The position numbers and the translations under genes are program-made. This document shows positions 1-64,000 of a DNA stretch of 64,000 nucleotides, one piece after another. The notes under the pieces are model-generated. The model ran no database searches. It worked only from the letters and a program-made list of their open reading frames with translations, and was not told where the DNA came from. Source of the DNA: Alphaproteobacteria bacterium (lineage in GTDB: Bacteria > Pseudomonadota > Alphaproteobacteria > UBA828). Each line of letters begins with the position of its first letter. The first letter of the stretch is position 1. Where the stretch lies: NCBI GenBank assembly GCA_022826665.1, contig JAJDUK010000056.1:1-64000 (forward strand), in the 5' to 3' direction.

Positions 1-930
1 CACCGAAAGGCCGACGGACGAGCCCAGCGTCTCGCTGAGCGAGACATCCACGCCGTGGTCGCTCTCGCGCTCGAAACGCACCGCGTAGAGGTGGACGCTC
101 AGCGTCACCGGACGCAGCACCTCGCGGTTGAGCCAGGCGAGATAGCCACGCACCTTGCGCACGTCCGCGGGCGCGCCGCTTACCGTCACCGAGGCGCTCG
201 CAGGCGAGACGGTAACCGTGCTCTCCTCGCCCACGAGGCCCGCGATCTGCTCTTCGATCTCGGGCCAGGGGTCGTAGACGATCTCGCTCTCGATGGACTG
301 GGCGCTGAGGCTGCTCGATCCGTCCTCGCCGGCCTGGTCCTGCGTCGACGACGAGGCGCCGTGGCGCTCGGTGCCGGCCAGAGCGTTGACCCGGAACACT
401 GCCGTCAGCCGGCGCACGATCTCGATGCGGCCCGTATCCGCGTAGCGCCACTCGTGGCCGGCGGCCTCGGTCCAGGCGTCCAGCAGCCGGTCGAGGGGGC
501 CGGTCCAGACGGCGCCGTTCGGCACCAGCAGGTCCGTGGCGGCGAAGGGCGTCCCCGCGTTCTTGCGGGCGGTGCCGACGAAGCGCACGGGGATGCCGGT
601 AGCGACCTCAATGCGCGCCGCCAGCACTGCATCGTCATCGGCACCTGCCAGCGGCAGGGTCACCGCGTCTTCGGTAAGCAGGCGCTCGGGCAGCGTGCCC
701 TTGTCTTCTTCAATTGGGACCAGCCCCACCCAGGGCCGGTCCACCCGGCGCACCGTCACGTAGCCGGGCTCGGCCGATGCGCCCGCGCGCGCCGCTGCGG
801 CATCCCGGGCCACCGCATGCGCTTCGTCCCGCGCGTCCTCCACGGCCGTGAACCCGCAGCCGCACAGAAGAAGGACAGGCAGGGCCAGAAGCGGCCATGG
901 CCCGGCTACGGGAAAACGCCGCGCGGTCAT
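1..930 (-). CDS. PilN-like type IVB pilus secretin lipoprotein (5' part; runs off the left edge)
   Basis: Translation from the ATG at 930 gives at least 310 residues with no stop before base 1. The N-terminus is a lipoprotein signal: basic MTARR, a hydrophobic stretch, then LLLCGCG, with Cys24 the likely lipidated residue. A periplasmic region follows. Around residues 215-275 there is a secretin N-domain-like segment ending VRKVRGYLAWLNRE, then VTLSVHLYAV, where secretin cores begin. This matches PilN of R64-type thin pili, an outer-membrane lipoprotein ring. The start overlaps the stop of the upstream DNA-binding gene (ATGA), so the two are translationally coupled. Such pil genes are usual on conjugative or integrative elements, which fits the integrase and repressor nearby. 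A general PulD/GspD-type secretin is the alternative; the barrel domain lies outside the window. Confidence 0.7.
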   Translation of the reverse strand, partial: MTARRFPVAGPWPLLALPVLLLCGCGFTAVEDARDEAHAVARDAAAARAGASAEPGYVTVRRVDRPWVGLVPIEEDKGTLPERLLTEDAVTLPLAGADDDAVLAARIEVATGIPVRFVGTARKNAGTPFAATDLLVPNGAVWTGPLDRLLDAWTEAAGHEWRYADTGRIEIVRRLTAVFRVNALAGTERHGASSSTQDQAGEDGSSSLSAQSIESEIVYDPWPEIEEQIAGLVGEESTVTVSPASASVTVSGAPADVRKVRGYLAWLNREVLRPVTLSVHLYAVRFERESDHGVDVSLSETLGSSVGLSV

Positions 931-1718
931 CGGTCGTCCTCCCGGGTATCACGGGAGATGTCCTCCTCGGATTCGGGTGAAGCGCCCTCCGCAGAGCCAG
1001 AGAGATCGTCTTCCGGCGTGCCGGGCGGCTCGTCGGCAAGCAACTTGCCCAGATCCGAGGTCGTGGACCGCCGACGGGTCTTCAACCACCTCTTCACGTC
1101 CTCCCGGGCATAGATGATGTGTCCTCTCAGCTTGAGAAACGGCGGTCCGCCGCCGACCACCCTGTACCGGTCCAGGGTGTGCCGGCTCATGCGCAGGAGT
1201 TCGGCGAGCTCGACCACGCTCCAAAAGAGAGCACCCGCCAGTGCCGCCTGCGGCTTGTCGACAAGTTCGGGCTGTTGCGCCTTGTCGCCCTCCCCCTCTT
1301 CGTCCTGCAGCGCCTCTCTTGTAGCCACTTCGATCATGCGCGACTCCTCGGCGCTCGCGTTCTGCCTCATCCAGGCGCGCACGCGGTCGACGGTCTTGAG
1401 GCGGGGCGAGGAGCCATTGCGCAGGCGCGTCACGAAAGAGCGGTTCCCGATCGCCCCTTCGCCGACCACTGTGGCCTTGGCGCCTGTCACCGCCAGGTAC
1501 GCATCGACCTCGCATCGGAAGCGCGGACCGATGGGCTCCAGTCCCATGAACACGAGCACACGGTCGGCGGTATCGAGCCTGGGGGAGCAGCCGTCCATCA
1601 GGACGCGGACGAAGGAGGGGTTGCCGAAGAGGAGCCTGCCCATTCGTGACGGGCTGAACTTTCGGCGTTCCATGAATGACATGACGGCGCTTCGGAGGTG
1701 TTGAGCACTATCGGTCAT
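927..1718 (-). CDS. DNA-binding protein with duplicated N-terminal module and excisionase-like HTH
   Basis: 263 residues. The N-terminal half holds two copies of one module: GNPSFVRVLMDGCSPRL (residues 32-48) and GNRSFVTRLRNGSSPRL (91-107), each followed by a TxDRVxxxM segment. Each looks like a small helical DNA-binding unit. Residues about 168-213 form an AlpA/excisionase-type helix-turn-helix (SVVELAELLRMSRHTLDRY, then a K/R-rich wing ending DVKRWLK). The C-terminus is acidic. The ATG at 1718 is preferred; an in-frame TTG at 1754 would add 12 residues. No clear Shine-Dalgarno is seen for either. Its stop overlaps the start of the secretin gene. It is likely a regulator of the pilus/element operon. 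A possible -35 TTGACA lies upstream at 1785-1790 on the minus strand. Confidence 0.75.
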   Translation of the reverse strand: MTDSAQHLRSAVMSFMERRKFSPSRMGRLLFGNPSFVRVLMDGCSPRLDTADRVLVFMGLEPIGPRFRCEVDAYLAVTGAKATVVGEGAIGNRSFVTRLRNGSSPRLKTVDRVRAWMRQNASAEESRMIEVATREALQDEEGEGDKAQQPELVDKPQAALAGALFWSVVELAELLRMSRHTLDRYRVVGGGPPFLKLRGHIIYAREDVKRWLKTRRRSTTSDLGKLLADEPPGTPEDDLSGSAEGASPESEEDISRDTREDDR

Positions 1719-1754
1719 GACAGGGAACGTAGATGGAACGCGCGCGGTATTCAA

Positions 1755-2033
1755 TATGTTTCGGTAGCTAGTTTCCTACACTCTTGTCAATCATGCGCAA
1801 TCGCCCGCAGAATCTTGACGAATCGCACCTTCCCTACGTGCCTTTGCGGAGGCCCGACGACCTGATTCCGCACGGGGACCGGCGTCTGCAAGCAGCAGGC
1901 GCTCGATATTCCGGGTTCTGTTCTCTTGGCGAGCCCTCAATCGCTGCGGAGAGCTCAGCCTAACCCTGCAACGCGCTCGGCGGGTTCGAAGTCGAGCGAT
2001 CGGATCGTATCTGAACAATTGAGCAACATATGC
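1755..2033. other. Intergenic region between divergent regulator genes
   Basis: No convincing gene is seen here. The region separates the minus-strand regulator/secretin pair from the plus-strand S24 repressor, so it should hold both promoters. A TTGACA on the minus strand (1785-1790) could serve the leftward operon, although no good -10 was recognised. A short minus-strand open frame (1791-2018) has a composition typical of chance frames and no ribosome binding site. Confidence 0.5.
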
Positions 2034-2069
2034 TTGACAACACGATAGTGTGTATTATGTCATACATAC
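2034..2069 (+). promoter_or_regulatory. Promoter and palindromic operator of the S24 repressor gene
   Basis: A perfect -35 hexamer TTGACA lies at 2034-2039. The -10 is best read as TATGTC (2056-2061, 16-bp spacing) inside an AT-rich segment. An inverted repeat, TGTGTAT-N6-ATACATA (2050-2069, one mismatch), covers the -10. A palindrome over the -10 just upstream of a phage-type repressor is the usual arrangement for autorepression. That function is inferred. Confidence 0.55.
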
Positions 2070-2093
2070 GAAGAGACACTCTCGAGGACGCCC

Positions 2094-2837
2094 ATGCACG
2101 ATCAGCCACGGAACCAGGCAGATGACGACAAGGCACGTCTTCTGCAGAACGACCCCATCAGAAAGAGAATCCGCCAGCTATTGCGCGGGCGGGACGCCAC
2201 AATGCGCGAGGCCTCCCTCGCCATCGGCCGCGGCTCCTCGTACATGCACCAGTTCCTCGAACGCGGCGTCCCCAAGGCGCTCAGGTCGCGCGACCGCAGC
2301 GCGCTCGCCGAATGGCTCGGGTGCGACCCGGAGGAGTTGCGTCACGACTACGTGCCGAAGCGCAGGCCAGCGAAGCCCCGAACCCCGCGCTTCAGGCCAC
2401 CGCAGCTTCCGAACGCGCCGGTATCCGCGGTCCGCGAAATGGCTGTGGACGCCTCCGCCGGTCCCGGGGCTCTCAATGATGACAACGCTGCCGAGGCGGC
2501 GCGCTGGTACCTGCCCGACGCCATGATCCGCCACGAGGGACGCACCGCGCCCGAGAACCTGCGCATCCTCGGCGCCCGCGGCGATTCCATGGAGCCCCTC
2601 GTCGGCGAGGGCGACAGGATCGTGGTCGACACCTCTCGCCGCGTGCCGGTGACCGGTGAGATGGTCGTGCTCTGGGACGGCGGCGGCCTCGTGGTCAAGC
2701 GGGTCGAGATGCTGATCCACACAGAGCCTCCCGCGATCCGTCTGCACTCCGCCAATCCCGCCTACGAGCCCTACACCTGCCTCGTCGACGAGGCCCACAT
2801 CGTGGGCACGGTGATCTGGGCCTTCAGCAGACTCTGA
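2094..2837 (+). CDS. S24-family (LexA/C1-like) phage-type repressor
   Basis: 247 residues. The N-terminal part (about 20-85) is a helix-turn-helix domain of the kind found in phage C1-like proteins (MREASLAIGRGSSYMHQFLE). A proline-rich linker follows. The C-terminal S24 peptidase domain has GDSMEP with Ser165 and VVKRVE with Lys202, the serine/lysine dyad for self-cleavage. An Ala-Gly pair at 122-123 is a possible cleavage site. It probably represses genes of the integrated element and is inactivated after DNA damage. It stands alone, with its own palindromic promoter region, and faces away from the regulator/secretin operon. The family call is secure; the regulated genes are unknown. Confidence 0.85.
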   Translation: MHDQPRNQADDDKARLLQNDPIRKRIRQLLRGRDATMREASLAIGRGSSYMHQFLERGVPKALRSRDRSALAEWLGCDPEELRHDYVPKRRPAKPRTPRFRPPQLPNAPVSAVREMAVDASAGPGALNDDNAAEAARWYLPDAMIRHEGRTAPENLRILGARGDSMEPLVGEGDRIVVDTSRRVPVTGEMVVLWDGGGLVVKRVEMLIHTEPPAIRLHSANPAYEPYTCLVDEAHIVGTVIWAFSRL

Positions 2838-2870
2838 CGCAAGACCGGTGCGAGCGCACCACCTTGGTTT

Positions 2871-3356
2871 TCAGCTTGACGCCGGGCCGAAGTTCCAGGG
2901 CAGGAGTTCGTGAATTCGGGATTGAGGATGGCCGGCCGCGATTTTCTCCAGCGTGCTCTTGAGCCAAGCGTAGGGCGCCGTTCATCTTGCACGCCTCGAT
3001 GAGCGAGCCGACACGGCCCCAGGAGCGAGCGCCCTCGTCGTGGCCCGCGAACAGCGCGTTTGTCGAGGTCAATTTGATCGGTCGGATTTCGAATTTTCGA
3101 CGAAGTTTCTGTCCATCTCGACGCGCCCGTCGTACAGGAATGCCAGCAACCCGTCCCACTGGTTGGCGATGTAGGTGAGCTTCTCGCCCAAGCGCGAGTG
3201 CGGTGAGACGCGCGAGCGCTGCTCGTCGAGCCACACGCCGAAGGCGTTCACCAGCGGCGCCGACTCGGTCCACCGGACGAACTGGCGCGTCGCCGGCGGC
3301 TTGCCTCGGATCTTGTCCTCGATCTTGTAGAGCCGCGCGATCCGCCTCAGACCCAC
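2871..3356 (-). pseudogene. IS66-family transposase (TnpC) 3' relic, frameshifted
   Basis: Three minus-strand frames together rebuild the C-terminal part of an IS66 TnpC. The first segment includes VSPHSRLGEKLTYIANQWDG and GRVEMDRNFVEN. A second frame continues NALFAGHDEGARSWGRVGS. A third ends with LKSTLEKIAAGHPQSRIHEL and a stop at 2871-2873. At least two frameshifts are therefore present and the N-terminal two thirds are missing. No complete inverted repeats were recognised. It marks old transposition next to the autotransporter gene and cannot encode a working transposase. Confidence 0.85.
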
Positions 3357-3492
3357 CTGAGCGTGCTCGCGTTAACTGATAGTGTGGTTTTCAGATAACT
3401 CGCTGGTTGCTCTGCGGCACGTTGTCGATCGGCCGTCGGCAGGGGCTCTTTCCCAATCACAAGAGATTTAGTATGGGTCGCAGGAGGTTGTC
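3357..3492 (+). promoter_or_regulatory. Leader and strong Shine-Dalgarno of the autotransporter gene
   Basis: This 136-bp region lies between the IS66 relic and the autotransporter gene and is relatively AT-rich. A perfect AGGAGG at 3482-3487 sits 5 nt before the ATG at 3493. This decides the start: translation begins upstream of the octamer repeat tract. By contrast the in-frame ATG at 3790, downstream of the tract, has no recognisable Shine-Dalgarno. A promoter must lie here but no confident -35/-10 pair was found. Confidence 0.6.
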
Positions 3493-6400
3493 ATGCGGCT
3501 CCGGGGGCATTTGCGCACCGGCGGCCGTCGGTACCACGATCAAGTGACGGGACATGTGATGATGAGATTTGGCGACAGGACTTGGGCCGTGCTGTGCGCG
3601 GCCGTCGAAACGATCCGCAATTGGGGCCGCAATCCGGACTTGACAAGTGCGGATAATGCCAGTCTCCATGTGGTCGCCGGGTCGCCGGGTCGCCGGGTCG
3701 CCGGGTCGCCGGGTCGCCGGGTCGCCGGGTCGCCGGGTCGCCGGGTCGCCGGGTCGCCGGGTCGCTCTGCCTGCGTCCGCGTGACGGCCATGAGCGCCTC
3801 CGTATGGGGCGGTTCCCGCCCGCCGGCCTCCCCGCCTGAACCTTCTTTCTCCGCCGACGGGCGTACGCCTTCACGCTGGCGCTCCGCTTCCGACAGTCCC
3901 GAACCTTCCTTCCGCCCCGCAGTGGCGGGCGCCGGCATCGTCGCCCGCGCGGTGCGCCCCGTCCTTGCCGCCGCGCTGCTCGGCCTGCCGCCGCTGCTCT
4001 TCGGCGCCGGCGGCGCCCTGGCTCAGGTGATCACGGATCCCTGGCTGGACCCGCCCACCGTGAGCTTCAAGGACGCCACCCTTACGCTGGACGAGGACGC
4101 GGGCCGAGGTAAAGACCCGCGTTTCGGTGAACTGAAGGTAACGATCGTTCAGTCCCACTACCGCATCGGGCCGAACACCGTGACCATTACGGCTTCCGAC
4201 AGCGGCACCGGCGCCGGCCACGCCACGGCGAACGACGACTACAAACCCGGGCCGTTTCAGGTCACCATCCCGGGGGGCGAGACGGAGGTCACGGCGTACC
4301 TGAAGGTGCTCATCGACGACAACGCTGTCGAAGAGGACGAGACCTTCACCCTGACTCTCTCCGGCTTCACCGGCGACCTGATCGCGGGCAGCCAGGCGAC
4401 GGCGACGGTGACCATCGTGGACGACGAGTACACGGTCAGCATCGACCCGGCAGGCACACAACATATGCAAGGCATAGTCACCCAGGTCGAAGAGGACGCG
4501 GGTTACGTCGAGGTGGGCATCGTCCTGTCCAAGGCGCTCAGGCGGACTTTCAATATGCGTTTCAGGTATCGCTCGACCGGCGGCTCGACCGGCGCCATCC
4601 TGGGCAAGGATTACCGCAATGGTCCGAGGAGGGTGACTTTTCCCGCAGGGCAGACAAAGGCCACCCTGAGAGTGCCGATCGTCGATGACACGATCGTGGA
4701 GAGAAGCGAGTTCTTCTACATCGAGGTTGACCCTGCGAGCTTGCCGGACGGCCACCCCGGCGCCGTCTTCTCCCACCCTGTCCAAATCCGGGACAACGAC
4801 GGGTCCGGCACGACCCCCGATGCGGGCACAATCGTGCCGATGACGCTCTACGAGGGCCAGACCAGGACCTTTACCATCAGGAACATCCCCCCTGAATGGG
4901 GCTCATCGCACGACAGGGTGAGCCGCCCAAAAGTGGAATTCCGTACCGGCGGCACCGCCCACACTACCCCGGGCTTCCACACGAGCAGGTTCAAATGCAG
5001 TTTTCAGGGTGTCGGGGACTACAACAGCCAGGCCATCGATATCTGCGTCGAGGACGAACCCGGTGCCGGGTTCGCGCGCGCTTCCATCGACAATGACGCG
5101 CGCGTCGTCACCTTCCAGTTGACCGCGCTCCGGGACCGGGAAACGGAGGGGAGCGAGACCGTCATGCTCAGGGTCACCTCCGGAGTCGCGAGCACATACT
5201 ACTACGACTTCGAGATCGCCATCACGGACCAGCCGAGCGAGTATGTGCGATCCGGCAGTCGGGAGGCGGGCAACTTCCGGTGCCGGGTACCGATCCCGCA
5301 GCCCCATGACGTGTTTCCGGGCAAGACCAACGTCGATCTTACCGATGCCGAGATACGGCAGTGGATGGCGGAGGTGAACAGACAGGAGCGGCGCTCCTAC
5401 GCGCTGCCGGAGGGGCTGGTGGCGGACTGGGACAAGGACAGCTACGAGGTCGGCGAGAAGGCGACGATCCGGTTCCGCACGGCGGACGGCGAGCCCTCCT
5501 GCGCCTCGATCTACTTTACGATCAACCTCGGCTCGCAGCCCGGGTTCTGGGAGCAGAACCCGCCGATCACCGCGTATTGGCAGACCGAATACAACGCCCG
5601 CATCCGGGTGCCGCTGTACCGCGGCGACTCGGAGGCGACGATGTCGGTGCCGGTGGAGGCGCCGGGCACGGCGAGTTTCCGGGTTCTGGGGGTGTGGAGC
5701 CCCTATGGCTGGGGGAGCAGACCGACGCCGGTGGACGGCGACGGCAACGTGCTCGCCCCCGACGTGGAGGCGACGGCGCGGGTCTGCACCGGCACGTGCC
5801 CGAGCATGGGCGAGGTTCCGCTGCCCGAGGTGAGCATCGCCGGGGCCTTCTCGGGCAGCGAGGGCGACCAGGCGGGCTTCACGCTCCAGGCGGACCCGGC
5901 CCCGCCGGCCGGCGAGACCCTGGAGGTGGACGTGACGATCACGGCCGAGGGCGACTTCGGCGTCGAGACCGGCGCCCGGAAGGTGACCGTCGGGAGCGAC
6001 GGCTACGCCGAGCTGCTCCTCGAGACGACGGGCGACGACGTGGACGAGCCCGACGGCTCGGTGACGCTGACGATCGAGCCCCGTGCCGGCTACTACACCC
6101 TGGGCCTGCCGGCGATGGTGACCACGGGGATCGTGGACGATGACGATACGGTGGACGGCCTGAGCGACGGGAACGCGGAGGCGACGGCGCTGCCGGCGGC
6201 GCATCCGGTGATGAAATACGCCGCGCTGGTCAAGACGTTCCACGACCGGATCGGGGCGCGGAACCAGCATGGTAATGGCCCCGAAGGCGGCTGGAACAAA
6301 CGGTTCCTGAAGGCGATGGGGCATCCGGACTACGTGGACTACCCGCAGGCGGCGGTGACGGTGGCGGACGCAAGGAGGCTGTGGAACCACGGCGGCCCCG

Positions 6401-9129
6401 GCGCCAACACGGCCTGGGACGGCACGGTCGAGGCGATGACCTACGCCGAGCAATACTTCGCCGGGCAGGTGACGCCGCCCGACCCGGTTCCCGTGCTGGC
6501 GGTGAGTGTCGCGGCGGGCGCTGACGTGACGGAGGGCGGCGATGCCACCTTCATCCTCACTGCCGTCCCGGCGCCGACAGCGCCGTTGGATGTGACGGTG
6601 ACGGTTGCGGCGAGCGGCGACTACGGCATTACCGCCGGCGAGCGGACGGTGACGATTCCGACCACCGGCAGCATTACGCTGACGCTGGCGACGACGGGCG
6701 ACGACGCGGACGAGCCCAACGGCTCGGTGAGCGCGACGGTGAAGGCCGGCACGGGCTACACGGTCGGCGCGGCGTCCACCGGAACGGTCGCCATCGCGGA
6801 CGACGACCTGCCGCCGCCGGCGATCTCGGTCGCGGCGAAGGCAGCGTCCATTACCGAAGGCGGCGATGCGGCGTTCACGGTAACGGCGGACCGGGCGGTG
6901 GACGCGAACCTCGCGGTGACGCTCGCGGTCGCGGAGGCAGCGGGCAGCGACTTCGTGGCCGCGGCCGACGAGGGCGAGCAGACGGCGATCATCCAGGCCG
7001 GCAAGAATACGGCCACGCTCACCGTGAGGACCGACGACGACGCCGTGGACGAGCCCGACGGCTCGGTGACCGCGACGGTAAAGGCCGGCAGCGGCTACAC
7101 CGTGGCGGCGTCGAACAATGCGGCCTCGGTCGCGGTGTCCGACAACGATGCCACCTCTGCGCCGGCAATCTCCATCGACGACGCCACGGGGCCGGAAGGC
7201 ACGCCGATGATATTCACCATCCGGCTCTCGGCGCCGTCGGACCGCACGGTCCAGGTGACCATCAGGTCCCGCGAGTCGACCCCGGCGTCGGCGCGCGTAG
7301 GCCGGGACTTCTACGCCCAGCGCTATTATGTGAGCTTCAAGCCGGGCGAGACGGTGCTGCGGCGGGGCTTCTTCATCCGGGACGACAGCCATGACGACGG
7401 GGGCGAGACCTTCGAGGTCTATGTCTCCTGGTCGGACGGCGTGCCGATTGCGGACGGCGTGGGCACAGGCACGATCACGAACTCGGACCCGTTGCCGGCG
7501 GTGTATCTGGCGCGTTTCGGCCGCACGGTGGCGGAACAGGCGCTGGACGGCATTGCCGGGCGCATGGCGGCGCCGCGCACGCCGGGGATGCAGGGCACAC
7601 TGGCCGGACAGGCGCTCAACTTCGATCCCGCTGCTTCCGGTGAATCGACGATAGGCGCCGCCGCGTCCGGTCAGTCGGTGATACCCGGCGTATCCGGCAC
7701 GACGTCCGCCATCCCCTCGGCGAACCGCGAGGCGGCGCTGGCGATGGCGGACATCGCTCGCGGCCTCGGTGCGGATGCGTCCGCTCCGGTCTCCGCTTCG
7801 GTGGGGCCGGGAAGCATGGCCGATCCGTTCGGCAATAACCGCTTCGGCTTCGGTACGCCATCGCCGCAATCGCGCACGATGACCGCGCGGGATGCGCTGC
7901 TGGGGTCGAGCTTCTCGCTGACCGGGCAGCGGGACGGCGCGGGCGGCAGCCTCGCCTTCTGGGGCCGCGCCTCCCAGGGCAGCTTCGACGGCGCCGAACG
8001 GGGAGACGGGACCGACATTACCCTGAACGGCGCGGTCACCACCGGCATGCTCGGCGCGGACTATGCCAGGGGCAACTGGCTGGTCGGTCTGGCGCTGACC
8101 CAGAGCACGGCCGACGGCGGCTATGCCGCCCTCGGCGGCGGCGATCCCTGTCCCGACACGGAGGATGTGCTGTGCGACGGCGCGGTCCGGGCCGGCGACG
8201 GCGATGTCGAGGCGTCGCTGACGGCGGCGATCCCCTATGCGGCGTTGCAGGCATCGGAGCGTCTGAAGCTCTGGGGTGCTGCGGGCTACGGCACGGGCGA
8301 GGTGACGCTCAAGACTGCCCTGGGCGATAGCTACAGCGCGGACACGAGCTGGACCATGGCGGCGGCGGGCGCGCGCAGCGACCTGCTTGCGCCGCTGGCG
8401 GAGGGTTCCGGTCTCGCGCTGGCGCTGACCTCGGATGCGCTCTGGGCGCGAACCACGTCGGAGAAGACCCGCGATCTTGCGGCATCGGACTCCGACGTGA
8501 CCCGGCTCCGGCTCGGCCTGGAGGGCAGCTGGCGCATGGCGCTGGATGGCGACGGCCATCTGACGCCGAAGCTGGAGATCGGCGCGCGCCATGACGGCGG
8601 CGATGCGGAGACCGGCTTCGGGGTGGAGCTCGGCGGCGGCATCGCCTGGGTCGATCCCGGTCTCGGTCTCTCGCTCGACCTCTCAGGCCGCACGCTGCTG
8701 TCGCATGAGAACGACGACCTTGAGGACCGGGGGTTCTCGGCACAGCTTGGCTTCGACCCGGACCAGACGACCGAGCGGGGTCTGTCACTCAGCCTGCGCC
8801 AGGACTTCGGCGGACGGGCGCAGGGCGGGCTGGATACGCTGTTCGCGCCCGACCCGCTGGAAGACCGCACGGGGAGCGATGCGGCCTCCCGCTGGGCGAT
8901 GGAGGCGGCATATGGCTTCCCCGCTTTCAGCGGCCGCGTCACCGGAAGCCCGCATGTCGGGTTGGGTCTCTCGACGGGCGCGCGGGACTACAGCATCGGC
9001 TGGCGCTTGACGCCAGCGACGAACGCCGACGCGCCCGACGTTTCCTTCGGCGTGAAGGCGACAAGACGCGAGAGCGGGACCGCGCAGCCCGAGCACACCG
9101 CCGGGGTCGAGCTCCTGGCGCGGTGGTGA
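3493..9129 (+). CDS. Giant Calx-beta autotransporter, probably phase variable
   Basis: 1,878 residues. Residues 60-91 are encoded by eleven copies of an 8-bp repeat and read as repeating VAGSPGRR. A hydrophobic export segment ends GAGGALAQ near residue 178, unusually far from the start. Several Calx-beta repeats follow, with the family's TVTIVDDE, DDNAVEEDETF and VDEPDGSVT signatures. A non-repeat segment lies at about 886-993. The last ~370 residues have alternating strand patterns of an autotransporter beta-barrel, introduced by FGRTVAEQALDGIAGRM and ending in LLARW. The product should be a surface-exposed adhesin-like protein in the outer membrane. The ATG at 3493 has a perfect AGGAGG; the in-frame ATG at 3790 would omit the repeats but lacks one. 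It lies in the accessory region beside an IS66 relic. Family call secure, ligand unknown. Confidence 0.85.
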   Translation: MRLRGHLRTGGRRYHDQVTGHVMMRFGDRTWAVLCAAVETIRNWGRNPDLTSADNASLHVVAGSPGRRVAGSPGRRVAGSPGRRVAGSPGRSACVRVTAMSASVWGGSRPPASPPEPSFSADGRTPSRWRSASDSPEPSFRPAVAGAGIVARAVRPVLAAALLGLPPLLFGAGGALAQVITDPWLDPPTVSFKDATLTLDEDAGRGKDPRFGELKVTIVQSHYRIGPNTVTITASDSGTGAGHATANDDYKPGPFQVTIPGGETEVTAYLKVLIDDNAVEEDETFTLTLSGFTGDLIAGSQATATVTIVDDEYTVSIDPAGTQHMQGIVTQVEEDAGYVEVGIVLSKALRRTFNMRFRYRSTGGSTGAILGKDYRNGPRRVTFPAGQTKATLRVPIVDDTIVERSEFFYIEVDPASLPDGHPGAVFSHPVQIRDNDGSGTTPDAGTIVPMTLYEGQTRTFTIRNIPPEWGSSHDRVSRPKVEFRTGGTAHTTPGFHTSRFKCSFQGVGDYNSQAIDICVEDEPGAGFARASIDNDARVVTFQLTALRDRETEGSETVMLRVTSGVASTYYYDFEIAITDQPSEYVRSGSREAGNFRCRVPIPQPHDVFPGKTNVDLTDAEIRQWMAEVNRQERRSYALPEGLVADWDKDSYEVGEKATIRFRTADGEPSCASIYFTINLGSQPGFWEQNPPITAYWQTEYNARIRVPLYRGDSEATMSVPVEAPGTASFRVLGVWSPYGWGSRPTPVDGDGNVLAPDVEATARVCTGTCPSMGEVPLPEVSIAGAFSGSEGDQAGFTLQADPAPPAGETLEVDVTITAEGDFGVETGARKVTVGSDGYAELLLETTGDDVDEPDGSVTLTIEPRAGYYTLGLPAMVTTGIVDDDDTVDGLSDGNAEATALPAAHPVMKYAALVKTFHDRIGARNQHGNGPEGGWNKRFLKAMGHPDYVDYPQAAVTVADARRLWNHGGPGANTAWDGTVEAMTYAEQYFAGQVTPPDPVPVLAVSVAAGADVTEGGDATFILTAVPAPTAPLDVTVTVAASGDYGITAGERTVTIPTTGSITLTLATTGDDADEPNGSVSATVKAGTGYTVGAASTGTVAIADDDLPPPAISVAAKAASITEGGDAAFTVTADRAVDANLAVTLAVAEAAGSDFVAAADEGEQTAIIQAGKNTATLTVRTDDDAVDEPDGSVTATVKAGSGYTVAASNNAASVAVSDNDATSAPAISIDDATGPEGTPMIFTIRLSAPSDRTVQVTIRSRESTPASARVGRDFYAQRYYVSFKPGETVLRRGFFIRDDSHDDGGETFEVYVSWSDGVPIADGVGTGTITNSDPLPAVYLARFGRTVAEQALDGIAGRMAAPRTPGMQGTLAGQALNFDPAASGESTIGAAASGQSVIPGVSGTTSAIPSANREAALAMADIARGLGADASAPVSASVGPGSMADPFGNNRFGFGTPSPQSRTMTARDALLGSSFSLTGQRDGAGGSLAFWGRASQGSFDGAERGDGTDITLNGAVTTGMLGADYARGNWLVGLALTQSTADGGYAALGGGDPCPDTEDVLCDGAVRAGDGDVEASLTAAIPYAALQASERLKLWGAAGYGTGEVTLKTALGDSYSADTSWTMAAAGARSDLLAPLAEGSGLALALTSDALWARTTSEKTRDLAASDSDVTRLRLGLEGSWRMALDGDGHLTPKLEIGARHDGGDAETGFGVELGGGIAWVDPGLGLSLDLSGRTLLSHENDDLEDRGFSAQLGFDPDQTTERGLSLSLRQDFGGRAQGGLDTLFAPDPLEDRTGSDAASRWAMEAAYGFPAFSGRVTGSPHVGLGLSTGARDYSIGWRLTPATNADAPDVSFGVKATRRESGTAQPEHTAGVELLARW
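3673..3765 (+). repeat. Octanucleotide tandem repeat (GTCGCCGG, 11 copies) inside a reading frame
   Basis: Eleven perfect copies of GTCGCCGG run from 3673 to 3760, followed by a partial GTCGC. The unit length is not a multiple of three. With eleven copies the frame from 3493 stays open to 9129. Gain of one copy brings the TGA at 3782 into frame; loss of one brings the TGA at 3837 into frame. Copy-number change by slippage would therefore switch the autotransporter off and on. The perfection of all copies suggests recent expansion. Confidence 0.95.
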
Positions 9130-9297
9130 GGCGTGCGGGCTCTGCGTAATGCCTTGGCGGCGGGCGGCGGGGCGCGCATGACTGGTATTGGCGGCTTGAC
9201 CGACGCACCCGGCACTCGCGACCCCAGCCGCGTCAGGCAGTATGGCAATGGCTCAGCCGCCCACGTAAGCAAAGGCCCTGCAAGGTCCGTTACGAAC

Positions 9298-10452
9298 TCA
9301 ACCCGCCACTTCGGCGATCCTGCTCGCGATCCGATTGGCGGCCGCCTTCACGGGGTCGTTGGCCAGGTGCGCGTAGCGCGAGGTCGTCGTCACCCTGTTG
9401 TGGCCAAGGAGCTTGCCGATCATCGGAAGCCCTTCACCGACCAGCAGGCCGCCACTGGCAAAGCTGTGCCTGAGGTCATGGATGCGCAGGTTCTCGATCG
9501 CGGCACGCTTGAGAATGCGGCGCCACGAGTCGTGCAGGTAGGCGATGTGCTTGCCACCCCTGATGCCTGGCAACACCCACGGACTGCCGTCTGCGCGCGG
9601 GATGCCCCGCAGCACCGCTATCGCCGGATCGCCCAGGTGCACCACCTTCGATCCGGTCTTGCTCTCCGGCAACCTGAGCTCGCCTGCCTCAAGATCGACG
9701 TGCTCCCACCGCAGGCTCATGATCTCCCCGCTCCGGCACCCGGTCAGCATCAACAACCGTATCGCGGCGATCGCCACCGGGGAGACGAAGCCCTCCTCCT
9801 CCGCGTCACGCAGCGCGGCGCCGAGACGGCGGTACTCGTCGTCCGAGAGAAACCGCTCCCGCTTGTGCTCCGGATACTTCTTGACGTGCCGGCACGGATT
9901 GACGCCCTCGGGCCGCATCTCCCAGACCTCGGCGAGCGTCAGCATGCGCGAGAGCACGCTCAGCGTCCGGTTGGCATGGCCGGGGACGTCGCGCATCTCG
10001 TGATGAAGAGCGGCGACCTCGTTCTTGCCGAGATCGCCGACCCGGCGCTTGCCGAGCCGGGGAAGGATGCGGTTGTCGATGATCTTGCGGTAGAGCCGCG
10101 CGGTGCCGGGCTTCAGATGGGCAGGGGCGTACTCGTCCATGAAGCGCTTGGCGAGGTCCGCCACGGTGGCGCCTCTCTTGCCACGGGGGAGCTTCCCTTC
10201 GAGATCGCGGCCGGTCTTCGCGAGGGTGACGATTTCCGCTGCCTTTGCCCGCGCGGCGGCGGGCGTGATGGGGCCGTGGGGTCCGATGGTGACTTTGACG
10301 GATCGCCCCTCGTGTCTGTACTTGACGATGTAGACCTTGCGCCCCGTCGGATGGACGCGGACACCGAAGCCTGTGATGGCGTCGTCCCAGAGAATTCTCT
10401 CCCGCTCTTCGGGGACGAGGGCATCGACGGTTCTCTTGGTGATTTTGGGCAC
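9298..10452 (-). CDS. Tyrosine recombinase / integrase (P4-type, DUF4102 arm domain)
   Basis: 384 residues from the GTG at 10452, which has AAGGA 8 nt upstream. An in-frame ATG at 10497 would add 15 residues but the family normally begins VPKITKRTVDAL as here. The N-terminal DUF4102-like arm-binding domain (FGVRVHPTGRKVYIVKYR) is followed by a SAM-like core-binding domain and the catalytic domain. Catalytic residues are visible: Arg in TGCRSGEI, His-x-x-Arg in IHDLRHSFAS, His in LLGHNRVTTT and the Tyr nucleophile in SRYAHL. It should integrate and excise a genetic element, plausibly the region to its left with the repressor and pilus genes. No tRNA gene or duplicated att site was found nearby. 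Confidence 0.9.
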   Translation of the reverse strand: MPKITKRTVDALVPEERERILWDDAITGFGVRVHPTGRKVYIVKYRHEGRSVKVTIGPHGPITPAAARAKAAEIVTLAKTGRDLEGKLPRGKRGATVADLAKRFMDEYAPAHLKPGTARLYRKIIDNRILPRLGKRRVGDLGKNEVAALHHEMRDVPGHANRTLSVLSRMLTLAEVWEMRPEGVNPCRHVKKYPEHKRERFLSDDEYRRLGAALRDAEEEGFVSPVAIAAIRLLMLTGCRSGEIMSLRWEHVDLEAGELRLPESKTGSKVVHLGDPAIAVLRGIPRADGSPWVLPGIRGGKHIAYLHDSWRRILKRAAIENLRIHDLRHSFASGGLLVGEGLPMIGKLLGHNRVTTTSRYAHLANDPVKAAANRIASRIAEVAG

Positions 10453-10612
10453 GGGAATTTTCCTTGCGGCGCGTATCGGGCACCATCTAGGCACCACCAG
10501 AAATCCAAACGGTGCGTACGATAGCGTGCTTCAGTCTGCAAGACAATACACCAAGTAGCTGAAAACCTACAATTTCTCCTTCAATGTCTGTCAGTATCAT
10601 GTATTCCCAATA
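10453..10612. other. Integrase upstream region, candidate attachment-side sequence
   Basis: The integrase gene is read away from this stretch, so its promoter and possibly an att core lie here. The sequence changes from GC-rich to AT-rich. It contains a near-direct repeat (GGCACCATCTAGGCACCA, 10479-10496) and a small palindrome GTATTCCCAATAC (10601-10613) at the edge of the DUF3486 repeat. None of this proves an attachment site. Confidence 0.3.
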
Positions 10613-10723
10613 CTATGGTGCGGTGCACGGGGCGGGCGGGTGAGTGCAGGCTGTGGGGATGCAGTGCACAGACCATCACCTGGTTGAAACATCCGGGCCG
10701 GCACCGCCCCGGAGGCCCGACTG

Positions 10724-11323
10724 ATGGCCGGGCGTTCCTCCATCGAACGCTTGCCGCGGCCAATTCAGGCGCTGGTGCACGAGGCGATCGCCGAGGGCGC
10801 CACCATCGACGAGATCGTCCGGCTCATCCGTGCGCACGGCGGCACCTGCTCGCGTTCGGCCGTCGTCCGCTACACGAAGAGGGCCCGCGACAGGCTGCGG
10901 CGCTGGAGCGAGGACAAGGGGCTCACCGATTTCTGGCTCAAGTCGCAAGGCGAGCGGCCCGAGGGCGGAACCGGGCGGCTCGCGCTCGAGACGCTCCGGT
11001 CTCTCGCCCTGCGCGCCGCCATTGCCCTCGACCGCGAAGAGGAACCGCCAACCGCCGACCAGATCGCCCCGCTCGCGCTCGTCATGCACCGCATCGAAGG
11101 CGCCGGCAAGAGCGATGCGGCGCGCGAGAGCGCCGTTGCTCGCATGGACGGCGGGCGAAACAAGACGCCGAAGGGCGGCGGAGGGCTGTCGCCCGAGGCC
11201 GTCGCCATCATCCGCGCCGAGGTCGAGGGCGACTGGCGCGAATGGACCCCGGAGACACACGACGAAGGCGCGCACCGGCTCGATATCGACAGCCATCCGA
11301 TGCGCCGCTCCGGTCCGTCATGA
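10724..11323 (+). CDS. DUF3486-family protein (Mu gp27-like)
   Basis: 199 residues. The start MAGRSSIERLPRPIQALVHE followed by GATIDEIVRLIRAHGG matches the N-terminal helix-turn-helix-like signature of DUF3486 proteins, known from Mu-like prophages (gp27 region, proposed terminase small subunit). The C-terminal part is less conserved and includes GGGLSPEAVAIIRAEVEG. The stop overlaps the ATG of a 28-codon frame (ATGA at 11320-11323). No other Mu head or packaging genes are nearby, so this is either a prophage orphan or cargo of the repeat. Two relatives of the gene exist in the window, both internally deleted. Confidence 0.75.
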   Translation: MAGRSSIERLPRPIQALVHEAIAEGATIDEIVRLIRAHGGTCSRSAVVRYTKRARDRLRRWSEDKGLTDFWLKSQGERPEGGTGRLALETLRSLALRAAIALDREEEPPTADQIAPLALVMHRIEGAGKSDAARESAVARMDGGRNKTPKGGGGLSPEAVAIIRAEVEGDWREWTPETHDEGAHRLDIDSHPMRRSGPS

Positions 11324-11406
11324 GCCACCTTGGGCCGCTTGCCTGGACCACCTTGGGCCACCTTGGGCCGCTTTGGGCCGGAGTGGGCCGGAATAGGCCG
11401 CCTTAA
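11320..11406 (+). CDS. Small frame over GGGCC-rich iterations, coupled to DUF3486
   Basis: A 28-codon frame begins on the ATGA that ends the DUF3486 gene and encodes a repetitive Gly/Leu/Pro-rich peptide starting MSHLGPLAW and ending GRNRPP. The DNA is a run of related 11-12 bp units (CCACCTTGGGCC, CGCTTTGGGCC). Copy B keeps an equivalent frame (ATG at 23914, ending GRNRPP), and copy C keeps the same C-terminal codons without the ATG. It may be a leader-like peptide, or the iterations may instead be protein-binding sites with no coding role. I cannot tell which. Confidence 0.35.
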   Translation: MSHLGPLAWTTLGHLGPLWAGVGRNRPP

Positions 11407-11552
11407 AACACTCTTCCGAAATTTGCCGGGATTCTTCGCCTGTCTCGGGCAGGCGGCTGGAGACGGACTCGGCCATCGTCTAGCATTCGGGCCGGGCCGG
11501 GCGGCGAGTGCCGACCTGGGCAGAGCGATGAAGAGCAGGCGAGGAGACCGGC

Positions 11553-12329
11553 ATGGGCCGTTCGAAGATACTGTTGGCGGGCGAATCGTGGGTGACGACC
11601 GCGACGCACATCAAGGGCTTCGATCAGTTTCCCACGGTCACATTTCATCGCGGCGCGGAAGCGCTGGCCGAGGCGCTGGCGGACAGCGATTTCGCGCTCA
11701 CCTACATGTCGGCGCACGAGGCGCAGACGCACTTTCCGTCGACCCTCGTCGGGCTGCAGGAATACGACGCCGTCATCCTCAGCGACATCGGCTCCAACAC
11801 CCTGCTCCTGCACCCCGATACATGGATCGAGAGCAAGCCCACGCCGAACCGGCTCAAGCTCATCCGCGACTACGTGGGCGAAGGCCGCGGCCTGATGATG
11901 GTCGGTGGCTACTACAGCTTCCAGGGCATCAATGCGGGCGCCCGCTACCGGGGAACGCCGGTCGAAGACGTGCTGCCCGTGACGATCCTGCCCTGGGACG
12001 ATCGCGTCGAAGTGCCGGAAGGGTTCCGAGCGGAGGTCCAGGAGCCGGATGCTCATCCGATCCTCGCGGGCCTCGGCACCGAGTGGCCGATCCTGCTGGG
12101 CTACAACGAGGTCGCGCTGAAGGAGGGCGCGGAGCTTCTGCTGAAGGTCCCGGACGACGCGGGCGGGCATCCCCTGCTGGCGACGGGCGCCTACGGCAAG
12201 GGCCGCGCCATCGCCTGGACCTCGGACATCGGCCCGCACTGGTGCCCGCCCGGCTTCGTCTCGTGGGAGGGCTACGGCCGCCTGTGGCAGCAGTGCCTGT
12301 CATGGCTGACGCAGGCCTCGGATCGCTGA
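11553..12329 (+). CDS. GATase1-like / ThuA-related protein (PF07090 type)
   Basis: 258 residues. The sequence carries hallmarks of the putative glutamine-amidotransferase-like family: GESWVTTATHIKGFDQF near the start, YDAVILSDIGSNTLLLHP in the middle and GGYYSFQGI plus ARYRGTPVEDVLPV after it. These proteins have a class-I GATase fold but generally lack amidotransferase activity; relatives sit in carbohydrate utilisation loci. The ATG follows GAGGAG with good spacing. The gene is convergent with the sugar operon that ends at 12393. A role in sugar or sugar-acid metabolism is inferred from that neighbourhood. Confidence 0.75.
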   Translation: MGRSKILLAGESWVTTATHIKGFDQFPTVTFHRGAEALAEALADSDFALTYMSAHEAQTHFPSTLVGLQEYDAVILSDIGSNTLLLHPDTWIESKPTPNRLKLIRDYVGEGRGLMMVGGYYSFQGINAGARYRGTPVEDVLPVTILPWDDRVEVPEGFRAEVQEPDAHPILAGLGTEWPILLGYNEVALKEGAELLLKVPDDAGGHPLLATGAYGKGRAIAWTSDIGPHWCPPGFVSWEGYGRLWQQCLSWLTQASDR

Positions 12330-12392
12330 TCGAACGCTCGCCGGCTTCCGGCCCGTATCCCAGGCTGCTACGCGGGTGCGGCCTCGCGTGCC

Positions 12393-13220
12393 TCACCGGT
12401 CCACCCAGGGCGGGTCCCTGAAATTGTCCCAGGTGGCGCCGATGCCGGCGTCGACCGGAATGGCGGCGCCGGTGATGCCGCTCGCGAGCGGGGAGGCGAC
12501 GTAGGCGATGGCCGACGCGATGTCGCGTGAAGTCAGGACGCGCCCGAGCGGGTGACGATCGGCATAGGACCGCAGTACCTCGTCGCCGTCGGGGATGGTC
12601 GCAAGCCGGCCCTCGAGCAACGGGGTGAAGGTGACGCTCGGGCAGACGCAATTCACGGTGATGCCGTCCCGCGCCAGATCGAGCGCTGCAGCGCGCGCCA
12701 GGTTCAGCAGCGCTCCCTTGGACGTGCAGTAGGAGAACATGCCGTGCTCGGCCTGCAGCCCGTCGAGGCTGGAGAGCAGCACGATGGCGCCGGAACGGCG
12801 CGGGCGCATGCGGCGCGCGGCCTCACGCGTCACGAGGAAGGAGCCCCGCACGTTGACGCCCATGACGTGCTCGAAGTCCTCGACCGGGGTCTCGAACACC
12901 GGGCCGCCTGCGCCCAGCACGCCGGCGCAGGCGACGGCGGCATCGACCTCGCCCAGGGTGCGCTGCGTCGCCTCGAAGGCATCGACGACGGTCTGCTCGT
13001 CGCCGGTGTCGCCCTCGATGGCAAGCGCCCGGCGTCCGATCTGCTCGATGCGCTCGGCAGCCGCTGCCGCCGCGCCCGGCGTCCAGTCGAGCACGGCGAC
13101 GTCGGCGCCGAGATCGGCGAGGGTGAGCGCGGTCTCGAGACCGATGCCCGAGCCGCCGCCGGTGACGAACGCGGTCCTGCCCCGATAGGAGAGGCCGGGA
13201 TGGGTCGCTCGCTCTGTCAT
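12393..13220 (-). CDS. Short-chain dehydrogenase/reductase (sugar operon, distal)
   Basis: 275 residues. Classical SDR: TGGGSGIG cofactor motif near residue 20, a central CAGVLGAGG segment (NNAG equivalent), catalytic Ser in LLSSLDG, YCTSKG (YxxxK), and a C-terminal PVDAGIGA. The start ATG at 13220 has AAGGAGG upstream and overlaps the stop of the SMP-30 gene (ATGA). It is the last gene of the minus-strand sugar transport operon. The likely role is NAD(P)-dependent oxidation or reduction of a sugar, polyol or sugar acid delivered by the transporter. Substrate not deducible. Confidence 0.85.
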   Translation of the reverse strand: MTERATHPGLSYRGRTAFVTGGGSGIGLETALTLADLGADVAVLDWTPGAAAAAAERIEQIGRRALAIEGDTGDEQTVVDAFEATQRTLGEVDAAVACAGVLGAGGPVFETPVEDFEHVMGVNVRGSFLVTREAARRMRPRRSGAIVLLSSLDGLQAEHGMFSYCTSKGALLNLARAAALDLARDGITVNCVCPSVTFTPLLEGRLATIPDGDEVLRSYADRHPLGRVLTSRDIASAIAYVASPLASGITGAAIPVDAGIGATWDNFRDPPWVDR

Positions 13221-14119
13221 GGCTGTGCCTCCTTGCCGATGATGCTGCGATGGGTCGGCCCACCGCCGCCGGGCACGCGCAGGCGCCACAGCTGGCCGTT
13301 GTAGTTGGGCTCGGCGCTCACGGCGAGAACGCCGGCATCGGTCACCCACATGGTCTCGCCGTCGAAGACGCAGTTCGTGGGCGCGCCGCCACAGGCAATG
13401 AACCCGTCGACCGTGCCGTCGGGATTCAGCACGTGCATGCCGCCGGCGGAGAGGTCGGTCACGTAGAGCCGGCCGTCGGCGCCGACGGTCATGCCGTCCA
13501 GGATGGGGTTGTCACCGGGCATGCGGCCGAGGTCTTCCATGGTGCCGTCGGGCCGCAGGCGCCCGACATGGCCGGTGTAGGACTCGTCCCACACGATGGC
13601 GCCGTCGGCCTCGATGGCGACCCCGTTGGGGAAGACGGGTTCGGGAAAGTCGACGAGGAGGCTGGTGCTGCCGTCCGGCGCGATGGCGAAGATGTAGCTC
13701 GGGTTCGGATCGTCCGGGTTGTAGGTGCCGGGATCGGTGAAGATCAGCCGGCCGTCTGCGTGGAAGACCAGGTCGTTGGGGCCGTTCAGCGCGATGCCCG
13801 CAATCTCCGTGACCAGGGTCTCGGCCGCGCCGCCCTCGTGCACGCGCTGGATCGAGGGCGTGGTCATCTCTGCCGCGCGCCAGGGGCCCACGGTGCCGCC
13901 GTTCTGGCAGACGTAGAGCGCGCCGTCGCCGCCGAGCACGCAGGCGTTTGGCGCGCCCGCGGTGTAAGCGAAGCGGCGCATCTCGCCGCCCGCGTCGACC
14001 ACCGTGAGCTGGCTCCGGTAGCTCTCGACGAAGACGACGCTGCCGTCGGGTCTGACGGTCGGCCCTTCCGGCCAGCCGAGGCCGGAGGCCACGAGTACGG
14101 GTGCTTTTCCACTGTTCAT
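13217..14119 (-). CDS. SMP-30/gluconolaconase-family lactonase
   Basis: 300 residues, SMP-30/gluconolactonase/LRE beta-propeller. Visible family features: LGWPEGPTVRPDGSVVFVE near the N-terminus (metal-ligand Glu), GPNDLVFHADG (metal-ligand Asn) and PILDGMTVGADGRLYVTD (metal-ligand Asp region). The enzyme should hydrolyse a sugar lactone, the step after SDR oxidation of an aldose. It overlaps the permease gene upstream (ATGA at 14116-14119) and the SDR downstream, so all three are translationally coupled. Cytoplasmic; no signal peptide. Confidence 0.85.
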   Translation of the reverse strand: MNSGKAPVLVASGLGWPEGPTVRPDGSVVFVESYRSQLTVVDAGGEMRRFAYTAGAPNACVLGGDGALYVCQNGGTVGPWRAAEMTTPSIQRVHEGGAAETLVTEIAGIALNGPNDLVFHADGRLIFTDPGTYNPDDPNPSYIFAIAPDGSTSLLVDFPEPVFPNGVAIEADGAIVWDESYTGHVGRLRPDGTMEDLGRMPGDNPILDGMTVGADGRLYVTDLSAGGMHVLNPDGTVDGFIACGGAPTNCVFDGETMWVTDAGVLAVSAEPNYNGQLWRLRVPGGGGPTHRSIIGKEAQP

Positions 14120-14949
14120 TTTACGGCTCCTGCGGTCAGTCCACGCACGATATAGCGCTGCACGAAGAGCGAGAAGATCAGGATCGGCACCACCGTCACC
14201 ACGCCCACGGCTGCGGCGATGTTCCAGTCGATGGGTCGCTGCGCGCTGACCAGCGTGGCGGCGCCCAGCGCGATGGTCTGGAATTCCCGCGAATCGATGA
14301 CGTAGAGCGCGACCAGAAACTCGTTCCAGATGAAGATCGCGCCGAACAGCGACGCCGTCACCAGCCCAGGGCGCACCATGGGCAGCATCACGCGCCACAG
14401 CACCTCGAAGCGGGTGCAGCCGTCCATGATCGCGGCGTCGTCGATCTCCTGCGGGATCTCGTCGAAGAACCCGATCATGATCCAGACCACGAGCGGCAGG
14501 GAGAACGCGATATAGGGCAGGATCAGCCCCAGATAGCTGTCGTGCGTGCCCACCCACTGCATCATCAGGAAGAGCGGGATCGCGATCGCGACCGGCGGCA
14601 TGAAGCGCATGCTCAGGATCGTGAAGGCGAGGTTCTCGTTGCCTCGAAAGCGGAAGCGCGAGAAGGCGTAGGCCGCAGGCGTCGCGATCACGAGCACCAG
14701 CACCGTGGTGGCCCCCACCACGATGATCGAGTTGACGGTGAACTCCAGCATGCCCTGGCTGAACAGCACTTCGTTGTAGTTCTTCGTGATTCGGGCCCAC
14801 TTGAAATCGAGGGTCGGCGGCACCTGCGCCAGAATCTCGATGCGCTTCTTGGTCGAGAGAACGCCGAGGTAGACGATGGGCGCGATGCCGGCGAGCCCGA
14901 GCATGATCAGCACGAGATAGGCGAACGCCCTGCCGATCTTCCGCTTCAT
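14116..14949 (-). CDS. Carbohydrate ABC transporter permease (MalG type)
   Basis: 277 residues with about six membrane helices, starting MKRKIGRAFAYLVLIMLGLAG. The EAA loop is readable as EIDDAAIMDGCTRFEVLWRV, the site that docks the ATPase. It forms the inner-membrane channel with the MalF-type partner encoded just upstream, whose stop overlaps this start (ATGA). The downstream end overlaps the SMP-30 gene in the same way. Confidence 0.9.
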   Translation of the reverse strand: MKRKIGRAFAYLVLIMLGLAGIAPIVYLGVLSTKKRIEILAQVPPTLDFKWARITKNYNEVLFSQGMLEFTVNSIIVVGATTVLVLVIATPAAYAFSRFRFRGNENLAFTILSMRFMPPVAIAIPLFLMMQWVGTHDSYLGLILPYIAFSLPLVVWIMIGFFDEIPQEIDDAAIMDGCTRFEVLWRVMLPMVRPGLVTASLFGAIFIWNEFLVALYVIDSREFQTIALGAATLVSAQRPIDWNIAAAVGVVTVVPILIFSLFVQRYIVRGLTAGAVK

Positions 14950-15863
14950 TTCGCGTACCCCGGCCGTATCTGGACGAAGCGGAGCAGGACGATCGTGCCC
15001 ACCGCGAGGATCAGCAACATCATGTACGAGACCGCCGCGGCGTAGCCGTAGTTCTGCCACTGAAAGCCGTTCTGGAACGAGAAGAAGCTCAGCGTCGTCG
15101 TGCTCCTTGCCGGCCCGCCGTAGCTCAGCCCGAAGATGAGGTCGAAGGAGCGGAACGAATCAACAGCGCGGAAGACCGCGGCGAAGATGATCGCCGGCAT
15201 CAGGAGCGGCAGGGTGACGAAGCGGAACGTGGCGAGCGGCTTCGCGCCGTCGACAATGGCGGCCTCGAACACCTCCTGCGGCAGCGCCTGCAGGCGGGCA
15301 TAGACGATGATGAAGACGAACGGCGTCCACTGCCACGACTCGACGAGGATGAGCGTCGGCATCGCCATTTCGATCGAGCCGAACCAGTTCGGCGGCTCGA
15401 GGCCGACCGCCGCGATGCACCAGTTGATCAGGCCCCAGTCGGGGTTGAGCAGGGCCCGCCACATCACGCCAACCACGATGGGCGTGATCAGCATGGGCAG
15501 CACCAGGATGCCGCGCACCAGCCACGCGCCCCTGAGCTGCAGATTGAAGAACATCGCGAGCGCGACCCCGAGCACGACCTGAATGGCCAGCGAGGCGCTC
15601 ACCATGACCGCGCTGTTCTTGGTCGCGTTCCAGAAGTGCGGGTCGCGCAGCAGGTCGCCGTAATTCCTGAGGCCGACCCAGTCTCCGGTGCCGGCCGCTG
15701 CGGTCAGGTCCGTGAACGAAAGCCGCAGGCTGTAGAAGAGAGGAAAGATCGCGAACGCTGCCAGATAGAGCAGGGTCGGCGCGAGGAGCAGCCATACGAC
15801 TGTCCCGGGCCGATCCAGCTTCCCCAGCTTGGTGCCGAGCCGTTCGCGACTGGCGGGGGTCAT
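14946..15863 (-). CDS. Carbohydrate ABC transporter permease (MalF type)
   Basis: 305 residues, predicted six transmembrane helices. N-terminal cytoplasmic stretch, then VVWLLLAPTLLYLAAFAIF as the first helix. The EAA loop reads EVFEAAIVDGAKPLATFRFV. Together with the MalG-type protein it forms the transmembrane part of a CUT1-class sugar importer. It lies 40 bp downstream of the binding-protein gene on the same strand. Confidence 0.9.
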   Translation of the reverse strand: MTPASRERLGTKLGKLDRPGTVVWLLLAPTLLYLAAFAIFPLFYSLRLSFTDLTAAAGTGDWVGLRNYGDLLRDPHFWNATKNSAVMVSASLAIQVVLGVALAMFFNLQLRGAWLVRGILVLPMLITPIVVGVMWRALLNPDWGLINWCIAAVGLEPPNWFGSIEMAMPTLILVESWQWTPFVFIIVYARLQALPQEVFEAAIVDGAKPLATFRFVTLPLLMPAIIFAAVFRAVDSFRSFDLIFGLSYGGPARSTTTLSFFSFQNGFQWQNYGYAAAVSYMMLLILAVGTIVLLRFVQIRPGYAK

Positions 15864-15903
15864 CCCGCGATCGGGTTACTCGACTTGTCGGGCCCTCTTC
15901 TGC

Positions 15904-17343
15904 CTACGCGAGGTGACCCGCCTTGCGCAGAACGTCCTCCCACTGGGCCTGCACGTTGTCGCACGCGGTCTTGGCATCCTGCGCGCCGATGAGCGCCGCG
16001 TTGAACTCGACGTTCATCATGGCGTTCATCTGGAAGAACTCCGGAATGCGCGAGGTCGGGATGGTCACCGCGTTCTCGATGGCCGACAGCGCGTGCTCGA
16101 GATAGGGGAACTTTTCGAGCAGCTCCGGATCCTTGAACGCCGAGGTGCGGTTCGCGTCGATGTTGTAGGCCTCGATCGAGTAGCGGTTGATCCGCTTGTT
16201 GGTGACCCAGGTCAGCGCCCGCCAGGCGGCGCCCCTCTTGGCGGGATCGATATTCGCAGGAATGCCGACTCCCCAGCCGCCCTGGATTGCACTCGGCATA
16301 TGCCCCGGCCCCGCCGGCACGGGCGCGGTCCCGGTCACGTCAGCGACCAGCGAGTTCTCCTCGTTGAGCACCGGCCCGGCGATGGTCGACCAGAAGATCA
16401 TCTGCGCGATCCTGCCGGTGGAGAATCCGTCCACGTTCTCGGCGAAGCCGTATTGCGTGACGTTCTTCGGCGCGTAGGGCAGGTAGTCGATGAGCATCTG
16501 CAGCGCATTGATGCCCTCGGCCGAGTTGATCTGCGGCGTGAAGTTCTTCTCGTTGGGGTCGCCGCTCATCAGGCTGCCCCCGGTGGTGATGAAGCGCGTG
16601 TACCAGTCCACCGTGGCCAGCGAGAAATCGTTCGCGCCGATGAAGCTGCAGCCGGCCACGTCGTCGCTGTGCAACGCCTGGGCGGCCGCCATGAACTCGT
16701 CCCAGGTGCTCGCCGGCTGCAGGCCGGCCTCCTCGAACAGGTCCTTGCGGTAGAAGTAGATGACCGAGCCGGAATGGAGGCCCGGAACGCCGTAAACGTC
16801 CGTGCCCTTGCCGACCGTCCCTGTCGCCATGTCGTAGTAGCCGACATTTCTCATGGCAGCCGGAATGAAGTCGTCGAAGTCCCAATCGGGCGGCGTCTCG
16901 GCTGGGTCGTCGATGAACTCGTTGAGCTGCATGAAGTAGCCGCCGCCCACCTGTTGCGTGGTCAGGAAGCCCAGATACTCGATCAGCTCGAACGACGACT
17001 GCTCGGCCTTGAGGTTCTGCAGCGTCTTCTCGATCAACGGGCCGAGGGCCGGCGCCGAGACCACTAGGTCGATTCCGGTTTCGGCCTTCATCTCGGGCAG
17101 CAGATCGTCGAGCGCCCGGTGATCGTTCTCGTCGCCGGTCATGAGGATGTTGATCTCGGTTCCGGCGTATTTCATCGGGTCGTAGTCGGCGGCGAACGCT
17201 TGCCGAGCGCCCATCAGGCCAGGAAGCGCTGCGGCGGTGACGCCCGCTGCGCCTGCGCCCTTGATGACTTGACGGCGATTCACCCCGCCGGAGGTGCCCT
17301 TGCCCGGCTCGCCCTCGCGACCGGACTCGTTCTTACGGCCCAT
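15904..17343 (-). CDS. Tat-exported extracellular solute-binding protein, family 1
   Basis: 479 residues. A twin-arginine signal is clear: NRRQVIKG around residue 23, hydrophobic AAGVTAAALPGLMG, cleavage after RQAFA. The mature protein has the family-1 sugar-binding pattern (TEINILMTGDENDH at the start, DVYGVPGLHSGSVIYFYRKD as the hinge region). Tat export implies that it folds in the cytoplasm first, possibly with a ligand or metal. It should capture the sugar or sugar derivative for the permeases encoded downstream. The upstream SDR lies 118 bp away, separated by a hairpin. Confidence 0.9.
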   Translation of the reverse strand: MGRKNESGREGEPGKGTSGGVNRRQVIKGAGAAGVTAAALPGLMGARQAFAADYDPMKYAGTEINILMTGDENDHRALDDLLPEMKAETGIDLVVSAPALGPLIEKTLQNLKAEQSSFELIEYLGFLTTQQVGGGYFMQLNEFIDDPAETPPDWDFDDFIPAAMRNVGYYDMATGTVGKGTDVYGVPGLHSGSVIYFYRKDLFEEAGLQPASTWDEFMAAAQALHSDDVAGCSFIGANDFSLATVDWYTRFITTGGSLMSGDPNEKNFTPQINSAEGINALQMLIDYLPYAPKNVTQYGFAENVDGFSTGRIAQMIFWSTIAGPVLNEENSLVADVTGTAPVPAGPGHMPSAIQGGWGVGIPANIDPAKRGAAWRALTWVTNKRINRYSIEAYNIDANRTSAFKDPELLEKFPYLEHALSAIENAVTIPTSRIPEFFQMNAMMNVEFNAALIGAQDAKTACDNVQAQWEDVLRKAGHLA

Positions 17344-17431
17344 TGTGTCTCCTCCCTGTTCTGACTCCCGGCGCTTATGCGCCAGTCACGGGGAAAACTA
17401 TCACCGAAGTCATAGGGGGGGCCAGCGGCCT

Positions 17432-17450
17432 GCCGGGCACGATGCCCGGC
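17432..17450 (-). other. Intercistronic hairpin between SDR and binding-protein genes
   Basis: A perfect inverted repeat GCCGGGCA-CGA-TGCCCGGC (8-bp stem, 3-nt loop) lies between the SDR stop and the binding-protein start. No T-run follows on the minus strand, so it is unlikely to be a simple terminator. It may stabilise a processed binding-protein mRNA or attenuate read-through. Confidence 0.5.
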
Positions 17451-17461
17451 GATAGGGCGGA

Positions 17462-18262
17462 TTACGCGGTCATGTAGCCGTCGTCGCACATGATGGTGTG
17501 GCCGGTCACCAGCTCCGACGCATCGCTCGCGAGGAAGATCGCCGCCCCGATCAATTCGCGCGGCAGGCCGACCCGCGGCCGGATCATGCGCGCCTTGATG
17601 AAATCGGCGGTGAACGAGGTCGTCTGGGCGGCCTTGCGGGTCATCGGGGATTCCATCAGCGTCGGGCCGATCCCGTTGACCCGGACGCCGCGCTCGCGCC
17701 ACTCCAGCGCCATCACCTTGGTCACCTGGGCGACCCCGCCCTTCGACGCGAGATAGGCGCTCGACAACGGGTAGGCGATGAAGGAGCCGATCGACGCCAT
17801 GTTGATGATGCTGCCTTTTCCCTGTTCGAGCATGACGTTGCCGAACGCCTGACAGCAGAGGTACGTGCCCTTCAGGTTCAGCTCGATGATGTAGTCGAAG
17901 CGCTCCTCGGGGAACTCTTCGGCCGGGCTGCGATGGGCGCCGCCGGCGCTGTTGACGAGGATGTCGACGCGCCCGTGCTCGCGCCGCACCGCGCTCGCGA
18001 CCTCGATGCACTGGCTGCGCTTGGTCACATCGAGCGGCACCGTCACTGCAGTCCCACCCTGCTCGTCGATGGTCGCCTTGGTCTCGGCGGCACCTTCTTC
18101 GTCGATGTCGGCGACGACAACCGTGACGCCGCATTGCGCGTAGCCGATAGCGATGGCCCGGCCGAGCCCGCTGCCGCCGCCGGTGATCACGGCCACCCGG
18201 CCGGACAGGTCGAAGATGTCGCGCGCGTAACCAACGGGCACGCTGGTGTCATCCGAGGACAT
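17462..18262 (-). CDS. Short-chain dehydrogenase/reductase (sugar operon, first gene)
   Basis: 266 residues. SDR motifs: ITGGGSGLGRA near residue 28, LVNSAGG (NNAG equivalent), Ser in NMASIGS, YLASKG (YxxxK), and CDDGYMTA at the end. The ATG at 18262 has GGAGG six bases upstream. It is the first gene of the minus-strand operon and sits back-to-back with the ATPase gene. Likely an NAD(P)-dependent sugar or polyol dehydrogenase acting on the imported substrate. Paralogous in type to the SDR at the operon's end, so two successive oxidations are possible. Confidence 0.88.
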   Translation of the reverse strand: MSSDDTSVPVGYARDIFDLSGRVAVITGGGSGLGRAIAIGYAQCGVTVVVADIDEEGAAETKATIDEQGGTAVTVPLDVTKRSQCIEVASAVRREHGRVDILVNSAGGAHRSPAEEFPEERFDYIIELNLKGTYLCCQAFGNVMLEQGKGSIINMASIGSFIAYPLSSAYLASKGGVAQVTKVMALEWRERGVRVNGIGPTLMESPMTRKAAQTTSFTADFIKARMIRPRVGLPRELIGAAIFLASDASELVTGHTIMCDDGYMTA

Positions 18263-18443
18263 CGGCACCTCCGGAGTGTGTGAAGGGTGGCGCGACCGGG
18301 CCGCATCCCGCCGGAATTCCCCGTGGCCGGACGGTACCCATCGCGCCCGAAAGCCTGTATCAAACTGTGGATTGGCGACGGTAGTGGGGCGCACTGGTGC
18401 GGTCAATGCGCCGGGGCGTGTCGACGCTGGGCGGGGAGTCCCG
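18263..18443. promoter_or_regulatory. Divergent promoter region of the sugar locus
   Basis: This 181-bp gap separates the minus-strand operon from the plus-strand ATPase gene and must contain both promoters. A 12-bp palindrome, CGCACTGGTGCG (18390-18401), is a candidate regulator-binding site. No regulator gene is adjacent, and no confident -35/-10 pair was seen. Confidence 0.35.
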
Positions 18444-19622
18444 ATGGGCGCGATCGGGCTGAGCGGGATCAGGAAGGTCTTTCCGGACGGCACGGTGGCC
18501 GTCAACGACGTAGACCTCGAAATCGACGACGGCGAGTTCGTCGTGTTCGTCGGGCCCTCGGGGTGCGGCAAGACCACTCTGCTGCGGCTGATCTCCGGGC
18601 TTGAGACCATGACTGCCGGCGAGATTCGCTTCGACGGCCAAGTCATCAACGACGTTTCGCCGCGCGAGCGAAACATGGCCATGGTCTTTCAGAACTACGC
18701 CCTCTACCCGCACATGACCGTGCGCCAGAACATCGCCTTTGCGCTCCGCGTGCGGAAGTTCCGCCAGGCCGAGATCGCCGAACGGGTGAACGAGGCGGCG
18801 CGGATTCTCGATCTCGACCAGCTTCTCGACCGCAAGCCGAAGCAGCTCTCCGGCGGCCAGCGGCAGAGGGTGGCCATGGGGCGGGCGATCGTGCGCCATC
18901 CGGGTGCGTTCCTGCTCGACGAGCCGCTCTCCAACCTGGACGCCAAATTGCGGGTGCAATTGCGCACCGAGCTGCGGCGCCTCCACGAACGGCTCGGCGT
19001 GACCACGATCCATGTCACCCACGATCAGGTGGAGGCGATGACGCTCGGCGACCGCGTCGCCATATTCTCGGAAGGCTCGCTCCAGCAGTACGACACTCCG
19101 CAGGCGCTCTATCGCCAACCGGCCAACATCTTCGTGGCCGGTTTCATCGGCAGTCCGGCGATGAACTTCATCGAAGCCGTGCTCACCGGGAGCGATGCAG
19201 GGGCCACGGCGTCAATCGGCGGCGCAGAGATCACGCTCGGACCCCTGTCGCTCAGCGACGGAGCCGGCCCCGGCGATCGCGTGCTCTTAGGCGTTCGACC
19301 CGAGCACCTGGGATGGCGGCGTAGCGAGAACGGCGCGTCGGGTGTCCTGCAAGCCCGTGTGGAACTGGTGGAGCACATCGAGCCCGAGGCCCACGTTTCC
19401 GCATCCCTGGTGGACCCGGCCGTCGTCGTCCGAACCGCCGACGAATTCGTCGGTGATAGCCACGAGGACACGACTGCACTGGCGCACGACGATGCCCGAT
19501 ACCTCACGCTGCGGGTCTCTGCGGATGAGGTACCCGAACGCGGCGAGGTCATCGACTTGATCATGGACGGCGATCGCATCCGCCTGTTCGACCTTGCGAA
19601 CGGCAACCGCCTTGGCCACTAA
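18444..19622 (+). CDS. Sugar ABC transporter ATP-binding protein (MalK/UgpC type)
   Basis: 392 residues. Walker A GPSGCGKTT, Q-loop in VFQNYALYP, signature LSGGQRQRVAMGRAI, Walker B and D-loop in FLLDEPLSNLD, and HVTHDQ are all intact. The C-terminal ~130 residues form the regulatory TOBE/OB domain (GVRPEHLGW). The ATG at 18444 is preceded by GGGGAG. It powers the CUT1-type importer encoded on the opposite strand. It is the only transport gene transcribed to the right, which is unusual and may allow it to serve other importers. Confidence 0.92.
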   Translation: MGAIGLSGIRKVFPDGTVAVNDVDLEIDDGEFVVFVGPSGCGKTTLLRLISGLETMTAGEIRFDGQVINDVSPRERNMAMVFQNYALYPHMTVRQNIAFALRVRKFRQAEIAERVNEAARILDLDQLLDRKPKQLSGGQRQRVAMGRAIVRHPGAFLLDEPLSNLDAKLRVQLRTELRRLHERLGVTTIHVTHDQVEAMTLGDRVAIFSEGSLQQYDTPQALYRQPANIFVAGFIGSPAMNFIEAVLTGSDAGATASIGGAEITLGPLSLSDGAGPGDRVLLGVRPEHLGWRRSENGASGVLQARVELVEHIEPEAHVSASLVDPAVVVRTADEFVGDSHEDTTALAHDDARYLTLRVSADEVPERGEVIDLIMDGDRIRLFDLANGNRLGH

Positions 19623-19723
19623 GGCGGGGCACGCCTGTCTCCGGATCAAAGAGGGTACGGACCTCGAGATCGTAAACAACGCGCTCGCGCTCACCGACCG
19701 CGCCGGCTGCTGAGAAATGCGGG

Positions 19724-21748
19724 CTAAAGACGCACGTCGTGCAGCGGCCGGCTCCAGTTGCGGGCGTGCTGCTCGACCCGCGCAATGTCCTCTTCCAGCA
19801 TCAGGCCGTCGGCGACCAGGCGTTCCGCCGCCTCGACAATCGCGGCGACATAGCCGTCGGCATCCCCATGGCGCTGTTCGATGGAGGGGCGCGGGTCGCC
19901 GGTGGCCGCCCGAACCGACTCCGTCTCGGGCAGGGGAATCGTGCTGCCGGTGAACTCGTGCATGGCGCCCTCGCCGTGCCCTCTGTCCCGCAGGTTCCAG
20001 CCGGTGTAGGTGGCGAGCGGTGCGGCGACCATCGGCACCCGCACCCCGGCAGCGTCGTTGCCGTCGGCGTCGACCGCCGGCACGAGCACGGCGTAGCCCT
20101 CGGGATCGACGACCTCGGGCGGCAGCGTGCTCTGAATGCCACGGGCCGCCTCCGGCCCGAAGTCGAGGAGCGGCAGCGCGCTGGGCTCGCGCGGGGTGGC
20201 GATACCCGGAATGGCGGGGAACTGCGCACGCCATTCGTCCATGCCGACGAGGCTGCCGTCGTCGCGCCTGGGGATGCGGTTCTCCGGCGGTGCGACGCCG
20301 TCGCTCGCCCACCGGTCCATCGCGTCCAGCAGCGCGCGGAACAGCATCGAGGTCTGGACCACGTTGCCCAGGTTCTGGCACACGCCGCGCACCGGCGCAC
20401 CCTGGTTCGGATCGGCCACGTGCGGCGCGCTCGACCAGAAGTAGACCCGCACGTTGCCGGGCTGCGCCAGGTCGTTGCCCTCGGTGTCGGTATGCACGAG
20501 CGAGCCGCGCCGCTGCCAGTATTCCGTCGCGGTCTGGGTGTGGAAGATCAGCGGGTCGGTCTCGGGCCGCGTGCAGATCGCGTCCGACCTGCCGGTCAGG
20601 CGATCCGTGCACGCCGCGTAGGAGAACGGGAAGCTGTCGGCCGCATTGTCGTGGTCCTCGTATTGCTGCCCTGCCGGCACGACGACGTTGGCGAAGCGGT
20701 GGTTCATCCACATGCGCCCGCAGCCGGCGACGTGTGCCAGCACGCCGTCGAACACCTTGCGCCCCGCCGCATCGGCGTTGAAGCCGCGCCAGATCGCATC
20801 GCGGATGCAGCGCCCGGTCTGCGAGCGGCCGAAGGCGTAGGCCTTCTCCATCGCCCCGGCGCCCGCCACCGGGTTGGCCCGCCCTTCGCTGTCTTCCGCC
20901 TCGTACTTCAGGAAGCTCACCAGATCGCGCACCGCCACGTGGCCGAGGCCCAGCACGAGCGGATCGCGGCCCTCGTACACCAGCTCGTAGATCCAGCCGG
21001 GCTCGAAGCCGCCCGGCAGGTAGATGTGCGTCTCGGACTCGACGATGGCGTGCTCGGCGCCCTGGAAATCGAGGCCCGTGCCGGTCTCGACGCGCGCGAA
21101 CTGCCAGGCCTCTGGCGCAATCTCGACGCGCCCGTCATCGGGGTAGCGGCGCCGTGTCAGCCGAGCCTTGGCAGGATCGCGCGAGACCGCCGGGTGGCTG
21201 CGGGTGGAGACCCAGCCGCTCAGCGGCAGCGTGGTCTGGCCTTCCTGAGCGACGATGAACTCGGTCCGCACCGGGCCGGTGAGCGGGGCGTCGCCGTCGG
21301 TCGCGACGGGCAGGGTCAGGATCATGCGACCGTCGCCCGGCAGCAGATCGCCCTGCCAGGCGCCCCAGACCACCGTGTAGCCGCGGCGGAACAGGTAGCC
21401 GTTGCCGGCGTGCTCCAGCGTCGCCGGATCGTTGCAGGCCGGGGCGTCGCAAAAATACTGGACTGCCCGCTTGTTGCCGCGGTTGCCGTAGTCGAAGAAG
21501 AGCCGCCTGTTGCTGCGGGCCGGATCGGCCGGTTTCAGGATACACAGGTCGGCCGCGAACTCGACCAGCCCATCGCCATTACGGGGCGCCTTGTCCAGGT
21601 CGACGATCCCCGCCTGCGCCGGCGCGTCGGGATCGACGGCAAACCGGGCCCGCCCGGTCAGCCGCTCGTAGACGCTGGCCTCGCCGAATTCGTGGCCGCC
21701 GGCAAAGGCCCGGCGCTCGCGAATGTCGATGGCGATCCTGTTGCTCAA
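19724..21748 (-). CDS. Large alpha/beta hydrolase (Abhydrolase_10 type)
   Basis: 674 residues from a TTG at 21748, chosen because GGGAG lies six bases upstream and the protein then begins LSNRIAIDIRERRAF. An in-frame GTG at 21784 lies inside the upstream gene. The nucleophile elbow is AFGRSQTGRCIRD, followed by DGVLAHVAGCG and NHRFANVVVPAGQQYEDHD. This matches the alpha/beta hydrolase domain family PF20091, mostly uncharacterised esterase-like enzymes. No signal peptide. It overlaps the CitE-like gene's end only if the GTG is used; otherwise a 25-bp gap separates them, and the two genes are probably co-transcribed. Confidence 0.75.
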   Translation of the reverse strand: MSNRIAIDIRERRAFAGGHEFGEASVYERLTGRARFAVDPDAPAQAGIVDLDKAPRNGDGLVEFAADLCILKPADPARSNRRLFFDYGNRGNKRAVQYFCDAPACNDPATLEHAGNGYLFRRGYTVVWGAWQGDLLPGDGRMILTLPVATDGDAPLTGPVRTEFIVAQEGQTTLPLSGWVSTRSHPAVSRDPAKARLTRRRYPDDGRVEIAPEAWQFARVETGTGLDFQGAEHAIVESETHIYLPGGFEPGWIYELVYEGRDPLVLGLGHVAVRDLVSFLKYEAEDSEGRANPVAGAGAMEKAYAFGRSQTGRCIRDAIWRGFNADAAGRKVFDGVLAHVAGCGRMWMNHRFANVVVPAGQQYEDHDNAADSFPFSYAACTDRLTGRSDAICTRPETDPLIFHTQTATEYWQRRGSLVHTDTEGNDLAQPGNVRVYFWSSAPHVADPNQGAPVRGVCQNLGNVVQTSMLFRALLDAMDRWASDGVAPPENRIPRRDDGSLVGMDEWRAQFPAIPGIATPREPSALPLLDFGPEAARGIQSTLPPEVVDPEGYAVLVPAVDADGNDAAGVRVPMVAAPLATYTGWNLRDRGHGEGAMHEFTGSTIPLPETESVRAATGDPRPSIEQRHGDADGYVAAIVEAAERLVADGLMLEEDIARVEQHARNWSRPLHDVRL

Positions 21749-21773
21749 GCCATGCTCCCGTCCGCAGCCGCCC

Positions 21774-22634
21774 CTAGGCGGCACCGATGCGCTCGGCGAT
21801 GGCGACGATCCGGTGCATCTCGCGCAGCACCGGCTTCTCGATGAGCTTGCCGTCGATCACCACCAGCCCGGTGTCGGCCACCTCGAACTCGGCGATAATG
21901 CGCCGGGCGCGGGCAATCCGCTCCGGCGCGGGCGTGAACACCTCGTTGAGCGCCGGAATCTGCTTGGGGTGCACCGCGCCCTTGCCGCAGAAGCCCAGAT
22001 CCCGCGCCTGGATTGCGGCGCGCGTCATGCCCTCCGGATCTTCGAGATCGAGGTAGGGCACGTCGATCACGTCGAGCCCCGCGCTGGCGGCGGCATGGAC
22101 CACGCGCGAGCGGGCATAGAGCAGAGGCTCCCACGCGTTCTGGCAGCGCAGCTCGGCAGCCATATCGACCCCGCCGAAGAACATCGCGTCGATGCGCGGG
22201 CTGCAGTGAGCGATGTCGTGGGCCGCCTCGAGCCCGGCGTTGGTCTCGACGATCACGTGCAGACGGGTGTCGTGGCCGCGCTCGGTCAGCAGGTTGTCGA
22301 GCAGCACCACCTCGTCCGGCGTGCGCACCTTGGGCATCATCAGCGCGGGCGGCGGCGTGTCGCTGGCCAGCACCGCCTGCACGTCGGCGATGCCGAACCC
22401 CTCGCGCAGCGAGTTGATGCGGACGATCCGCTCCACCCCGTCATCGGCCTGCGGGCTTTCGAAGAGCTCGATCGCATTGGCGCGCGCGGCCGACTTGTCC
22501 TTGGGCGCGATCCCGTCCTCGAGCTCGACACAGACCATATCCGCGCCGCTCGCTAGGGCTTTGGGGAACATCTCGGGCCGCAGGCCCGGCACGAAGATGA
22601 ACGAGCGGCGGGGGCGAATGCGCGGTCCGGACAT
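21774..22634 (-). CDS. CoA ester lyase, HpcH/HpaI/CitE family
   Basis: 286 residues with CitE-type signatures: RRSFIFVPGLRPEMF at the N-terminus, VCVELEDGIAPKDK, VRINSLREGFG, and GFCGKGAVHPKQIPALNE near residue 235. Family members cleave or hydrolyse malyl-CoA, citramalyl-CoA or beta-methylmalyl-CoA. With the hydrolase encoded immediately downstream it may process a CoA ester from branched or dicarboxylic acid catabolism. The exact substrate cannot be told from sequence. Cytoplasmic. Confidence 0.85.
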   Translation of the reverse strand: MSGPRIRPRRSFIFVPGLRPEMFPKALASGADMVCVELEDGIAPKDKSAARANAIELFESPQADDGVERIVRINSLREGFGIADVQAVLASDTPPPALMMPKVRTPDEVVLLDNLLTERGHDTRLHVIVETNAGLEAAHDIAHCSPRIDAMFFGGVDMAAELRCQNAWEPLLYARSRVVHAAASAGLDVIDVPYLDLEDPEGMTRAAIQARDLGFCGKGAVHPKQIPALNEVFTPAPERIARARRIIAEFEVADTGLVVIDGKLIEKPVLREMHRIVAIAERIGAA

Positions 22635-22717
22635 GTGGGAAGCCTTTGCTATGGTGCGGCCCGGCCGAGCTTTGCCCTGCCCGGACCGGGTTGTCTACGG
22701 TGCCGGCAGCCGCCTCG

Positions 22718-23329
22718 TCACAAGGCGAGCCACTTCTCCCGTGCGGGCCATGCGTCCACCATGGCGCGGAGCGCCGGGTCCAGGTCGGGCTTGGTCTCGG
22801 CTTCCCGCGCGAGCTCGCCCGGCTCGGCGTTGAACGCCAGGTACGAAAGGTCGGTCATCCGCATGGGGTAGAGGATGCCGTCCAGGTGATCGCACTCGTG
22901 CTGGAGGATCATCGCGTGCCAGTCCTCGACGACCCGACGTTGGCTCTCGCCTTCCAGCGTCCGGTAGACGATCTCGACCCGCTTGTAGCGCGGCACCTTG
23001 CCGTGGAGGCCCGGCAGCGAGAGGCAGCGCTCCCAGATCAGGCCCACCTCGTCGCCGAGCGGCGTGACGACCGGGTTGACCATCGCCGTCCACGGCAGCG
23101 GCTCGAGCGTGACACCCGGCGGGATGCGCTCGGCCAGGATGCGGTACACCACGACACGGCGGCTATCGTAGACCTGGGGCGCCGCAATTCCCGCGCCGCC
23201 GATCCATTCCAGCGTGTCGCGCATGTCTGCCGCGAGACGGGCGATGTCAGGATCCGTCGGGTCGTCGACCGGGGCGGCTTTCTTGCGCAGAACAGGATGC
23301 CCCATCTTTGCGATCTGACGAACGGCCAT
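22718..23329 (-). CDS. def: Peptide deformylase, ERCLS-variant
   Basis: 203 residues. Motif 1 GAGIAAPQ (45-52), motif 2 ERCLS (100-104, Cys102 as metal ligand) and motif 3 QHECDHLD (143-150, His144, Glu145, His148) are present. The enzyme removes the N-formyl group from nascent proteins. Motif 2 has Arg where housekeeping enzymes have Gly (EGCLS), typical of secondary deformylases in alphaproteobacteria. The second of two adjacent ATGs (23329) is chosen because GGAGG lies six bases before it. It precedes the CitE-like gene by 83 bp on the same strand, with no obvious functional link. Confidence 0.9.
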   Translation of the reverse strand: MAVRQIAKMGHPVLRKKAAPVDDPTDPDIARLAADMRDTLEWIGGAGIAAPQVYDSRRVVVYRILAERIPPGVTLEPLPWTAMVNPVVTPLGDEVGLIWERCLSLPGLHGKVPRYKRVEIVYRTLEGESQRRVVEDWHAMILQHECDHLDGILYPMRMTDLSYLAFNAEPGELAREAETKPDLDPALRAMVDAWPAREKWLAL

Positions 23330-23579
23330 CATTCACCTCCCCGGTTTTCCGTCGGTCCATGTGCGGCGGCGTGCTCATAGAATTCTTGCTCAGGCTGGCC
23401 CGTCTTCTTGCCGCCTGTCGACGCCAGACTACGTTTCTCCGGCGTTCACACGCCAGGGGCGGGTGCTTCGCCCGACAGTGCAACGCCCGGCCATGCCTTT
23501 CGGGGTCTGCCCCTGGTCGAGGACACGGCGCACAATCTCGGCGTGACCGCGCCGGTTGCCGGCGACAAGAGGCCCCGCA

Positions 23580-24018
23580 CCATGGTGCGGTGCACGGGGC
23601 GGGCGGGTTGGGGCAGGCTGCGCAGATGCATCGCGCAGATCATCACCCGCTCGACAAATCCCCGCTCGCGCTCGCCACGCACCGCATCGAAGGCGCCGGC
23701 AAAAGCGGTGCGGAGTGCGAGAGCGTCGCCGCCCGCATGGACGGCGGGCGAAACAAGACGGCGAAGGGCGGCGGCGGGCTGTCGCCCGAGGCCGTCGCCA
23801 CCGTCCGCGCCGAGGTCGAGGGCGACTGGTATGGACGGACCCCGGAGACACACGACGAAGGCGCGCACCGGCTCGATATCGACAGCCATCCGATGCGCCG
23901 CGCCGGTCCGTCATGAGCCACCTTGGGCCGCTTGCCCCGGACCACCTTGGGCCACCTTGGGCCGCTTTGGGCCGGAATAGGCCGCCTTAAAACACTCTTC
24001 CGAAACTTGCCGGGATTC
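23580..24018 (+). repeat. DUF3486 dispersed repeat, copy B (internally deleted)
   Basis: The left end CCATGGTGCGGTGCACGGGG matches copy A. After about 85 bp the sequence jumps to the equivalent of 11068 in copy A, a deletion of roughly 370 bp that removes the start and N-terminal half of the DUF3486 gene. The remaining 3' coding part, the GGGCC-rich iterations, CCTTAAAACACTCTTCCGAAA and TTGCCGGGATTC are kept. The terminal hairpin of copies A and C is missing. The 250 bp to its left (23333-23579) holds no recognisable gene. Confidence 0.85.
23689..23916 (+). pseudogene. DUF3486 gene remnant in repeat copy B
   Basis: This is the 3' third of a DUF3486-type gene, aligned with the C-terminal half of the intact copy: RIEGAGKS..., GGGLSPEAVATVRAEVEG and IDSHPMRRAGPS before TGA. 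The start codon and the conserved N-terminal helix-turn-helix are absent. It cannot produce a functional protein from its own start. The stop overlaps an ATG as in copy A. Confidence 0.8.
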
Positions 24019-24048
24019 GTCCGTCCAGGCGTTCGGACACGCTCCGGC

Positions 24049-24288
24049 TCACACGTAACCGTGGTCCGTGAACCATCGCACGGACCGTTCCAGCGCTCCG
24101 GCGGCGGAACTCTGGGGGAGCCCCAGCTCCGAGATCGCCTTCGTGCAGTCAACCGCCATCCTGTGCCGTGCGAGCCGCGCGCCCTCCAGCGGCAAGTACG
24201 GCTGCCGGCACAGGATCACGCCCTCCAGCAGCGCCCGCACGAGGTTGCCGCCCACGAAACCCGTCGCGCCTGTCACCAGCGCCCTCAT
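24049..24288 (-). pseudogene. Collapsed NAD-dependent sugar epimerase relic (HpnA-like)
   Basis: An 79-codon frame joins an epimerase N-terminus (MRALVTGATGFVGGNLVRAL, the Rossmann GxxGxxG) directly to an epimerase C-terminus (ARLARHRMAVDCTKAISELG, then SVRWFTDHGY). Intact enzymes of this family, including the hopanoid-associated epimerase HpnA, have about 330 residues, so some 250 residues were lost by an in-frame deletion. The catalytic Ser-Tyr-Lys region is gone. The start still follows the upstream gene by 3 bp. It is probably a dead gene, although a short in-frame product could be made. Confidence 0.75.
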
Positions 24289-24291
24289 CGG

Positions 24292-24729
24292 TCAGGCGCG
24301 GCGGAGCGCGACGACGGGAATCTGGCGGCGGGTGCTGGCGCGGTAAGTGGCGAAGCGCGGATTCGCCGCAACCACCTTGTCGTACAGCGCGGTGCGCTTC
24401 TGTCCCTGGACAATGTGCGCCCCGGCGGCGAAGCGTTCGCCACTGGTCTCGACGGAAACGTTGGGGTCGGCGGCGATGTTCAAGTACCACGCCGGATGAC
24501 GGTCCCGACCGTAGTTCGAAGCGACGACGATGAGGTCGTCGGACTCTTCGAATCGGAAGTACAGCAAGGGCGACGAGCGTGGCTCACCGCTCTTGCGTCC
24601 CTTGGTGACGAGAATGAGGACTCCCGTGCCTTCCAGGCGGCCCAGGACGCGGCCGCCCGAGAGGCGGAACAGGAACCGGTGCATCGGAACGAAGAGCCAC
24701 GCGATGAGGAGGCGTTTCCAGGTCGGCAT
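24292..24729 (-). CDS. Deazaflavin-dependent nitroreductase-like protein (DUF385/PF04075)
   Basis: 145 residues, small split-beta-barrel protein. Conserved elements: RLEGTGVLILVTKGRKSGEPRSSPLLY near residues 33-58, VVASNYGRDRHPAWYLNI, and AAGAHIVQGQKR. This matches the DUF385 family, whose actinobacterial members use F420; alphaproteobacterial members may bind another flavin or haem. Possible role is reduction of a quinone-like or nitro compound. It is 3 bp upstream of the epimerase relic and likely once formed an operon with it. Confidence 0.8.
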   Translation of the reverse strand: MPTWKRLLIAWLFVPMHRFLFRLSGGRVLGRLEGTGVLILVTKGRKSGEPRSSPLLYFRFEESDDLIVVASNYGRDRHPAWYLNIAADPNVSVETSGERFAAGAHIVQGQKRTALYDKVVAANPRFATYRASTRRQIPVVALRRA

Positions 24730-24778
24730 TGCCGGCTCCTTCGAGCTGGGTCATGCGAGCCGCAGGCTGAGGCGCGCT

Positions 24779-25675
24779 TTAGTACCGCGGTGTGCGGTTC
24801 CAGGGCTCGGGCGCGACGGGGCCGGGGTCGGTGACGAGGAAGGGCGTAACCTGGCTGCGTGCGGGCTCGGGCCAGATGTCGGGGCGGAGCGTGCGGCCGG
24901 GGGCGGCGTCGGTGTCGATCTCCTCGCGCCGGTAGAGCTTCCAGATGCGGGCCCTGAGCGAGGTCGGCAGGCCGTCGTAGTCCGGGTGCCACCAGAGCGT
25001 GATGTTGGTGCGCTCGCGGCCCGAGCGGTTGGGGTGGGCACCGTGGATCACCCGCGCGTCGACCACGACGACGTCGCCCGCCGTCACCGGCACGTCGACC
25101 TGGTCCAGGTGCGAGGCGAAGGCGGCATCGTCCGGGTTGCGCACCTCGGCGAGCGTCGGGTCGTGGGCGTCGACCAGGTCGTGCAGCGGATGCGGCCTGC
25201 GGTGCGAGCCGGGGATCAGGCGCAGGCAGCCGTTCTCCCGCGTCGTGTCGGTCATGTAAAGGAAGAGTGCCAACTGGACGATGCGCTCCTCCCGCGAGAT
25301 CGGATGCTGCCAGCCCCACCAGTCCTGATGCCAGAAGAGCGCGGGCCCGCCCGGCGGCTTGCTGATGACGTAGCCCGAGGAGAAGCGCGTGCCAGGCAAG
25401 CCGAGGCGCCCGAACATCTCCTGAAAGCCGGGGTGCGCGATGAGCGATGCGAAAGCGGGGTGGTCCGCGACCGGGATGAGGCTCCCCTGTGAGCGCCACT
25501 GTGCGCGGTGATCGGCGCCGACGGTGCCGAGCGCGTTCTCCGCCGCCGCCTTGGTCGCCCGTAGCGCAGCCGGGTCCAGCACGCCGGGTACGTGGCAGAA
25601 GCCGTCGGCCTCGAGCCGGCGCCGTGTCGCCGCGCCATCCCACGCGGCCAGGCGCGGCTGGGCGGTGTCGTTCAT
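24779..25675 (-). CDS. Phytanoyl-CoA dioxygenase family protein
   Basis: 298 residues, Fe(II)/2-oxoglutarate dioxygenase. The metal site is readable: His116 and Asp118 in FWHQDWW, and distal His211 in VIHGAHPNRSGRERTN; Arg220 or Arg222 likely binds 2-oxoglutarate. Members hydroxylate CoA esters or many small molecules. It is 20 bp downstream of the M20 amidohydrolase gene on the same strand, so the two probably share a transcript. Substrate unknown. Confidence 0.88.
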   Translation of the reverse strand: MNDTAQPRLAAWDGAATRRRLEADGFCHVPGVLDPAALRATKAAAENALGTVGADHRAQWRSQGSLIPVADHPAFASLIAHPGFQEMFGRLGLPGTRFSSGYVISKPPGGPALFWHQDWWGWQHPISREERIVQLALFLYMTDTTRENGCLRLIPGSHRRPHPLHDLVDAHDPTLAEVRNPDDAAFASHLDQVDVPVTAGDVVVVDARVIHGAHPNRSGRERTNITLWWHPDYDGLPTSLRARIWKLYRREEIDTDAAPGRTLRPDIWPEPARSQVTPFLVTDPGPVAPEPWNRTPRY

Positions 25676-25695
25676 GGTGGAGGCCCGCCGCCGGT

Positions 25696-26868
25696 TCAGG
25701 GACCCGCGGCAAGCTCGCGCTCGACCAGCGTCGCCCAGTAGCTCGCGCCGATGGGCAGGATCTCGTCGTTGAAGTCGTAGCCGGGGTTGTGGAGGAAGCA
25801 GCCGCCGGGCCCCAGGCCGTTGCCGATCCAGATGTAGCTGCCGGGCCGGGCATGGAGCATGTAGGCGAAGTCCTCGGAGCCCATGCAGGGGGCGAGGTCG
25901 CGGTGGACCCGCTCCGCCCCCACCACGGCCTGGGCCGCCGCTTCGGCCCGCGTGGTCTCGTCCGCCGTGTTGACCGTGGCGGGGAAGCGCCCCTCCACGT
26001 TTACCGTGGCCTTGGCGCCCAGCGCCATCGCTGTGCCCTCCGCGATCCGCTGGATGTTGGCGGCGATCAGATCCCGCATCTCGGGCTTGAAGGTGCGGAC
26101 GGTGCCGGCGAGCTCGACGGCCTGCGGGATGACGTTGAAGGCGTCGCCGCCGTGGATCATGGTCACGCTGACGACGCCCGCCTCCAGCGGGTCGACGTTG
26201 CGGGCCACGATGGATTGCAGGCCGGTGACGATCTGCGCCGCCGCCACCACGGCGTCGTGGCCGAGGTGGGGCATGGCGCCGTGGGCGCCGGTGCCCTCGA
26301 CGGTGATGGTGAACTCGTCGCAGGCCGCCATCATCGGCCCGGTGCGGACGGCGATCTCGCCCGGCGGCAGGCCCGGCCAGTTGTGCATGCCGTAGACGGC
26401 GGTGGCGGGGAAGCGCTCGAACAGCCCCTCCTTCACCATCGCCTCGCCGCCGCCGAGCCCTTCCTCGGCAGGCTGGAACACGAAGTAGACCGTGCCGGCG
26501 AAGTTGCGGGTCTCGGCGAGATACTGCGCCGCGCCCAGCAGCATGGTGGTGTGCCCGTCATGGCCGCAGGCGTGCATGGCGCCGTCGTTGACCGACCGAT
26601 GGGCGACGTCGTTGCCCTCCAGGATCGGCAGCGCGTCCATATCGGCGCGGAGCGCGATGGCGCCCGCCCCCGGCGCGCCTTCGAGGATGCCGACCACGCC
26701 GGTTTTCGCCAGCCCCCGGTGCACCTGGATGCCGAAGGATTCGAGCTTCTCGGCGACGATGGCGGACGTGCGCTCCTCCTGGAAACCGAGTTCGGGGTGG
26801 GCGTGGATGTCGCGCCGCCACGCGGTCATGTCGTCGTGGATCGCGGCGATACGGTTGATGACGGGCAT
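25696..26868 (-). CDS. M20-family amidohydrolase (hippurate/IAA-amino acid hydrolase type)
   Basis: 390 residues. Typical motifs: DIHAHPELGFQEERTS near residue 20, HACGHDGHTTMLLGAA (metal ligands Cys and His), FQPAEEGLGG (catalytic Glu), YGMHNWPGLPPG and GSEDFAYML near the C-terminus. The enzyme hydrolyses N-acyl amino acids or similar amides in the cytoplasm. It is flanked on the same strand by another amidohydrolase and the PhyH gene, which suggests degradation of an amide-linked substrate. Confidence 0.9.
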   Translation of the reverse strand: MPVINRIAAIHDDMTAWRRDIHAHPELGFQEERTSAIVAEKLESFGIQVHRGLAKTGVVGILEGAPGAGAIALRADMDALPILEGNDVAHRSVNDGAMHACGHDGHTTMLLGAAQYLAETRNFAGTVYFVFQPAEEGLGGGEAMVKEGLFERFPATAVYGMHNWPGLPPGEIAVRTGPMMAACDEFTITVEGTGAHGAMPHLGHDAVVAAAQIVTGLQSIVARNVDPLEAGVVSVTMIHGGDAFNVIPQAVELAGTVRTFKPEMRDLIAANIQRIAEGTAMALGAKATVNVEGRFPATVNTADETTRAEAAAQAVVGAERVHRDLAPCMGSEDFAYMLHARPGSYIWIGNGLGPGGCFLHNPGYDFNDEILPIGASYWATLVERELAAGP

Positions 26869-26973
26869 GGCGTCTCGCTCCCCGTTTCGGATCGTCAGGC
26901 TCGGAACGGAAGGCGGCCCGCCGGCACGCGCCGACGAGCCGCCCGACCGTACTCCGGCAGCAGTCTGCGTTCG

Positions 26974-28341
26974 CTACTCGGCGGCCTCGGCCGGGACCGG
27001 GCGGTTCATGCCGATCTCGGCGATCCGCTCCTGCGTGTAGACCTGGTGCCACATCTCGTAGGAGAACTCGGAGCGGAGGCGCGTGGCCTGCGGGTTGATG
27101 GCGAGGTTGATCGTCTCGCCGCCGAGGACGATCTCGCGGATGCGGCTTCGGTCCTGCAGCTGGGTGATGTCGGCCAGCGGGTCGCCGTCGAAGACCAAGA
27201 TGTCGGCGAGCCGGCCCTGCTCCAGCGCGCCCACCTGGCCTTCCTCGCGCACGAAGGTGCCGTTGTTGACCGTGGCGCAGCGCAGCGCCTCCGCCGGTGA
27301 GATGCCGAGGTAGGTCACCACGTGCTCCAGCTCGCGCGCGTGCCATTCGCCGTAGGGCGTCACGGCGAAGCCGGAATCGGTGCCGGAGAGGAAGGTGACG
27401 CCCGCATCCCTGGCCTTCACCAGCGAGCGCTGGGCGGCCTCGATCTCGCGCTTGTGCGCATCCGGGAAACCCGGATAGCAGCCGTCCCCCGGCCGGGTGA
27501 AGTCGATGTCGTTCACCACGAGGCTGAAGGTCGGGCAGATCATGCAGCCGTTCTCGACCACCGCCTCCAGGCCCTCGTCGTCCATCCAGGCGGCGTGCAG
27601 GATCACGTCGACGCCGGCGCGGGCGGAATAGAGCACGGCCTCGGCGCCGCGTGCGTGCACCACCACCTTCTTGCCGAGCCGGTGGGCTTCGGCGACCATC
27701 GCCGTGGTCTCTTCCTGGTTGTAGCCGGCGACGAGCACGCTGGTCATGGGGTTCATCGAATCGCCGTCCATGGCGATCTTGATGAAGTCCACGCCGTCCT
27801 TGGCCATGGTGCGGATCTCGGCGATCCCCTCGTTGGCGTCGCGGGCGAGCACGCCGATGGAGGTCTCGGGCACGCCGATCCAGGTCGGGTACCAGTCGGA
27901 GAGCCCCTGGCGGTTGGTGATCTGGCGCCCGGAGCAGGTGATGCGGGGGCCCGTGAAGAGGCCCGCGTCGATGGCGTCGCGGATCGACGGCGTCACCCGG
28001 CCGCTGGTGGTGGGGTCGGCCATCGAGGTGAAGCCGGCGGCGAGCACCCGCTGGGCCGCCTCCAGACCACGCAGCGCGCGGAACTCGACCGGCGCGTAGA
28101 GGTCGATGTCCTCCTCGGTCTTGGCGTTGCCGTAGGAGAGGTGGACGTGGACGTCGATCAGCCCCGGCAGCACGAAGTGGCCAGAGTGGTCCACCACCTC
28201 GTCTTCCGGCGCCACCACGGGCGCGCCCGCGCTAGGTCCGACATAGGCGATGCGCTCGCCCTCGGTCACCACCGTCTGGTCGCGCTCGGCGCCGTCGCCG
28301 AGGCCGGTGAAAAGCTGTCCGCATCGGATGTGTCTGCGCAT
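26974..28341 (-). CDS. Metal-dependent amidohydrolase (PF01979)
   Basis: 455 residues from the ATG at 28341, which has GGAG six bases upstream; an ATG at 28353 is an alternative. Metal-binding pattern: LIDVHVHLSYG (HxH), a central Lys in DFIKIAMDG, VVHARGAEA and ILHAAWMDDEG (His ligands), and SGTDSGFAVTPYG (Asp). The end returns to a beta-sandwich with GRLADILVFDGDPL. This is the imidazolonepropionase/prolidase-like branch of amidohydrolases that acts on imidazole-, amino-acid- or dipeptide-like substrates. Part of the minus-strand catabolic block. Confidence 0.88.
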   Translation of the reverse strand: MRRHIRCGQLFTGLGDGAERDQTVVTEGERIAYVGPSAGAPVVAPEDEVVDHSGHFVLPGLIDVHVHLSYGNAKTEEDIDLYAPVEFRALRGLEAAQRVLAAGFTSMADPTTSGRVTPSIRDAIDAGLFTGPRITCSGRQITNRQGLSDWYPTWIGVPETSIGVLARDANEGIAEIRTMAKDGVDFIKIAMDGDSMNPMTSVLVAGYNQEETTAMVAEAHRLGKKVVVHARGAEAVLYSARAGVDVILHAAWMDDEGLEAVVENGCMICPTFSLVVNDIDFTRPGDGCYPGFPDAHKREIEAAQRSLVKARDAGVTFLSGTDSGFAVTPYGEWHARELEHVVTYLGISPAEALRCATVNNGTFVREEGQVGALEQGRLADILVFDGDPLADITQLQDRSRIREIVLGGETINLAINPQATRLRSEFSYEMWHQVYTQERIAEIGMNRPVPAEAAE

Positions 28342-28380
28342 CGCTCGCTCCATCGTCTTACCAGCGCGTGTCGTTCAGCG

Positions 28381-29193
28381 TCAGCCGAACAGCATCTGCG
28401 CCGCAGCCAGCATTTTATCAGGATGTTCCAGAGCCGGCGAATGACCGCACTCGGCGATCACGAAGGTATCCGCCTTGTGGAGGTGGCGGGCGAGCACCCG
28501 CGTGTTCTCCTCGCAGGGGAAGGGCCGATCGTCCCGGCCGTGGAGCATCATCACCCGGCAGGCGAGCGCCGAGAGCCGGTCGGGCGGCAGCACCGCCTCG
28601 TCGATGTAGCGCTGCTTGTCGCCGGCGAACATGCTGCGGAAGTAGGGGCCATATTCGCCATCGTGGAGGATTGCCATGCGGGCGTCGAGGAAGGCGTCGG
28701 TGATCACCGAGGGGTCGTGGACCAGGATCTCCGCCGCCTCGCGCAGCTCCTCGCGGGTCTCGGGGAAGCGCCAGCAGATCTCGGTCTCGCGGTTGGCGCG
28801 CGCGGGCGCGCCCATGGCGCCGGTGGTCATCACCCTGGTGATGCGCGGATTGTCCATGGCGAGCCCGAGCGCGAGGCTGCCGGAGAGCGAATGGCCGATC
28901 ACGCCGGCCTCGCCTGCAGGCAGCAGGTCGAGCACGGCCTGGGCTTGGCGCCGCCAGAGCGGCAGGTCGAAGTAGGGCTCCTCGGCCTTGCGGCCGGAGG
29001 CGCCGAAGCCGATCAGGTCGGTGGCGACGATGCGGTAGCGCGCGGCGAGCGGCTCCAGCACCAGGCGCCAGTTGCCGATCGTGCCGGCACCGGGGCCGGA
29101 GCCGTGCAGCATCAGGATGGGGAAGCCCTCGCCTCCCTCCCAGAGATGGACCCGGTGCCCTTCGACGGTGATGTCGCGCTCGGCCAGTGCCAT
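28381..29193 (-). CDS. Alpha/beta hydrolase (MhpC-like)
   Basis: 270 residues from the ATG at 29193, which has AGGAG five bases upstream. Fold landmarks: LMLHGSGPGAGTIGNW (oxyanion region), GHSLSGSLALG with the Ser nucleophile, HGRDDRPFPCE (Asp) and ECGHSPALEHPD (His). This combination is that of C-C bond hydrolases for meta-cleavage products and related esterases. It sits between the amidohydrolase and the DMGDH-like gene, all on the minus strand. Confidence 0.85.
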   Translation of the reverse strand: MALAERDITVEGHRVHLWEGGEGFPILMLHGSGPGAGTIGNWRLVLEPLAARYRIVATDLIGFGASGRKAEEPYFDLPLWRRQAQAVLDLLPAGEAGVIGHSLSGSLALGLAMDNPRITRVMTTGAMGAPARANRETEICWRFPETREELREAAEILVHDPSVITDAFLDARMAILHDGEYGPYFRSMFAGDKQRYIDEAVLPPDRLSALACRVMMLHGRDDRPFPCEENTRVLARHLHKADTFVIAECGHSPALEHPDKMLAAAQMLFG

Positions 29194-29235
29194 GTCGTCT
29201 CCTCGATGCTGGGTGTGGGGCACGCCGCGCGCGGG

Positions 29236-31665
29236 CTAGGCGCGCAGCCGCTCGTTGGATGGGTCCACCGGCGAGTTGGGGACGATGCGGGCGGGGCGCC
29301 GCTCGCCCAGGATCTCGACGGCAAGCCGGCGGCCCCGAACCGCGTGGTCTCGGGCGACGTAGCCGAGCGCCAAGCTCTTTCCCACTGTGTGGCCGTAGGC
29401 GCCAGAGGTGGCGCGGCCGACCATGGCCTCGCCGTCGTAGATCGGCTCGTTGCCCCAGGCGTCGGCGTCGTCGGCCTCGATCTCGAGCGTCACGAAGTCC
29501 TGCGGCACGCCGGCCTCGCGCTGGGCGATGAGCGCGTCGCGGCCGATGAAGTCGCCCTTGTCGAGGGCGACGAAGCGGTCCAGGCCCGCCTCGAAGGCGG
29601 AATACTCGATGGTCAGGTCCTGCCCCCACATGCGGTAGGATTTTTCGATCCTGAGCGAATCCATGGCCCGCATACCGCACATGCCGAGGCCGTGGTCGGC
29701 GCCGGCGTCCACCAGCGCGTCGAAGATGCGGTTCTGGTACTCGATGGGGTGGTGCAGCTCCCAGCCGAGCTCGCCCACGAAGTTGACCCGCATCGCGGTC
29801 GCTGGCGCGAGACCGATGGAGATGGGCTGCGCCGTGAGCCAGGGGAAGGCCGCGTTGGAGAGGTCGGCGTCTGTCACGGCCTGGAGAATGTCGCGGGAAC
29901 GAGGCCCCGCCAGTACCAGCACGCCGTGGGCGGTGGTGATGTTCTCGATGTTCACACCTTCGCCCGCCGCGTGGCGCAGCAGGAAGTCGTGGTCGTAGCT
30001 CTCGGCCGCGCCGGAGCTCACCAGGTAGAAGGACTCGGGCCCCTCACGCATCACCGTGAACTCGGAGCGGACGCCGCCGGTCACGGTCAGCGCATGGGCG
30101 AGCTTGAGGCGGCCCTTCGCCTTGGGCAGCCGGTTGGCGAGCACGCGGTCGAGCGCAGCCTCAGCGCCGGGCCCCGACACCCTGAACTTGGAGAAGCTGG
30201 TGATGTCGATGAGACCGGCGCGCTCGCGCACAGCCTGGCACTCGGCGCCCACGGGCCCGAAATAGTTGGTGCGGCGGAAGCTCCAGTCGTCCTTGGGCTC
30301 GACGCCCTCGGGCGCGAACCAGTTGGGCCGCTCCCAGCCATAGCGCTGGCCCCAGACGGCGCCCAGCGCCGCAAGCCTCTCGTGGCAGGGGCTGGTCTTG
30401 GCGGGCCGCGCCGCGGGGCGCTCTTCATCCGGATAGTGGATGATGAAGACGTGGGCGTAGGCCTCCTCGTTCTTGGCCCTGGTGTAGTGCTTGTTGGCGT
30501 AGGCGCCGAAGCGGCGGGGGTCGACCGCCAGCATGTCGATGGAAGGCTCGCCGTCCGCGATCCAGCCCGCGAGCTGCCAGCCGGCGCCGCCGGCAGCCGT
30601 GATGCCGAAGCTGAAGCCCTCGGCCAGCCAGAAGTTTGGCAAGCCATAAGCCGGGCCGATGAGAGGGTTGCCGTCAGGCGTGTAGGGGATGGGACCGTTG
30701 ACGCAGTCCTTGATCCCGGCGCGGCCGAACATCGGCACGCGGTTGATGGCGGCTTCGATGTGGGGCTCCAGGCGGTCCACGTCCGGCGGCAGCAGCTCCT
30801 GCCCGAAGCCTTCCGGCACGCCGTCCACCGCCCAGGCCGGCGCGTCCTTCTCGTATGGCCCGAGGATCAGGCCCTGGCGCTCCTCCCGCATGTAGTAGGA
30901 GGCATCGCTCTCCCGCAGCACCGGCATCTCGGGGAGGCCCTGTGCCTTGCGCTCTTCCAGCTCCGGGATGGTGTCGGTGACGATGTACTGGTGCTCGACC
31001 GGGATCGTCGGCAGATCGAGGCCCACCATGGCGCCCACCTGCCGGGCCCAGGAGCCTGTGGCGGTCACTACGGTCTCGCAGGTGATGTCGCCGCGCGTGG
31101 TCTTGACCAGCCATTCGCCGGCGGGGGTGCGCTCGATGCCCGTGACCTCGGTGTTGCGGTTGATCTCCGCGCCGCGATCCCGCGCGCCTTTCGCCAGCGC
31201 CTGGGTCACGTCCACCGGCGCCACGTGGCCGTCGTGGGGGTGGAAGAGCGCGCCCACCAGGCCTTCCAGGTTGCAGAGCGGCCAGAGCGTGCCGATCTCG
31301 TTGGGGCCGATCAGCTCGAAGGGCACGCCGATGGTGTTCGCCGTGCCGCAGTAGTTGCGGTACTCGTCCATCCGCTCCTGATTGGTGGCGAGGCGCAAGT
31401 TGCCGGTGCGATGAAAGCTCACCGCCTGGCCGGTCTCCTCCTCAAGCTGCTGGTAGAGGTCGATCGAGTACTTGTGCAGCTGACCGACGCTGTAGCTCAT
31501 GTTGAACAGCGGCAGCAGCCCGGCGGCGTGCCAGGTGGAGCCTGCGGTGAGTTCGGTCTTCTCGACCAGCACCACGTCGGACCAGCCGAGCTTGGCCAAG
31601 TGGTAGAGCACGCTGCAGCCGACGATGCCGCCGCCGATCACCACCACCCGCGCCTGATCCCTCAT
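29236..31665 (-). CDS. Dimethylglycine/sarcosine dehydrogenase-like (FAD oxidase + GcvT fusion)
   Basis: 809 residues. The N-terminal DAO-type FAD domain has VVVIGGGIVGCS near residue 10 and AGSTWHAAGL, where His46 is the residue that binds FAD covalently in dimethylglycine and sarcosine dehydrogenases. The C-terminal half (about 430-809) is a GcvT/aminomethyltransferase-like domain (GELGWELHHP, RIEKSYRMWGQDL), which uses tetrahydrofolate. The reaction should be oxidative N-demethylation of a methylated amine, passing the one-carbon unit to folate. The start ATG at 31665 begins MRDQARVVVIG. Neighbouring hydrolases could supply the methylamino substrate. Exact substrate uncertain. Confidence 0.88.
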   Translation of the reverse strand: MRDQARVVVIGGGIVGCSVLYHLAKLGWSDVVLVEKTELTAGSTWHAAGLLPLFNMSYSVGQLHKYSIDLYQQLEEETGQAVSFHRTGNLRLATNQERMDEYRNYCGTANTIGVPFELIGPNEIGTLWPLCNLEGLVGALFHPHDGHVAPVDVTQALAKGARDRGAEINRNTEVTGIERTPAGEWLVKTTRGDITCETVVTATGSWARQVGAMVGLDLPTIPVEHQYIVTDTIPELEERKAQGLPEMPVLRESDASYYMREERQGLILGPYEKDAPAWAVDGVPEGFGQELLPPDVDRLEPHIEAAINRVPMFGRAGIKDCVNGPIPYTPDGNPLIGPAYGLPNFWLAEGFSFGITAAGGAGWQLAGWIADGEPSIDMLAVDPRRFGAYANKHYTRAKNEEAYAHVFIIHYPDEERPAARPAKTSPCHERLAALGAVWGQRYGWERPNWFAPEGVEPKDDWSFRRTNYFGPVGAECQAVRERAGLIDITSFSKFRVSGPGAEAALDRVLANRLPKAKGRLKLAHALTVTGGVRSEFTVMREGPESFYLVSSGAAESYDHDFLLRHAAGEGVNIENITTAHGVLVLAGPRSRDILQAVTDADLSNAAFPWLTAQPISIGLAPATAMRVNFVGELGWELHHPIEYQNRIFDALVDAGADHGLGMCGMRAMDSLRIEKSYRMWGQDLTIEYSAFEAGLDRFVALDKGDFIGRDALIAQREAGVPQDFVTLEIEADDADAWGNEPIYDGEAMVGRATSGAYGHTVGKSLALGYVARDHAVRGRRLAVEILGERRPARIVPNSPVDPSNERLRA

Positions 31666-31841
31666 GCCTCGGCCCCTCTTCGCGCCGTATGCCCGCCTCT
31701 TGGGCGCGCGAACCCTATCATGCAGACGCGGCGTTCGGCAGGGCGGCGTGCAAAGGCAACTCGCCGCGCCTATCCTTCGGTCCCGAGCGATGGCCGGGTG
31801 TTGCGGCGCCCGTGCCCGCGACCGGAACGGAGAGACGCGCC

Positions 31842-32363
31842 ATGGCGATGACATCGGACAGCGGGCGGGGGATGACCGTCGAGGAGCGCGACGCGTTCCT
31901 GACCTCAGGCACGATGTTCGCAAAGATCGCCACCACGATGGCCGACGGCTGGCCCGTGGTGAGCCCGGTCTGGTTCGAGTGGCGGGCGCAGGACCGCGCG
32001 TTCCTGGTGATCAGCAAGACGCGCACCAGCATGGTGCAGAACCTGCACCGCGACCCGCGCTGCGGTGTTCTGGTCGACAACCCCGGCCTGCCCTACATGC
32101 GGGTGAGCGCGCTGGGCGAGGCGGAGTTCTTGCCGGAGGAGTTCGACTGGATCACGCCGGCCCGCAAGATGGCAGAGCGCTATCTCGGCGCGCCGGGCGT
32201 GGCCTATGCGGAGACGACGTTCGGATTCCCCAGAGAGCCCTTTCTCGTCCACGTGCGAAAGATGACCACCTGGAACGGCGGCGGCTTCGACCGCACTTTC
32301 TTCCGGTCCACCACCTGGCATGACGTGTCCGAACCGGATTCCCCAAGGAGTGCTCAGACATGA
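31842..32363 (+). CDS. Pyridoxamine 5'-phosphate oxidase-like FMN-binding protein
   Basis: 173 residues, PNPOx-like split beta-barrel. It opens MTVEERDAFLTSGTMFAKIAT and continues VSPVWFEWRAQ, KTRTSMVQNLHRDPRCGVLV. The family binds FMN, F420 or haem and reduces or oxidises small substrates. Its stop overlaps the start of the PuuE-like gene (ATGA at 32360-32363), so they are translationally coupled. It is transcribed away from the DMGDH-like gene, with a shared 176-bp promoter region. Substrate unknown. Confidence 0.82.
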   Translation: MAMTSDSGRGMTVEERDAFLTSGTMFAKIATTMADGWPVVSPVWFEWRAQDRAFLVISKTRTSMVQNLHRDPRCGVLVDNPGLPYMRVSALGEAEFLPEEFDWITPARKMAERYLGAPGVAYAETTFGFPREPFLVHVRKMTTWNGGGFDRTFFRSTTWHDVSEPDSPRSAQT

Positions 32364-33268
32364 CCGGCATGAACGATCGCGATTTCGTCGGCTATGGCCG
32401 CGAGCGCCCGCGCCCACCCTGGAGTGACCGGAGCCCCCTCGCGCTCAGTCTCGTCCTCAACTACGAGGAGGGCGCGGAACGGTCGATCCAGAACGGCGAT
32501 GCCACCTCCGAGAGCTATATCCACGAGATTTGCGGCATCGAGGCGCGCGAGGGCCAGCGGGACCACAATACCGAGAGCCTCTACGACTACGGCGCGCGCG
32601 CCGGCGTCTGGCGCATCCTGCGGCTCTTCGAGGAGCTGGGCGTGACCGCGACCATTTTCGGCGTCGGCCAGGCGCTCGCGCTGAACCCGGATGTCGGCCG
32701 CTATTGCGCGCAGCAGGGCTTCGAGGTCGCGAGCCACAACTGGCGCTGGTTCGACTATGCCAACGTCCCCGAGGCGGTCGAGCGCGAGCATATTCTGAAG
32801 TCGAAGGAGACGATTCGCGAGCAGACGGGCGAGGCGCCGGTCGGCTTCTACTGCGGCCGGGTGAGCGCGAACTCACGCCGGCTCGCGATCGAATGCGGCG
32901 GTTTGCTCTACGATTCGGACGCCTACGACGACGACATTCCCTACTGGCTCGAGCTGGAGGGGGGCGAGCGCCACCTCGTCATTCCCTACGCGCTCGACAG
33001 CAACGACATGAAATTCAGCACGCCGAACGGCTTCGCTTCGCCGGTGGCATTCGCCGAGTATCTCTGCGCGGCCTTCGACGAGCTTTACCGGGAGGGCGTC
33101 AACGGACAGCCCGCGATGCTCTCCGTGGGACTGCATTGCCGCGTGATCGGGCGACCGGCGCGTTTGGCGGCGCTCCGACGCTTTCTAGAGCACGTTCTGC
33201 GCCACGACGACGTGTGGATCTGCCGGCGTGCGGATATCGCGCGCGCATATCACGGCATCGAAGGGTAG
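32360..33268 (+). CDS. PuuE-like allantoinase / polysaccharide-deacetylase-fold amidohydrolase
   Basis: 302 residues. The start DFVGYGRERPRPPW, then LVLNYEEGAERSIQNGDAT and ESLYDYGARAGVWRILRLFE, closely matches the cofactor-independent PuuE allantoinases, as does SHNWRWFDYANV. These enzymes have a polysaccharide deacetylase (NodB) fold and open the hydantoin ring of allantoin. Other purine-degradation genes are not present here, so a related cyclic amide is also possible. Coupled to the PNPOx-like gene upstream and 9 bp from the SDR downstream. Confidence 0.82.
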   Translation: MTGMNDRDFVGYGRERPRPPWSDRSPLALSLVLNYEEGAERSIQNGDATSESYIHEICGIEAREGQRDHNTESLYDYGARAGVWRILRLFEELGVTATIFGVGQALALNPDVGRYCAQQGFEVASHNWRWFDYANVPEAVEREHILKSKETIREQTGEAPVGFYCGRVSANSRRLAIECGGLLYDSDAYDDDIPYWLELEGGERHLVIPYALDSNDMKFSTPNGFASPVAFAEYLCAAFDELYREGVNGQPAMLSVGLHCRVIGRPARLAALRRFLEHVLRHDDVWICRRADIARAYHGIEG

Positions 33269-33277
33269 GGTGGCAGC

Positions 33278-34078
33278 ATGACAGGGCGTCTCAATGGCAA
33301 GGTCGCGCTGATCACGGGCGCAGGCTCGGTCGGCCCCGGCTGGGGCAACGGCCGCGCCACCGCGGTGCTGTTCGCCCGCGAAGGCGCGCGCGTCGTCGCG
33401 GTCGACCGCAACACGGTCGCTGCCGAGGCGACGCGGCAGATGATCGAGAGCGAGGGCAACGCCTGCGCCGTGGAGACTGCGGACGTGACCGACAGCGCCC
33501 AAATCGAGCGGGTAATGTCCACGGTCTGCGAGCATTGGGGCGGGTTGCACGTGCTGGTCAACAATGTGGGCGGCTCGGTGCCCGGCGGGCCGGTCGAGCT
33601 CAGCGAGGAGGACTGGGCCGGGCAGCTGGAGTTCAACCTCACCAGCGCCTTCCTCACCACCCGCTGCGCGCTCCCCATCATGGAGGCGCAGAGCGCGGGC
33701 GCCATCGTCAATATCTCCTCGGTCGCGGGGCTTCGCTTCGTCGGAAACCACCACGCGGCCTATGCGGCGGCGAAGGCTGGTCTGGTGCAGTTCACCAAGG
33801 CGGTGGCCGTGCAGTACGCGGCGCGGGGTGTGCGCTGCAACTCGATCTCGGTCGGGCTAATGCACACCCCGCTGGTGGAGGCGCGGCTTGCAGCCCAGTA
33901 CGGCGGCGGCGACCTCGAGGCTCTGGTCGAGAAGCGCCACGCCCAGGTACCCATGGGCCGCATGGGCTCAGGCTGGGACGTGGCCCACGCGGCGCTCTTC
34001 CTGGCCTCCGACGAGGCCGCTTACGTGACCGCGGCCGATCTGGTGGTGGACGGCGGCCTCACCGCGAAATGCGACTGA
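33278..34078 (+). CDS. Short-chain dehydrogenase/reductase
   Basis: 266 residues. SDR elements: LITGAGSVGPGWGNGRA (cofactor loop with a longer insertion than usual), NNVGGSVPGG (NNAG equivalent), Ser in ISSVAGL, YAAAKAG (YxxxK) and VVDGGLTAKCD. It follows the PuuE-like gene by 9 bp and ends 37 bp before the DUF2182 gene. Likely NAD(P)-dependent oxidation or reduction in the same pathway; substrate not deducible. Confidence 0.86.
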   Translation: MTGRLNGKVALITGAGSVGPGWGNGRATAVLFAREGARVVAVDRNTVAAEATRQMIESEGNACAVETADVTDSAQIERVMSTVCEHWGGLHVLVNNVGGSVPGGPVELSEEDWAGQLEFNLTSAFLTTRCALPIMEAQSAGAIVNISSVAGLRFVGNHHAAYAAAKAGLVQFTKAVAVQYAARGVRCNSISVGLMHTPLVEARLAAQYGGGDLEALVEKRHAQVPMGRMGSGWDVAHAALFLASDEAAYVTAADLVVDGGLTAKCD

Positions 34079-34115
34079 GGGCGTTGCCGCGCCGGCCGGG
34101 TCGGCGGCTGCGCCA

Positions 34116-34880
34116 ATGATCGAGGGGATCGCACGACGCGACCGGCTGGTGGTCCTGGCCGGCCTCGCGGTCGCCGCCGCGCTCGCCTGGCTCTACCTCA
34201 TCGATATGGCCCTCGACATGGGCGGCGACATGGTGCACGCGGACGGCGCCATGATGCAGATGCAGGCCTGGAGCGTGACCGACGGCCTGCTGATGTGGGC
34301 CATGTGGGCGGTGATGATGGTGGCCATGATGGTGCCGAGCGCGGCGCCGATGATCCTGATCTTCGCCCGCGTGGACCGTTCGCAGAGCGGTGGCCGCCCG
34401 TTTACGGCGACGACACTCTTTGCGCTCGGCTACGTGCTGGTCTGGGCGGCGTTCAGTGTTGCCGCGACGGCGATGCAGTGGGGGCTGCAGAACGCGGCGC
34501 TGCTTTCACCGATGATGGTCGCCACCAGCACGATCCTCGGCGGCGTGCTGTTCATCGCCGCCGGCGTCTATCAGTGGACGCCGCTCAAGTACGCCTGCCT
34601 TAAGCATTGCCGCTCGCCCATGGCCTTCATCATGGGCCACTGGCGGCCGGGCCGGTCGGGCGCCTTCCGCATGGGGCTCGGCCACGGCGCCTTCTGCCTC
34701 GGCTGCTGCGGCTTCGTGATGGGGCTGCTCTTCGTCGGCGGCGTGATGAACCTCGCCTGGGTGGCGGCGATCACGGTCTTCGTCATCGCCGAGAAGCTCA
34801 TGCCCAAGGGCGAGTGGGTCGCGCGTGCAGGCGGCATCGCGATGGTCGCGGCCGGCATCTACCTCCTCGTCTCGCCCTGA
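34116..34880 (+). CDS. DUF2182 integral membrane protein
   Basis: 254 residues with about six or seven hydrophobic segments. The conserved core is MWAMWAVMMVAMMVPSAAPM, followed by YQWTPLKYACLKHCRSP and GLGHGAFCLGCCGFVMG. The methionine-, cysteine- and histidine-rich helices are typical of DUF2182 proteins, described as predicted metal-binding membrane proteins. A copper-related role is possible but unproven. Last gene of the plus-strand group 31842-34880; the next gene converges 6 bp away. Confidence 0.8.
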   Translation: MIEGIARRDRLVVLAGLAVAAALAWLYLIDMALDMGGDMVHADGAMMQMQAWSVTDGLLMWAMWAVMMVAMMVPSAAPMILIFARVDRSQSGGRPFTATTLFALGYVLVWAAFSVAATAMQWGLQNAALLSPMMVATSTILGGVLFIAAGVYQWTPLKYACLKHCRSPMAFIMGHWRPGRSGAFRMGLGHGAFCLGCCGFVMGLLFVGGVMNLAWVAAITVFVIAEKLMPKGEWVARAGGIAMVAAGIYLLVSP

Positions 34881-34886
34881 AAGCAG

Positions 34887-35675
34887 TCATCTGGCAGTCG
34901 TGCCGCCGTCGATGGGGAGCAGGGTGCCGGTGACGAAGCCGGCGGCGTCGGAAGCGAGATACATCACCGCGTGGGCGATATCGAGCGGCCGCCCCACCTT
35001 GCCGAGCGGGATGTGCTCCTTGAGCTTCTCGCGGATCTCCTCGGAGGAGATGTCGAGGTGCGCCCAGCCCAGGTCGGTCATGGGCGTGTCGATATCGCCG
35101 GGGCAGACCGCGTTGACGCGGATACCGTCGCGCGCGTGATCTATCGCCATGCACTTGGTCAGCATGACGATGGCGCCCTTGGTCGCGCTGTAGGCAGGCA
35201 GGCGCTCGTAGGCGATCAGCCCGCATTCCGACGACATGTTGACGATTGCGCCGCCATCGCCCTGCGCCTTCATCTGGCGCACGGCGGCCCGCGCCATGTA
35301 GAAGCTGCCGCTGACGTTGATGCCGATCAGGTGGTCCCAATCGTCGTCGGAGGTCTCGTCCACCGGCCCGTGCAGACAGATTCCGGCGTTGTTGAAAAGC
35401 ACGTCGAGCCGGCCGAAGCGGTCCACCGTCTCCTTCACCAAGCGGTCGCAGTAGGCGGAGTCCGCCACATCGCCGAGGCTGAGGGCGGCGCTGCCGCCGC
35501 CGCTCACGATGGCGTCAAGCACCGCGCCGCCACGCGCCGCATCGCGCCCGTTGATCATGACGTTGGCGCCATGGGCGGCGAAGGCCTTGGCGGTGCCCTC
35601 GCCGATGCCTGAGCTGGCACCGGTGACCAGCACCGTCTTCCCGGCGAATGCGTCGTTGGCGAAGACTGAGCTCAT
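34887..35675 (-). CDS. Short-chain dehydrogenase/reductase
   Basis: 262 residues. Classical SDR: VLVTGASSGIGEGTA at residues ~15-29, NNAGICLHGP, Ser in NMSSECG, YSATKG (YxxxK) and LPIDGGTTAR at the end. It has full catalytic residues. It lies 41 bp upstream (in transcription terms, downstream) of the amidase gene on the same strand, with the amidase first. Substrate unknown. Confidence 0.87.
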   Translation of the reverse strand: MSSVFANDAFAGKTVLVTGASSGIGEGTAKAFAAHGANVMINGRDAARGGAVLDAIVSGGGSAALSLGDVADSAYCDRLVKETVDRFGRLDVLFNNAGICLHGPVDETSDDDWDHLIGINVSGSFYMARAAVRQMKAQGDGGAIVNMSSECGLIAYERLPAYSATKGAIVMLTKCMAIDHARDGIRVNAVCPGDIDTPMTDLGWAHLDISSEEIREKLKEHIPLGKVGRPLDIAHAVMYLASDAAGFVTGTLLPIDGGTTAR

Positions 35676-35716
35676 GGGAGCCTCCCTGTGGGCCGATTGC
35701 GTCGTGTGACCGTAGT

Positions 35717-37162
35717 TTAGCTTGCGAGGACCGGCGGCCGGCGGTCCTTCCAGGGCTTAGCCGCCTCCAGCTGGCCGGCGAGGCGGAAGAGCGTGCTCTC
35801 GTCGCATTCGCGGCCCACGAGCTGTACGCCGACCGGCAGGCCGTCCGCCGTCATGTGCAGCGGCAGGGACATGCCGGGCAGGCCGCTCGCGTTGAAGGGC
35901 GCCGTGAACACGGCATCCGGCCCCATCAGCTCGGCGTTGTAGCGGTCGATGTCGCCCATGGTCATCGGGTAATGGCCGTGGGGGCGGGCGGGATGGCCGA
36001 TCACCGGCATCAGGTGAACGTCGCAGTCCGCGAGGCTCACGATCAGGTCGCGGCTGATCTGGCGCAGCGCGTCCACGTCGCGGTAGTGCTGCGGGCCGTC
36101 GATGGCCTTGCCCTTCTGGATGATGCCCCAGATCAGCGGCGCGACATCGTCTTCAGTCACCGGGCGGCCGATGAGCGCCTCGGAATCCTCGAAGCCAGAT
36201 GCGGTCTGGGCGGCGGTCATCCGCGTATACGCGCCCCAGAACCGCTCCCAGTCCAGAGCAAGCTCCCGCTCCTCCACCCGGTGGCCGAGGCTTTCGCAGA
36301 GCGCAGCGGCATCGCGTACCGCCTGCACCACCTCGTCATGGATTGGGAGCCCCGCTGGCGACGCCGTGGTGACACCGATGCGGAGCGTGCCGGGGTCGCG
36401 CCCCACCTCGTCCAGGTACGAGGTCTCCGGCATCTCCGTGTAGTAGACGTCGCCCGTCACTCGCCCGCCGATCGCATCCAGATAGGCGGCGCTCTCGCGC
36501 ACCGTGTGGGTCACGGTGAGGAAGGTGGCACCGCCGTACCAGTAGTCGGGATAGGGCTCCAGCGTGATCCGGCCGCGCGAGGGCTTGAGCCCCACCAGCC
36601 CGCAGTGGGAGGCCGGCACGCGCGTGGACCCCGCGCCGTCGCTCGCATCGACGAAGGGCACCATGCGCGAGGCCGCTGCCGCTGCCGCGCCGCCGCTGGA
36701 GCCCCCCGGCGTCCGTTCCAGGTTCCAGGGATTGTTGGTGCGGCCAAAGAGCGCGGGCTCGGTCGCGAGGCACCAGCCAAACTCGGGTGCATTGCTGCGG
36801 CCGAGCAGCACGAACCCCGCCTGCTTGATCCGCCGCGTGTAGGTCATGTCGGCAGGGCAGACGAAATCCTTGAAGTAGGGGCAGCTGTTGACCAGCGGAA
36901 TGCCCTCCCAGAGCGTGCCGAGGTCCTTGAGCAGGAAGGGCACGCCCTTGAACGGGCCATCGGGCAGCGCCGGGTCGGCGGCGGCCTTGCGGCCATAGTC
37001 GAAGAGCGGGATGGAGACCGCGTTCAGCACAGGATTCAGTTGCTCGATGCGGCGGATCGCCTCTTCGGCAAGCTCGCTCGCGCTCACCTCGCCCGCCTTC
37101 ACCAGCTGGGCGATTTCGAGCGAATCCCGCTCGTCGAACAGGGCTCCGATATCCGCGCTCAT
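35717..37162 (-). CDS. Amidase (amidase signature family)
   Basis: 481 residues from the ATG at 37162. The Ser-cisSer-Lys triad is visible: Lys79 in PFLLKDLG, cis-Ser in TPGGSSGGAAAA (Ser155/156) and nucleophile Ser180 in DGAGSTRVPAS. Most relatives read DGGGSIRIP; the DGAGS form keeps the catalytic serine. The enzyme hydrolyses amide bonds of small molecules in the cytoplasm. It begins just downstream of the groEL terminator on the same strand, followed by the SDR, with which it probably forms an operon. Confidence 0.88.
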   Translation of the reverse strand: MSADIGALFDERDSLEIAQLVKAGEVSASELAEEAIRRIEQLNPVLNAVSIPLFDYGRKAAADPALPDGPFKGVPFLLKDLGTLWEGIPLVNSCPYFKDFVCPADMTYTRRIKQAGFVLLGRSNAPEFGWCLATEPALFGRTNNPWNLERTPGGSSGGAAAAAASRMVPFVDASDGAGSTRVPASHCGLVGLKPSRGRITLEPYPDYWYGGATFLTVTHTVRESAAYLDAIGGRVTGDVYYTEMPETSYLDEVGRDPGTLRIGVTTASPAGLPIHDEVVQAVRDAAALCESLGHRVEERELALDWERFWGAYTRMTAAQTASGFEDSEALIGRPVTEDDVAPLIWGIIQKGKAIDGPQHYRDVDALRQISRDLIVSLADCDVHLMPVIGHPARPHGHYPMTMGDIDRYNAELMGPDAVFTAPFNASGLPGMSLPLHMTADGLPVGVQLVGRECDESTLFRLAGQLEAAKPWKDRRPPVLAS

Positions 37163-37251
37163 GGGGCCTCCCCGACCGTCCGTGCTCCCCGCCGCGCATC
37201 CGCACGCACCGGCGCGTTGCACATATCCCGTGCTCTCGGCTGCTGCAAACG

Positions 37252-37279
37252 AAAAGGGGCGGGCCGTGAGGCCCGCCCC
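37252..37279 (-). terminator. Rho-independent terminator of groES-groEL
   Basis: On the minus strand a perfect 10-bp stem, GGGGCGGGCC-TCAC-GGCCCGCCCC (37256-37279), is followed by TTTT (37255-37252). It lies 24 bp after the groEL stop codon and separates the operon from the amidase gene. Confidence 0.9.
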
Positions 37280-37302
37280 GATCGTAAGCCTGGAAGGCTG
37301 GG

Positions 37303-38976
<1,674 letters not shown>

Positions 38977-39291
38977 CTACGCGGCCTTCTTCGACTTCTT
39001 GCCGGACTCGACGATGGCCATGATGTCGGACTCCTTCATGAACAGGAGCTCGTCACCGTCGAGGGTCACTTCGTTGCCGGACCACTTGCCGAACAGCACG
39101 CGGTCGCCCGGCTTCACGTCCAGCGGATGCAGCGTCCCGTCATCGCCCCGGGTGCCGGGGCCCACGGCCACGATCTCGCCTTCCTGCGGCTTCTCCTGGG
39201 CCGTGTCGGGGATGATGATGCCGCCGGCGGTCTTGGTGTCCTCGCCGATCCGGCGAACCACGACCCTGTCGTGCAGCGGTCGAAACTTCAT
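38977..39291 (-). CDS. groES: GroES co-chaperonin
   Basis: 104 residues. The start [14 protein letters not shown] is typical; the ATG at 39291 is chosen because GGAGGA lies directly upstream, and the GTG at 39303 would overlap that site. The mobile loop is [17 protein letters not shown]. GroES caps the GroEL ring. It is the first gene of the heat-shock operon, 44 bp downstream of the CIRCE element. Confidence 0.97.
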
Positions 39292-39334
39292 TGGTTCCTC
39301 CACTTTCCTCTGAATGATCGTCTGGTAGCAGGTG

Positions 39335-39361
39335 TTAGCACTCGCTAGTAGTGAGTGCTAA
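39335..39361 (-). promoter_or_regulatory. CIRCE operator (HrcA-binding site) of groESL
   Basis: A perfect inverted repeat TTAGCACTC-N9-GAGTGCTAA matches the CIRCE consensus exactly. HrcA binds it and represses groESL at normal temperature. On the minus strand a plausible promoter overlaps it: TTGATT, 17 bp, then TAGCAC inside the operator. The hrcA gene itself is not in the window. Confidence 0.95.
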
Positions 39362-39423
39362 CACCTCTCGCGCGGCGAATCAAGCGCCTGTTTGCAATCG
39401 GGTTCGCTCGCATGCCGCGCCGC

Positions 39424-39763
39424 GCCGCCTGCCCGAGACAGGTGAAGAATCCCGGCAAGTTCCGAAAGATGGTTTTAAGGCGGCCTATTCCGGCCTATTC
39501 CGGCCCAAGGTGGCCCAAGATGGTCCGGGACGAGCGGCCCAAGGTGGCCCACTGCGGACCGGAGCGGCGCATCCCAGGCGGATGGCACTGGAGCCGAGCT
39601 CTACTTCCTCGTGCGCCACCGGCAAGAGCTCGGAGGACGAGCGACCGGCCATCACGTGGCATCCCAGGGCCGCGCACACCCGAATTTTTCAACAGGGTCA
39701 TGGACTGGGCGACGCATCCGCCGAGTCTGCCTTTCCCCGTCCGCCGCGTACACCGCACTATGG
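39424..39763 (-). repeat. DUF3486 dispersed repeat, copy C (inverted, internally deleted)
   Basis: Read on the minus strand it begins CCATAGTGCGGTGTAC and keeps about 120 bp of leader and the first codons of the DUF3486 gene (MAGRSS at 39655). It then skips about 490 bp relative to copy A and resumes at the gene's last codons. The GGGCC-rich iterations, CCTTAAAACC, TTGCCGGGATTC and the terminal hairpin CCTGTCTCGGGCAGG follow. The deletion differs from that of copy B, while both outer ends are intact. It fills most of the gap between the CIRCE element and the next gene. Confidence 0.85.
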
Positions 39764-39835
39764 TCCGGTGCCCCGGGCTTGCGCCGGCGGGCCGGCCGGC
39801 GTCACGATGCGGCCGCCACAAGGGGTGAGGGAGCC

Positions 39836-40615
39836 ATGGACCTTGGAATAGAAGGACGCCGGGCGATCGTCTGTGCCGCGAGCCGCGGGCTCGGCCGTGC
39901 CTGTGCGCAATCGCTCGCACGAAACCGCGTCGATCTCGTCATCAACGGACGCGACAGGACGGCGCTCGAAGGCACGGCACGCGATATTCGCGAGGAAACG
40001 GGCGTCGCCGTGGAGACCGTGGCCGGCGATATCAGCAATCCGGCGGTTCAGGCTGCGCTGATCGAGGCCTGCCCCGAGCCCGACATTCTGGTGAACAACA
40101 ACGGCGGCCCGCCCCGCCGGGATTTCCGCGAGATCGACCGCGACGCGTTCGTCCAAGGCGTGGTGATGAACATGGCGACGCCCGTGGAGATGATCCAGCG
40201 TGTGTTGGACGGCATGGCCACACGCGGCTTCGGGCGCATCGTCAACATCACTTCGATCTCGGTGAAGATGCCGGTCCCCGGCCTCGACCTCTCCAGCGGC
40301 GCCCGCGCAGGCCTCACCGCCTTCGTCGCCGGCATCGCGTCCGGCGTCGCCGCCCAGAACGTCACGATTAACAACGTCCTGCCCGGCTATTTCGACACCG
40401 AGCGTCTGCGCAGCAACATCGCATCCGGTGCCGAGGCGACGGGTACCGAGCTCACCGCGTTCACCGAGCAGCACATGGCGTCGGTTCCGGCCAAACGCTT
40501 TGGCGACCCCGCCGAATTCGGCGAGGCCTGCGCCTTCCTCTGCAGCGCCCAGGCCGGTTACATCACCGGCCAGAACCTCGTGATCGACGGCGGCCGTTGC
40601 GGCGGCGTCTGGTAG
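39836..40615 (+). CDS. Atypical short-chain dehydrogenase/reductase lacking YxxxK
   Basis: 259 residues. The cofactor motif reads CAASRGLGRA (instead of TGxxxGxG) and NNNGGPP replaces NNAG. At the active site NITSISVKMPVPGL is followed by LSSGARAGL, so neither the catalytic Tyr nor the Lys of YxxxK is present. The end VIDGGRCGGVW is normal. An atypical SDR subfamily with this pattern (LSNxARAGL) exists, often annotated as 3-oxoacyl-ACP reductase-like; its catalysis is unclear. The ATG at 39836 follows GAGGGA. It stands alone next to repeat copy C. Confidence 0.85.
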   Translation: MDLGIEGRRAIVCAASRGLGRACAQSLARNRVDLVINGRDRTALEGTARDIREETGVAVETVAGDISNPAVQAALIEACPEPDILVNNNGGPPRRDFREIDRDAFVQGVVMNMATPVEMIQRVLDGMATRGFGRIVNITSISVKMPVPGLDLSSGARAGLTAFVAGIASGVAAQNVTINNVLPGYFDTERLRSNIASGAEATGTELTAFTEQHMASVPAKRFGDPAEFGEACAFLCSAQAGYITGQNLVIDGGRCGGVW

Positions 40616-40700
40616 ACCCTCTCTCCCCGATCCCGAGGAGCAGACGCCGCACAGTTCGCGCGCAATTTTCTAGCTTCTGCGATTGGGCCCCGGCGTCAGC

Positions 40701-40874
40701 TAGAGCGTGTCCGACTTTGACGGACACGCGACAGGCCGCGACTGCGGTCCGCCGCTTCAGCGGCGCCATCGCGCGCCCGCGCGCGTGGACGCGCGACGCG
40801 GAGGCGCCGGCCGTAGGCAGGCTGCCGCGAGCGACAAAGAAGCCAGAGCGTTTTCGTGTAACGGAAACGCTCTA
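40701..40874 (+). repeat. 174-bp MITE-like element, copy 1
   Basis: The ends are inverted repeats, TAGAGCGTGTCCG at the left and CGGAAACGCTCTA at the right (12 of 13 match), each starting with TA. Each end is also a hairpin: GCGTGTCCG-ACTTTGA-CGGACACGC and AGAGCGTTTTCG-TGTAA-CGGAAACGCTCT. The interior has ACAGGCCGCGAC and GGAGGCGCCGGCCG segments shared with an inverted copy at 54936-55088. The element has no coding capacity. TA-bounded TIRs like these are typical of MITEs mobilised by IS630/Tc1-type transposases. Confidence 0.75.
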
Positions 40875-40926
40875 AGGCACCGGCAAACACCGATGCCGAA
40901 ACGCGCTTTCGGTGCGTTGGACCTTA

Positions 40927-40955
40927 TTGATCTTCTTTATGGCCAAATCCATAAT
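40927..40955 (+). promoter_or_regulatory. Promoter of the sterol-reductase-like gene
   Basis: TTGATC (40927-40932), a 17-bp spacer and CATAAT (40950-40955) make a good sigma-70 promoter in an otherwise AT-rich leader. It lies 32 bp before the ATG at 40988, preceded by AAAGGGA as ribosome binding site. Confidence 0.6.
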
Positions 40956-40987
40956 GGCAATGTTACGAGGGAAAGGGATACTTGGTC

Positions 40988-42127
40988 ATGATCGAGTGGC
41001 TCGGTATTGAGCACTTTTTCGAGCTTACCGGGACAGAGAAGCTAGCGGGAATTTTCACACCGCTGGCGATCTTCATCGTCTTTTTCTTGCTGCAGGTCAT
41101 CCTTCCGGGAAAGTGGGTTCCCGGCTACGTCAGGGATAAGGAGACCGGCGAGCCCCGCAAGTACCGGCTGAACGGTATCCTGGTGTTCGTCATCGCGGTG
41201 ATCGTGTGGGCCTTCGAGGCCACCGGGATGCCGCGCGACTGGTTCTACCGGACCACGTTGTATGCACTGGCCGGGGGAACGCTGTTCTCCCTGATCTTCA
41301 CCTTGATCGCGGTTTACAGCCAGCCGCGAAAGGAGAAACGGAATCCCATCGCGGATTTGTGGGTTGGGCGAGCTCAGGAGCTGGCGTTCTTCAAATACCG
41401 CTTCGACGTCAAGATGTATCTCTATGTCGTCGGCGGAACCATGCTGGTTCTCAACGCCATGTCCGGAGCCGCGTATCACTACGACCGCTTCGGCGAGGAC
41501 GCCAACCCTGGCGTCTTCTTGTATGCCGCGTTCTTCACGTTCTACGTGTTCGACTACTTCATCTTCGAGCGCGTCCAGCTCTACACCTACGATCTGATCC
41601 ACGAGAAGCTCGGCTTCAAGCTGTTCTGGGGCGGCCTCATGGTCTACGGATGGCTGTACATCATGCCGTTGTGGGGATTGGCCGCCTATCCCGACCCCGG
41701 ATTCTCGCCGGAATGGACGTATGTCTGGCTGATCGGAACAGGTGCGCTTTTCCTCGTCGGATGGGGCATTTCGCGTGGCGCCGCCATGCAGAAGTACGCG
41801 TTCAAACGATGGCCCGACCGCAAGTTTCTAGGGTTCATTGCGCCCGAATACATCCAGGCCGGCGATCGCAAAATCCTGTGCAGCGGCTTCTGGGGCGCTG
41901 CACGTCACTTCAACTACCTGGGCGAGGGGTTCATTTGCGTGTCGATTGGCTTGGTATTTGGCCATTTCGACAATCCCTGGGCCTGGACCTACTTCGTCTT
42001 CATCGTCTCGCTGTTCACCATTCGCCAGATTGAGGACGAGGAGTATTGTGCCGAGAAGTACGGTCCCGAGAAGTGGGCGGAGTATCGGGCGCGGGTGAAG
42101 TACCGGATCTTTCCCGGCATCTGGTGA
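40988..42127 (+). CDS. ERG4/ERG24-family sterol reductase homologue
   Basis: 379 residues, about nine hydrophobic segments. The C-terminal third has GFWGAARHFNYLGEG and EDEEYCAEKYGPEKWAEYRA, ending KYRIFPGIW, which mirror the C-terminal signatures of eukaryotic delta-14/delta-7/C24(28) sterol reductases (ARHxNYLG; CxxKYGxxW; PYRxxPxI). These enzymes reduce sterol double bonds with NADPH in membranes. A first family signature (DFFxGxELNPR type) was not seen, so substrate may differ. No other sterol genes are in the window. The AT-rich leader and own promoter set it apart from its neighbours. Related membrane methyltransferases are the alternative. Confidence 0.7.
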   Translation: MIEWLGIEHFFELTGTEKLAGIFTPLAIFIVFFLLQVILPGKWVPGYVRDKETGEPRKYRLNGILVFVIAVIVWAFEATGMPRDWFYRTTLYALAGGTLFSLIFTLIAVYSQPRKEKRNPIADLWVGRAQELAFFKYRFDVKMYLYVVGGTMLVLNAMSGAAYHYDRFGEDANPGVFLYAAFFTFYVFDYFIFERVQLYTYDLIHEKLGFKLFWGGLMVYGWLYIMPLWGLAAYPDPGFSPEWTYVWLIGTGALFLVGWGISRGAAMQKYAFKRWPDRKFLGFIAPEYIQAGDRKILCSGFWGAARHFNYLGEGFICVSIGLVFGHFDNPWAWTYFVFIVSLFTIRQIEDEEYCAEKYGPEKWAEYRARVKYRIFPGIW

Positions 42128-42202
42128 GAGGGCTTCCTGCGGGGTCCATACAGGGCGCCCGTGATGAGCTGACCGGCGACGAGCGTCCGGCGTCGGAAAT
42201 CC

Positions 42203-43039
42203 CTATTGCCGCGCCTTGCGGCAGACGATCTCGATGGGCACGGCGCGATGCTCCCTCAGCGCCTGCGCCGAGTTCGCCATCGCCTCTTCGGCAAGCGCGC
42301 CGTGGATCAACGAGACGGCGCGGTGCAGCGGTTGTCCGCCGGCTTCGACCGTGGCGCGCGAGCGGGCGGCGTAGGCGAGCGCCGTCTCCGTCGTCTCCCG
42401 CAGAGTCTCGATGGCAAACCCCGAGGCCTCGAGGTTCGCGCGGGTCTCCGCCGGGGTCGCGAGAAAACTCGTCGCGGCGGTCCGCGCCCACGGCGTCGGG
42501 TAGTCAGGTGCGCCGCCCGGTCCCTGCACCGCCTCCGACAGACTCAGCCAGCCGCCGGACTTGAGCACGCGGTGGATCTCGCAATAGACCGCGCGCTTGT
42601 CGGCGATGTTCATGGAGACGTTCATCGAGTAGGCGCCGTCGAACACGGCGTCGCTGAAGGGCATCGCCAGCGCGTCGCCCTGCTCGAAGGAGACTCGGTC
42701 CGTAAGCCCCAGCAATGCCGTCAGGTGCGTCGCGATGTCGCAGAATTCGGCGGTCAGATCGATTCCGTCGACCCGGCAGCCGAAGCGTTCCGCCATGTAG
42801 CGCGCCGGCCCGCCGAGGCCGCTGCCGACATCGAGAATACGCTCCGTCTCGGCGACCTGGAGCAGGTTTGCCATGTCCTCGGTGGCCTCCAGGCCGCGGC
42901 CGTGGAAATGGTCGTAGGGAGCCAAAGCCTCAGCGGTCGGGCGCGCCGGATCGGCTCCGTCCTCCCGCAGCCGTGCCTCCAGCCGCGCGAGCAGGTCGCC
43001 GCTCGTGTAATGGGCGGCGATATCGGACGCCCCGGTCAT
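42203..43039 (-). CDS. SAM-dependent methyltransferase (UbiE/sarcosine-dimethylglycine type)
   Basis: 278 residues, class-I methyltransferase. The SAM-binding motif I is ILDVGSGLGGPARYMAE, with acidic residue in VDGIDLT and motif IV-like FDGAYSMNVSMNI. The pattern resembles small-molecule methyltransferases such as those for sarcosine/dimethylglycine or quinones. Its start overlaps the end of the LDH2-type gene (ATGA at 43036-43039), implying coupling. Substrate unknown. Confidence 0.83.
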   Translation of the reverse strand: MTGASDIAAHYTSGDLLARLEARLREDGADPARPTAEALAPYDHFHGRGLEATEDMANLLQVAETERILDVGSGLGGPARYMAERFGCRVDGIDLTAEFCDIATHLTALLGLTDRVSFEQGDALAMPFSDAVFDGAYSMNVSMNIADKRAVYCEIHRVLKSGGWLSLSEAVQGPGGAPDYPTPWARTAATSFLATPAETRANLEASGFAIETLRETTETALAYAARSRATVEAGGQPLHRAVSLIHGALAEEAMANSAQALREHRAVPIEIVCRKARQ

Positions 43040-44169
43040 TGTGAGGCCCCCGTGCGACGCTGCGGCTCGAACACCGCCGCCACGTCTTTGAGGCCGAGGG
43101 AGTTTGCCGTGAGCGCCAGGCTCGACCGCACCCTACGGGGCAGAGGGATGCCCTCCGCGCGCCGCCGGGCCCGCATCTCCTCCTCCGGCTCGCCGGGGAG
43201 GCGCACCCGCTCGTGTCCCGGCGCGGCGCGAGCGCCGCGCACGAAGGCGACGTAACGGTCGAGCTCCGGCCACATCAGCTCCTCGGTGCCGAAGCGCGCA
43301 GGGTCGAGCAGGATGGAGAGCATGTTGTTCTCCAGCGTCTTGTGGCCCGCCCGGCCGCAGCCGCCGCCGGTGAGCGCGCCGGCGAGCAGCTCGCACATGA
43401 TGCTGATGCCGGAGCCCTTGTGCTCGCCCATGGCGCGCACGGCGGCCGATCCCGTGCGCTGGTCGTGGGGCTGGGTGCCGTCCAGGGAGCCGTAGATGGC
43501 GTTGGGATCGGTGGTGAGCGTGCCGTCCCGATCGATCAGAGCGCCCTCCGGCAGCGGCTTTCCGCCGTTGAGCGCGACCAGCACCTTGCCCTCGGCCACG
43601 ATGGACGTCGCGCAGTCGAGCACCAGCGGCGGCCCCTCCGGCATCGGCACGCCGAAGCAGACCGGATTGGTGGACATGCGCCGCTCGGTGCCGCCGAAGG
43701 GCGCCACCAACATGCCGAGTCCGCTGGTGTTGACGAAGTGGATCGAAAGCAGCCCGTGGGCGGCCGCAAGCTCGGCCCAGTCGCCGACCCGCCCCAGGTG
43801 GCCCGAGTTGCGCAGACCCACGACGGCAACGCCGTACTGGCGCGCCTTCTCGACGCCCAGCGTGATCGCCTCTTCGCCGATGGTCTGGCCGAAGCCGTGG
43901 TCGCCGTCCAGCACTGCGACGGCGCCCGCGTCCATCACCGTCTTGATGTGCCGGTCGGCGTGCACGGCGCCGGTGTCGAGCCAATGGACATAGCGCGGCA
44001 CCCGAATGACGCCGTGGCTGTCGTGCCCGGTGAGGTTGGATTCGACCAGATAGCGGGCGACGCGCGCGCCTTCGGCCTGGTCGCAGCCGGCACCGACGAA
44101 AATCTCGGCGACGGCCTCCCTCAGCCGCCCGGCGTCGATCGCGAGGGCGTCTTGTTCGGCAACGTTCAT
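43036..44169 (-). CDS. Malate/L-lactate dehydrogenase family (LDH2/MDH2) oxidoreductase
   Basis: 377 residues. Family features: SNLTGHDSHGVIRVPRY near residue 45 with the catalytic His, LRNSGHLGRVGDWAE, TNPVCFGVPMPEGPP and GEHKGSGISIMCELLAGAL. These enzymes use NAD(P) in a fold unrelated to classical MDH and reduce 2-oxoacids (malate, lactate, ureidoglycolate, sulfolactate). The start at 44169 lies 2 bp from the stop of the AI-2E-type gene. An apparent frame continuing upstream of 44169 is only chance read-through. Confidence 0.88.
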   Translation of the reverse strand: MNVAEQDALAIDAGRLREAVAEIFVGAGCDQAEGARVARYLVESNLTGHDSHGVIRVPRYVHWLDTGAVHADRHIKTVMDAGAVAVLDGDHGFGQTIGEEAITLGVEKARQYGVAVVGLRNSGHLGRVGDWAELAAAHGLLSIHFVNTSGLGMLVAPFGGTERRMSTNPVCFGVPMPEGPPLVLDCATSIVAEGKVLVALNGGKPLPEGALIDRDGTLTTDPNAIYGSLDGTQPHDQRTGSAAVRAMGEHKGSGISIMCELLAGALTGGGCGRAGHKTLENNMLSILLDPARFGTEELMWPELDRYVAFVRGARAAPGHERVRLPGEPEEEMRARRRAEGIPLPRRVRSSLALTANSLGLKDVAAVFEPQRRTGASQ

Positions 44170-44171
44170 TG

Positions 44172-45263
44172 TCAGGCTCCGGACGGCGGGCGTGGGTCGG
44201 GCGGCGGGCGCGGCTCGGTCTCGCCCCAGGCGACACGGCCGTCGGTGGACAGCATCACCGCGATGGGCCGCGTGCGCGGGAAGTGGGCGAAGATGATCAT
44301 CGCGATCACAGTGATGGGCACGCAGAGGAACATCCCCGGCACCCCCCAGATCGTACCCCACACGGCCAGCGAGATCAGGGTCGCGAAGGGGCTGATGTTG
44401 AGCGACGAGCCCATCAGCATCGGCTCCAGGAAGTTGCCGACGAAGACCTGGATCACCGCGAGGCTCGGCGTGACGATGAGGAAGGGCACGAAGGTATCGA
44501 ACTGGACCAGCGCCAGCAGCGCCGGGAAGAGGATGCCTAGCAGCGAGCCGATGGTCGGGATGTAGTTCAGCAGGAAGATGATGACCACCCAGAAGCCGGC
44601 GAAGTCGAGGCCGACCGCAGCCAGCACGGCATAGCTGAGCCCCGCCGTCAGCGCGCTGGTGAAGGTCTTGATCCAGAGATAGTTCTGAATCTCCTGGGTC
44701 ATGTGGCTGAGGATCTTGTGGACCCGCTCCTCCCGCTCCGGGTCGGGGAAGAGCGCCTTCATCTTGCGGTCGAAGCTGCCCTGCTCGACGAAGAGGAAGA
44801 GCATGTAGACCAGGATGAGGCCGGCTTCGCCCGCGATCCCGGTCAGCGTTGTGGCAAGGCGGCCGACCACCGCACTGAAGTCGATGCGATCGACAATATC
44901 GGCGACATTCGGCGTTTCCTGCATCCCGAACAGCGCCGCCACCTCGCCGATCAGCCGCTGCAGATTGGCCTGATAGGTGGGGATTGCATCGACCACGGCG
45001 CTGAAGTTGCCGCTCACCATCTCGGCCAGCGACATGACCGCGGCGACGACGGCGAGCGCCGTGAGCGCGAGCGCGGCCCAGCGCGGCGGGCGCACGCCGC
45101 GTATGCTGAGCTTCATGATCCCGCGCGCGATGGCGTTGATCAGGTACCAGGCCATGACCGCGATGGCGATCGGGATCAGGATGTTCCGCCCGGAGATGAG
45201 AAGGTAAATGGTGAGGGCGGCGATGCCGGCCGAGGCGGCGAAGAGGATGAGGCGTGACTGCAT
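44172..45263 (-). CDS. AI-2E-family transporter-like membrane protein
   Basis: 363 residues from the ATG at 45263. Two N-terminal helix pairs (ILFAASAGIAALTIYLLISG), a long amphipathic middle part, then helices with VVIIFLLNYIPTIGSLLG and NFLEPMLMGSSLNISPFATL, the most conserved family segments. Members include quorum-signal exporters and sodium/proton antiporters; many are uncharacterised, so transport substrate is open. The C-terminus is proline-rich. It is the first gene of a three-gene minus-strand operon with LDH2 and methyltransferase genes. Confidence 0.85.
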   Translation of the reverse strand: MQSRLILFAASAGIAALTIYLLISGRNILIPIAIAVMAWYLINAIARGIMKLSIRGVRPPRWAALALTALAVVAAVMSLAEMVSGNFSAVVDAIPTYQANLQRLIGEVAALFGMQETPNVADIVDRIDFSAVVGRLATTLTGIAGEAGLILVYMLFLFVEQGSFDRKMKALFPDPEREERVHKILSHMTQEIQNYLWIKTFTSALTAGLSYAVLAAVGLDFAGFWVVIIFLLNYIPTIGSLLGILFPALLALVQFDTFVPFLIVTPSLAVIQVFVGNFLEPMLMGSSLNISPFATLISLAVWGTIWGVPGMFLCVPITVIAMIIFAHFPRTRPIAVMLSTDGRVAWGETEPRPPPDPRPPSGA

Positions 45264-45353
45264 GAGGGGTGCCCGTGCGGAGCGCTCGCGGCATTGTTGG
45301 GCCGGGCCGGGCAACGGTCAACCGGCCGGGGCCGGGGCCGCCGAGGCAGACGC

Positions 45354-45971
45354 ATGACCGAGGGGCCGGCGGCGGGGCGGAGGCCGGGGCCGCTGCGGAG
45401 GCTCTACGACTGGACGCTGGCGCTCGCCGGCAAGCGGCACGCCATCTGGGCGCTCGCCGCCGTGGCCTTTGCCGAAAGCTCGTTCTTCCCCATTCCGCCG
45501 GACCTGCTGCTGATCCCCATGGTGCTCGCGCAACGGGCCAAGGCGTGGCTGCTGGCGGGCCTCTGCACGCTCTTCTCGGTCGCGGGCGGCCTCTTCGGCT
45601 ACGCCATCGGCTACTTCCTCTTCGATGCCTTCGGCGGCCCGCTGCTCGAGCTTTGGGGCCACGAGGACAAGCTCGCCACCTTCGAACACTACCGCGACGA
45701 GTGGGGCGCCTGGATCGTCGTCGCCGGCGGCTTCACCCCGCTCCCCTACAAACTGATCACCATCGCGAGCGGGGCGGGCAAGCTCGACATCGGCGTGTTC
45801 ATCATCGCCTCGCTGCTCGCGCGGGGGCTTCGCTTCTACATCGTGGCGGCAATTCTCTGGCAGTTCGGCCCGCCGGCCCGCGCCTTCATCGAGCGTCACC
45901 TGGGCTGGGTGGCGTTGGCCGCCGTCGCCATTCTGATCGCCGTGGTGCTGGCGATCCGCTTCGCCGCCTAA
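45354..45971 (+). CDS. YqaA/DedA-family membrane protein
   Basis: 205 residues, four to five transmembrane segments. Key family region: FAESSFFPIPPDLLLIPMV near residue 50 and VVAGGFTPLPYKLITIASG near residue 125, the re-entrant loops of the DedA/SNARE-associated family. YqaA members are small versions with unknown transport role, related to lipid scramblases and flippases. The gene overlaps the SIS gene tail to tail by 4 bp. Confidence 0.85.
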   Translation: MTEGPAAGRRPGPLRRLYDWTLALAGKRHAIWALAAVAFAESSFFPIPPDLLLIPMVLAQRAKAWLLAGLCTLFSVAGGLFGYAIGYFLFDAFGGPLLELWGHEDKLATFEHYRDEWGAWIVVAGGFTPLPYKLITIASGAGKLDIGVFIIASLLARGLRFYIVAAILWQFGPPARAFIERHLGWVALAAVAILIAVVLAIRFAA

Positions 45972-46588
45972 AACTTGCGCTCCGAGATGAGCGCGTCGGG
46001 CATTTTCGCCTGGCGCAGGTACTGCGCCAGCATGTGCATGACCGACTGGTGGATGTCCTCGATCACGCCGTAGTTGTCGCCGTCCACGTGGAGGTTGACC
46101 GTGGCGAGCGGCGCCGAACGCCCGCCGTCGAAGCCGGTGAGCGCGATGCTCTCCAGCCCGTTCGCTGCGGCCCATTGAAGCGCACGGACGATGTTCTCCG
46201 AATCGCCGGAGGACGAGATGGTCATCAGCAGGTCGCCGGCGCGCGCTGCGGTCCCGAGCTGGTAGAGGAAGCAGTCCTCGAAGGCGATGTCGTTGGCGAT
46301 CGCGGTCACCATCTCCAGGTTCGAACTCAGGCTCATCACTCGCGGCAGCAGGCCGGTGTCGGTCTGCACGCCCTTGGCGACGTCGCAGAGCAGGTGGTTG
46401 GCGATAGCCGCCGAGCCGCCGTTGCCGCATACGAAGAGCCATGCACCGCGGCCAAACGCCGCACCGAGCATCTCCGCAGCACGGGCGAGCGCGGCGCGGT
46501 CGATGGAGGCGCCGGCCTGCGCCAGCCGGGCCAGGTAATCGTCGCAATAGTCCGCGATCGAGGGGTAGCCCTTGTCGGGGAAGGCCAT
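45968..46588 (-). CDS. SIS-domain sugar phosphate isomerase, GmhA-like
   Basis: 206 residues, single SIS domain. It has FVCGNGGSAAIANHLLCDVAKG, TAIANDIAFEDCF and TISSSGDSENIVRAL, the sugar-phosphate binding loops of GmhA-type phosphoheptose isomerases, and EDIHQSVMHML at the C-terminus with the conserved His. GmhA makes sedoheptulose 7-phosphate into heptose phosphate for lipopolysaccharide. Here other heptose genes are absent, so it may act on another sugar phosphate. Convergent with the YqaA gene. Confidence 0.8.
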   Translation of the reverse strand: MAFPDKGYPSIADYCDDYLARLAQAGASIDRAALARAAEMLGAAFGRGAWLFVCGNGGSAAIANHLLCDVAKGVQTDTGLLPRVMSLSSNLEMVTAIANDIAFEDCFLYQLGTAARAGDLLMTISSSGDSENIVRALQWAAANGLESIALTGFDGGRSAPLATVNLHVDGDNYGVIEDIHQSVMHMLAQYLRQAKMPDALISERKF

Positions 46589-46620
46589 GGATCCCCTGCA
46601 AAAAACGAAACCGATGTGCG

Positions 46621-46650
46621 GCGGCGGCGCGCAGGCCTGCGCGCCGCCGC
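46621..46650 (-). terminator. Perfect 30-bp palindrome, likely terminator of the CxxxC pair
   Basis: Two 15-bp arms (GCGGCGGCGCGCAGG and its complement) meet without a loop, so the RNA would fold into a very strong hairpin. On the minus strand TTTCGTTTTTT follows about 12 nt later, before the SIS gene. It lies just after the stop of the periplasmic gene pair. The T-run is further away than usual. Confidence 0.6.
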
Positions 46651-46660
46651 TTGGGTCAGG

Positions 46661-47206
46661 CTAGGGTGTGATGCCTTCGCTCTTCAGGCCGAGCACGCCC
46701 TGTTCCTCGATCAGCTCCAGGATCGCCTCGTCGTTGCGCATCCAGCGCCGCGCCTTCTTGTCCTTCGCCTCCAGGCCGCGCTCCTTGGCCCACTGGCGGA
46801 CGAAGCCGTTGGCGCCGCGCCACTTGCCGCCCTCGGGCCGGACGAATTGCACGGCGAAGGTGGTAATGCCGTAGTTGGTCGTGAACAGGCCGTCCACCGT
46901 CACCCGTTGGTTGCAGAAGGGGATGAGATCGACGGTCGGCCCGGTGAAGGGGCCCGCGTTCTTGAGTGGCAGCACCAGGGTGCCGTCGTCCTGCAGCAGG
47001 CCGAGGAGCCGATTGCCGGCGCCGCAGTCCTCGGGGCAGTCGCCGCTGAGGACGCAGAGCACGTCGGTCACCTTGGCGTCGAAGCGCGCCTCGACCTCGT
47101 CGGGCAGCCCCCAGCTATTGGCGGCGGAGGCGACGCCGGCAGCCGCCATCGAGCCTACGAAGACGAGGGCGGCGATGAAGCGGGTCATCGTGCGATGGGC
47201 CTGCAT
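46661..47206 (-). CDS. Periplasmic CxxxC protein, second of a paralogous pair
   Basis: 181 residues, unknown function. Sec signal MTRFIAALVFVGSMAAAGVASA. The mature part reads VTDVLCVLSGDCPEDCGAGN, then GLLQDDGTLVLP, LIPFCNQRVTVDGLF. This follows the same order as the neighbouring protein: a first Cys, a CxxxC, a G..G.L..DDG turn, and a V-V-G-L strand. The two therefore look like diverged copies of one beta-rich (OB-like) domain. A C-terminal basic helix (WAKERGLEAKDKKARRWM) is unique here. The ATG at 47206 uses GGGAGG that overlaps the previous gene's end, so they are coupled. Metal or haem binding is a guess. Confidence 0.75.
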   Translation of the reverse strand: MQAHRTMTRFIAALVFVGSMAAAGVASAANSWGLPDEVEARFDAKVTDVLCVLSGDCPEDCGAGNRLLGLLQDDGTLVLPLKNAGPFTGPTVDLIPFCNQRVTVDGLFTTNYGITTFAVQFVRPEGGKWRGANGFVRQWAKERGLEAKDKKARRWMRNDEAILELIEEQGVLGLKSEGITP

Positions 47207-47208
47207 GA

Positions 47209-47658
47209 CTAGAGCCCTCCCGGCTGGATGTCGAAGTCCTCGTGGGAGTAGTTCACGATCCCGTGGTCCTCGACGATCTCGTTGACGGCGAGATATTTGA
47301 CGCTGTCACGCTCGTAGAGATCGCCGGTGACGACGACCTCGTTGGTCTGCATGCGGAAGATCGCCTTGTTGCCGATCACGTCGGGATTGTTCTCCATCAT
47401 GAGCACGACGTAGACCTCCTCGTCGTCCTCGCTCAGGATGCCGACCGGCACGCCGCCCCGCGCGCACCAGACCGCGCAGCGGTGATGGGCCGAGCCCGTC
47501 GCCCACATGATCTCGCTCAGGTAGCACCAGGAATCGATGACCTCGCCGGTCACCGTAATCCGCTGTGGCTCTGCTGCCGAGGCCGGTGCTGCGGCAACGG
47601 CCGCGAACCCCATGCCTCCGGCGACCAAGCCTGCGGCCGCCAACCGTATCAAGCGCAT
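47209..47658 (-). CDS. Periplasmic CxxxC protein, first of a paralogous pair
   Basis: 149 residues, unknown function. Signal peptide MRLIRLAAAGLVAGGMG... ending APASAAE. The mature domain starts ITVTGEVIDSWCYLSEIM, followed by SAHHRCAVWCARGG, with Cys, His-His, then CxxxC, and continues VGILSEDDEEVYVVL, TNEVVVTGDLYERD. The strand pattern suggests an OB-like fold; the Cys/His cluster suggests a metal, haem or disulfide site. It is followed 2 bp later by its paralogue. The 291 bp upstream (47659-47949) hold the promoter region and no gene. Confidence 0.75.
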   Translation of the reverse strand: MRLIRLAAAGLVAGGMGFAAVAAAPASAAEPQRITVTGEVIDSWCYLSEIMWATGSAHHRCAVWCARGGVPVGILSEDDEEVYVVLMMENNPDVIGNKAIFRMQTNEVVVTGDLYERDSVKYLAVNEIVEDHGIVNYSHEDFDIQPGGL

Positions 47659-47949
47659 AGTCTTCACCCCCGCGTTGCGGTTTTTGTCGCGTAACGTTCC
47701 GCGCGCGATGGCGTCGCGCGCCTTGTTGCCATTGATATTGGCCCAGGCGACGCTCTTCGCAAGAATGCCGATCGGGCCCAGCACGCGCGAGCGACACTAA
47801 CAAGCTTCGCCCGCACTCGCCATGCGAGCGCCGGCTTCGACCGTGCAACAGTTCGTGAAGGGCCGCGGGCGTTTCGCGAGCGCGCCAAAGGGTCTACAAC
47901 CTCGGCAGCGCGGCGATCGCTGCGGCGCACAGGCGAGAGGGTTCGGCCG

Positions 47950-49539
47950 ATGAGGGATTTTCAGCATCCGGGGCGGTCCATGGTCCACGGCACGCGCGGC
48001 ATGGCGGCGACCTCGCATCCACTCGCCACCGCCACCGCCATAGAGATTCTGCGCGCGGGCGGCAACGCCGTGGATGCCGCGATCGCGGCCTGCGCCGTGC
48101 AAGGCGTGGTCGAGCCGCAGTCCACCGGCATCGGCGGCGACTGCTTCGCGCTCTACGCCCCAGGCGGCCGGGTGCCGCCCTACGCCATCAACGGCTCAGG
48201 TCCTGCGCCGGCTGCGGCGAGCGTGGACTGGTTCCGGGAGCAGGGCATCGACGCCATCGGCTTCGAAAGCGCGCACGCCGTCACCGTGCCGGGCGCCGTC
48301 GGCACCTGGGAGCGGCTGCTGGCGGACCACGGCACCAAGGGTCTCGACGAGGTGCTCCAGCCCGCCATCCGCTACGCCGAGGAAGGCTTCGTGGTCCACA
48401 GCCGCGTCGCCCACGACTGGGCGAATGCAGCCGATGACAAGCTCCACGCCTGCGAGAACGCCCGCGCGATCTACCTGCCCGGCGGGCGCCCGCCCGCCGC
48501 CGGCGACCTTCACCGCCTGCCGGCACTGGCGGAAACGCTGCGACTGATCGCGAAGGAAGGCGCGGCGGCCTTCTATTGTGGCTCCATCGCGGACGACATC
48601 GTGGCCCGCCTCGCCGCCCACGGCAGCCTGATGACGGCGGACGACCTCGCCGGCTTCGCGCCGCAGGCGGTGGAACCCATCAGCGCCAACTACCGGGGCT
48701 ACGACATCTACGAGTGCCCGCCCAACGGCCAGGGGATCATCGCGCTGCTCATCCTCAACATGCTCGAGGGCTTCGAGCTTGCCGGGCTCGATCCGGTGGG
48801 GGCCGAGCGGTTGCACCTTGAGGCCGAGGCGAGCCGCCTCGGCTACCGCGACCGCGCGGCGCTGATCGCCGACCCCGATGCGGTGGGCGTGCCGGTGGAA
48901 GCGCTGCTCTCCACCCAGTACGCCGACGCCATGCGCCGCCACATCGATCCTGGGCGCGCCATGCCGGCGGAGCTGCCGCCGGGCTACCCGGCCCACGGCG
49001 ATACCGTCTACCTCACCGTGGTGGATGGCGAGGGCAACGCGATCTCCTTCATCAACTCGCTGTTCGCGTCCTTCGGTACCGGCCTCTGCACGCCGTCCGG
49101 CGTGCTGCTGCAGAACCGGGGCGCGAGCTTCGTCATCAACGAGGACCACCCCAACCGCATCGCCGGCGGCAAGCGGCCCATGCACACGATCATCCCCGGC
49201 ATGGTGGGGCAGGGCGAGCATGCCGTGATGCCCTTCGGCGTCATGGGCGGGCACTTCCAGGCCTGCGGCCACGCCCACTTCCTCACCAACGTGATCGACT
49301 ACGGCATGGACCCGCAGGCGGCGCTGGATTGCCCCCGCGCCTTCCACTTCGGCGGCGTCATGGCGCTGGAGACCACCATCGCCGAGGAGACCGCCCGGCG
49401 CCTCGCGGCCCTCGGCCATGACGTCGCCTGGGCGGCGGTGCCCCACGGCGGCGGTCAGGCCATCGCGATCGACCGCGCCACCGGCGTGCTCACCGGCGGC
49501 TCCGACCCCCGCAAGGACGGCTGCGCGCTGGGGATTTGA
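47950..49539 (+). CDS. Gamma-glutamyltransferase family (Ntn hydrolase)
   Basis: 529 residues. Self-processing Ntn-hydrolase: Thr352 in AHGDTVYLTVVD is the cleavage and nucleophile residue. Other family marks are VEPQSTGIGGDCFAL, FESAHAVTVPGAVG, ECPPNGQGIIALL, LQNRGASF and GGKRPMHTIIPG. No signal peptide is evident, unlike periplasmic GGT, which fits the cytosolic acylase/oxamate amidohydrolase-like members. It may hydrolyse gamma-glutamyl compounds or other amides. Stands alone between the CxxxC pair and the AT-rich island. Confidence 0.87.
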   Translation: MRDFQHPGRSMVHGTRGMAATSHPLATATAIEILRAGGNAVDAAIAACAVQGVVEPQSTGIGGDCFALYAPGGRVPPYAINGSGPAPAAASVDWFREQGIDAIGFESAHAVTVPGAVGTWERLLADHGTKGLDEVLQPAIRYAEEGFVVHSRVAHDWANAADDKLHACENARAIYLPGGRPPAAGDLHRLPALAETLRLIAKEGAAAFYCGSIADDIVARLAAHGSLMTADDLAGFAPQAVEPISANYRGYDIYECPPNGQGIIALLILNMLEGFELAGLDPVGAERLHLEAEASRLGYRDRAALIADPDAVGVPVEALLSTQYADAMRRHIDPGRAMPAELPPGYPAHGDTVYLTVVDGEGNAISFINSLFASFGTGLCTPSGVLLQNRGASFVINEDHPNRIAGGKRPMHTIIPGMVGQGEHAVMPFGVMGGHFQACGHAHFLTNVIDYGMDPQAALDCPRAFHFGGVMALETTIAEETARRLAALGHDVAWAAVPHGGGQAIAIDRATGVLTGGSDPRKDGCALGI

Positions 49540-49655
49540 GGCGAGAAGGCGCACTTGTGTGCGGCCTGAAACACGGGATTTAGTTTCCTGGTTCAATTGA
49601 TCTCAATTTCCGTGTTTTGTCCGAGACTGTCTCTTGTGACCCTTTATGAGTCGTC

Positions 49656-49685
49656 CTGACTGTTCCCAATACATTGAAGTATAAT
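49656..49685 (+). promoter_or_regulatory. Promoter of the HicB/HicA-like pair
   Basis: A consensus TATAAT (49680-49685) with CTGACT (49656-49661) 18 bp upstream lies in AT-rich DNA unlike the surrounding genome. It precedes the antitoxin-like gene by about 80 bp. An inverted repeat of AAACACGG (49569-) and CCGTGTTT further left could terminate the GGT transcript. Confidence 0.5.
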
Positions 49686-49767
49686 GATATTTTATGAAGA
49701 CTAAATTCCGTATTTCATTTTGTTCTAAACGCGAGAAAATCAAAACTACACGCAACGGGAGACCGCC

Positions 49768-50067
49768 ATGTATCACAACGAAACCGCAATCATCCGCGTT
49801 GTCTGCGAAGAGCGCGGCGACGGTGGCGTGCGTGTTTCAAGCCCCGACGTTCCTGGCCTTCATCTGTCTGGTGCCGACAGGGACGCCGTGTTCGCCGACG
49901 TAGGGCCAGCGATCCAAATACTGTTCAAGGCGAACCACGACATCGATATCGAGTGGCATCCGGTGGTGCCGTCGGTGGAAGCGCTGCTCGCTCCCTCTCC
50001 AGACCCCACGCCCGTCGTCGCGGCGATGCAGACTGGCCAATTCGCCATCACGCGCGCGGCCGGCTAA
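49768..50067 (+). CDS. HicB-like antitoxin (DUF1902-type)
   Basis: 99 residues. The segment VRVSSPDVPGLHLSGADRD followed by VGPAIQILFKAN is the HicB/DUF1902 partial RNase-H-like fold, in which a strand of the form xxxSPDVPGL is diagnostic. A ribosome binding site GGGAGA lies before the ATG. The product likely binds and inhibits the small protein encoded 4 bp downstream. The pair lies in AT-rich DNA, a sign of recent transfer. No DNA-binding domain is obvious at the C-terminus. Confidence 0.65.
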   Translation: MYHNETAIIRVVCEERGDGGVRVSSPDVPGLHLSGADRDAVFADVGPAIQILFKANHDIDIEWHPVVPSVEALLAPSPDPTPVVAAMQTGQFAITRAAG

Positions 50068-50071
50068 CGGC

Positions 50072-50290
50072 ATGATCTCAGTCCGGTTGTGTTCGCGCGA
50101 AGAAGTGGAAACAAGACTCGGCCAACTGGGATGCGAACCGGCAGGCACTGTACTAAAGACAGCGGAACTATGGGTGACCCGAAAGGGTCACTATTTTTTC
50201 GTTCCATCCGAGGGGCCTGACAAGCGTTGCGATGAATTTACCTTGAACGCTATTGAAGACGAAATAAAGAAGCTAAGTCACGATCAATAA
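50072..50290 (+). CDS. Putative HicA-like toxin partner
   Basis: 72 residues. Predicted alpha-beta-beta-alpha order (EEVETRLGQLGC helix, LKTAELWVTRKGHYFFVP strands, CDEFTLNAIEDEIKKL helix) fits the dsRBD-like HicA fold. The HicA catalytic GSHH motif is replaced by RKGHYFF, leaving one His. It starts 4 bp after the antitoxin-like gene. It could be a diverged mRNA interferase or an unrelated small partner. Confidence 0.5.
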   Translation: MISVRLCSREEVETRLGQLGCEPAGTVLKTAELWVTRKGHYFFVPSEGPDKRCDEFTLNAIEDEIKKLSHDQ

Positions 50291-50387
50291 CATCTGAGAA
50301 ATGGTCGCATATACATTATCTCTCGCGTGACTATCTTGGAACTCCATGTCTGATAATGTTGCCAAAGGTCGAGCAACTGACAAAGGC

Positions 50388-51377
50388 TCACCCCGGCATA
50401 CACCCCGCTTCGATCGCGCGCTGCTTCACCAGCGCGTAGACCATGTCAATGGAGGGGGTCGGCACGCCCACCAGGCGGCCGAGCTCGGCGATCACGCCGA
50501 CCAGCGCCTCGATCTCCATCGGCCGGCCCAGGTTGAGGTCCTGAAGCATCGAGGTGCGGTGCGCGCCCACCTGCTCGGCGCCTTCGATGCGCTTGTCCAC
50601 GTCGATGGCGAAGCGGGCGCCCAGCGCCTCGCCCACCGCCTGCCCCTCCGCCATCATGGCGCGGACCACGGCGCGGGTGCCGGCGTCGCGCGCGATGTCC
50701 TCCAGCGTCGCGCCGGTGAGCGCGCTCACTGGGTTGAAGGCGAGGTTGCCCCAGAGCTTGACCCAGATGTCCGAGCGGATATCGGGCCGCACCGGCGACT
50801 TGAAGCCGGCGGCGATGAAGGCCCGGCTCAGCGCCTGCACCCGCTCGCTGCGCGAGCCGTCCGGCTCGCCGAAGGGCAGGCGCTTCTGGCTGAGATGGCC
50901 GGATATCTCGATCACGCCGGGCTCGACGATCTCGCCCGCCGCGAAGATGACGCAGCCGATGGCGCGCTCCGGCCCGATCAGCTCCCACTGGGTGCCGTCG
51001 GGGTCCACGGCCGCGATGCGCCGGCCTTCGTAGGGCCCCTCCAGCTTGTGGAAGTACCACCAGGGGATGCCGTTGGACGCCGTGACCACCGTGGTCTCCG
51101 GTCCGAGCAGCGGCTGCAGGCGTTCGCAGATCCCCGGCACCGAGTGCGCCTTCAGGGTGATGATGACCGCGTCCTGCTGGCCGAGCTCCGCCGGGTCGTC
51201 GGTCGCGCGGATATTGGCCCGGCGCTCCTCGCCACCGGCGCGCACGCGCACGCCGCCCGCCTGCATCGCTGCGAGATGGGGCCCGCGCGCGATCAATGAG
51301 ACCTCCGCGCCGCCTTCCGCTAGCTCCAGCCCGAAGTAGGCGCCGATGGCCCCGGCACCGACGATGCAGATTTTCAC
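50388..51377 (-). CDS. 2-Dehydropantoate 2-reductase family (ApbA/PanE)
   Basis: 329 residues. N-terminal Rossmann motif MKICIVGAGAIGAYFGLEL; central KLWGNLAFNPVSALTG with the catalytic Lys; C-terminal helices including MLQDLNLGRPMEIEAL with the Asn/Glu substrate contacts. Reduces ketopantoate in pantothenate synthesis, or a similar 2-oxoacid. Because it overlaps the CoA-ligase gene (ATGA at 51374-51377) and many genomes carry several paralogues, a catabolic role is possible. Confidence 0.87.
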   Translation of the reverse strand: MKICIVGAGAIGAYFGLELAEGGAEVSLIARGPHLAAMQAGGVRVRAGGEERRANIRATDDPAELGQQDAVIITLKAHSVPGICERLQPLLGPETTVVTASNGIPWWYFHKLEGPYEGRRIAAVDPDGTQWELIGPERAIGCVIFAAGEIVEPGVIEISGHLSQKRLPFGEPDGSRSERVQALSRAFIAAGFKSPVRPDIRSDIWVKLWGNLAFNPVSALTGATLEDIARDAGTRAVVRAMMAEGQAVGEALGARFAIDVDKRIEGAEQVGAHRTSMLQDLNLGRPMEIEALVGVIAELGRLVGVPTPSIDMVYALVKQRAIEAGCMPG

Positions 51378-52894
51378 GTCCCGAGGCCCAGCTTCTCGGC
51401 GAGGCCGATGCGCTGCAGCTTGCCGGTCGCGCCCTTGGGAATCTCGTCGCGGAAGAGGATCGTGCGCGGCACCTTGAAGTCCGCGAGCGACTCGCCGACG
51501 AAGGCGCGAAGCTCCCGCTCGCCCGCCTCGGCGCCTTCGCGCAGCACGATCACCGCCGCCACGTCCTCCCCGAGTTTTTGGTGCGGCACGGCGAAGGCGA
51601 CTGCCTGGGCCACCGCCGGGTGGGTCATCAGCACGTCGTCCACCTCGCGCGGCGCGATCTTCTCGCCGCCCCGGTTGATGATCTCCTTGAGCCGGCCAGT
51701 GAGCGTGAGATAGCCGGCCCCGTCGATCACGCCCTGGTCGCCGGTGCGGAACCAGCCGTCCGCGAACGCCGCCGCGTTGGCCTCCGGGTTGCTCTCGTAG
51801 CCGTGGGTGACGTTCGGGCCGCGAATCACCACCTCGCCCACGCTGTCCGCCGCTTGCAGCCGGCCGGCCTCGTCCATGATCGCGACCTCAGGGCCGGCGG
51901 CGATTCCCACCCCGCCCGGCCTGCGCTCGGCCGGCGGCATCGGGTTGCTGGTCATCTGGTGGGAGGCCTCCGTCATGCCGTAGGACTCGATCACCGGCGC
52001 ATCGAAGGTGGCCTCGAGCTCCTCCATCACCGGCGCCGGCAGCGAGGAGGACGAGGACCGCAGCAGCCGCAGCCTGCGGCGCGCCACGATCTCCTTGTTG
52101 CGCGCAGCCCGCGCGAGGATCGCCTGGTGCATGGTGGGCACGGCGGTGAGCCAGGTGGGCACCATCTCGTCGAGCCAGGCGAAGACGCGGAGCGCGTTGA
52201 AGCCCGGCGTGCAGATCACGCAGGCGCCCGCGTGCAGCGAGGCCATCACGCCCGCCATCAGCCCGTGGATGTGGAAGAGCGACATGATGTTGAGGCAGCG
52301 GTCGCCCGGCTCCAGCGAGATCCAGTCGGCGATGTTGCGTGCCGAGGCGCAGAGGTTAGCGCCCGTGAGCGGCACGATCTTGGGCCGGGACGTGGTGCCC
52401 GAGGTGTGAAGCACCAATGCGGCATCGTCCCTGCCGTTCCCGTCACCCTCCGTCGCTGCGCCCGACGATGCATCGAGGGTGAAAGTGCCGGCGCCCGCAC
52501 CGCTGTCCGGCATCAGCCCGATGATCGGCACGCCCACCCGCTCCGCCGCCTCGATGGCCGGGCTCTCCGCGCCGGCTTCCAGGATCAGCGCCCTGGCCCG
52601 GAGGTCTTCGAGGTAGAAGGCGAACTCGTCCACCCGATAGGCGGGGTTGAGCGGCGCCGCCGTGGCGTGCGCGGCGGTGGCGAGGAAGGCCGCCGCCATC
52701 TCCGGCCCGTTGGGGAGCACGATGGCCACCCGGTCGCCCCGTCCGATCCCGGCTTGGCCGAGCGCATCGCCCGTGCGGCCGACCTGATCGCGCAAGCCCC
52801 CGTAGCTCAGCGGCTCCCGCTCCGGCGCCGCGATGGCGATATCCTCGCGCCCGCCGCGTTCCAGCAGCGCGTGGATGTCGGTGGGGTCAGGCAT
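51374..52894 (-). CDS. Acyl-CoA synthetase, oxalate--CoA ligase-like
   Basis: 506 residues, AMP-forming ligase. LHTSGTTSRPKIVPLTGANL (P-loop), IMSLFHIHGLMAGVMA, ESYGMTEASHQMTSNP and GWFRTGDQG, INRGGEKIAPREVD, then GKLQR with the catalytic Lys. The TSGTTSRPK form and SHQMTSNP are shared with plant and yeast oxalyl-CoA synthetases. It may activate oxalate or another short acid. The next gene (panE-like) overlaps its stop, and acs lies 36 bp upstream, so three genes may form one transcript. Confidence 0.82.
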   Translation of the reverse strand: MPDPTDIHALLERGGREDIAIAAPEREPLSYGGLRDQVGRTGDALGQAGIGRGDRVAIVLPNGPEMAAAFLATAAHATAAPLNPAYRVDEFAFYLEDLRARALILEAGAESPAIEAAERVGVPIIGLMPDSGAGAGTFTLDASSGAATEGDGNGRDDAALVLHTSGTTSRPKIVPLTGANLCASARNIADWISLEPGDRCLNIMSLFHIHGLMAGVMASLHAGACVICTPGFNALRVFAWLDEMVPTWLTAVPTMHQAILARAARNKEIVARRRLRLLRSSSSSLPAPVMEELEATFDAPVIESYGMTEASHQMTSNPMPPAERRPGGVGIAAGPEVAIMDEAGRLQAADSVGEVVIRGPNVTHGYESNPEANAAAFADGWFRTGDQGVIDGAGYLTLTGRLKEIINRGGEKIAPREVDDVLMTHPAVAQAVAFAVPHQKLGEDVAAVIVLREGAEAGERELRAFVGESLADFKVPRTILFRDEIPKGATGKLQRIGLAEKLGLGT

Positions 52895-52930
52895 GAGTCT
52901 CGGTGGCCAGCGGCGCGCGATGCGTCCGCC

Positions 52931-54874
<1,944 letters not shown>

Positions 54875-54935
54875 CGTGGCGCAACGCCTCCCTGCTGGAT
54901 CGGCCGACCGTCTCGGCGCGGCCGGATTATATACA

Positions 54936-55088
54936 CTTGGCGCGTTTCAGCTTCACACGGAAACGCGCCAAGCTCCTGTATCGCTCACGGCAGCTGGCCT
55001 GCGGCCAGCGCCTCCGCGAGGGCGCCGCATCAGCGGCGGGCCGCGGTCGCGGCCTGTCGCAAGTTCGTCTCTGACGAACTCGCTCTAG
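54936..55088 (-). repeat. MITE-like element, copy 2 (inverted)
   Basis: Read on the minus strand it starts CTAGAGCGAGTTCG and shares with copy 1 the segments GCGACAGGCCGCGAC, CGCGGAGGCG and GCCGCAGGC. The two end hairpins have different sequences from copy 1 but are still paired: AGTTCGTC-loop-GACGAACT (55062-55080) and CTTGGCGCGTTTC-loop-GAAACGCGCCAAG (54936-54972). The outer TIR at the 54936 end has diverged. The other end abuts the IS630 element. Confidence 0.7.
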
Positions 55089-56143
55089 AGCACTATCCGA
55101 TCATACGTGGTCATATCGTGCAGCAGCGAAGTAGTTTTGGCACTCTGCGGGTGTGAAGGTGTCTGTGGCTTCGCCGATGGCGTCCCAGAGTTCCGGGACG
55201 GTGCGGGCGGCGCGGCGCTTGAGGCAGGCCTTGAGCTTGGAGAAGGCCATCTCGATCGGATTGAAGTCGGGTGAGTAGGGCGGCAGGAAGCGCAGCTCGG
55301 CCCCGGCCCTTTGGATAGCCTCTCGGGCGGCGGCACTTCGGTGGGCGGGAAGGTTGTCCATCACCACGATGTCGCCGGGTTTGAGGATGGGCACCAGCAC
55401 CTTGTCTACGTAGGCGAGGAAGGCGGCGCCGTGCATGGCGCCGTCGAGCACCATGGGGGCGGTCATTCCGCTCAGCCTCAGCGCGCCGACGAAGGTCGTG
55501 GTCTTCCAATGGCCATGAGGCACCGGAGCGCGGCAGCGGTGTCCGCGCAGCGCCCGGCCCGAGCGTCTTGTCATCTTGGTGGAAGCACCGGTCTCATCCA
55601 CGAAGACCAGCTTCTCAGGGTCGAGCCCGGGCTGGGCTTCAACCCAGGCGCGCCTGCGACGCAGCACGTCAGGGCGCTGCTGCTCGCTGGCGTGTGCCGT
55701 TTTTTTTGAAGGTGATCCCCCGACGATGGAAGAAGCGCCACACGGTGCTCTGGGAGACCCGCAGCCCGTGCTCGTCCTCCAGATGGGTGGTGATCTCCGC
55801 CAGCGTCATGCCGGGGTCTCTTCCACCAGTGCGAGGACCACCTCGGCCCACGCCTCGATCCGCTGCGAGCGCCTGTCGCCGCCCTGCGCCCTCGGCCGAT
55901 AGCTACCCGTACGGCGCCAGGCATCGACCCACTTGATCGCCGTTGACGGCGCGATGCCGAAGCGTCTCGCCGCGCCCCGGCGGGACATGCCGCCATCGAC
56001 CACCGCCGTCACCACCCGGCGGCGCAGATCATTCGAAAGAGGTCGTGTCATGCAGGCTGGCCTCCTTCACCAGCCCGCATCTTGAATCACATTTCCAAGC
56101 GATTGAAAATTCTAAAGATTCTCTAAGATCGAAAAATGCTCTA
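55086..56143 (-). mobile_element. IS630-family insertion sequence
   Basis: The element is about 1,058 bp, bounded by TA at both ends (55086-55087 and 56142-56143), as expected for IS630 target duplication. Imperfect inverted repeats are TAGAGCACTATCCGATC at the left and TAGAGCATTTTTCGATC (read inward) at the right. It contains a transposase in three overlapping minus-strand frames. It is inserted into the CTAG at the start of MITE copy 2, at the stop codon of the Rieske gene. Confidence 0.85.
55101..56051 (-). pseudogene. IS630 transposase, two frame changes
   Basis: Frame 1 (55806-56051) encodes the N-terminal HTH (MTRPLSNDLRRRVVTAVVDG, GAARRFGIAPSTAIKWV). It ends at a TGA that overlaps an ATG, and frame 2 (from [15 protein letters not shown]) continues the helix. 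At the A8 run (55690-55697), after ITFKK, a further shift leads to [11 protein letters not shown] and the DDE domain: Asp in [11 protein letters not shown], Asp in VVMDNLPAH and Glu in [12 protein letters not shown]630 elements often use the A-run for programmed frameshifting. The first shift may be a genuine one-base loss. All catalytic residues remain, so activity is possible but doubtful. Confidence 0.8.
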
Positions 56144-56476
56144 GAACTCCACCGCGACTGCGCCGCGCTCGATGAAGACCGGGAGCGCCTTGAGATCCTC
56201 GCCGACGCAGGGGCCGGAGAGGCAGTGCCCGTCCTCGATGCGGAAGAGCGCACCGTGGGTGGCGCAGAGGATCATGTCCTTCTCGCGGGTGAGGAACTGG
56301 TCCGGCACCCAGTCGAGCGGGCCGCCGGTGTGCGGGCAGGCGTTCTCGTAGGCCCGCACCTCGGAACCCGTCCGCACGACGAAGACCGAGTGCAGCGAGT
56401 CGCCCTCGCGAAAGTCGAAGCCCCTGGAGCCGGGATCGGGAATCTCGTCGAGCTGGCAGAGCACGCGGCGGGTCAT
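56141..56476 (-). CDS. Rieske [2Fe-2S] ferredoxin-like protein
   Basis: 111 residues. Cluster ligands are Cys47 and His49 in ACPHTGGPLDW and Cys71 and His74 in CATHGALF, giving the standard CxH...CxxH pair. It resembles the small subunits or ferredoxins of Rieske oxygenases, transferring electrons. The ATG at 56476 is chosen. The stop TAG at 56141-56143 coincides with the TA of the IS630 insertion. It lies 29 bp downstream of the aminotransferase gene on the same strand, perhaps as its redox partner or by chance. Confidence 0.85.
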   Translation of the reverse strand: MTRRVLCQLDEIPDPGSRGFDFREGDSLHSVFVVRTGSEVRAYENACPHTGGPLDWVPDQFLTREKDMILCATHGALFRIEDGHCLSGPCVGEDLKALPVFIERGAVAVEF

Positions 56477-56505
56477 GGCGCAGGGCGGCTCGGGCCGCGT
56501 GACCT

Positions 56506-57834
56506 TCAGGCGGCCTCGCGCTCGACCATGCGCAGGCTCGCCAGTACGGCGTCGGCAAAGTGGTCGATCTCCGCCTCCTCCATCGGGGTGGAGAGGCACG
56601 CCATGCCGGAGACCGAGGTCACGACGCCGTGGTTGAGCAGCGCACGAAACAGCCCGTCCAGCTTGCGTGCGCGTCCGTCCGTGCCGGCGCGGTAGACCGC
56701 CCGGTAATCAGTGAGCGGCTCGTCGCTCATGTGAAAGAGGATGAGCGAGCCTTCGCCCGTCACCTGCCCCTCGCAGCCCGCGATGCGGAAGGCCTCGCGC
56801 AACTTGGCGCGGGCGCTCTCGCCGAGCGCATTCAACCGCTCGACGTTCTCGGCCGTGAACATGCGCATCGCCGCAACGCCTGCGGCCATGGAGAGCGGAT
56901 TGGCCGTGAAGGTGCCGGACTGCGGGCAGGCGGCCTTGCCCGCGCTGCTGTCGTAGACCGCCATCGCCTCCTCGGTGCCCGCCACCGCGCCGATGGGGAG
57001 CCCGCCGCCGATCACCTTGCCGAGGGTGGTGAGGTCCGGCTCCAGCCCATAGAGGGTCTGGGCGCCACGCTCGTGCAGGCGGAAGGTAATCACCTCGTCG
57101 TCGATGATGAGCGCGCCCGACGAGCGGCGGAAGTCGTGCAGCATCTCGATGTAGGCCGGGCTCATCGGTGCGCCGCCGCAGCGGGCCGGCACCAAGTCGA
57201 TCAGCACCGCGGCAAGCTCGTCGGCGTGGCGCTCAAGGATCGCACGAGTCCCCGCCACGTCGTTGAAGGGGATGATCACCGCATCCTGCAGCAGCCCGGC
57301 GGGCGTGGCCTTGGCGTAGCCCACCGGGCGCGGCCGGTCGGTGCCCCAGTTCTGTGGGTCCGGGTCCAGGCTTGCCTCGGCGTAGTCGTAAGCGCCGTGG
57401 TAGACGCCCTCGCACTTGGCGATCTTGGGCCGCCCGGTGAAGGCCCGCGCACCCTTGATGGCGTGCATCACCGCCTCGGTGCCGGTGTTGGTGAAGCGAA
57501 TGTGCTGAAGCGACGGCGCCAGGCCGCAGATTGCCTCGCCCAGCTCGATCTCGCTCTCGGTCGCGAGCGTGAGCGACATGAAGCGTTCGGCCTGCGTCAC
57601 CACCGCCTCGACGATGGCCGGGTGCGAATGGCCGAAGAGCTGGACCGTGTAGTTGTTGATGAAGTCGATCCGCTCCACCCCGTCCACGTCGGTAACGCGG
57701 CAGCCGTGGGCCTCCTTCGCGTAGATCGGATAGGGCGAGAGCTGGGTGAGGCCGCGCGTGCCGCCGCCGGGGAACACCGCGCGCGCCCGCGCGCCGAGCG
57801 CGGCGGAGCGCGAGTGCGGATCGGGATACGCCAT
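56506..57834 (-). CDS. Class-III aminotransferase (glutamate-1-semialdehyde aminomutase-like)
   Basis: 442 residues, PLP-dependent fold I. VFPGGGTRGLTQLSPYPIY at the start, FTNTGTEAVMHAIKGARAF, DDEVITFRL with the Asp contacting PLP, and TTLGKVIGGGLPIGA with the Schiff-base lysine. Most like HemL, but the start and middle differ from housekeeping HemL, so it could be another omega-transaminase. Followed by the Rieske gene. Divergent from the AIR-synthase-like gene across a 207-bp promoter region. Confidence 0.85.
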   Translation of the reverse strand: MAYPDPHSRSAALGARARAVFPGGGTRGLTQLSPYPIYAKEAHGCRVTDVDGVERIDFINNYTVQLFGHSHPAIVEAVVTQAERFMSLTLATESEIELGEAICGLAPSLQHIRFTNTGTEAVMHAIKGARAFTGRPKIAKCEGVYHGAYDYAEASLDPDPQNWGTDRPRPVGYAKATPAGLLQDAVIIPFNDVAGTRAILERHADELAAVLIDLVPARCGGAPMSPAYIEMLHDFRRSSGALIIDDEVITFRLHERGAQTLYGLEPDLTTLGKVIGGGLPIGAVAGTEEAMAVYDSSAGKAACPQSGTFTANPLSMAAGVAAMRMFTAENVERLNALGESARAKLREAFRIAGCEGQVTGEGSLILFHMSDEPLTDYRAVYRAGTDGRARKLDGLFRALLNHGVVTSVSGMACLSTPMEEAEIDHFADAVLASLRMVEREAA

Positions 57835-58041
57835 GGTCGAGACTCCTGCCGGGGGATGTGCCCGTACGAGAGCCTTTCGCGCCGTCGCTGCGCGCGCCCT
57901 CCGCGAGCCGGCGCCACAATGCGCCCATCCCGTGCCGCAGGCAAGCGCGTGCGGGCGGTGTGCGGTGGCACATTCCGCGCGCGTCTGTTACATGCCGCTG
58001 CCGATACGGTCGGTAGCGGCTAAGCGTGTGAGCCCTGTGGG

Positions 58042-59049
58042 ATGAGCGACGAAGTTCTCGAGGTCGGGAAGCTGCCGGCGGCGCTGCTGGCCGAGGTGCT
58101 GGTGACGGGGCGGCCCGTGCCGCCCGAGCTGCTGCTGCCGCCGACGGTGGGCGAGGACGCGGGCGTCGTCGCCGTGCAGCGGGGCGCCTTGATCGCCGCC
58201 AGTGACCCGGTGACGCTGACCGGGCAGGACGTCGGCGCCCATGCGGTGCTGGTGAACGCGAACGACATCGCGGTCATGGGCGCCAGGCCCCGTTGGTTCT
58301 TGGCGACGGTCCTGCTGCCGCCGGGGATCACGGAGGACGCGGTGCGCGCGCTCTATCGGCGCATGCACGAGGCGCTGGCGGATATCGACGCCGTGCTGGT
58401 GGGCGGCCATGTCGAAGTTACCGACGCGGTCCGACGCACCGTGGTCGTGGGCCACATGTTGGGGCTTCGGCAGGACGGCAATTTCGCCCGTACCGCCGCG
58501 CTGGAGCCGGGGCATGTGGTGGTGCAGATCGGCCCTGCGCCGGTGGAGGGCGCCGCCGTGCTCGCGGCCGAGGCAGGCGCGCAGCTAGACGGCAAGGTTC
58601 ATGCCGCGACTCTGGCGGAGGCCGAGGGCGCGCTGAGCGACCCCGGCATCTCGGTGGTGGATGCCGCGCTCGGTGCCACGACGCTCGGGGCCTCCGCCAT
58701 GCACGACCCCACCGAGGGCGGACTCTCTGCCGGGCTCTATGAGATGGCGGAGACGGCGGGCGTCCAACTCGTGGTCTCGTCCGACGCCGTGCTCTGGTAC
58801 GAGCCGGGCCGCATCCTGTCGGAGGCGCTGGGGATCGACCCCTGGGGGCTGCTTGCCTCCGGTGCGTTGCTTGCGGCCTTCCCCGCCGACAGCGCCGAGG
58901 AAGCGCTGGCAACGCTCACCGCCGAGGGTTTCGCCTGCGCGCCCATCGCCCGAGTCCAAGCGGGAAGTGGCGTTAGATTCGAGTCAGGCGGCGCAGTGCC
59001 GCGCTTCGCCCGCGACGAGGTAATCCGCGCGTTCAGCGCTGGAGAGTAA
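58042..59049 (+). CDS. AIR synthase-related protein (HypE/ThiL-like)
   Basis: 335 residues with the PurM-like ATP-binding fold: PTVGEDAGVVAV, AHAVLVNANDIAVMGARPRWF, VGGHVEVTD and MHDPTEGGLSAGLYEMAE. These elements match HypE/SelD/ThiL superfamily members. No HypF, HypC or other hydrogenase genes are near, so a HypE role is not supported; stand-alone members in this group are uncharacterised. The C-terminal HypE cysteine needed for cyanide transfer is absent (the sequence ends IRAFSAGE). Confidence 0.8.
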   Translation: MSDEVLEVGKLPAALLAEVLVTGRPVPPELLLPPTVGEDAGVVAVQRGALIAASDPVTLTGQDVGAHAVLVNANDIAVMGARPRWFLATVLLPPGITEDAVRALYRRMHEALADIDAVLVGGHVEVTDAVRRTVVVGHMLGLRQDGNFARTAALEPGHVVVQIGPAPVEGAAVLAAEAGAQLDGKVHAATLAEAEGALSDPGISVVDAALGATTLGASAMHDPTEGGLSAGLYEMAETAGVQLVVSSDAVLWYEPGRILSEALGIDPWGLLASGALLAAFPADSAEEALATLTAEGFACAPIARVQAGSGVRFESGGAVPRFARDEVIRAFSAGE

Positions 59050-59061
59050 GCGAGGCGGCGT

Positions 59062-59877
59062 TCAGGCCGCGCAGTAGTCCGCGTCCGTGCTGTCGGCGCC
59101 GGAAAGGTCGACGATGCTGGGCCGCTCGCCGCAGAGCGCGCACGCCGGGTCGGGCTTCACCTTGATCTTGCGGAAGACCGCGGCGAGCCCGTCGTAGACG
59201 ATCAGGCTGCCGGAAAGGCTCTCGCCGATCCCGAGCAGCTCCTTCAGCACCTCGGTCGCCTGTAGCGAGCCCATGGAGCCCGCGACGGCGCCCAGGATGC
59301 CGCCCTCCGCGCACGAGGGGATCAGCCCCGGCGACGGCGCCTCGGGAAAGATGCAGCGGTAGCAGGGATTGTCGCCCGCGAGATGGGCCTTGAAGGTCGC
59401 AAGCTGGCCGTCGAAGCGCAGGATCGAAGCCGAGACCAGAGGCGTCTGCGACAGGTAGCAGGCGTCGTTGATGAGGAAGCGCGTCGCAAAGTTGTCGCTG
59501 CCGTCGGCGACCAGGTCGTAGCGCCCGATCAGGTCCATGGCGTTGTCCGGGTCGAGGCGCACCGGGTGGCATTCGACGGTCACGTCCGGGTTGATCCGCG
59601 CCACGGTCTCCGCCGCGCTCTCGGTCTTGGGATGGCCGATCCGCGCCTCGGTGTGGGCGATCTGCCGCTGCAGGTTGGAGAGCGCCACCGCATCGTCGTC
59701 GACCACGCCGATGGTGCCGACGCCCGCCGCCGCGAGATAGAGCATGAGCGGCGAGCCGAGCCCGCCGGCGCCCACTACCAGCACCTTGGAGTCCAGCAGC
59801 TTCTGCTGGCCGGGCCCGCCCACCTCCTGCAGCAGGATGTGGCGGGCATAACGCTCCAGCTGGCGTTCGTTGAACAT
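59062..59877 (-). CDS. moeB: MoeB/ThiF-family adenylyltransferase
   Basis: 271 residues, E1-like. VVGAGGLGSPLMLYLAAAG (ATP-binding), DDDAVALSNLQRQI, and zinc-binding pairs CYRCIFPE and CALCGERP. The adenylation Arg is in NLQRQIAHTEARIG. It activates the C-terminal glycine of a sulfur-carrier protein (MoaD- or ThiS-like) for molybdopterin or thiamine synthesis. No rhodanese domain is fused. It lies 6 bp downstream of cysK, an arrangement that fits sulfur transfer from cysteine metabolism. Confidence 0.9.
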   Translation of the reverse strand: MFNERQLERYARHILLQEVGGPGQQKLLDSKVLVVGAGGLGSPLMLYLAAAGVGTIGVVDDDAVALSNLQRQIAHTEARIGHPKTESAAETVARINPDVTVECHPVRLDPDNAMDLIGRYDLVADGSDNFATRFLINDACYLSQTPLVSASILRFDGQLATFKAHLAGDNPCYRCIFPEAPSPGLIPSCAEGGILGAVAGSMGSLQATEVLKELLGIGESLSGSLIVYDGLAAVFRKIKVKPDPACALCGERPSIVDLSGADSTDADYCAA

Positions 59878-59883
59878 GGCGGC

Positions 59884-60906
59884 CTACAGCCCTGCAAAGA
59901 GGTCGGTGGAGAGGTAGCGCTCGGCAAAGGAAGGCACGATGACGAGGATGCGCTTGCCCGCCATCTCCTCGCGCGCGCCGACCTGGAGCGCCGCGGCGAT
60001 GGCGGCGCCGGAAGAGATGCCCACCGGGATGCCTTCCAGCCGCGCCACCCGCCGGGCGGTCTCCATGGCGGTCTCGTCACTGATCTGGATCAACTCGTCG
60101 ATCACCGACCGGTCGAGCACGCCCGGCACGAAGCCCGCGCCGATGCCCTGAATCTTGTGCGGCCCCGCCGGCGCGCCGGAAAGCACGGCGCTCGCCGCGG
60201 GCTCGACCCCGATCAGCTTGAGCGCGGGCAGGCGCGGCCTCAGCACCTGGCCGATGCCGGTCACCGTGCCGCCTGTGCCGACGCCGCAGACGATGGCGTC
60301 CAGCGCCCCGCCGGTGTCGCGCCAGATCTCCTCGGCCGTGGTCACGCGGTGGATCGCCGGGTTCGCCGGGTTTTCGAACTGCTGGAGCATCACGGCGCCG
60401 TCGATGGTCTCGACCAGCTCTTCGGCACGTGCCAGGGCGCCGGGGATGCCCTTGGCCGCCGGGGTCAGCTCCAGCTCAGCGCCCATAAACAGGAGGATGC
60501 GCCGGCGCTCGATGGACATGCTCTCCGGCATGGTGAGGATGAGCCGGTAGCCCTTGGACGCCGCCACGAAGGCCAAAGCGATGCCGGTGTTGCCCGAGGT
60601 CGGCTCCACCAGCACCGAGCGGCCGGGCTCGATGCTGCCATCGGCCTCCGCCGCCTCGATCATGGAGACGCCGATGCGGTCCTTAACCGAGGCGAGGGGG
60701 TTGAAGAATTCGAGCTTGCCGACGATCTCGGCGCCGCAGCCGGCCTCGGTGGGCAAGCGATTGAAGCGCACCAGCGGCGTCGAGCCGATGGTCTCGGCGA
60801 TGCTGTCGTAGATGCGCCCGCGCATCGCCGGCGGCGGTGCCGTGACGGCGGGGGCGGTCTCGTCCGGGTGGTCTCGTGCCATGGTCCGCTCGGATCGCTC
60901 GCTCAT
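59884..60906 (-). CDS. cysK: Cysteine synthase A (O-acetylserine sulfhydrylase)
   Basis: 340 residues. PLP lysine in LASVKDRIG, substrate loop [22 protein letters not shown] (phosphate loop) and [10 protein letters not shown]. Makes cysteine from O-acetylserine and sulfide. An N-terminal extension of about 25 residues precedes [17 protein letters not shown], so a later start (ATG at 60882) is possible. Directly upstream of the moeB-type gene on the same strand. Confidence 0.92.
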
Positions 60907-60999
60907 GCAGCCTTGCGGTCGCCTCGCCGCCCAACTGGCCAGCGAGGGGAGCCGAGCAGACGCGCTAGTGCGGCCGGCGGTAACTCACCGACCGGCGTA

Positions 61000-61272
61000 T
61001 CACTTGGCGGCTATAGAGCAGCCTCTCTTCTTGACCTTCGGGGTTGCGTCCTCGCCGAGGGCCGTGGACGCAACGTGTGTGGCGTCCGTCTGGTCGACGC
61101 TCGACTGAGTCTTGCCGCCCTCCGCCTCGATCGAGACCAACTCGAGTTGCGCGTCGTCCGCGAGCGCCTCGCCGCTGGGATGGCTCGTGAACGCCGCAAC
61201 CGCCAAGCCTGCGACGAACATCGTGGGCAGTACGGCCCCAACAACAAACCGACCTCTACGACTCAACCTCAT
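61000..61272 (-). CDS. Small exported protein of unknown function
   Basis: 90 residues. MRLSRRGRFVVGAVLPTMFV followed by GLAVAAFTSHPSGEALADDA forms a signal peptide or single membrane anchor. The mature part is acidic and Thr/Ser-rich and ends KKRGCSIAAK with one cysteine. The ATG at 61272 follows AAGGGA. No family was recognised. It is 88 bp downstream of dut on the same strand and may be a tail gene of that operon. Confidence 0.6.
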   Translation of the reverse strand: MRLSRRGRFVVGAVLPTMFVAGLAVAAFTSHPSGEALADDAQLELVSIEAEGGKTQSSVDQTDATHVASTALGEDATPKVKKRGCSIAAK

Positions 61273-61360
61273 GCCTGATCCCTTTCGTGACCTGCGCGGC
61301 ACCTTTCGGCACCGGCAAGGCATTGTGCAATGCGGGACGAACGCGATCAACGGCGTTCGC

Positions 61361-61849
61361 TTATTCCTGTGAGACGTCTTCGCTTTCAAGGTCCAGACCG
61401 GTGGAGCCGAAGCCGCCGGCGCCTCTCTCGCTTGGCGGCACCTCGCCCTCCACCAGACGCGCACGGCAGACCGACGAGATCACGAGCTGGGCGATGCGCA
61501 TGCCGCGCTCGACGACAAATGGGGCACCGCCCCAATTGACCAGCAGCACGCCGATCTCGCCCCGATAGTCGGAATCGATGGTGCCGGGAGCGTTGAGCAC
61601 GGTCACGCCGTGCTTGAGCGCGAGGCCGGAGCGCGGCCTGATCTGGCCCTCGAAGCCCTCCGGCAGCGCCAGCGCCAGCCCGGTCCCGACCAGGGCGCGG
61701 GCGCCTGGCGCAAGCGTGAGCGGGCCTGTAGCGGCGTACAGATCGAGGCCGGCGCTGCCGGCACTGGCGTAGCTGGGGAGCGGCAAGTCGCGGCCATGGG
61801 CGAGGCGCTGGACTGTGATCTCGACCGGTGCCTCCACCGGCGCGCTCAT
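61361..61849 (-). CDS. dut: Deoxyuridine 5'-triphosphate nucleotidohydrolase
   Basis: 162 residues, trimeric dUTPase. The five motifs are present: [43 protein letters not shown] and [10 protein letters not shown]. It converts dUTP to dUMP, limiting uracil in DNA. The start overlaps the coaBC stop by 4 bp (ATGA at 61846-61849), a conserved alphaproteobacterial arrangement. Confidence 0.96.
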
Positions 61850-63135
61850 GCCGTCTCAGCGTCCGAGGAGAGCGCTTCGACGATGCGCTGGACCAGCCGC
61901 GCGGCGACCTCGGCTTTGCTCATGCGCGGCCACTGTTCGACTGCGGGCGCCCCGCCTCCCTCAGCGCGCGTTAGGAGGTGGATGACATTCCCGTCGTCGC
62001 CGAAGACCGCGCCCTCCGCCACCCGGTTGGCGAGGATCCAGTCGCAACCCTTGGCCGTGAGCTTGGCGGCGGCATTGGCTTCGACGTCCTCGGTCTCGGC
62101 GGCGAAACCCACGACCAGTCGCGGGCGCTTCGGGCCAGGGGCGCTGAGCGTGGCCAGAATGTCCGGGTTCTCTGTGAGCTCCAGCGTAGGAGCGCCGTCG
62201 CTCTGTCCCTCGCCCCTCCGGGGCTTCTTGATCTTCTGGTCCTGGGGCGCCGCTGCGCGCCAGTCCGAAACCGCCGCCGCGCAGATGGCGACATCGGCAG
62301 GCAGGCCCTGCTCGCAGGCGGCCAACATCTCCTCGGCCGTCTCGATGCGCACCGTCTCGACCCCCTCTGGCGCCGCCTCAGCCGTCGGGCCCGAGACGAG
62401 CAGCACGTCGGCGCCCGCCTCGGCGCAAGCGGCGGCGATGGCGTGGCCCTGCTTGCCCGACGAGCGGTTGCCGAGGAAGCGCACCGGGTCGATGGGCTCG
62501 TAGGTCGGGCCGCTGGTGATCAAGACCCGCAGGCCGGCGAGGGAGCCGGAGCGGGCGGCCAGAACGTCGGCGATGGCGGCCACGATCTCCGGCACCTCGG
62601 CCATGCGGCCGGGGCCGCTCTCGCCCTCCGCCAGCGGGCCGTCGTTGGGGCCCACGACGGCGACGCCGTCGGCCTCAAGGCGCGCCCGGTTGCGCGCCGT
62701 CGCGGGGTGCTGCCACATCCGCGTGTTCATCGCGGGCGCCAGCAGCGTGGGCTTGTCCGCCGCGATCAGCGTGGAGGTCGCGAGGTCATCGGCGATGCCG
62801 TGGGCCATCTTGGCCATGATGTCGGCGGTGGCCGGCGCCACCACCACGATATCGGCCTGCTGCCCCAGCCTGATGTGGGCGATCTCGCTTTCTGCGGTGA
62901 GCGCGAGTGTGTCGGTGTGGACCGTCTGCCCGGCCAGGGTCTCGACCGAGAGAGGCGTAACGAATTCGGCGCCGGCACGGGTCAGGATGCAGCGCACGTG
63001 CGCGCCGTTCTCCCGCAGCCGCCGGATCAGGTCGAGGCACTTGTAGGCGGCGATGCCGCCCGCGATCACCAGCAGGATTCTGCTGCCGCGCAACGCTGCG
63101 GCGTCCGCTCCGCCCCTGTTTTCCGCGTTCTGCAT
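61846..63135 (-). CDS. coaBC: Bifunctional phosphopantothenoylcysteine decarboxylase/synthetase
   Basis: 429 residues. CoaC part: [16 protein letters not shown] (flavodoxin-like FMN site) and [12 protein letters not shown] with the conserved Asn. CoaB part: [26 protein letters not shown] and [13 protein letters not shown]. Catalyses two steps of coenzyme A synthesis. Overlaps dut. Confidence 0.96.
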
Positions 63136-63188
63136 GCGATTACGCTAAGGGGGCCGGGCAAGCCCGGCAAGAGCCGCGCCGGCCCCGC

Positions 63189-64000
63189 TCAGGGCCAGCG
63201 CACCTCGGGCGGGAGCGACATCAGGATCGCCTCGGTGTTGCCGCCGGTCTCCAGCCCGAAGCGCGTGCCGCGATCATAGAGCAGGTTGAACTCGACGTAG
63301 CGGCCGCGGCGCGCGAGCTGGTGCGCGCGCTGCTCATCGGTCCAGGGCTCGCCCATGCGGCGGCGCACGAGCTTCGGATAGATGTCCAGGAAGGCGCGGC
63401 CGACATCCTGGGTGAAGGCGAAATCCGCCGCCCAGTCGCCCGTATTGAGATCGTCGTAGAAGATGCCGCCGACCCCGCGCGCCTCCTCGCGGTGGGGCAG
63501 GTGGAAGTATCGATCGCACCAGGCCTTGAAGCGCGGGTAGTAGTCGGCGTCGTGGCGCGCGCAGGCTCGGCTGAGTGCAGCGTGAAAGTCCGCCGTGTCA
63601 CGCTCGTCCGGGTAGGCGGGCGTGAGATCGGTGCCGCCGCCGAACCACCACGTGCTGGTGACGATATGTCTGGTGTTCATGTGGACCGCCGGCACCAGCG
63701 GCGAGCGCATGTGGGCCACGACTGAGATGCCGCTCGCCCAGAAGCGGCCATCCTCGGCGGCGCCCGTGATCTTCTCGCGAAAGCTCTCAGAAAACGTGCC
63801 GTGGACGGTGGAGACGTTGACGCCCACCTTCTCGAACACACGGCCGAGCATGAGCGACATCACGCCTCCGCCGCCGCCGGGGCGCTCCCAGGCCTTGCGC
63901 CGGAAGCGGCCGGGACGGGAACCCGCCGTCTCTGCCTCGTTCTCGATCGCCTCGAAGGCGGCGCAGATCTCGTCCCGCAGCGTCTCGAACCAGGCCCTCG
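63189..64000 (-). CDS. hemF: Aerobic coproporphyrinogen III oxidase (3' part; runs off the right edge)
   Basis: 270 residues are visible, starting [18 protein letters not shown] at the window edge and continuing [34 protein letters not shown] and [16 protein letters not shown], ending SLPPEVRWP. The N-terminus, including the start codon, lies outside the window. The enzyme decarboxylates coproporphyrinogen III with O2 in haem synthesis. Reading continues open to base 64000. Confidence 0.96.

Follow-up and report, generated by a model that had tools for sequence, protein, structure and literature searches.

An in-frame octamer array at the start of a very large Calx-beta protein gene: a likely phase-variation locus in an apparently sponge-associated alphaproteobacterium

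Close to the 5′ end of a 1,878-codon reading frame in an alphaproteobacterial genome (assembly GCA_022826665.1), an octamer is repeated eleven times without error, and we consider this locus likely to be a simple-sequence-repeat contingency locus that switches a reading frame. The window referred to throughout is the whole stretch of DNA analysed, positions 1 to 64,000 of contig JAJDUK010000056.1. Translation would start at the ATG at 3493, which is preceded by a Shine-Dalgarno (SD) sequence, and would continue across the octamers that lie within the leader. Polymerase slippage in living cells would add or remove 8-bp units, so that one copy number in three would place signal peptide and protein in frame (ON, the present state) and the others would lead to a stop within about 72 nt (OFF). 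The product would be displayed at the cell surface, where it might serve variable attachment or the evasion of phage, host cells or neighbours. This reading builds on the observed anatomy of the locus, its frame logic and the recurrence of arrays. The locus would be one of many such switches, built from units of 5, 7 and 8 bp and found in bacteria apparently sharing sponge hosts, and a multi-locus frame-shifting contingency system resembling meningococcal autA/autB is the best reading of the data as a whole.

The array, its frame and the encoded protein

Eleven perfect GTCGCCGG units occupy 3673-3760 within the open reading frame (ORF), and AGGAGG (3482-3487) stands 5 nt ahead of ATG 3493, as the first-pass annotation had described. 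Tandem Repeats Finder returns 11.8 copies with 100% matches at 3672-3765, the strongest array of the window; it is perfect across 94 bp and the exact array is found once in the genome. The span originally singled out, 3482-3840, begins at the SD and extends as far as the second of the off-frame stops; the array proper is 3672-3765. Simulated copy changes reproduced the predicted frame logic: the 1,878-codon frame (3493-9129) is open at the present copy number, one additional copy leads to a TGA at 3782-3784, only 5 nt before the ATG at 3790, one copy fewer leads to a TGA at 3837-3839, and a change of three copies in either direction restores the full frame. The features are as follows.

3482..3487, +, Shine-Dalgarno AGGAGG, from the sequence; across loci, strong SDs whose frame stays open into the array outnumber those in shuffles
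3493..9129, +, ORF of 1,878 codons encoding a Calx-beta surface protein; the present copy number keeps it in frame
3493..3671, +, pre-array leader, putatively translated; frame open from ATG 3493, homologous leaders without codon-level signature
3640..3645, +, TTGACA, resembling a -35 box; at 7 of 10 loci it lies about 33 nt upstream of the array (mean in shuffles 0.03)
3672..3765, +, octamer array, 11.75 copies (11 perfect GTCGCCGG at 3673-3760)
3782..3784, +, TGA met with one extra copy (simulated copy change)
3790..3792, +, in-frame ATG after the array, an alternative start without strong SD; most other octamer arrays are likewise followed by an ATG
3837..3839, +, TGA met with one copy fewer (simulated copy change)
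3952..4023, +, probable signal peptide core (VRPVLAAALLGLPPLLFGAGGALA), read from the translation
4477..4737, +, best of three Calx-beta matches (PF03160), domain search
7870..9126, +, C-terminal domain, predicted outer-membrane beta-barrel (AlphaFold2 model, Foldseek)

The gene probably encodes a very large secreted Calx-beta protein anchored in the outer membrane. Its product contains three matches to PF03160, and the hydrophobic stretch at 3952-4023, which ends in ALA, is a likely signal peptide core. Since this core starts 62 codons beyond the array, the array lies in a long pre-sequence. Such leaders are not unusual among relatives of the gene, for in G001:C435 (L012), a relative lacking an array, the pre-sequence starts at an SD and comprises about 113 residues. 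The C-terminal domain, of about 419 residues, has relatives in all eight of the eight genomes of the genus. An AlphaFold2 model built from 14 family members consists nearly entirely of strands (mean pLDDT 70.5, pTM 0.64) and its top Foldseek match is the beta-domain of the BrkA autotransporter (3qq2). Because TM-scores are low (0.32-0.49), the model supports an outer-membrane barrel whose best match is an autotransporter and nothing further. The label autotransporter given in the first-pass annotation is thus tentative: it has behind it a C-terminal barrel modelled at medium confidence, with BrkA as the best fold match, and Calx-beta domains as the putative passenger; no autotransporter profile of Pfam or NCBIfam matched the protein. 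On the opposite strand, 4903-8592 (-) is an open frame of 1,229 codons running antisense to the surface-protein gene; it is probably just an effect of high G+C.

Recurrence of arrays at surface-protein genes

Arrays were sought in 1.85 Mb, approximately 40% of the window's genome, comprising the initial 20 kb of almost all contigs together with gene regions. Perfect arrays of period 4-14 exceeding 20 bp number just five, which places the window array far beyond chance. The remaining eight arrays of the scan are 18-20 bp long; six of these eight are hexamers, as against none of the five longer ones (Fisher P 0.02). All five arrays above 20 bp, listed below, lie at the 5′ end of a large surface-type ORF or, in the case of C93, of the region upstream of one.

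C73 (window): GTCGCCGG x11.8, 5′ end of large surface-type ORF
C93: GCCGAGCC, at least x10.9, at contig edge, upstream half of surface-type locus
C10: AGCCGAG x11, 5′ end of large surface-type ORF
C49: GAGCC x16, 5′ end of large surface-type ORF with fibronectin-type III domains
C36: CGGCC x5.4, 5′ end of large surface-type ORF

The counterpart of C93 in another genome (G004, contig C49) leads into a large surface-type ORF. C10 and C49 of the window's genome (G000) are duplicates with leaders about 88-90% identical, C10 carrying a heptamer and being out of frame and C49 carrying a pentamer and being in frame. Different repeat units would do the same job in duplicate genes.

A search with an alignment of the barrel yielded 335 relatives, the best 80 of which come from metagenome-assembled genomes (MAGs) labelled Alphaproteobacteria, Gammaproteobacteria, Nitrospira, Acidobacteria, Vicinamibacteria and Synechococcus. 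ORFs preceded by an array are found at the following loci.

L248, L253, L256, L263, L265, L268, L270
L272 (gammaproteobacterium), L279 (Nitrospira), L289 (Nitrospirales), L291 (Nitrospira)
L329, from another genus

At gene starts the units are of 5, 7 or 8 bp and never a multiple of 3. Contig ends cut 55 of the 80 loci inside the ORF, and several contigs stop within the array, the outcome to be expected where assembly breaks down on such repeats. Among 385 genomes of the class, the exact octamer occurs, besides the window, in G205 (L327) and G384 (L268), at the same gene type, and, within a homologous cassette, in G382 (L329). Arrays in viral contigs have 2-4 copies only.

Some further features of the family were observed. 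Barrel domains (L247-L326) share 48-79% identity between MAGs labelled as different phyla, a level that, from sequence comparison, suggests either lateral transfer among co-resident bacteria or mis-binning. In two arrays the unit shifts along the array, from ATCCCCGG to GGATCGCC at L248:202-287 and from an 8-mer to a 7-mer at L263:1-88, hinting at the origin of new units. Poly-G tracts of about 23-60 G lie in the leaders of two other members (L298:60-125 and L311:4395-4465); they are possibly another repeat switch, L311 having an N gap there that may point to an assembly problem.

Start codon, phase and competing explanations

The contingency reading put forward in the first-pass annotation is strengthened by recurrent non-triplet arrays, pre-array SD starts in excess of shuffles, ORFs intact in every phase and the ON/OFF duplicates. 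Alongside this strong comparative support, the choice of start codon leaves room for another candidate, ATG 3790. An SD match of at least 5 nt with the frame open into the array was found at 7 of 10 loci; the mean for shuffled sequences is 1.7, and none of 500 shuffles reaches 7. Genome-wide, such SDs accompany about 20% of gene starts, compared with 12% of internal controls. At C94 (G4C94), L248, L256 and L268 the SD at the upstream start is weak. At C10, C36, L268, L272 and L327 the main frame has no ATG soon after the array, and an upstream start is therefore needed there. Neither codon-position bias nor low dN/dS was detected in the pre-array leaders, a test that is uninformative since leaders on both sides of the array look unconstrained.

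Phase was assessed at 14 loci with both flanks, homologous as well as paralogous, with one genome per species. From the chosen upstream start, three loci (C73, G000:C49 and L265) are in frame with a signal peptide and eleven are out of frame; three of 14 fits an expectation of one third (binomial probability of at most three, 0.26). The long downstream ORF is open at all 14, its length ranging from about 360 codons, where a contig end cuts it, to about 2,600. The later of the off-frame stops lies on average 86 nt after the array, compared with 490 nt within these same reading frames (0 of 5000 draws), a closeness to which leader composition and shared descent may contribute. The loci are not fully independent, as some share descent.

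The principal competing explanation, which we regard as unlikely, is that the array is a 5′ leader: a TTGACA ... TATAAT promoter would lie just upstream, transcription would start at the array and translation at ATG 3790, and copy number would tune expression with no frame switching, as in Haemophilus hmw1A/hmw2A. At 7 of 10 loci a TTGACA does stand some 33-36 nt upstream of the array (mean in shuffles 0.03), TATAAT or TACAAT lies at the array border in about half of the loci, an ATG is conserved just after most octamer arrays, and the missing coding signature of the pre-array leader agrees with this model. However, the spacing between TTGACA and TATAAT at the loci is 19-23, not 17, and a -10 box sought at the array border of the window locus was not found. 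TTGACA/TATAAT-like pairs showed no general enrichment genome-wide, which does not favour a general promoter, and a leaderless reading likewise gained no support when leaderless starts were sought. TTGACA also occurs about 32 nt ahead of an array in a DNA methylase gene (L227), so that the element may belong to the arrays rather than to a surface-gene promoter. The TTGACA ... TATAAT pair had been considered as proof of a 5′-leader array; that reading was demoted to a rival on account of the loci without post-array ATG, the SD statistics, which place strong SDs before the array and not before ATG 3790, and the avoidance of unit lengths that are multiples of 3.

A variant of the frame switch from ATG 3493, which we judge improbable, would have three states. 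One phase would fuse leader and protein, a second would end at a TGA beside the post-array ATG, where ribosomes would restart and produce a short form, and the third would run past and be off. At 12 loci (C73, G4C49, G4C94, L248, L253, L256, L263, L265, L270, L279, L289 and L329) one off frame does end at a TGA or TAA that overlaps the post-array start or precedes it by no more than about 9 nt. The coincidence is nevertheless weaker than this count suggests, since Met-Ser starts readily give rise to ATGA and the octamer cassettes have a common descent, and the scheme is impossible at loci without a post-array ATG. That the array is an artefact of assembly, or a neutral repeat with no function, is very improbable: these are MAG sequences and several contigs do end inside arrays, but the same placement is seen in SPAdes-type (NODE) and MEGAHIT-type (k141) contigs from separate sample series, different units occupy homologous places, and arrays are nearly restricted to one gene class.

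Known switching systems and the sponge setting

Mucosal pathogens are the main source of known cases of repeat-driven phase variation. The same switch logic would here apply to adhesin-like proteins of uncultured bacteria of several phyla that seemingly share sponge hosts, and the presence of 5-, 7- and 8-letter repeats at the same place in similar genes suggests that these symbionts may diversify their coats in much the same way as such pathogens. If this is true, existing long-read metagenomes would allow a direct test of how symbionts maintain a surface that is both stable and diverse in the face of phage, host cells and rivals.

The closest parallel to the frame switch proposed for the window is autA/autB of Neisseria meningitidis, in which AAGC repeats in the signal-sequence coding region switch the frame of an autotransporter, as is established (PMC5118866). 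Both have a non-triplet repeat in the leader, and intact genes that are mostly out of phase with about one third expected in phase. They differ in that the meningococcal repeat is a tetranucleotide directly after the start codon and occurs in pathogens, whereas the arrays described here have GC-rich units of 5, 7 or 8 bp, a much longer leader and often TTGACA upstream. In Haemophilus influenzae, 7-9 bp repeats are linked to expression of the hmw1A/hmw2A adhesins (PMC2651432). Long units (7, 8 and 9 bp) at adhesin genes, and differing units at the same gene between strains, are shared features; the Haemophilus repeats, however, lie mostly 70-210 bp upstream and are thought to tune transcription, whereas those described here most likely lie in the reading frame. 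The octamer VNTRs of Brucella HOOF-print (PMC1183211) also occur in an alphaproteobacterium, hypervariability being a property of the Brucella loci. There, one octamer is common to eight loci and is used for typing, whereas here the unit differs by locus and the arrays sit at the starts of surface-protein genes.

The bacteria apparently come from sponges, the MAG prefixes CAR, RHO and COS matching Carteriospongia, Rhopaloeides and Coscinoderma (PMC8163846). The available parts of two reports on sponge symbionts (PMC9531527, PMC8163846) describe Calx-beta, cadherin and fibronectin-type adhesin-like genes as well as lateral transfer of attachment genes; the domain types and the kind of setting are the same as here, and those parts describe no repeat-mediated switching. 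Within the literature collection searched, no report of repeat-driven phase variation in sponge symbionts was found; a search there for phase variation in sponge symbionts gave one paper, on freshwater-sponge Pseudomonas.

A broader and rather doubtful possibility is that a contingency cassette (SD start, TTGACA, interchangeable 5/7/8-bp array and post-array ATG) is laterally shared among sponge symbionts and placed before different surface proteins across phyla. Each gene would then have three states (fused leader, terminate-and-reinitiate, off), each cell many coat combinations, and a restriction-modification gene might be under the same control. As a separate observation, GAGCC arrays of 16 and 25+9 copies lie at the ends of two contigs of genome G005 (L227:6968-7048, contig C79, and L228:8-178, contig C142). 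The former terminates an Eco57I-type DNA methylase ORF and the latter opens a frame resembling its continuation; together they are possibly a phase-variable restriction-modification gene.
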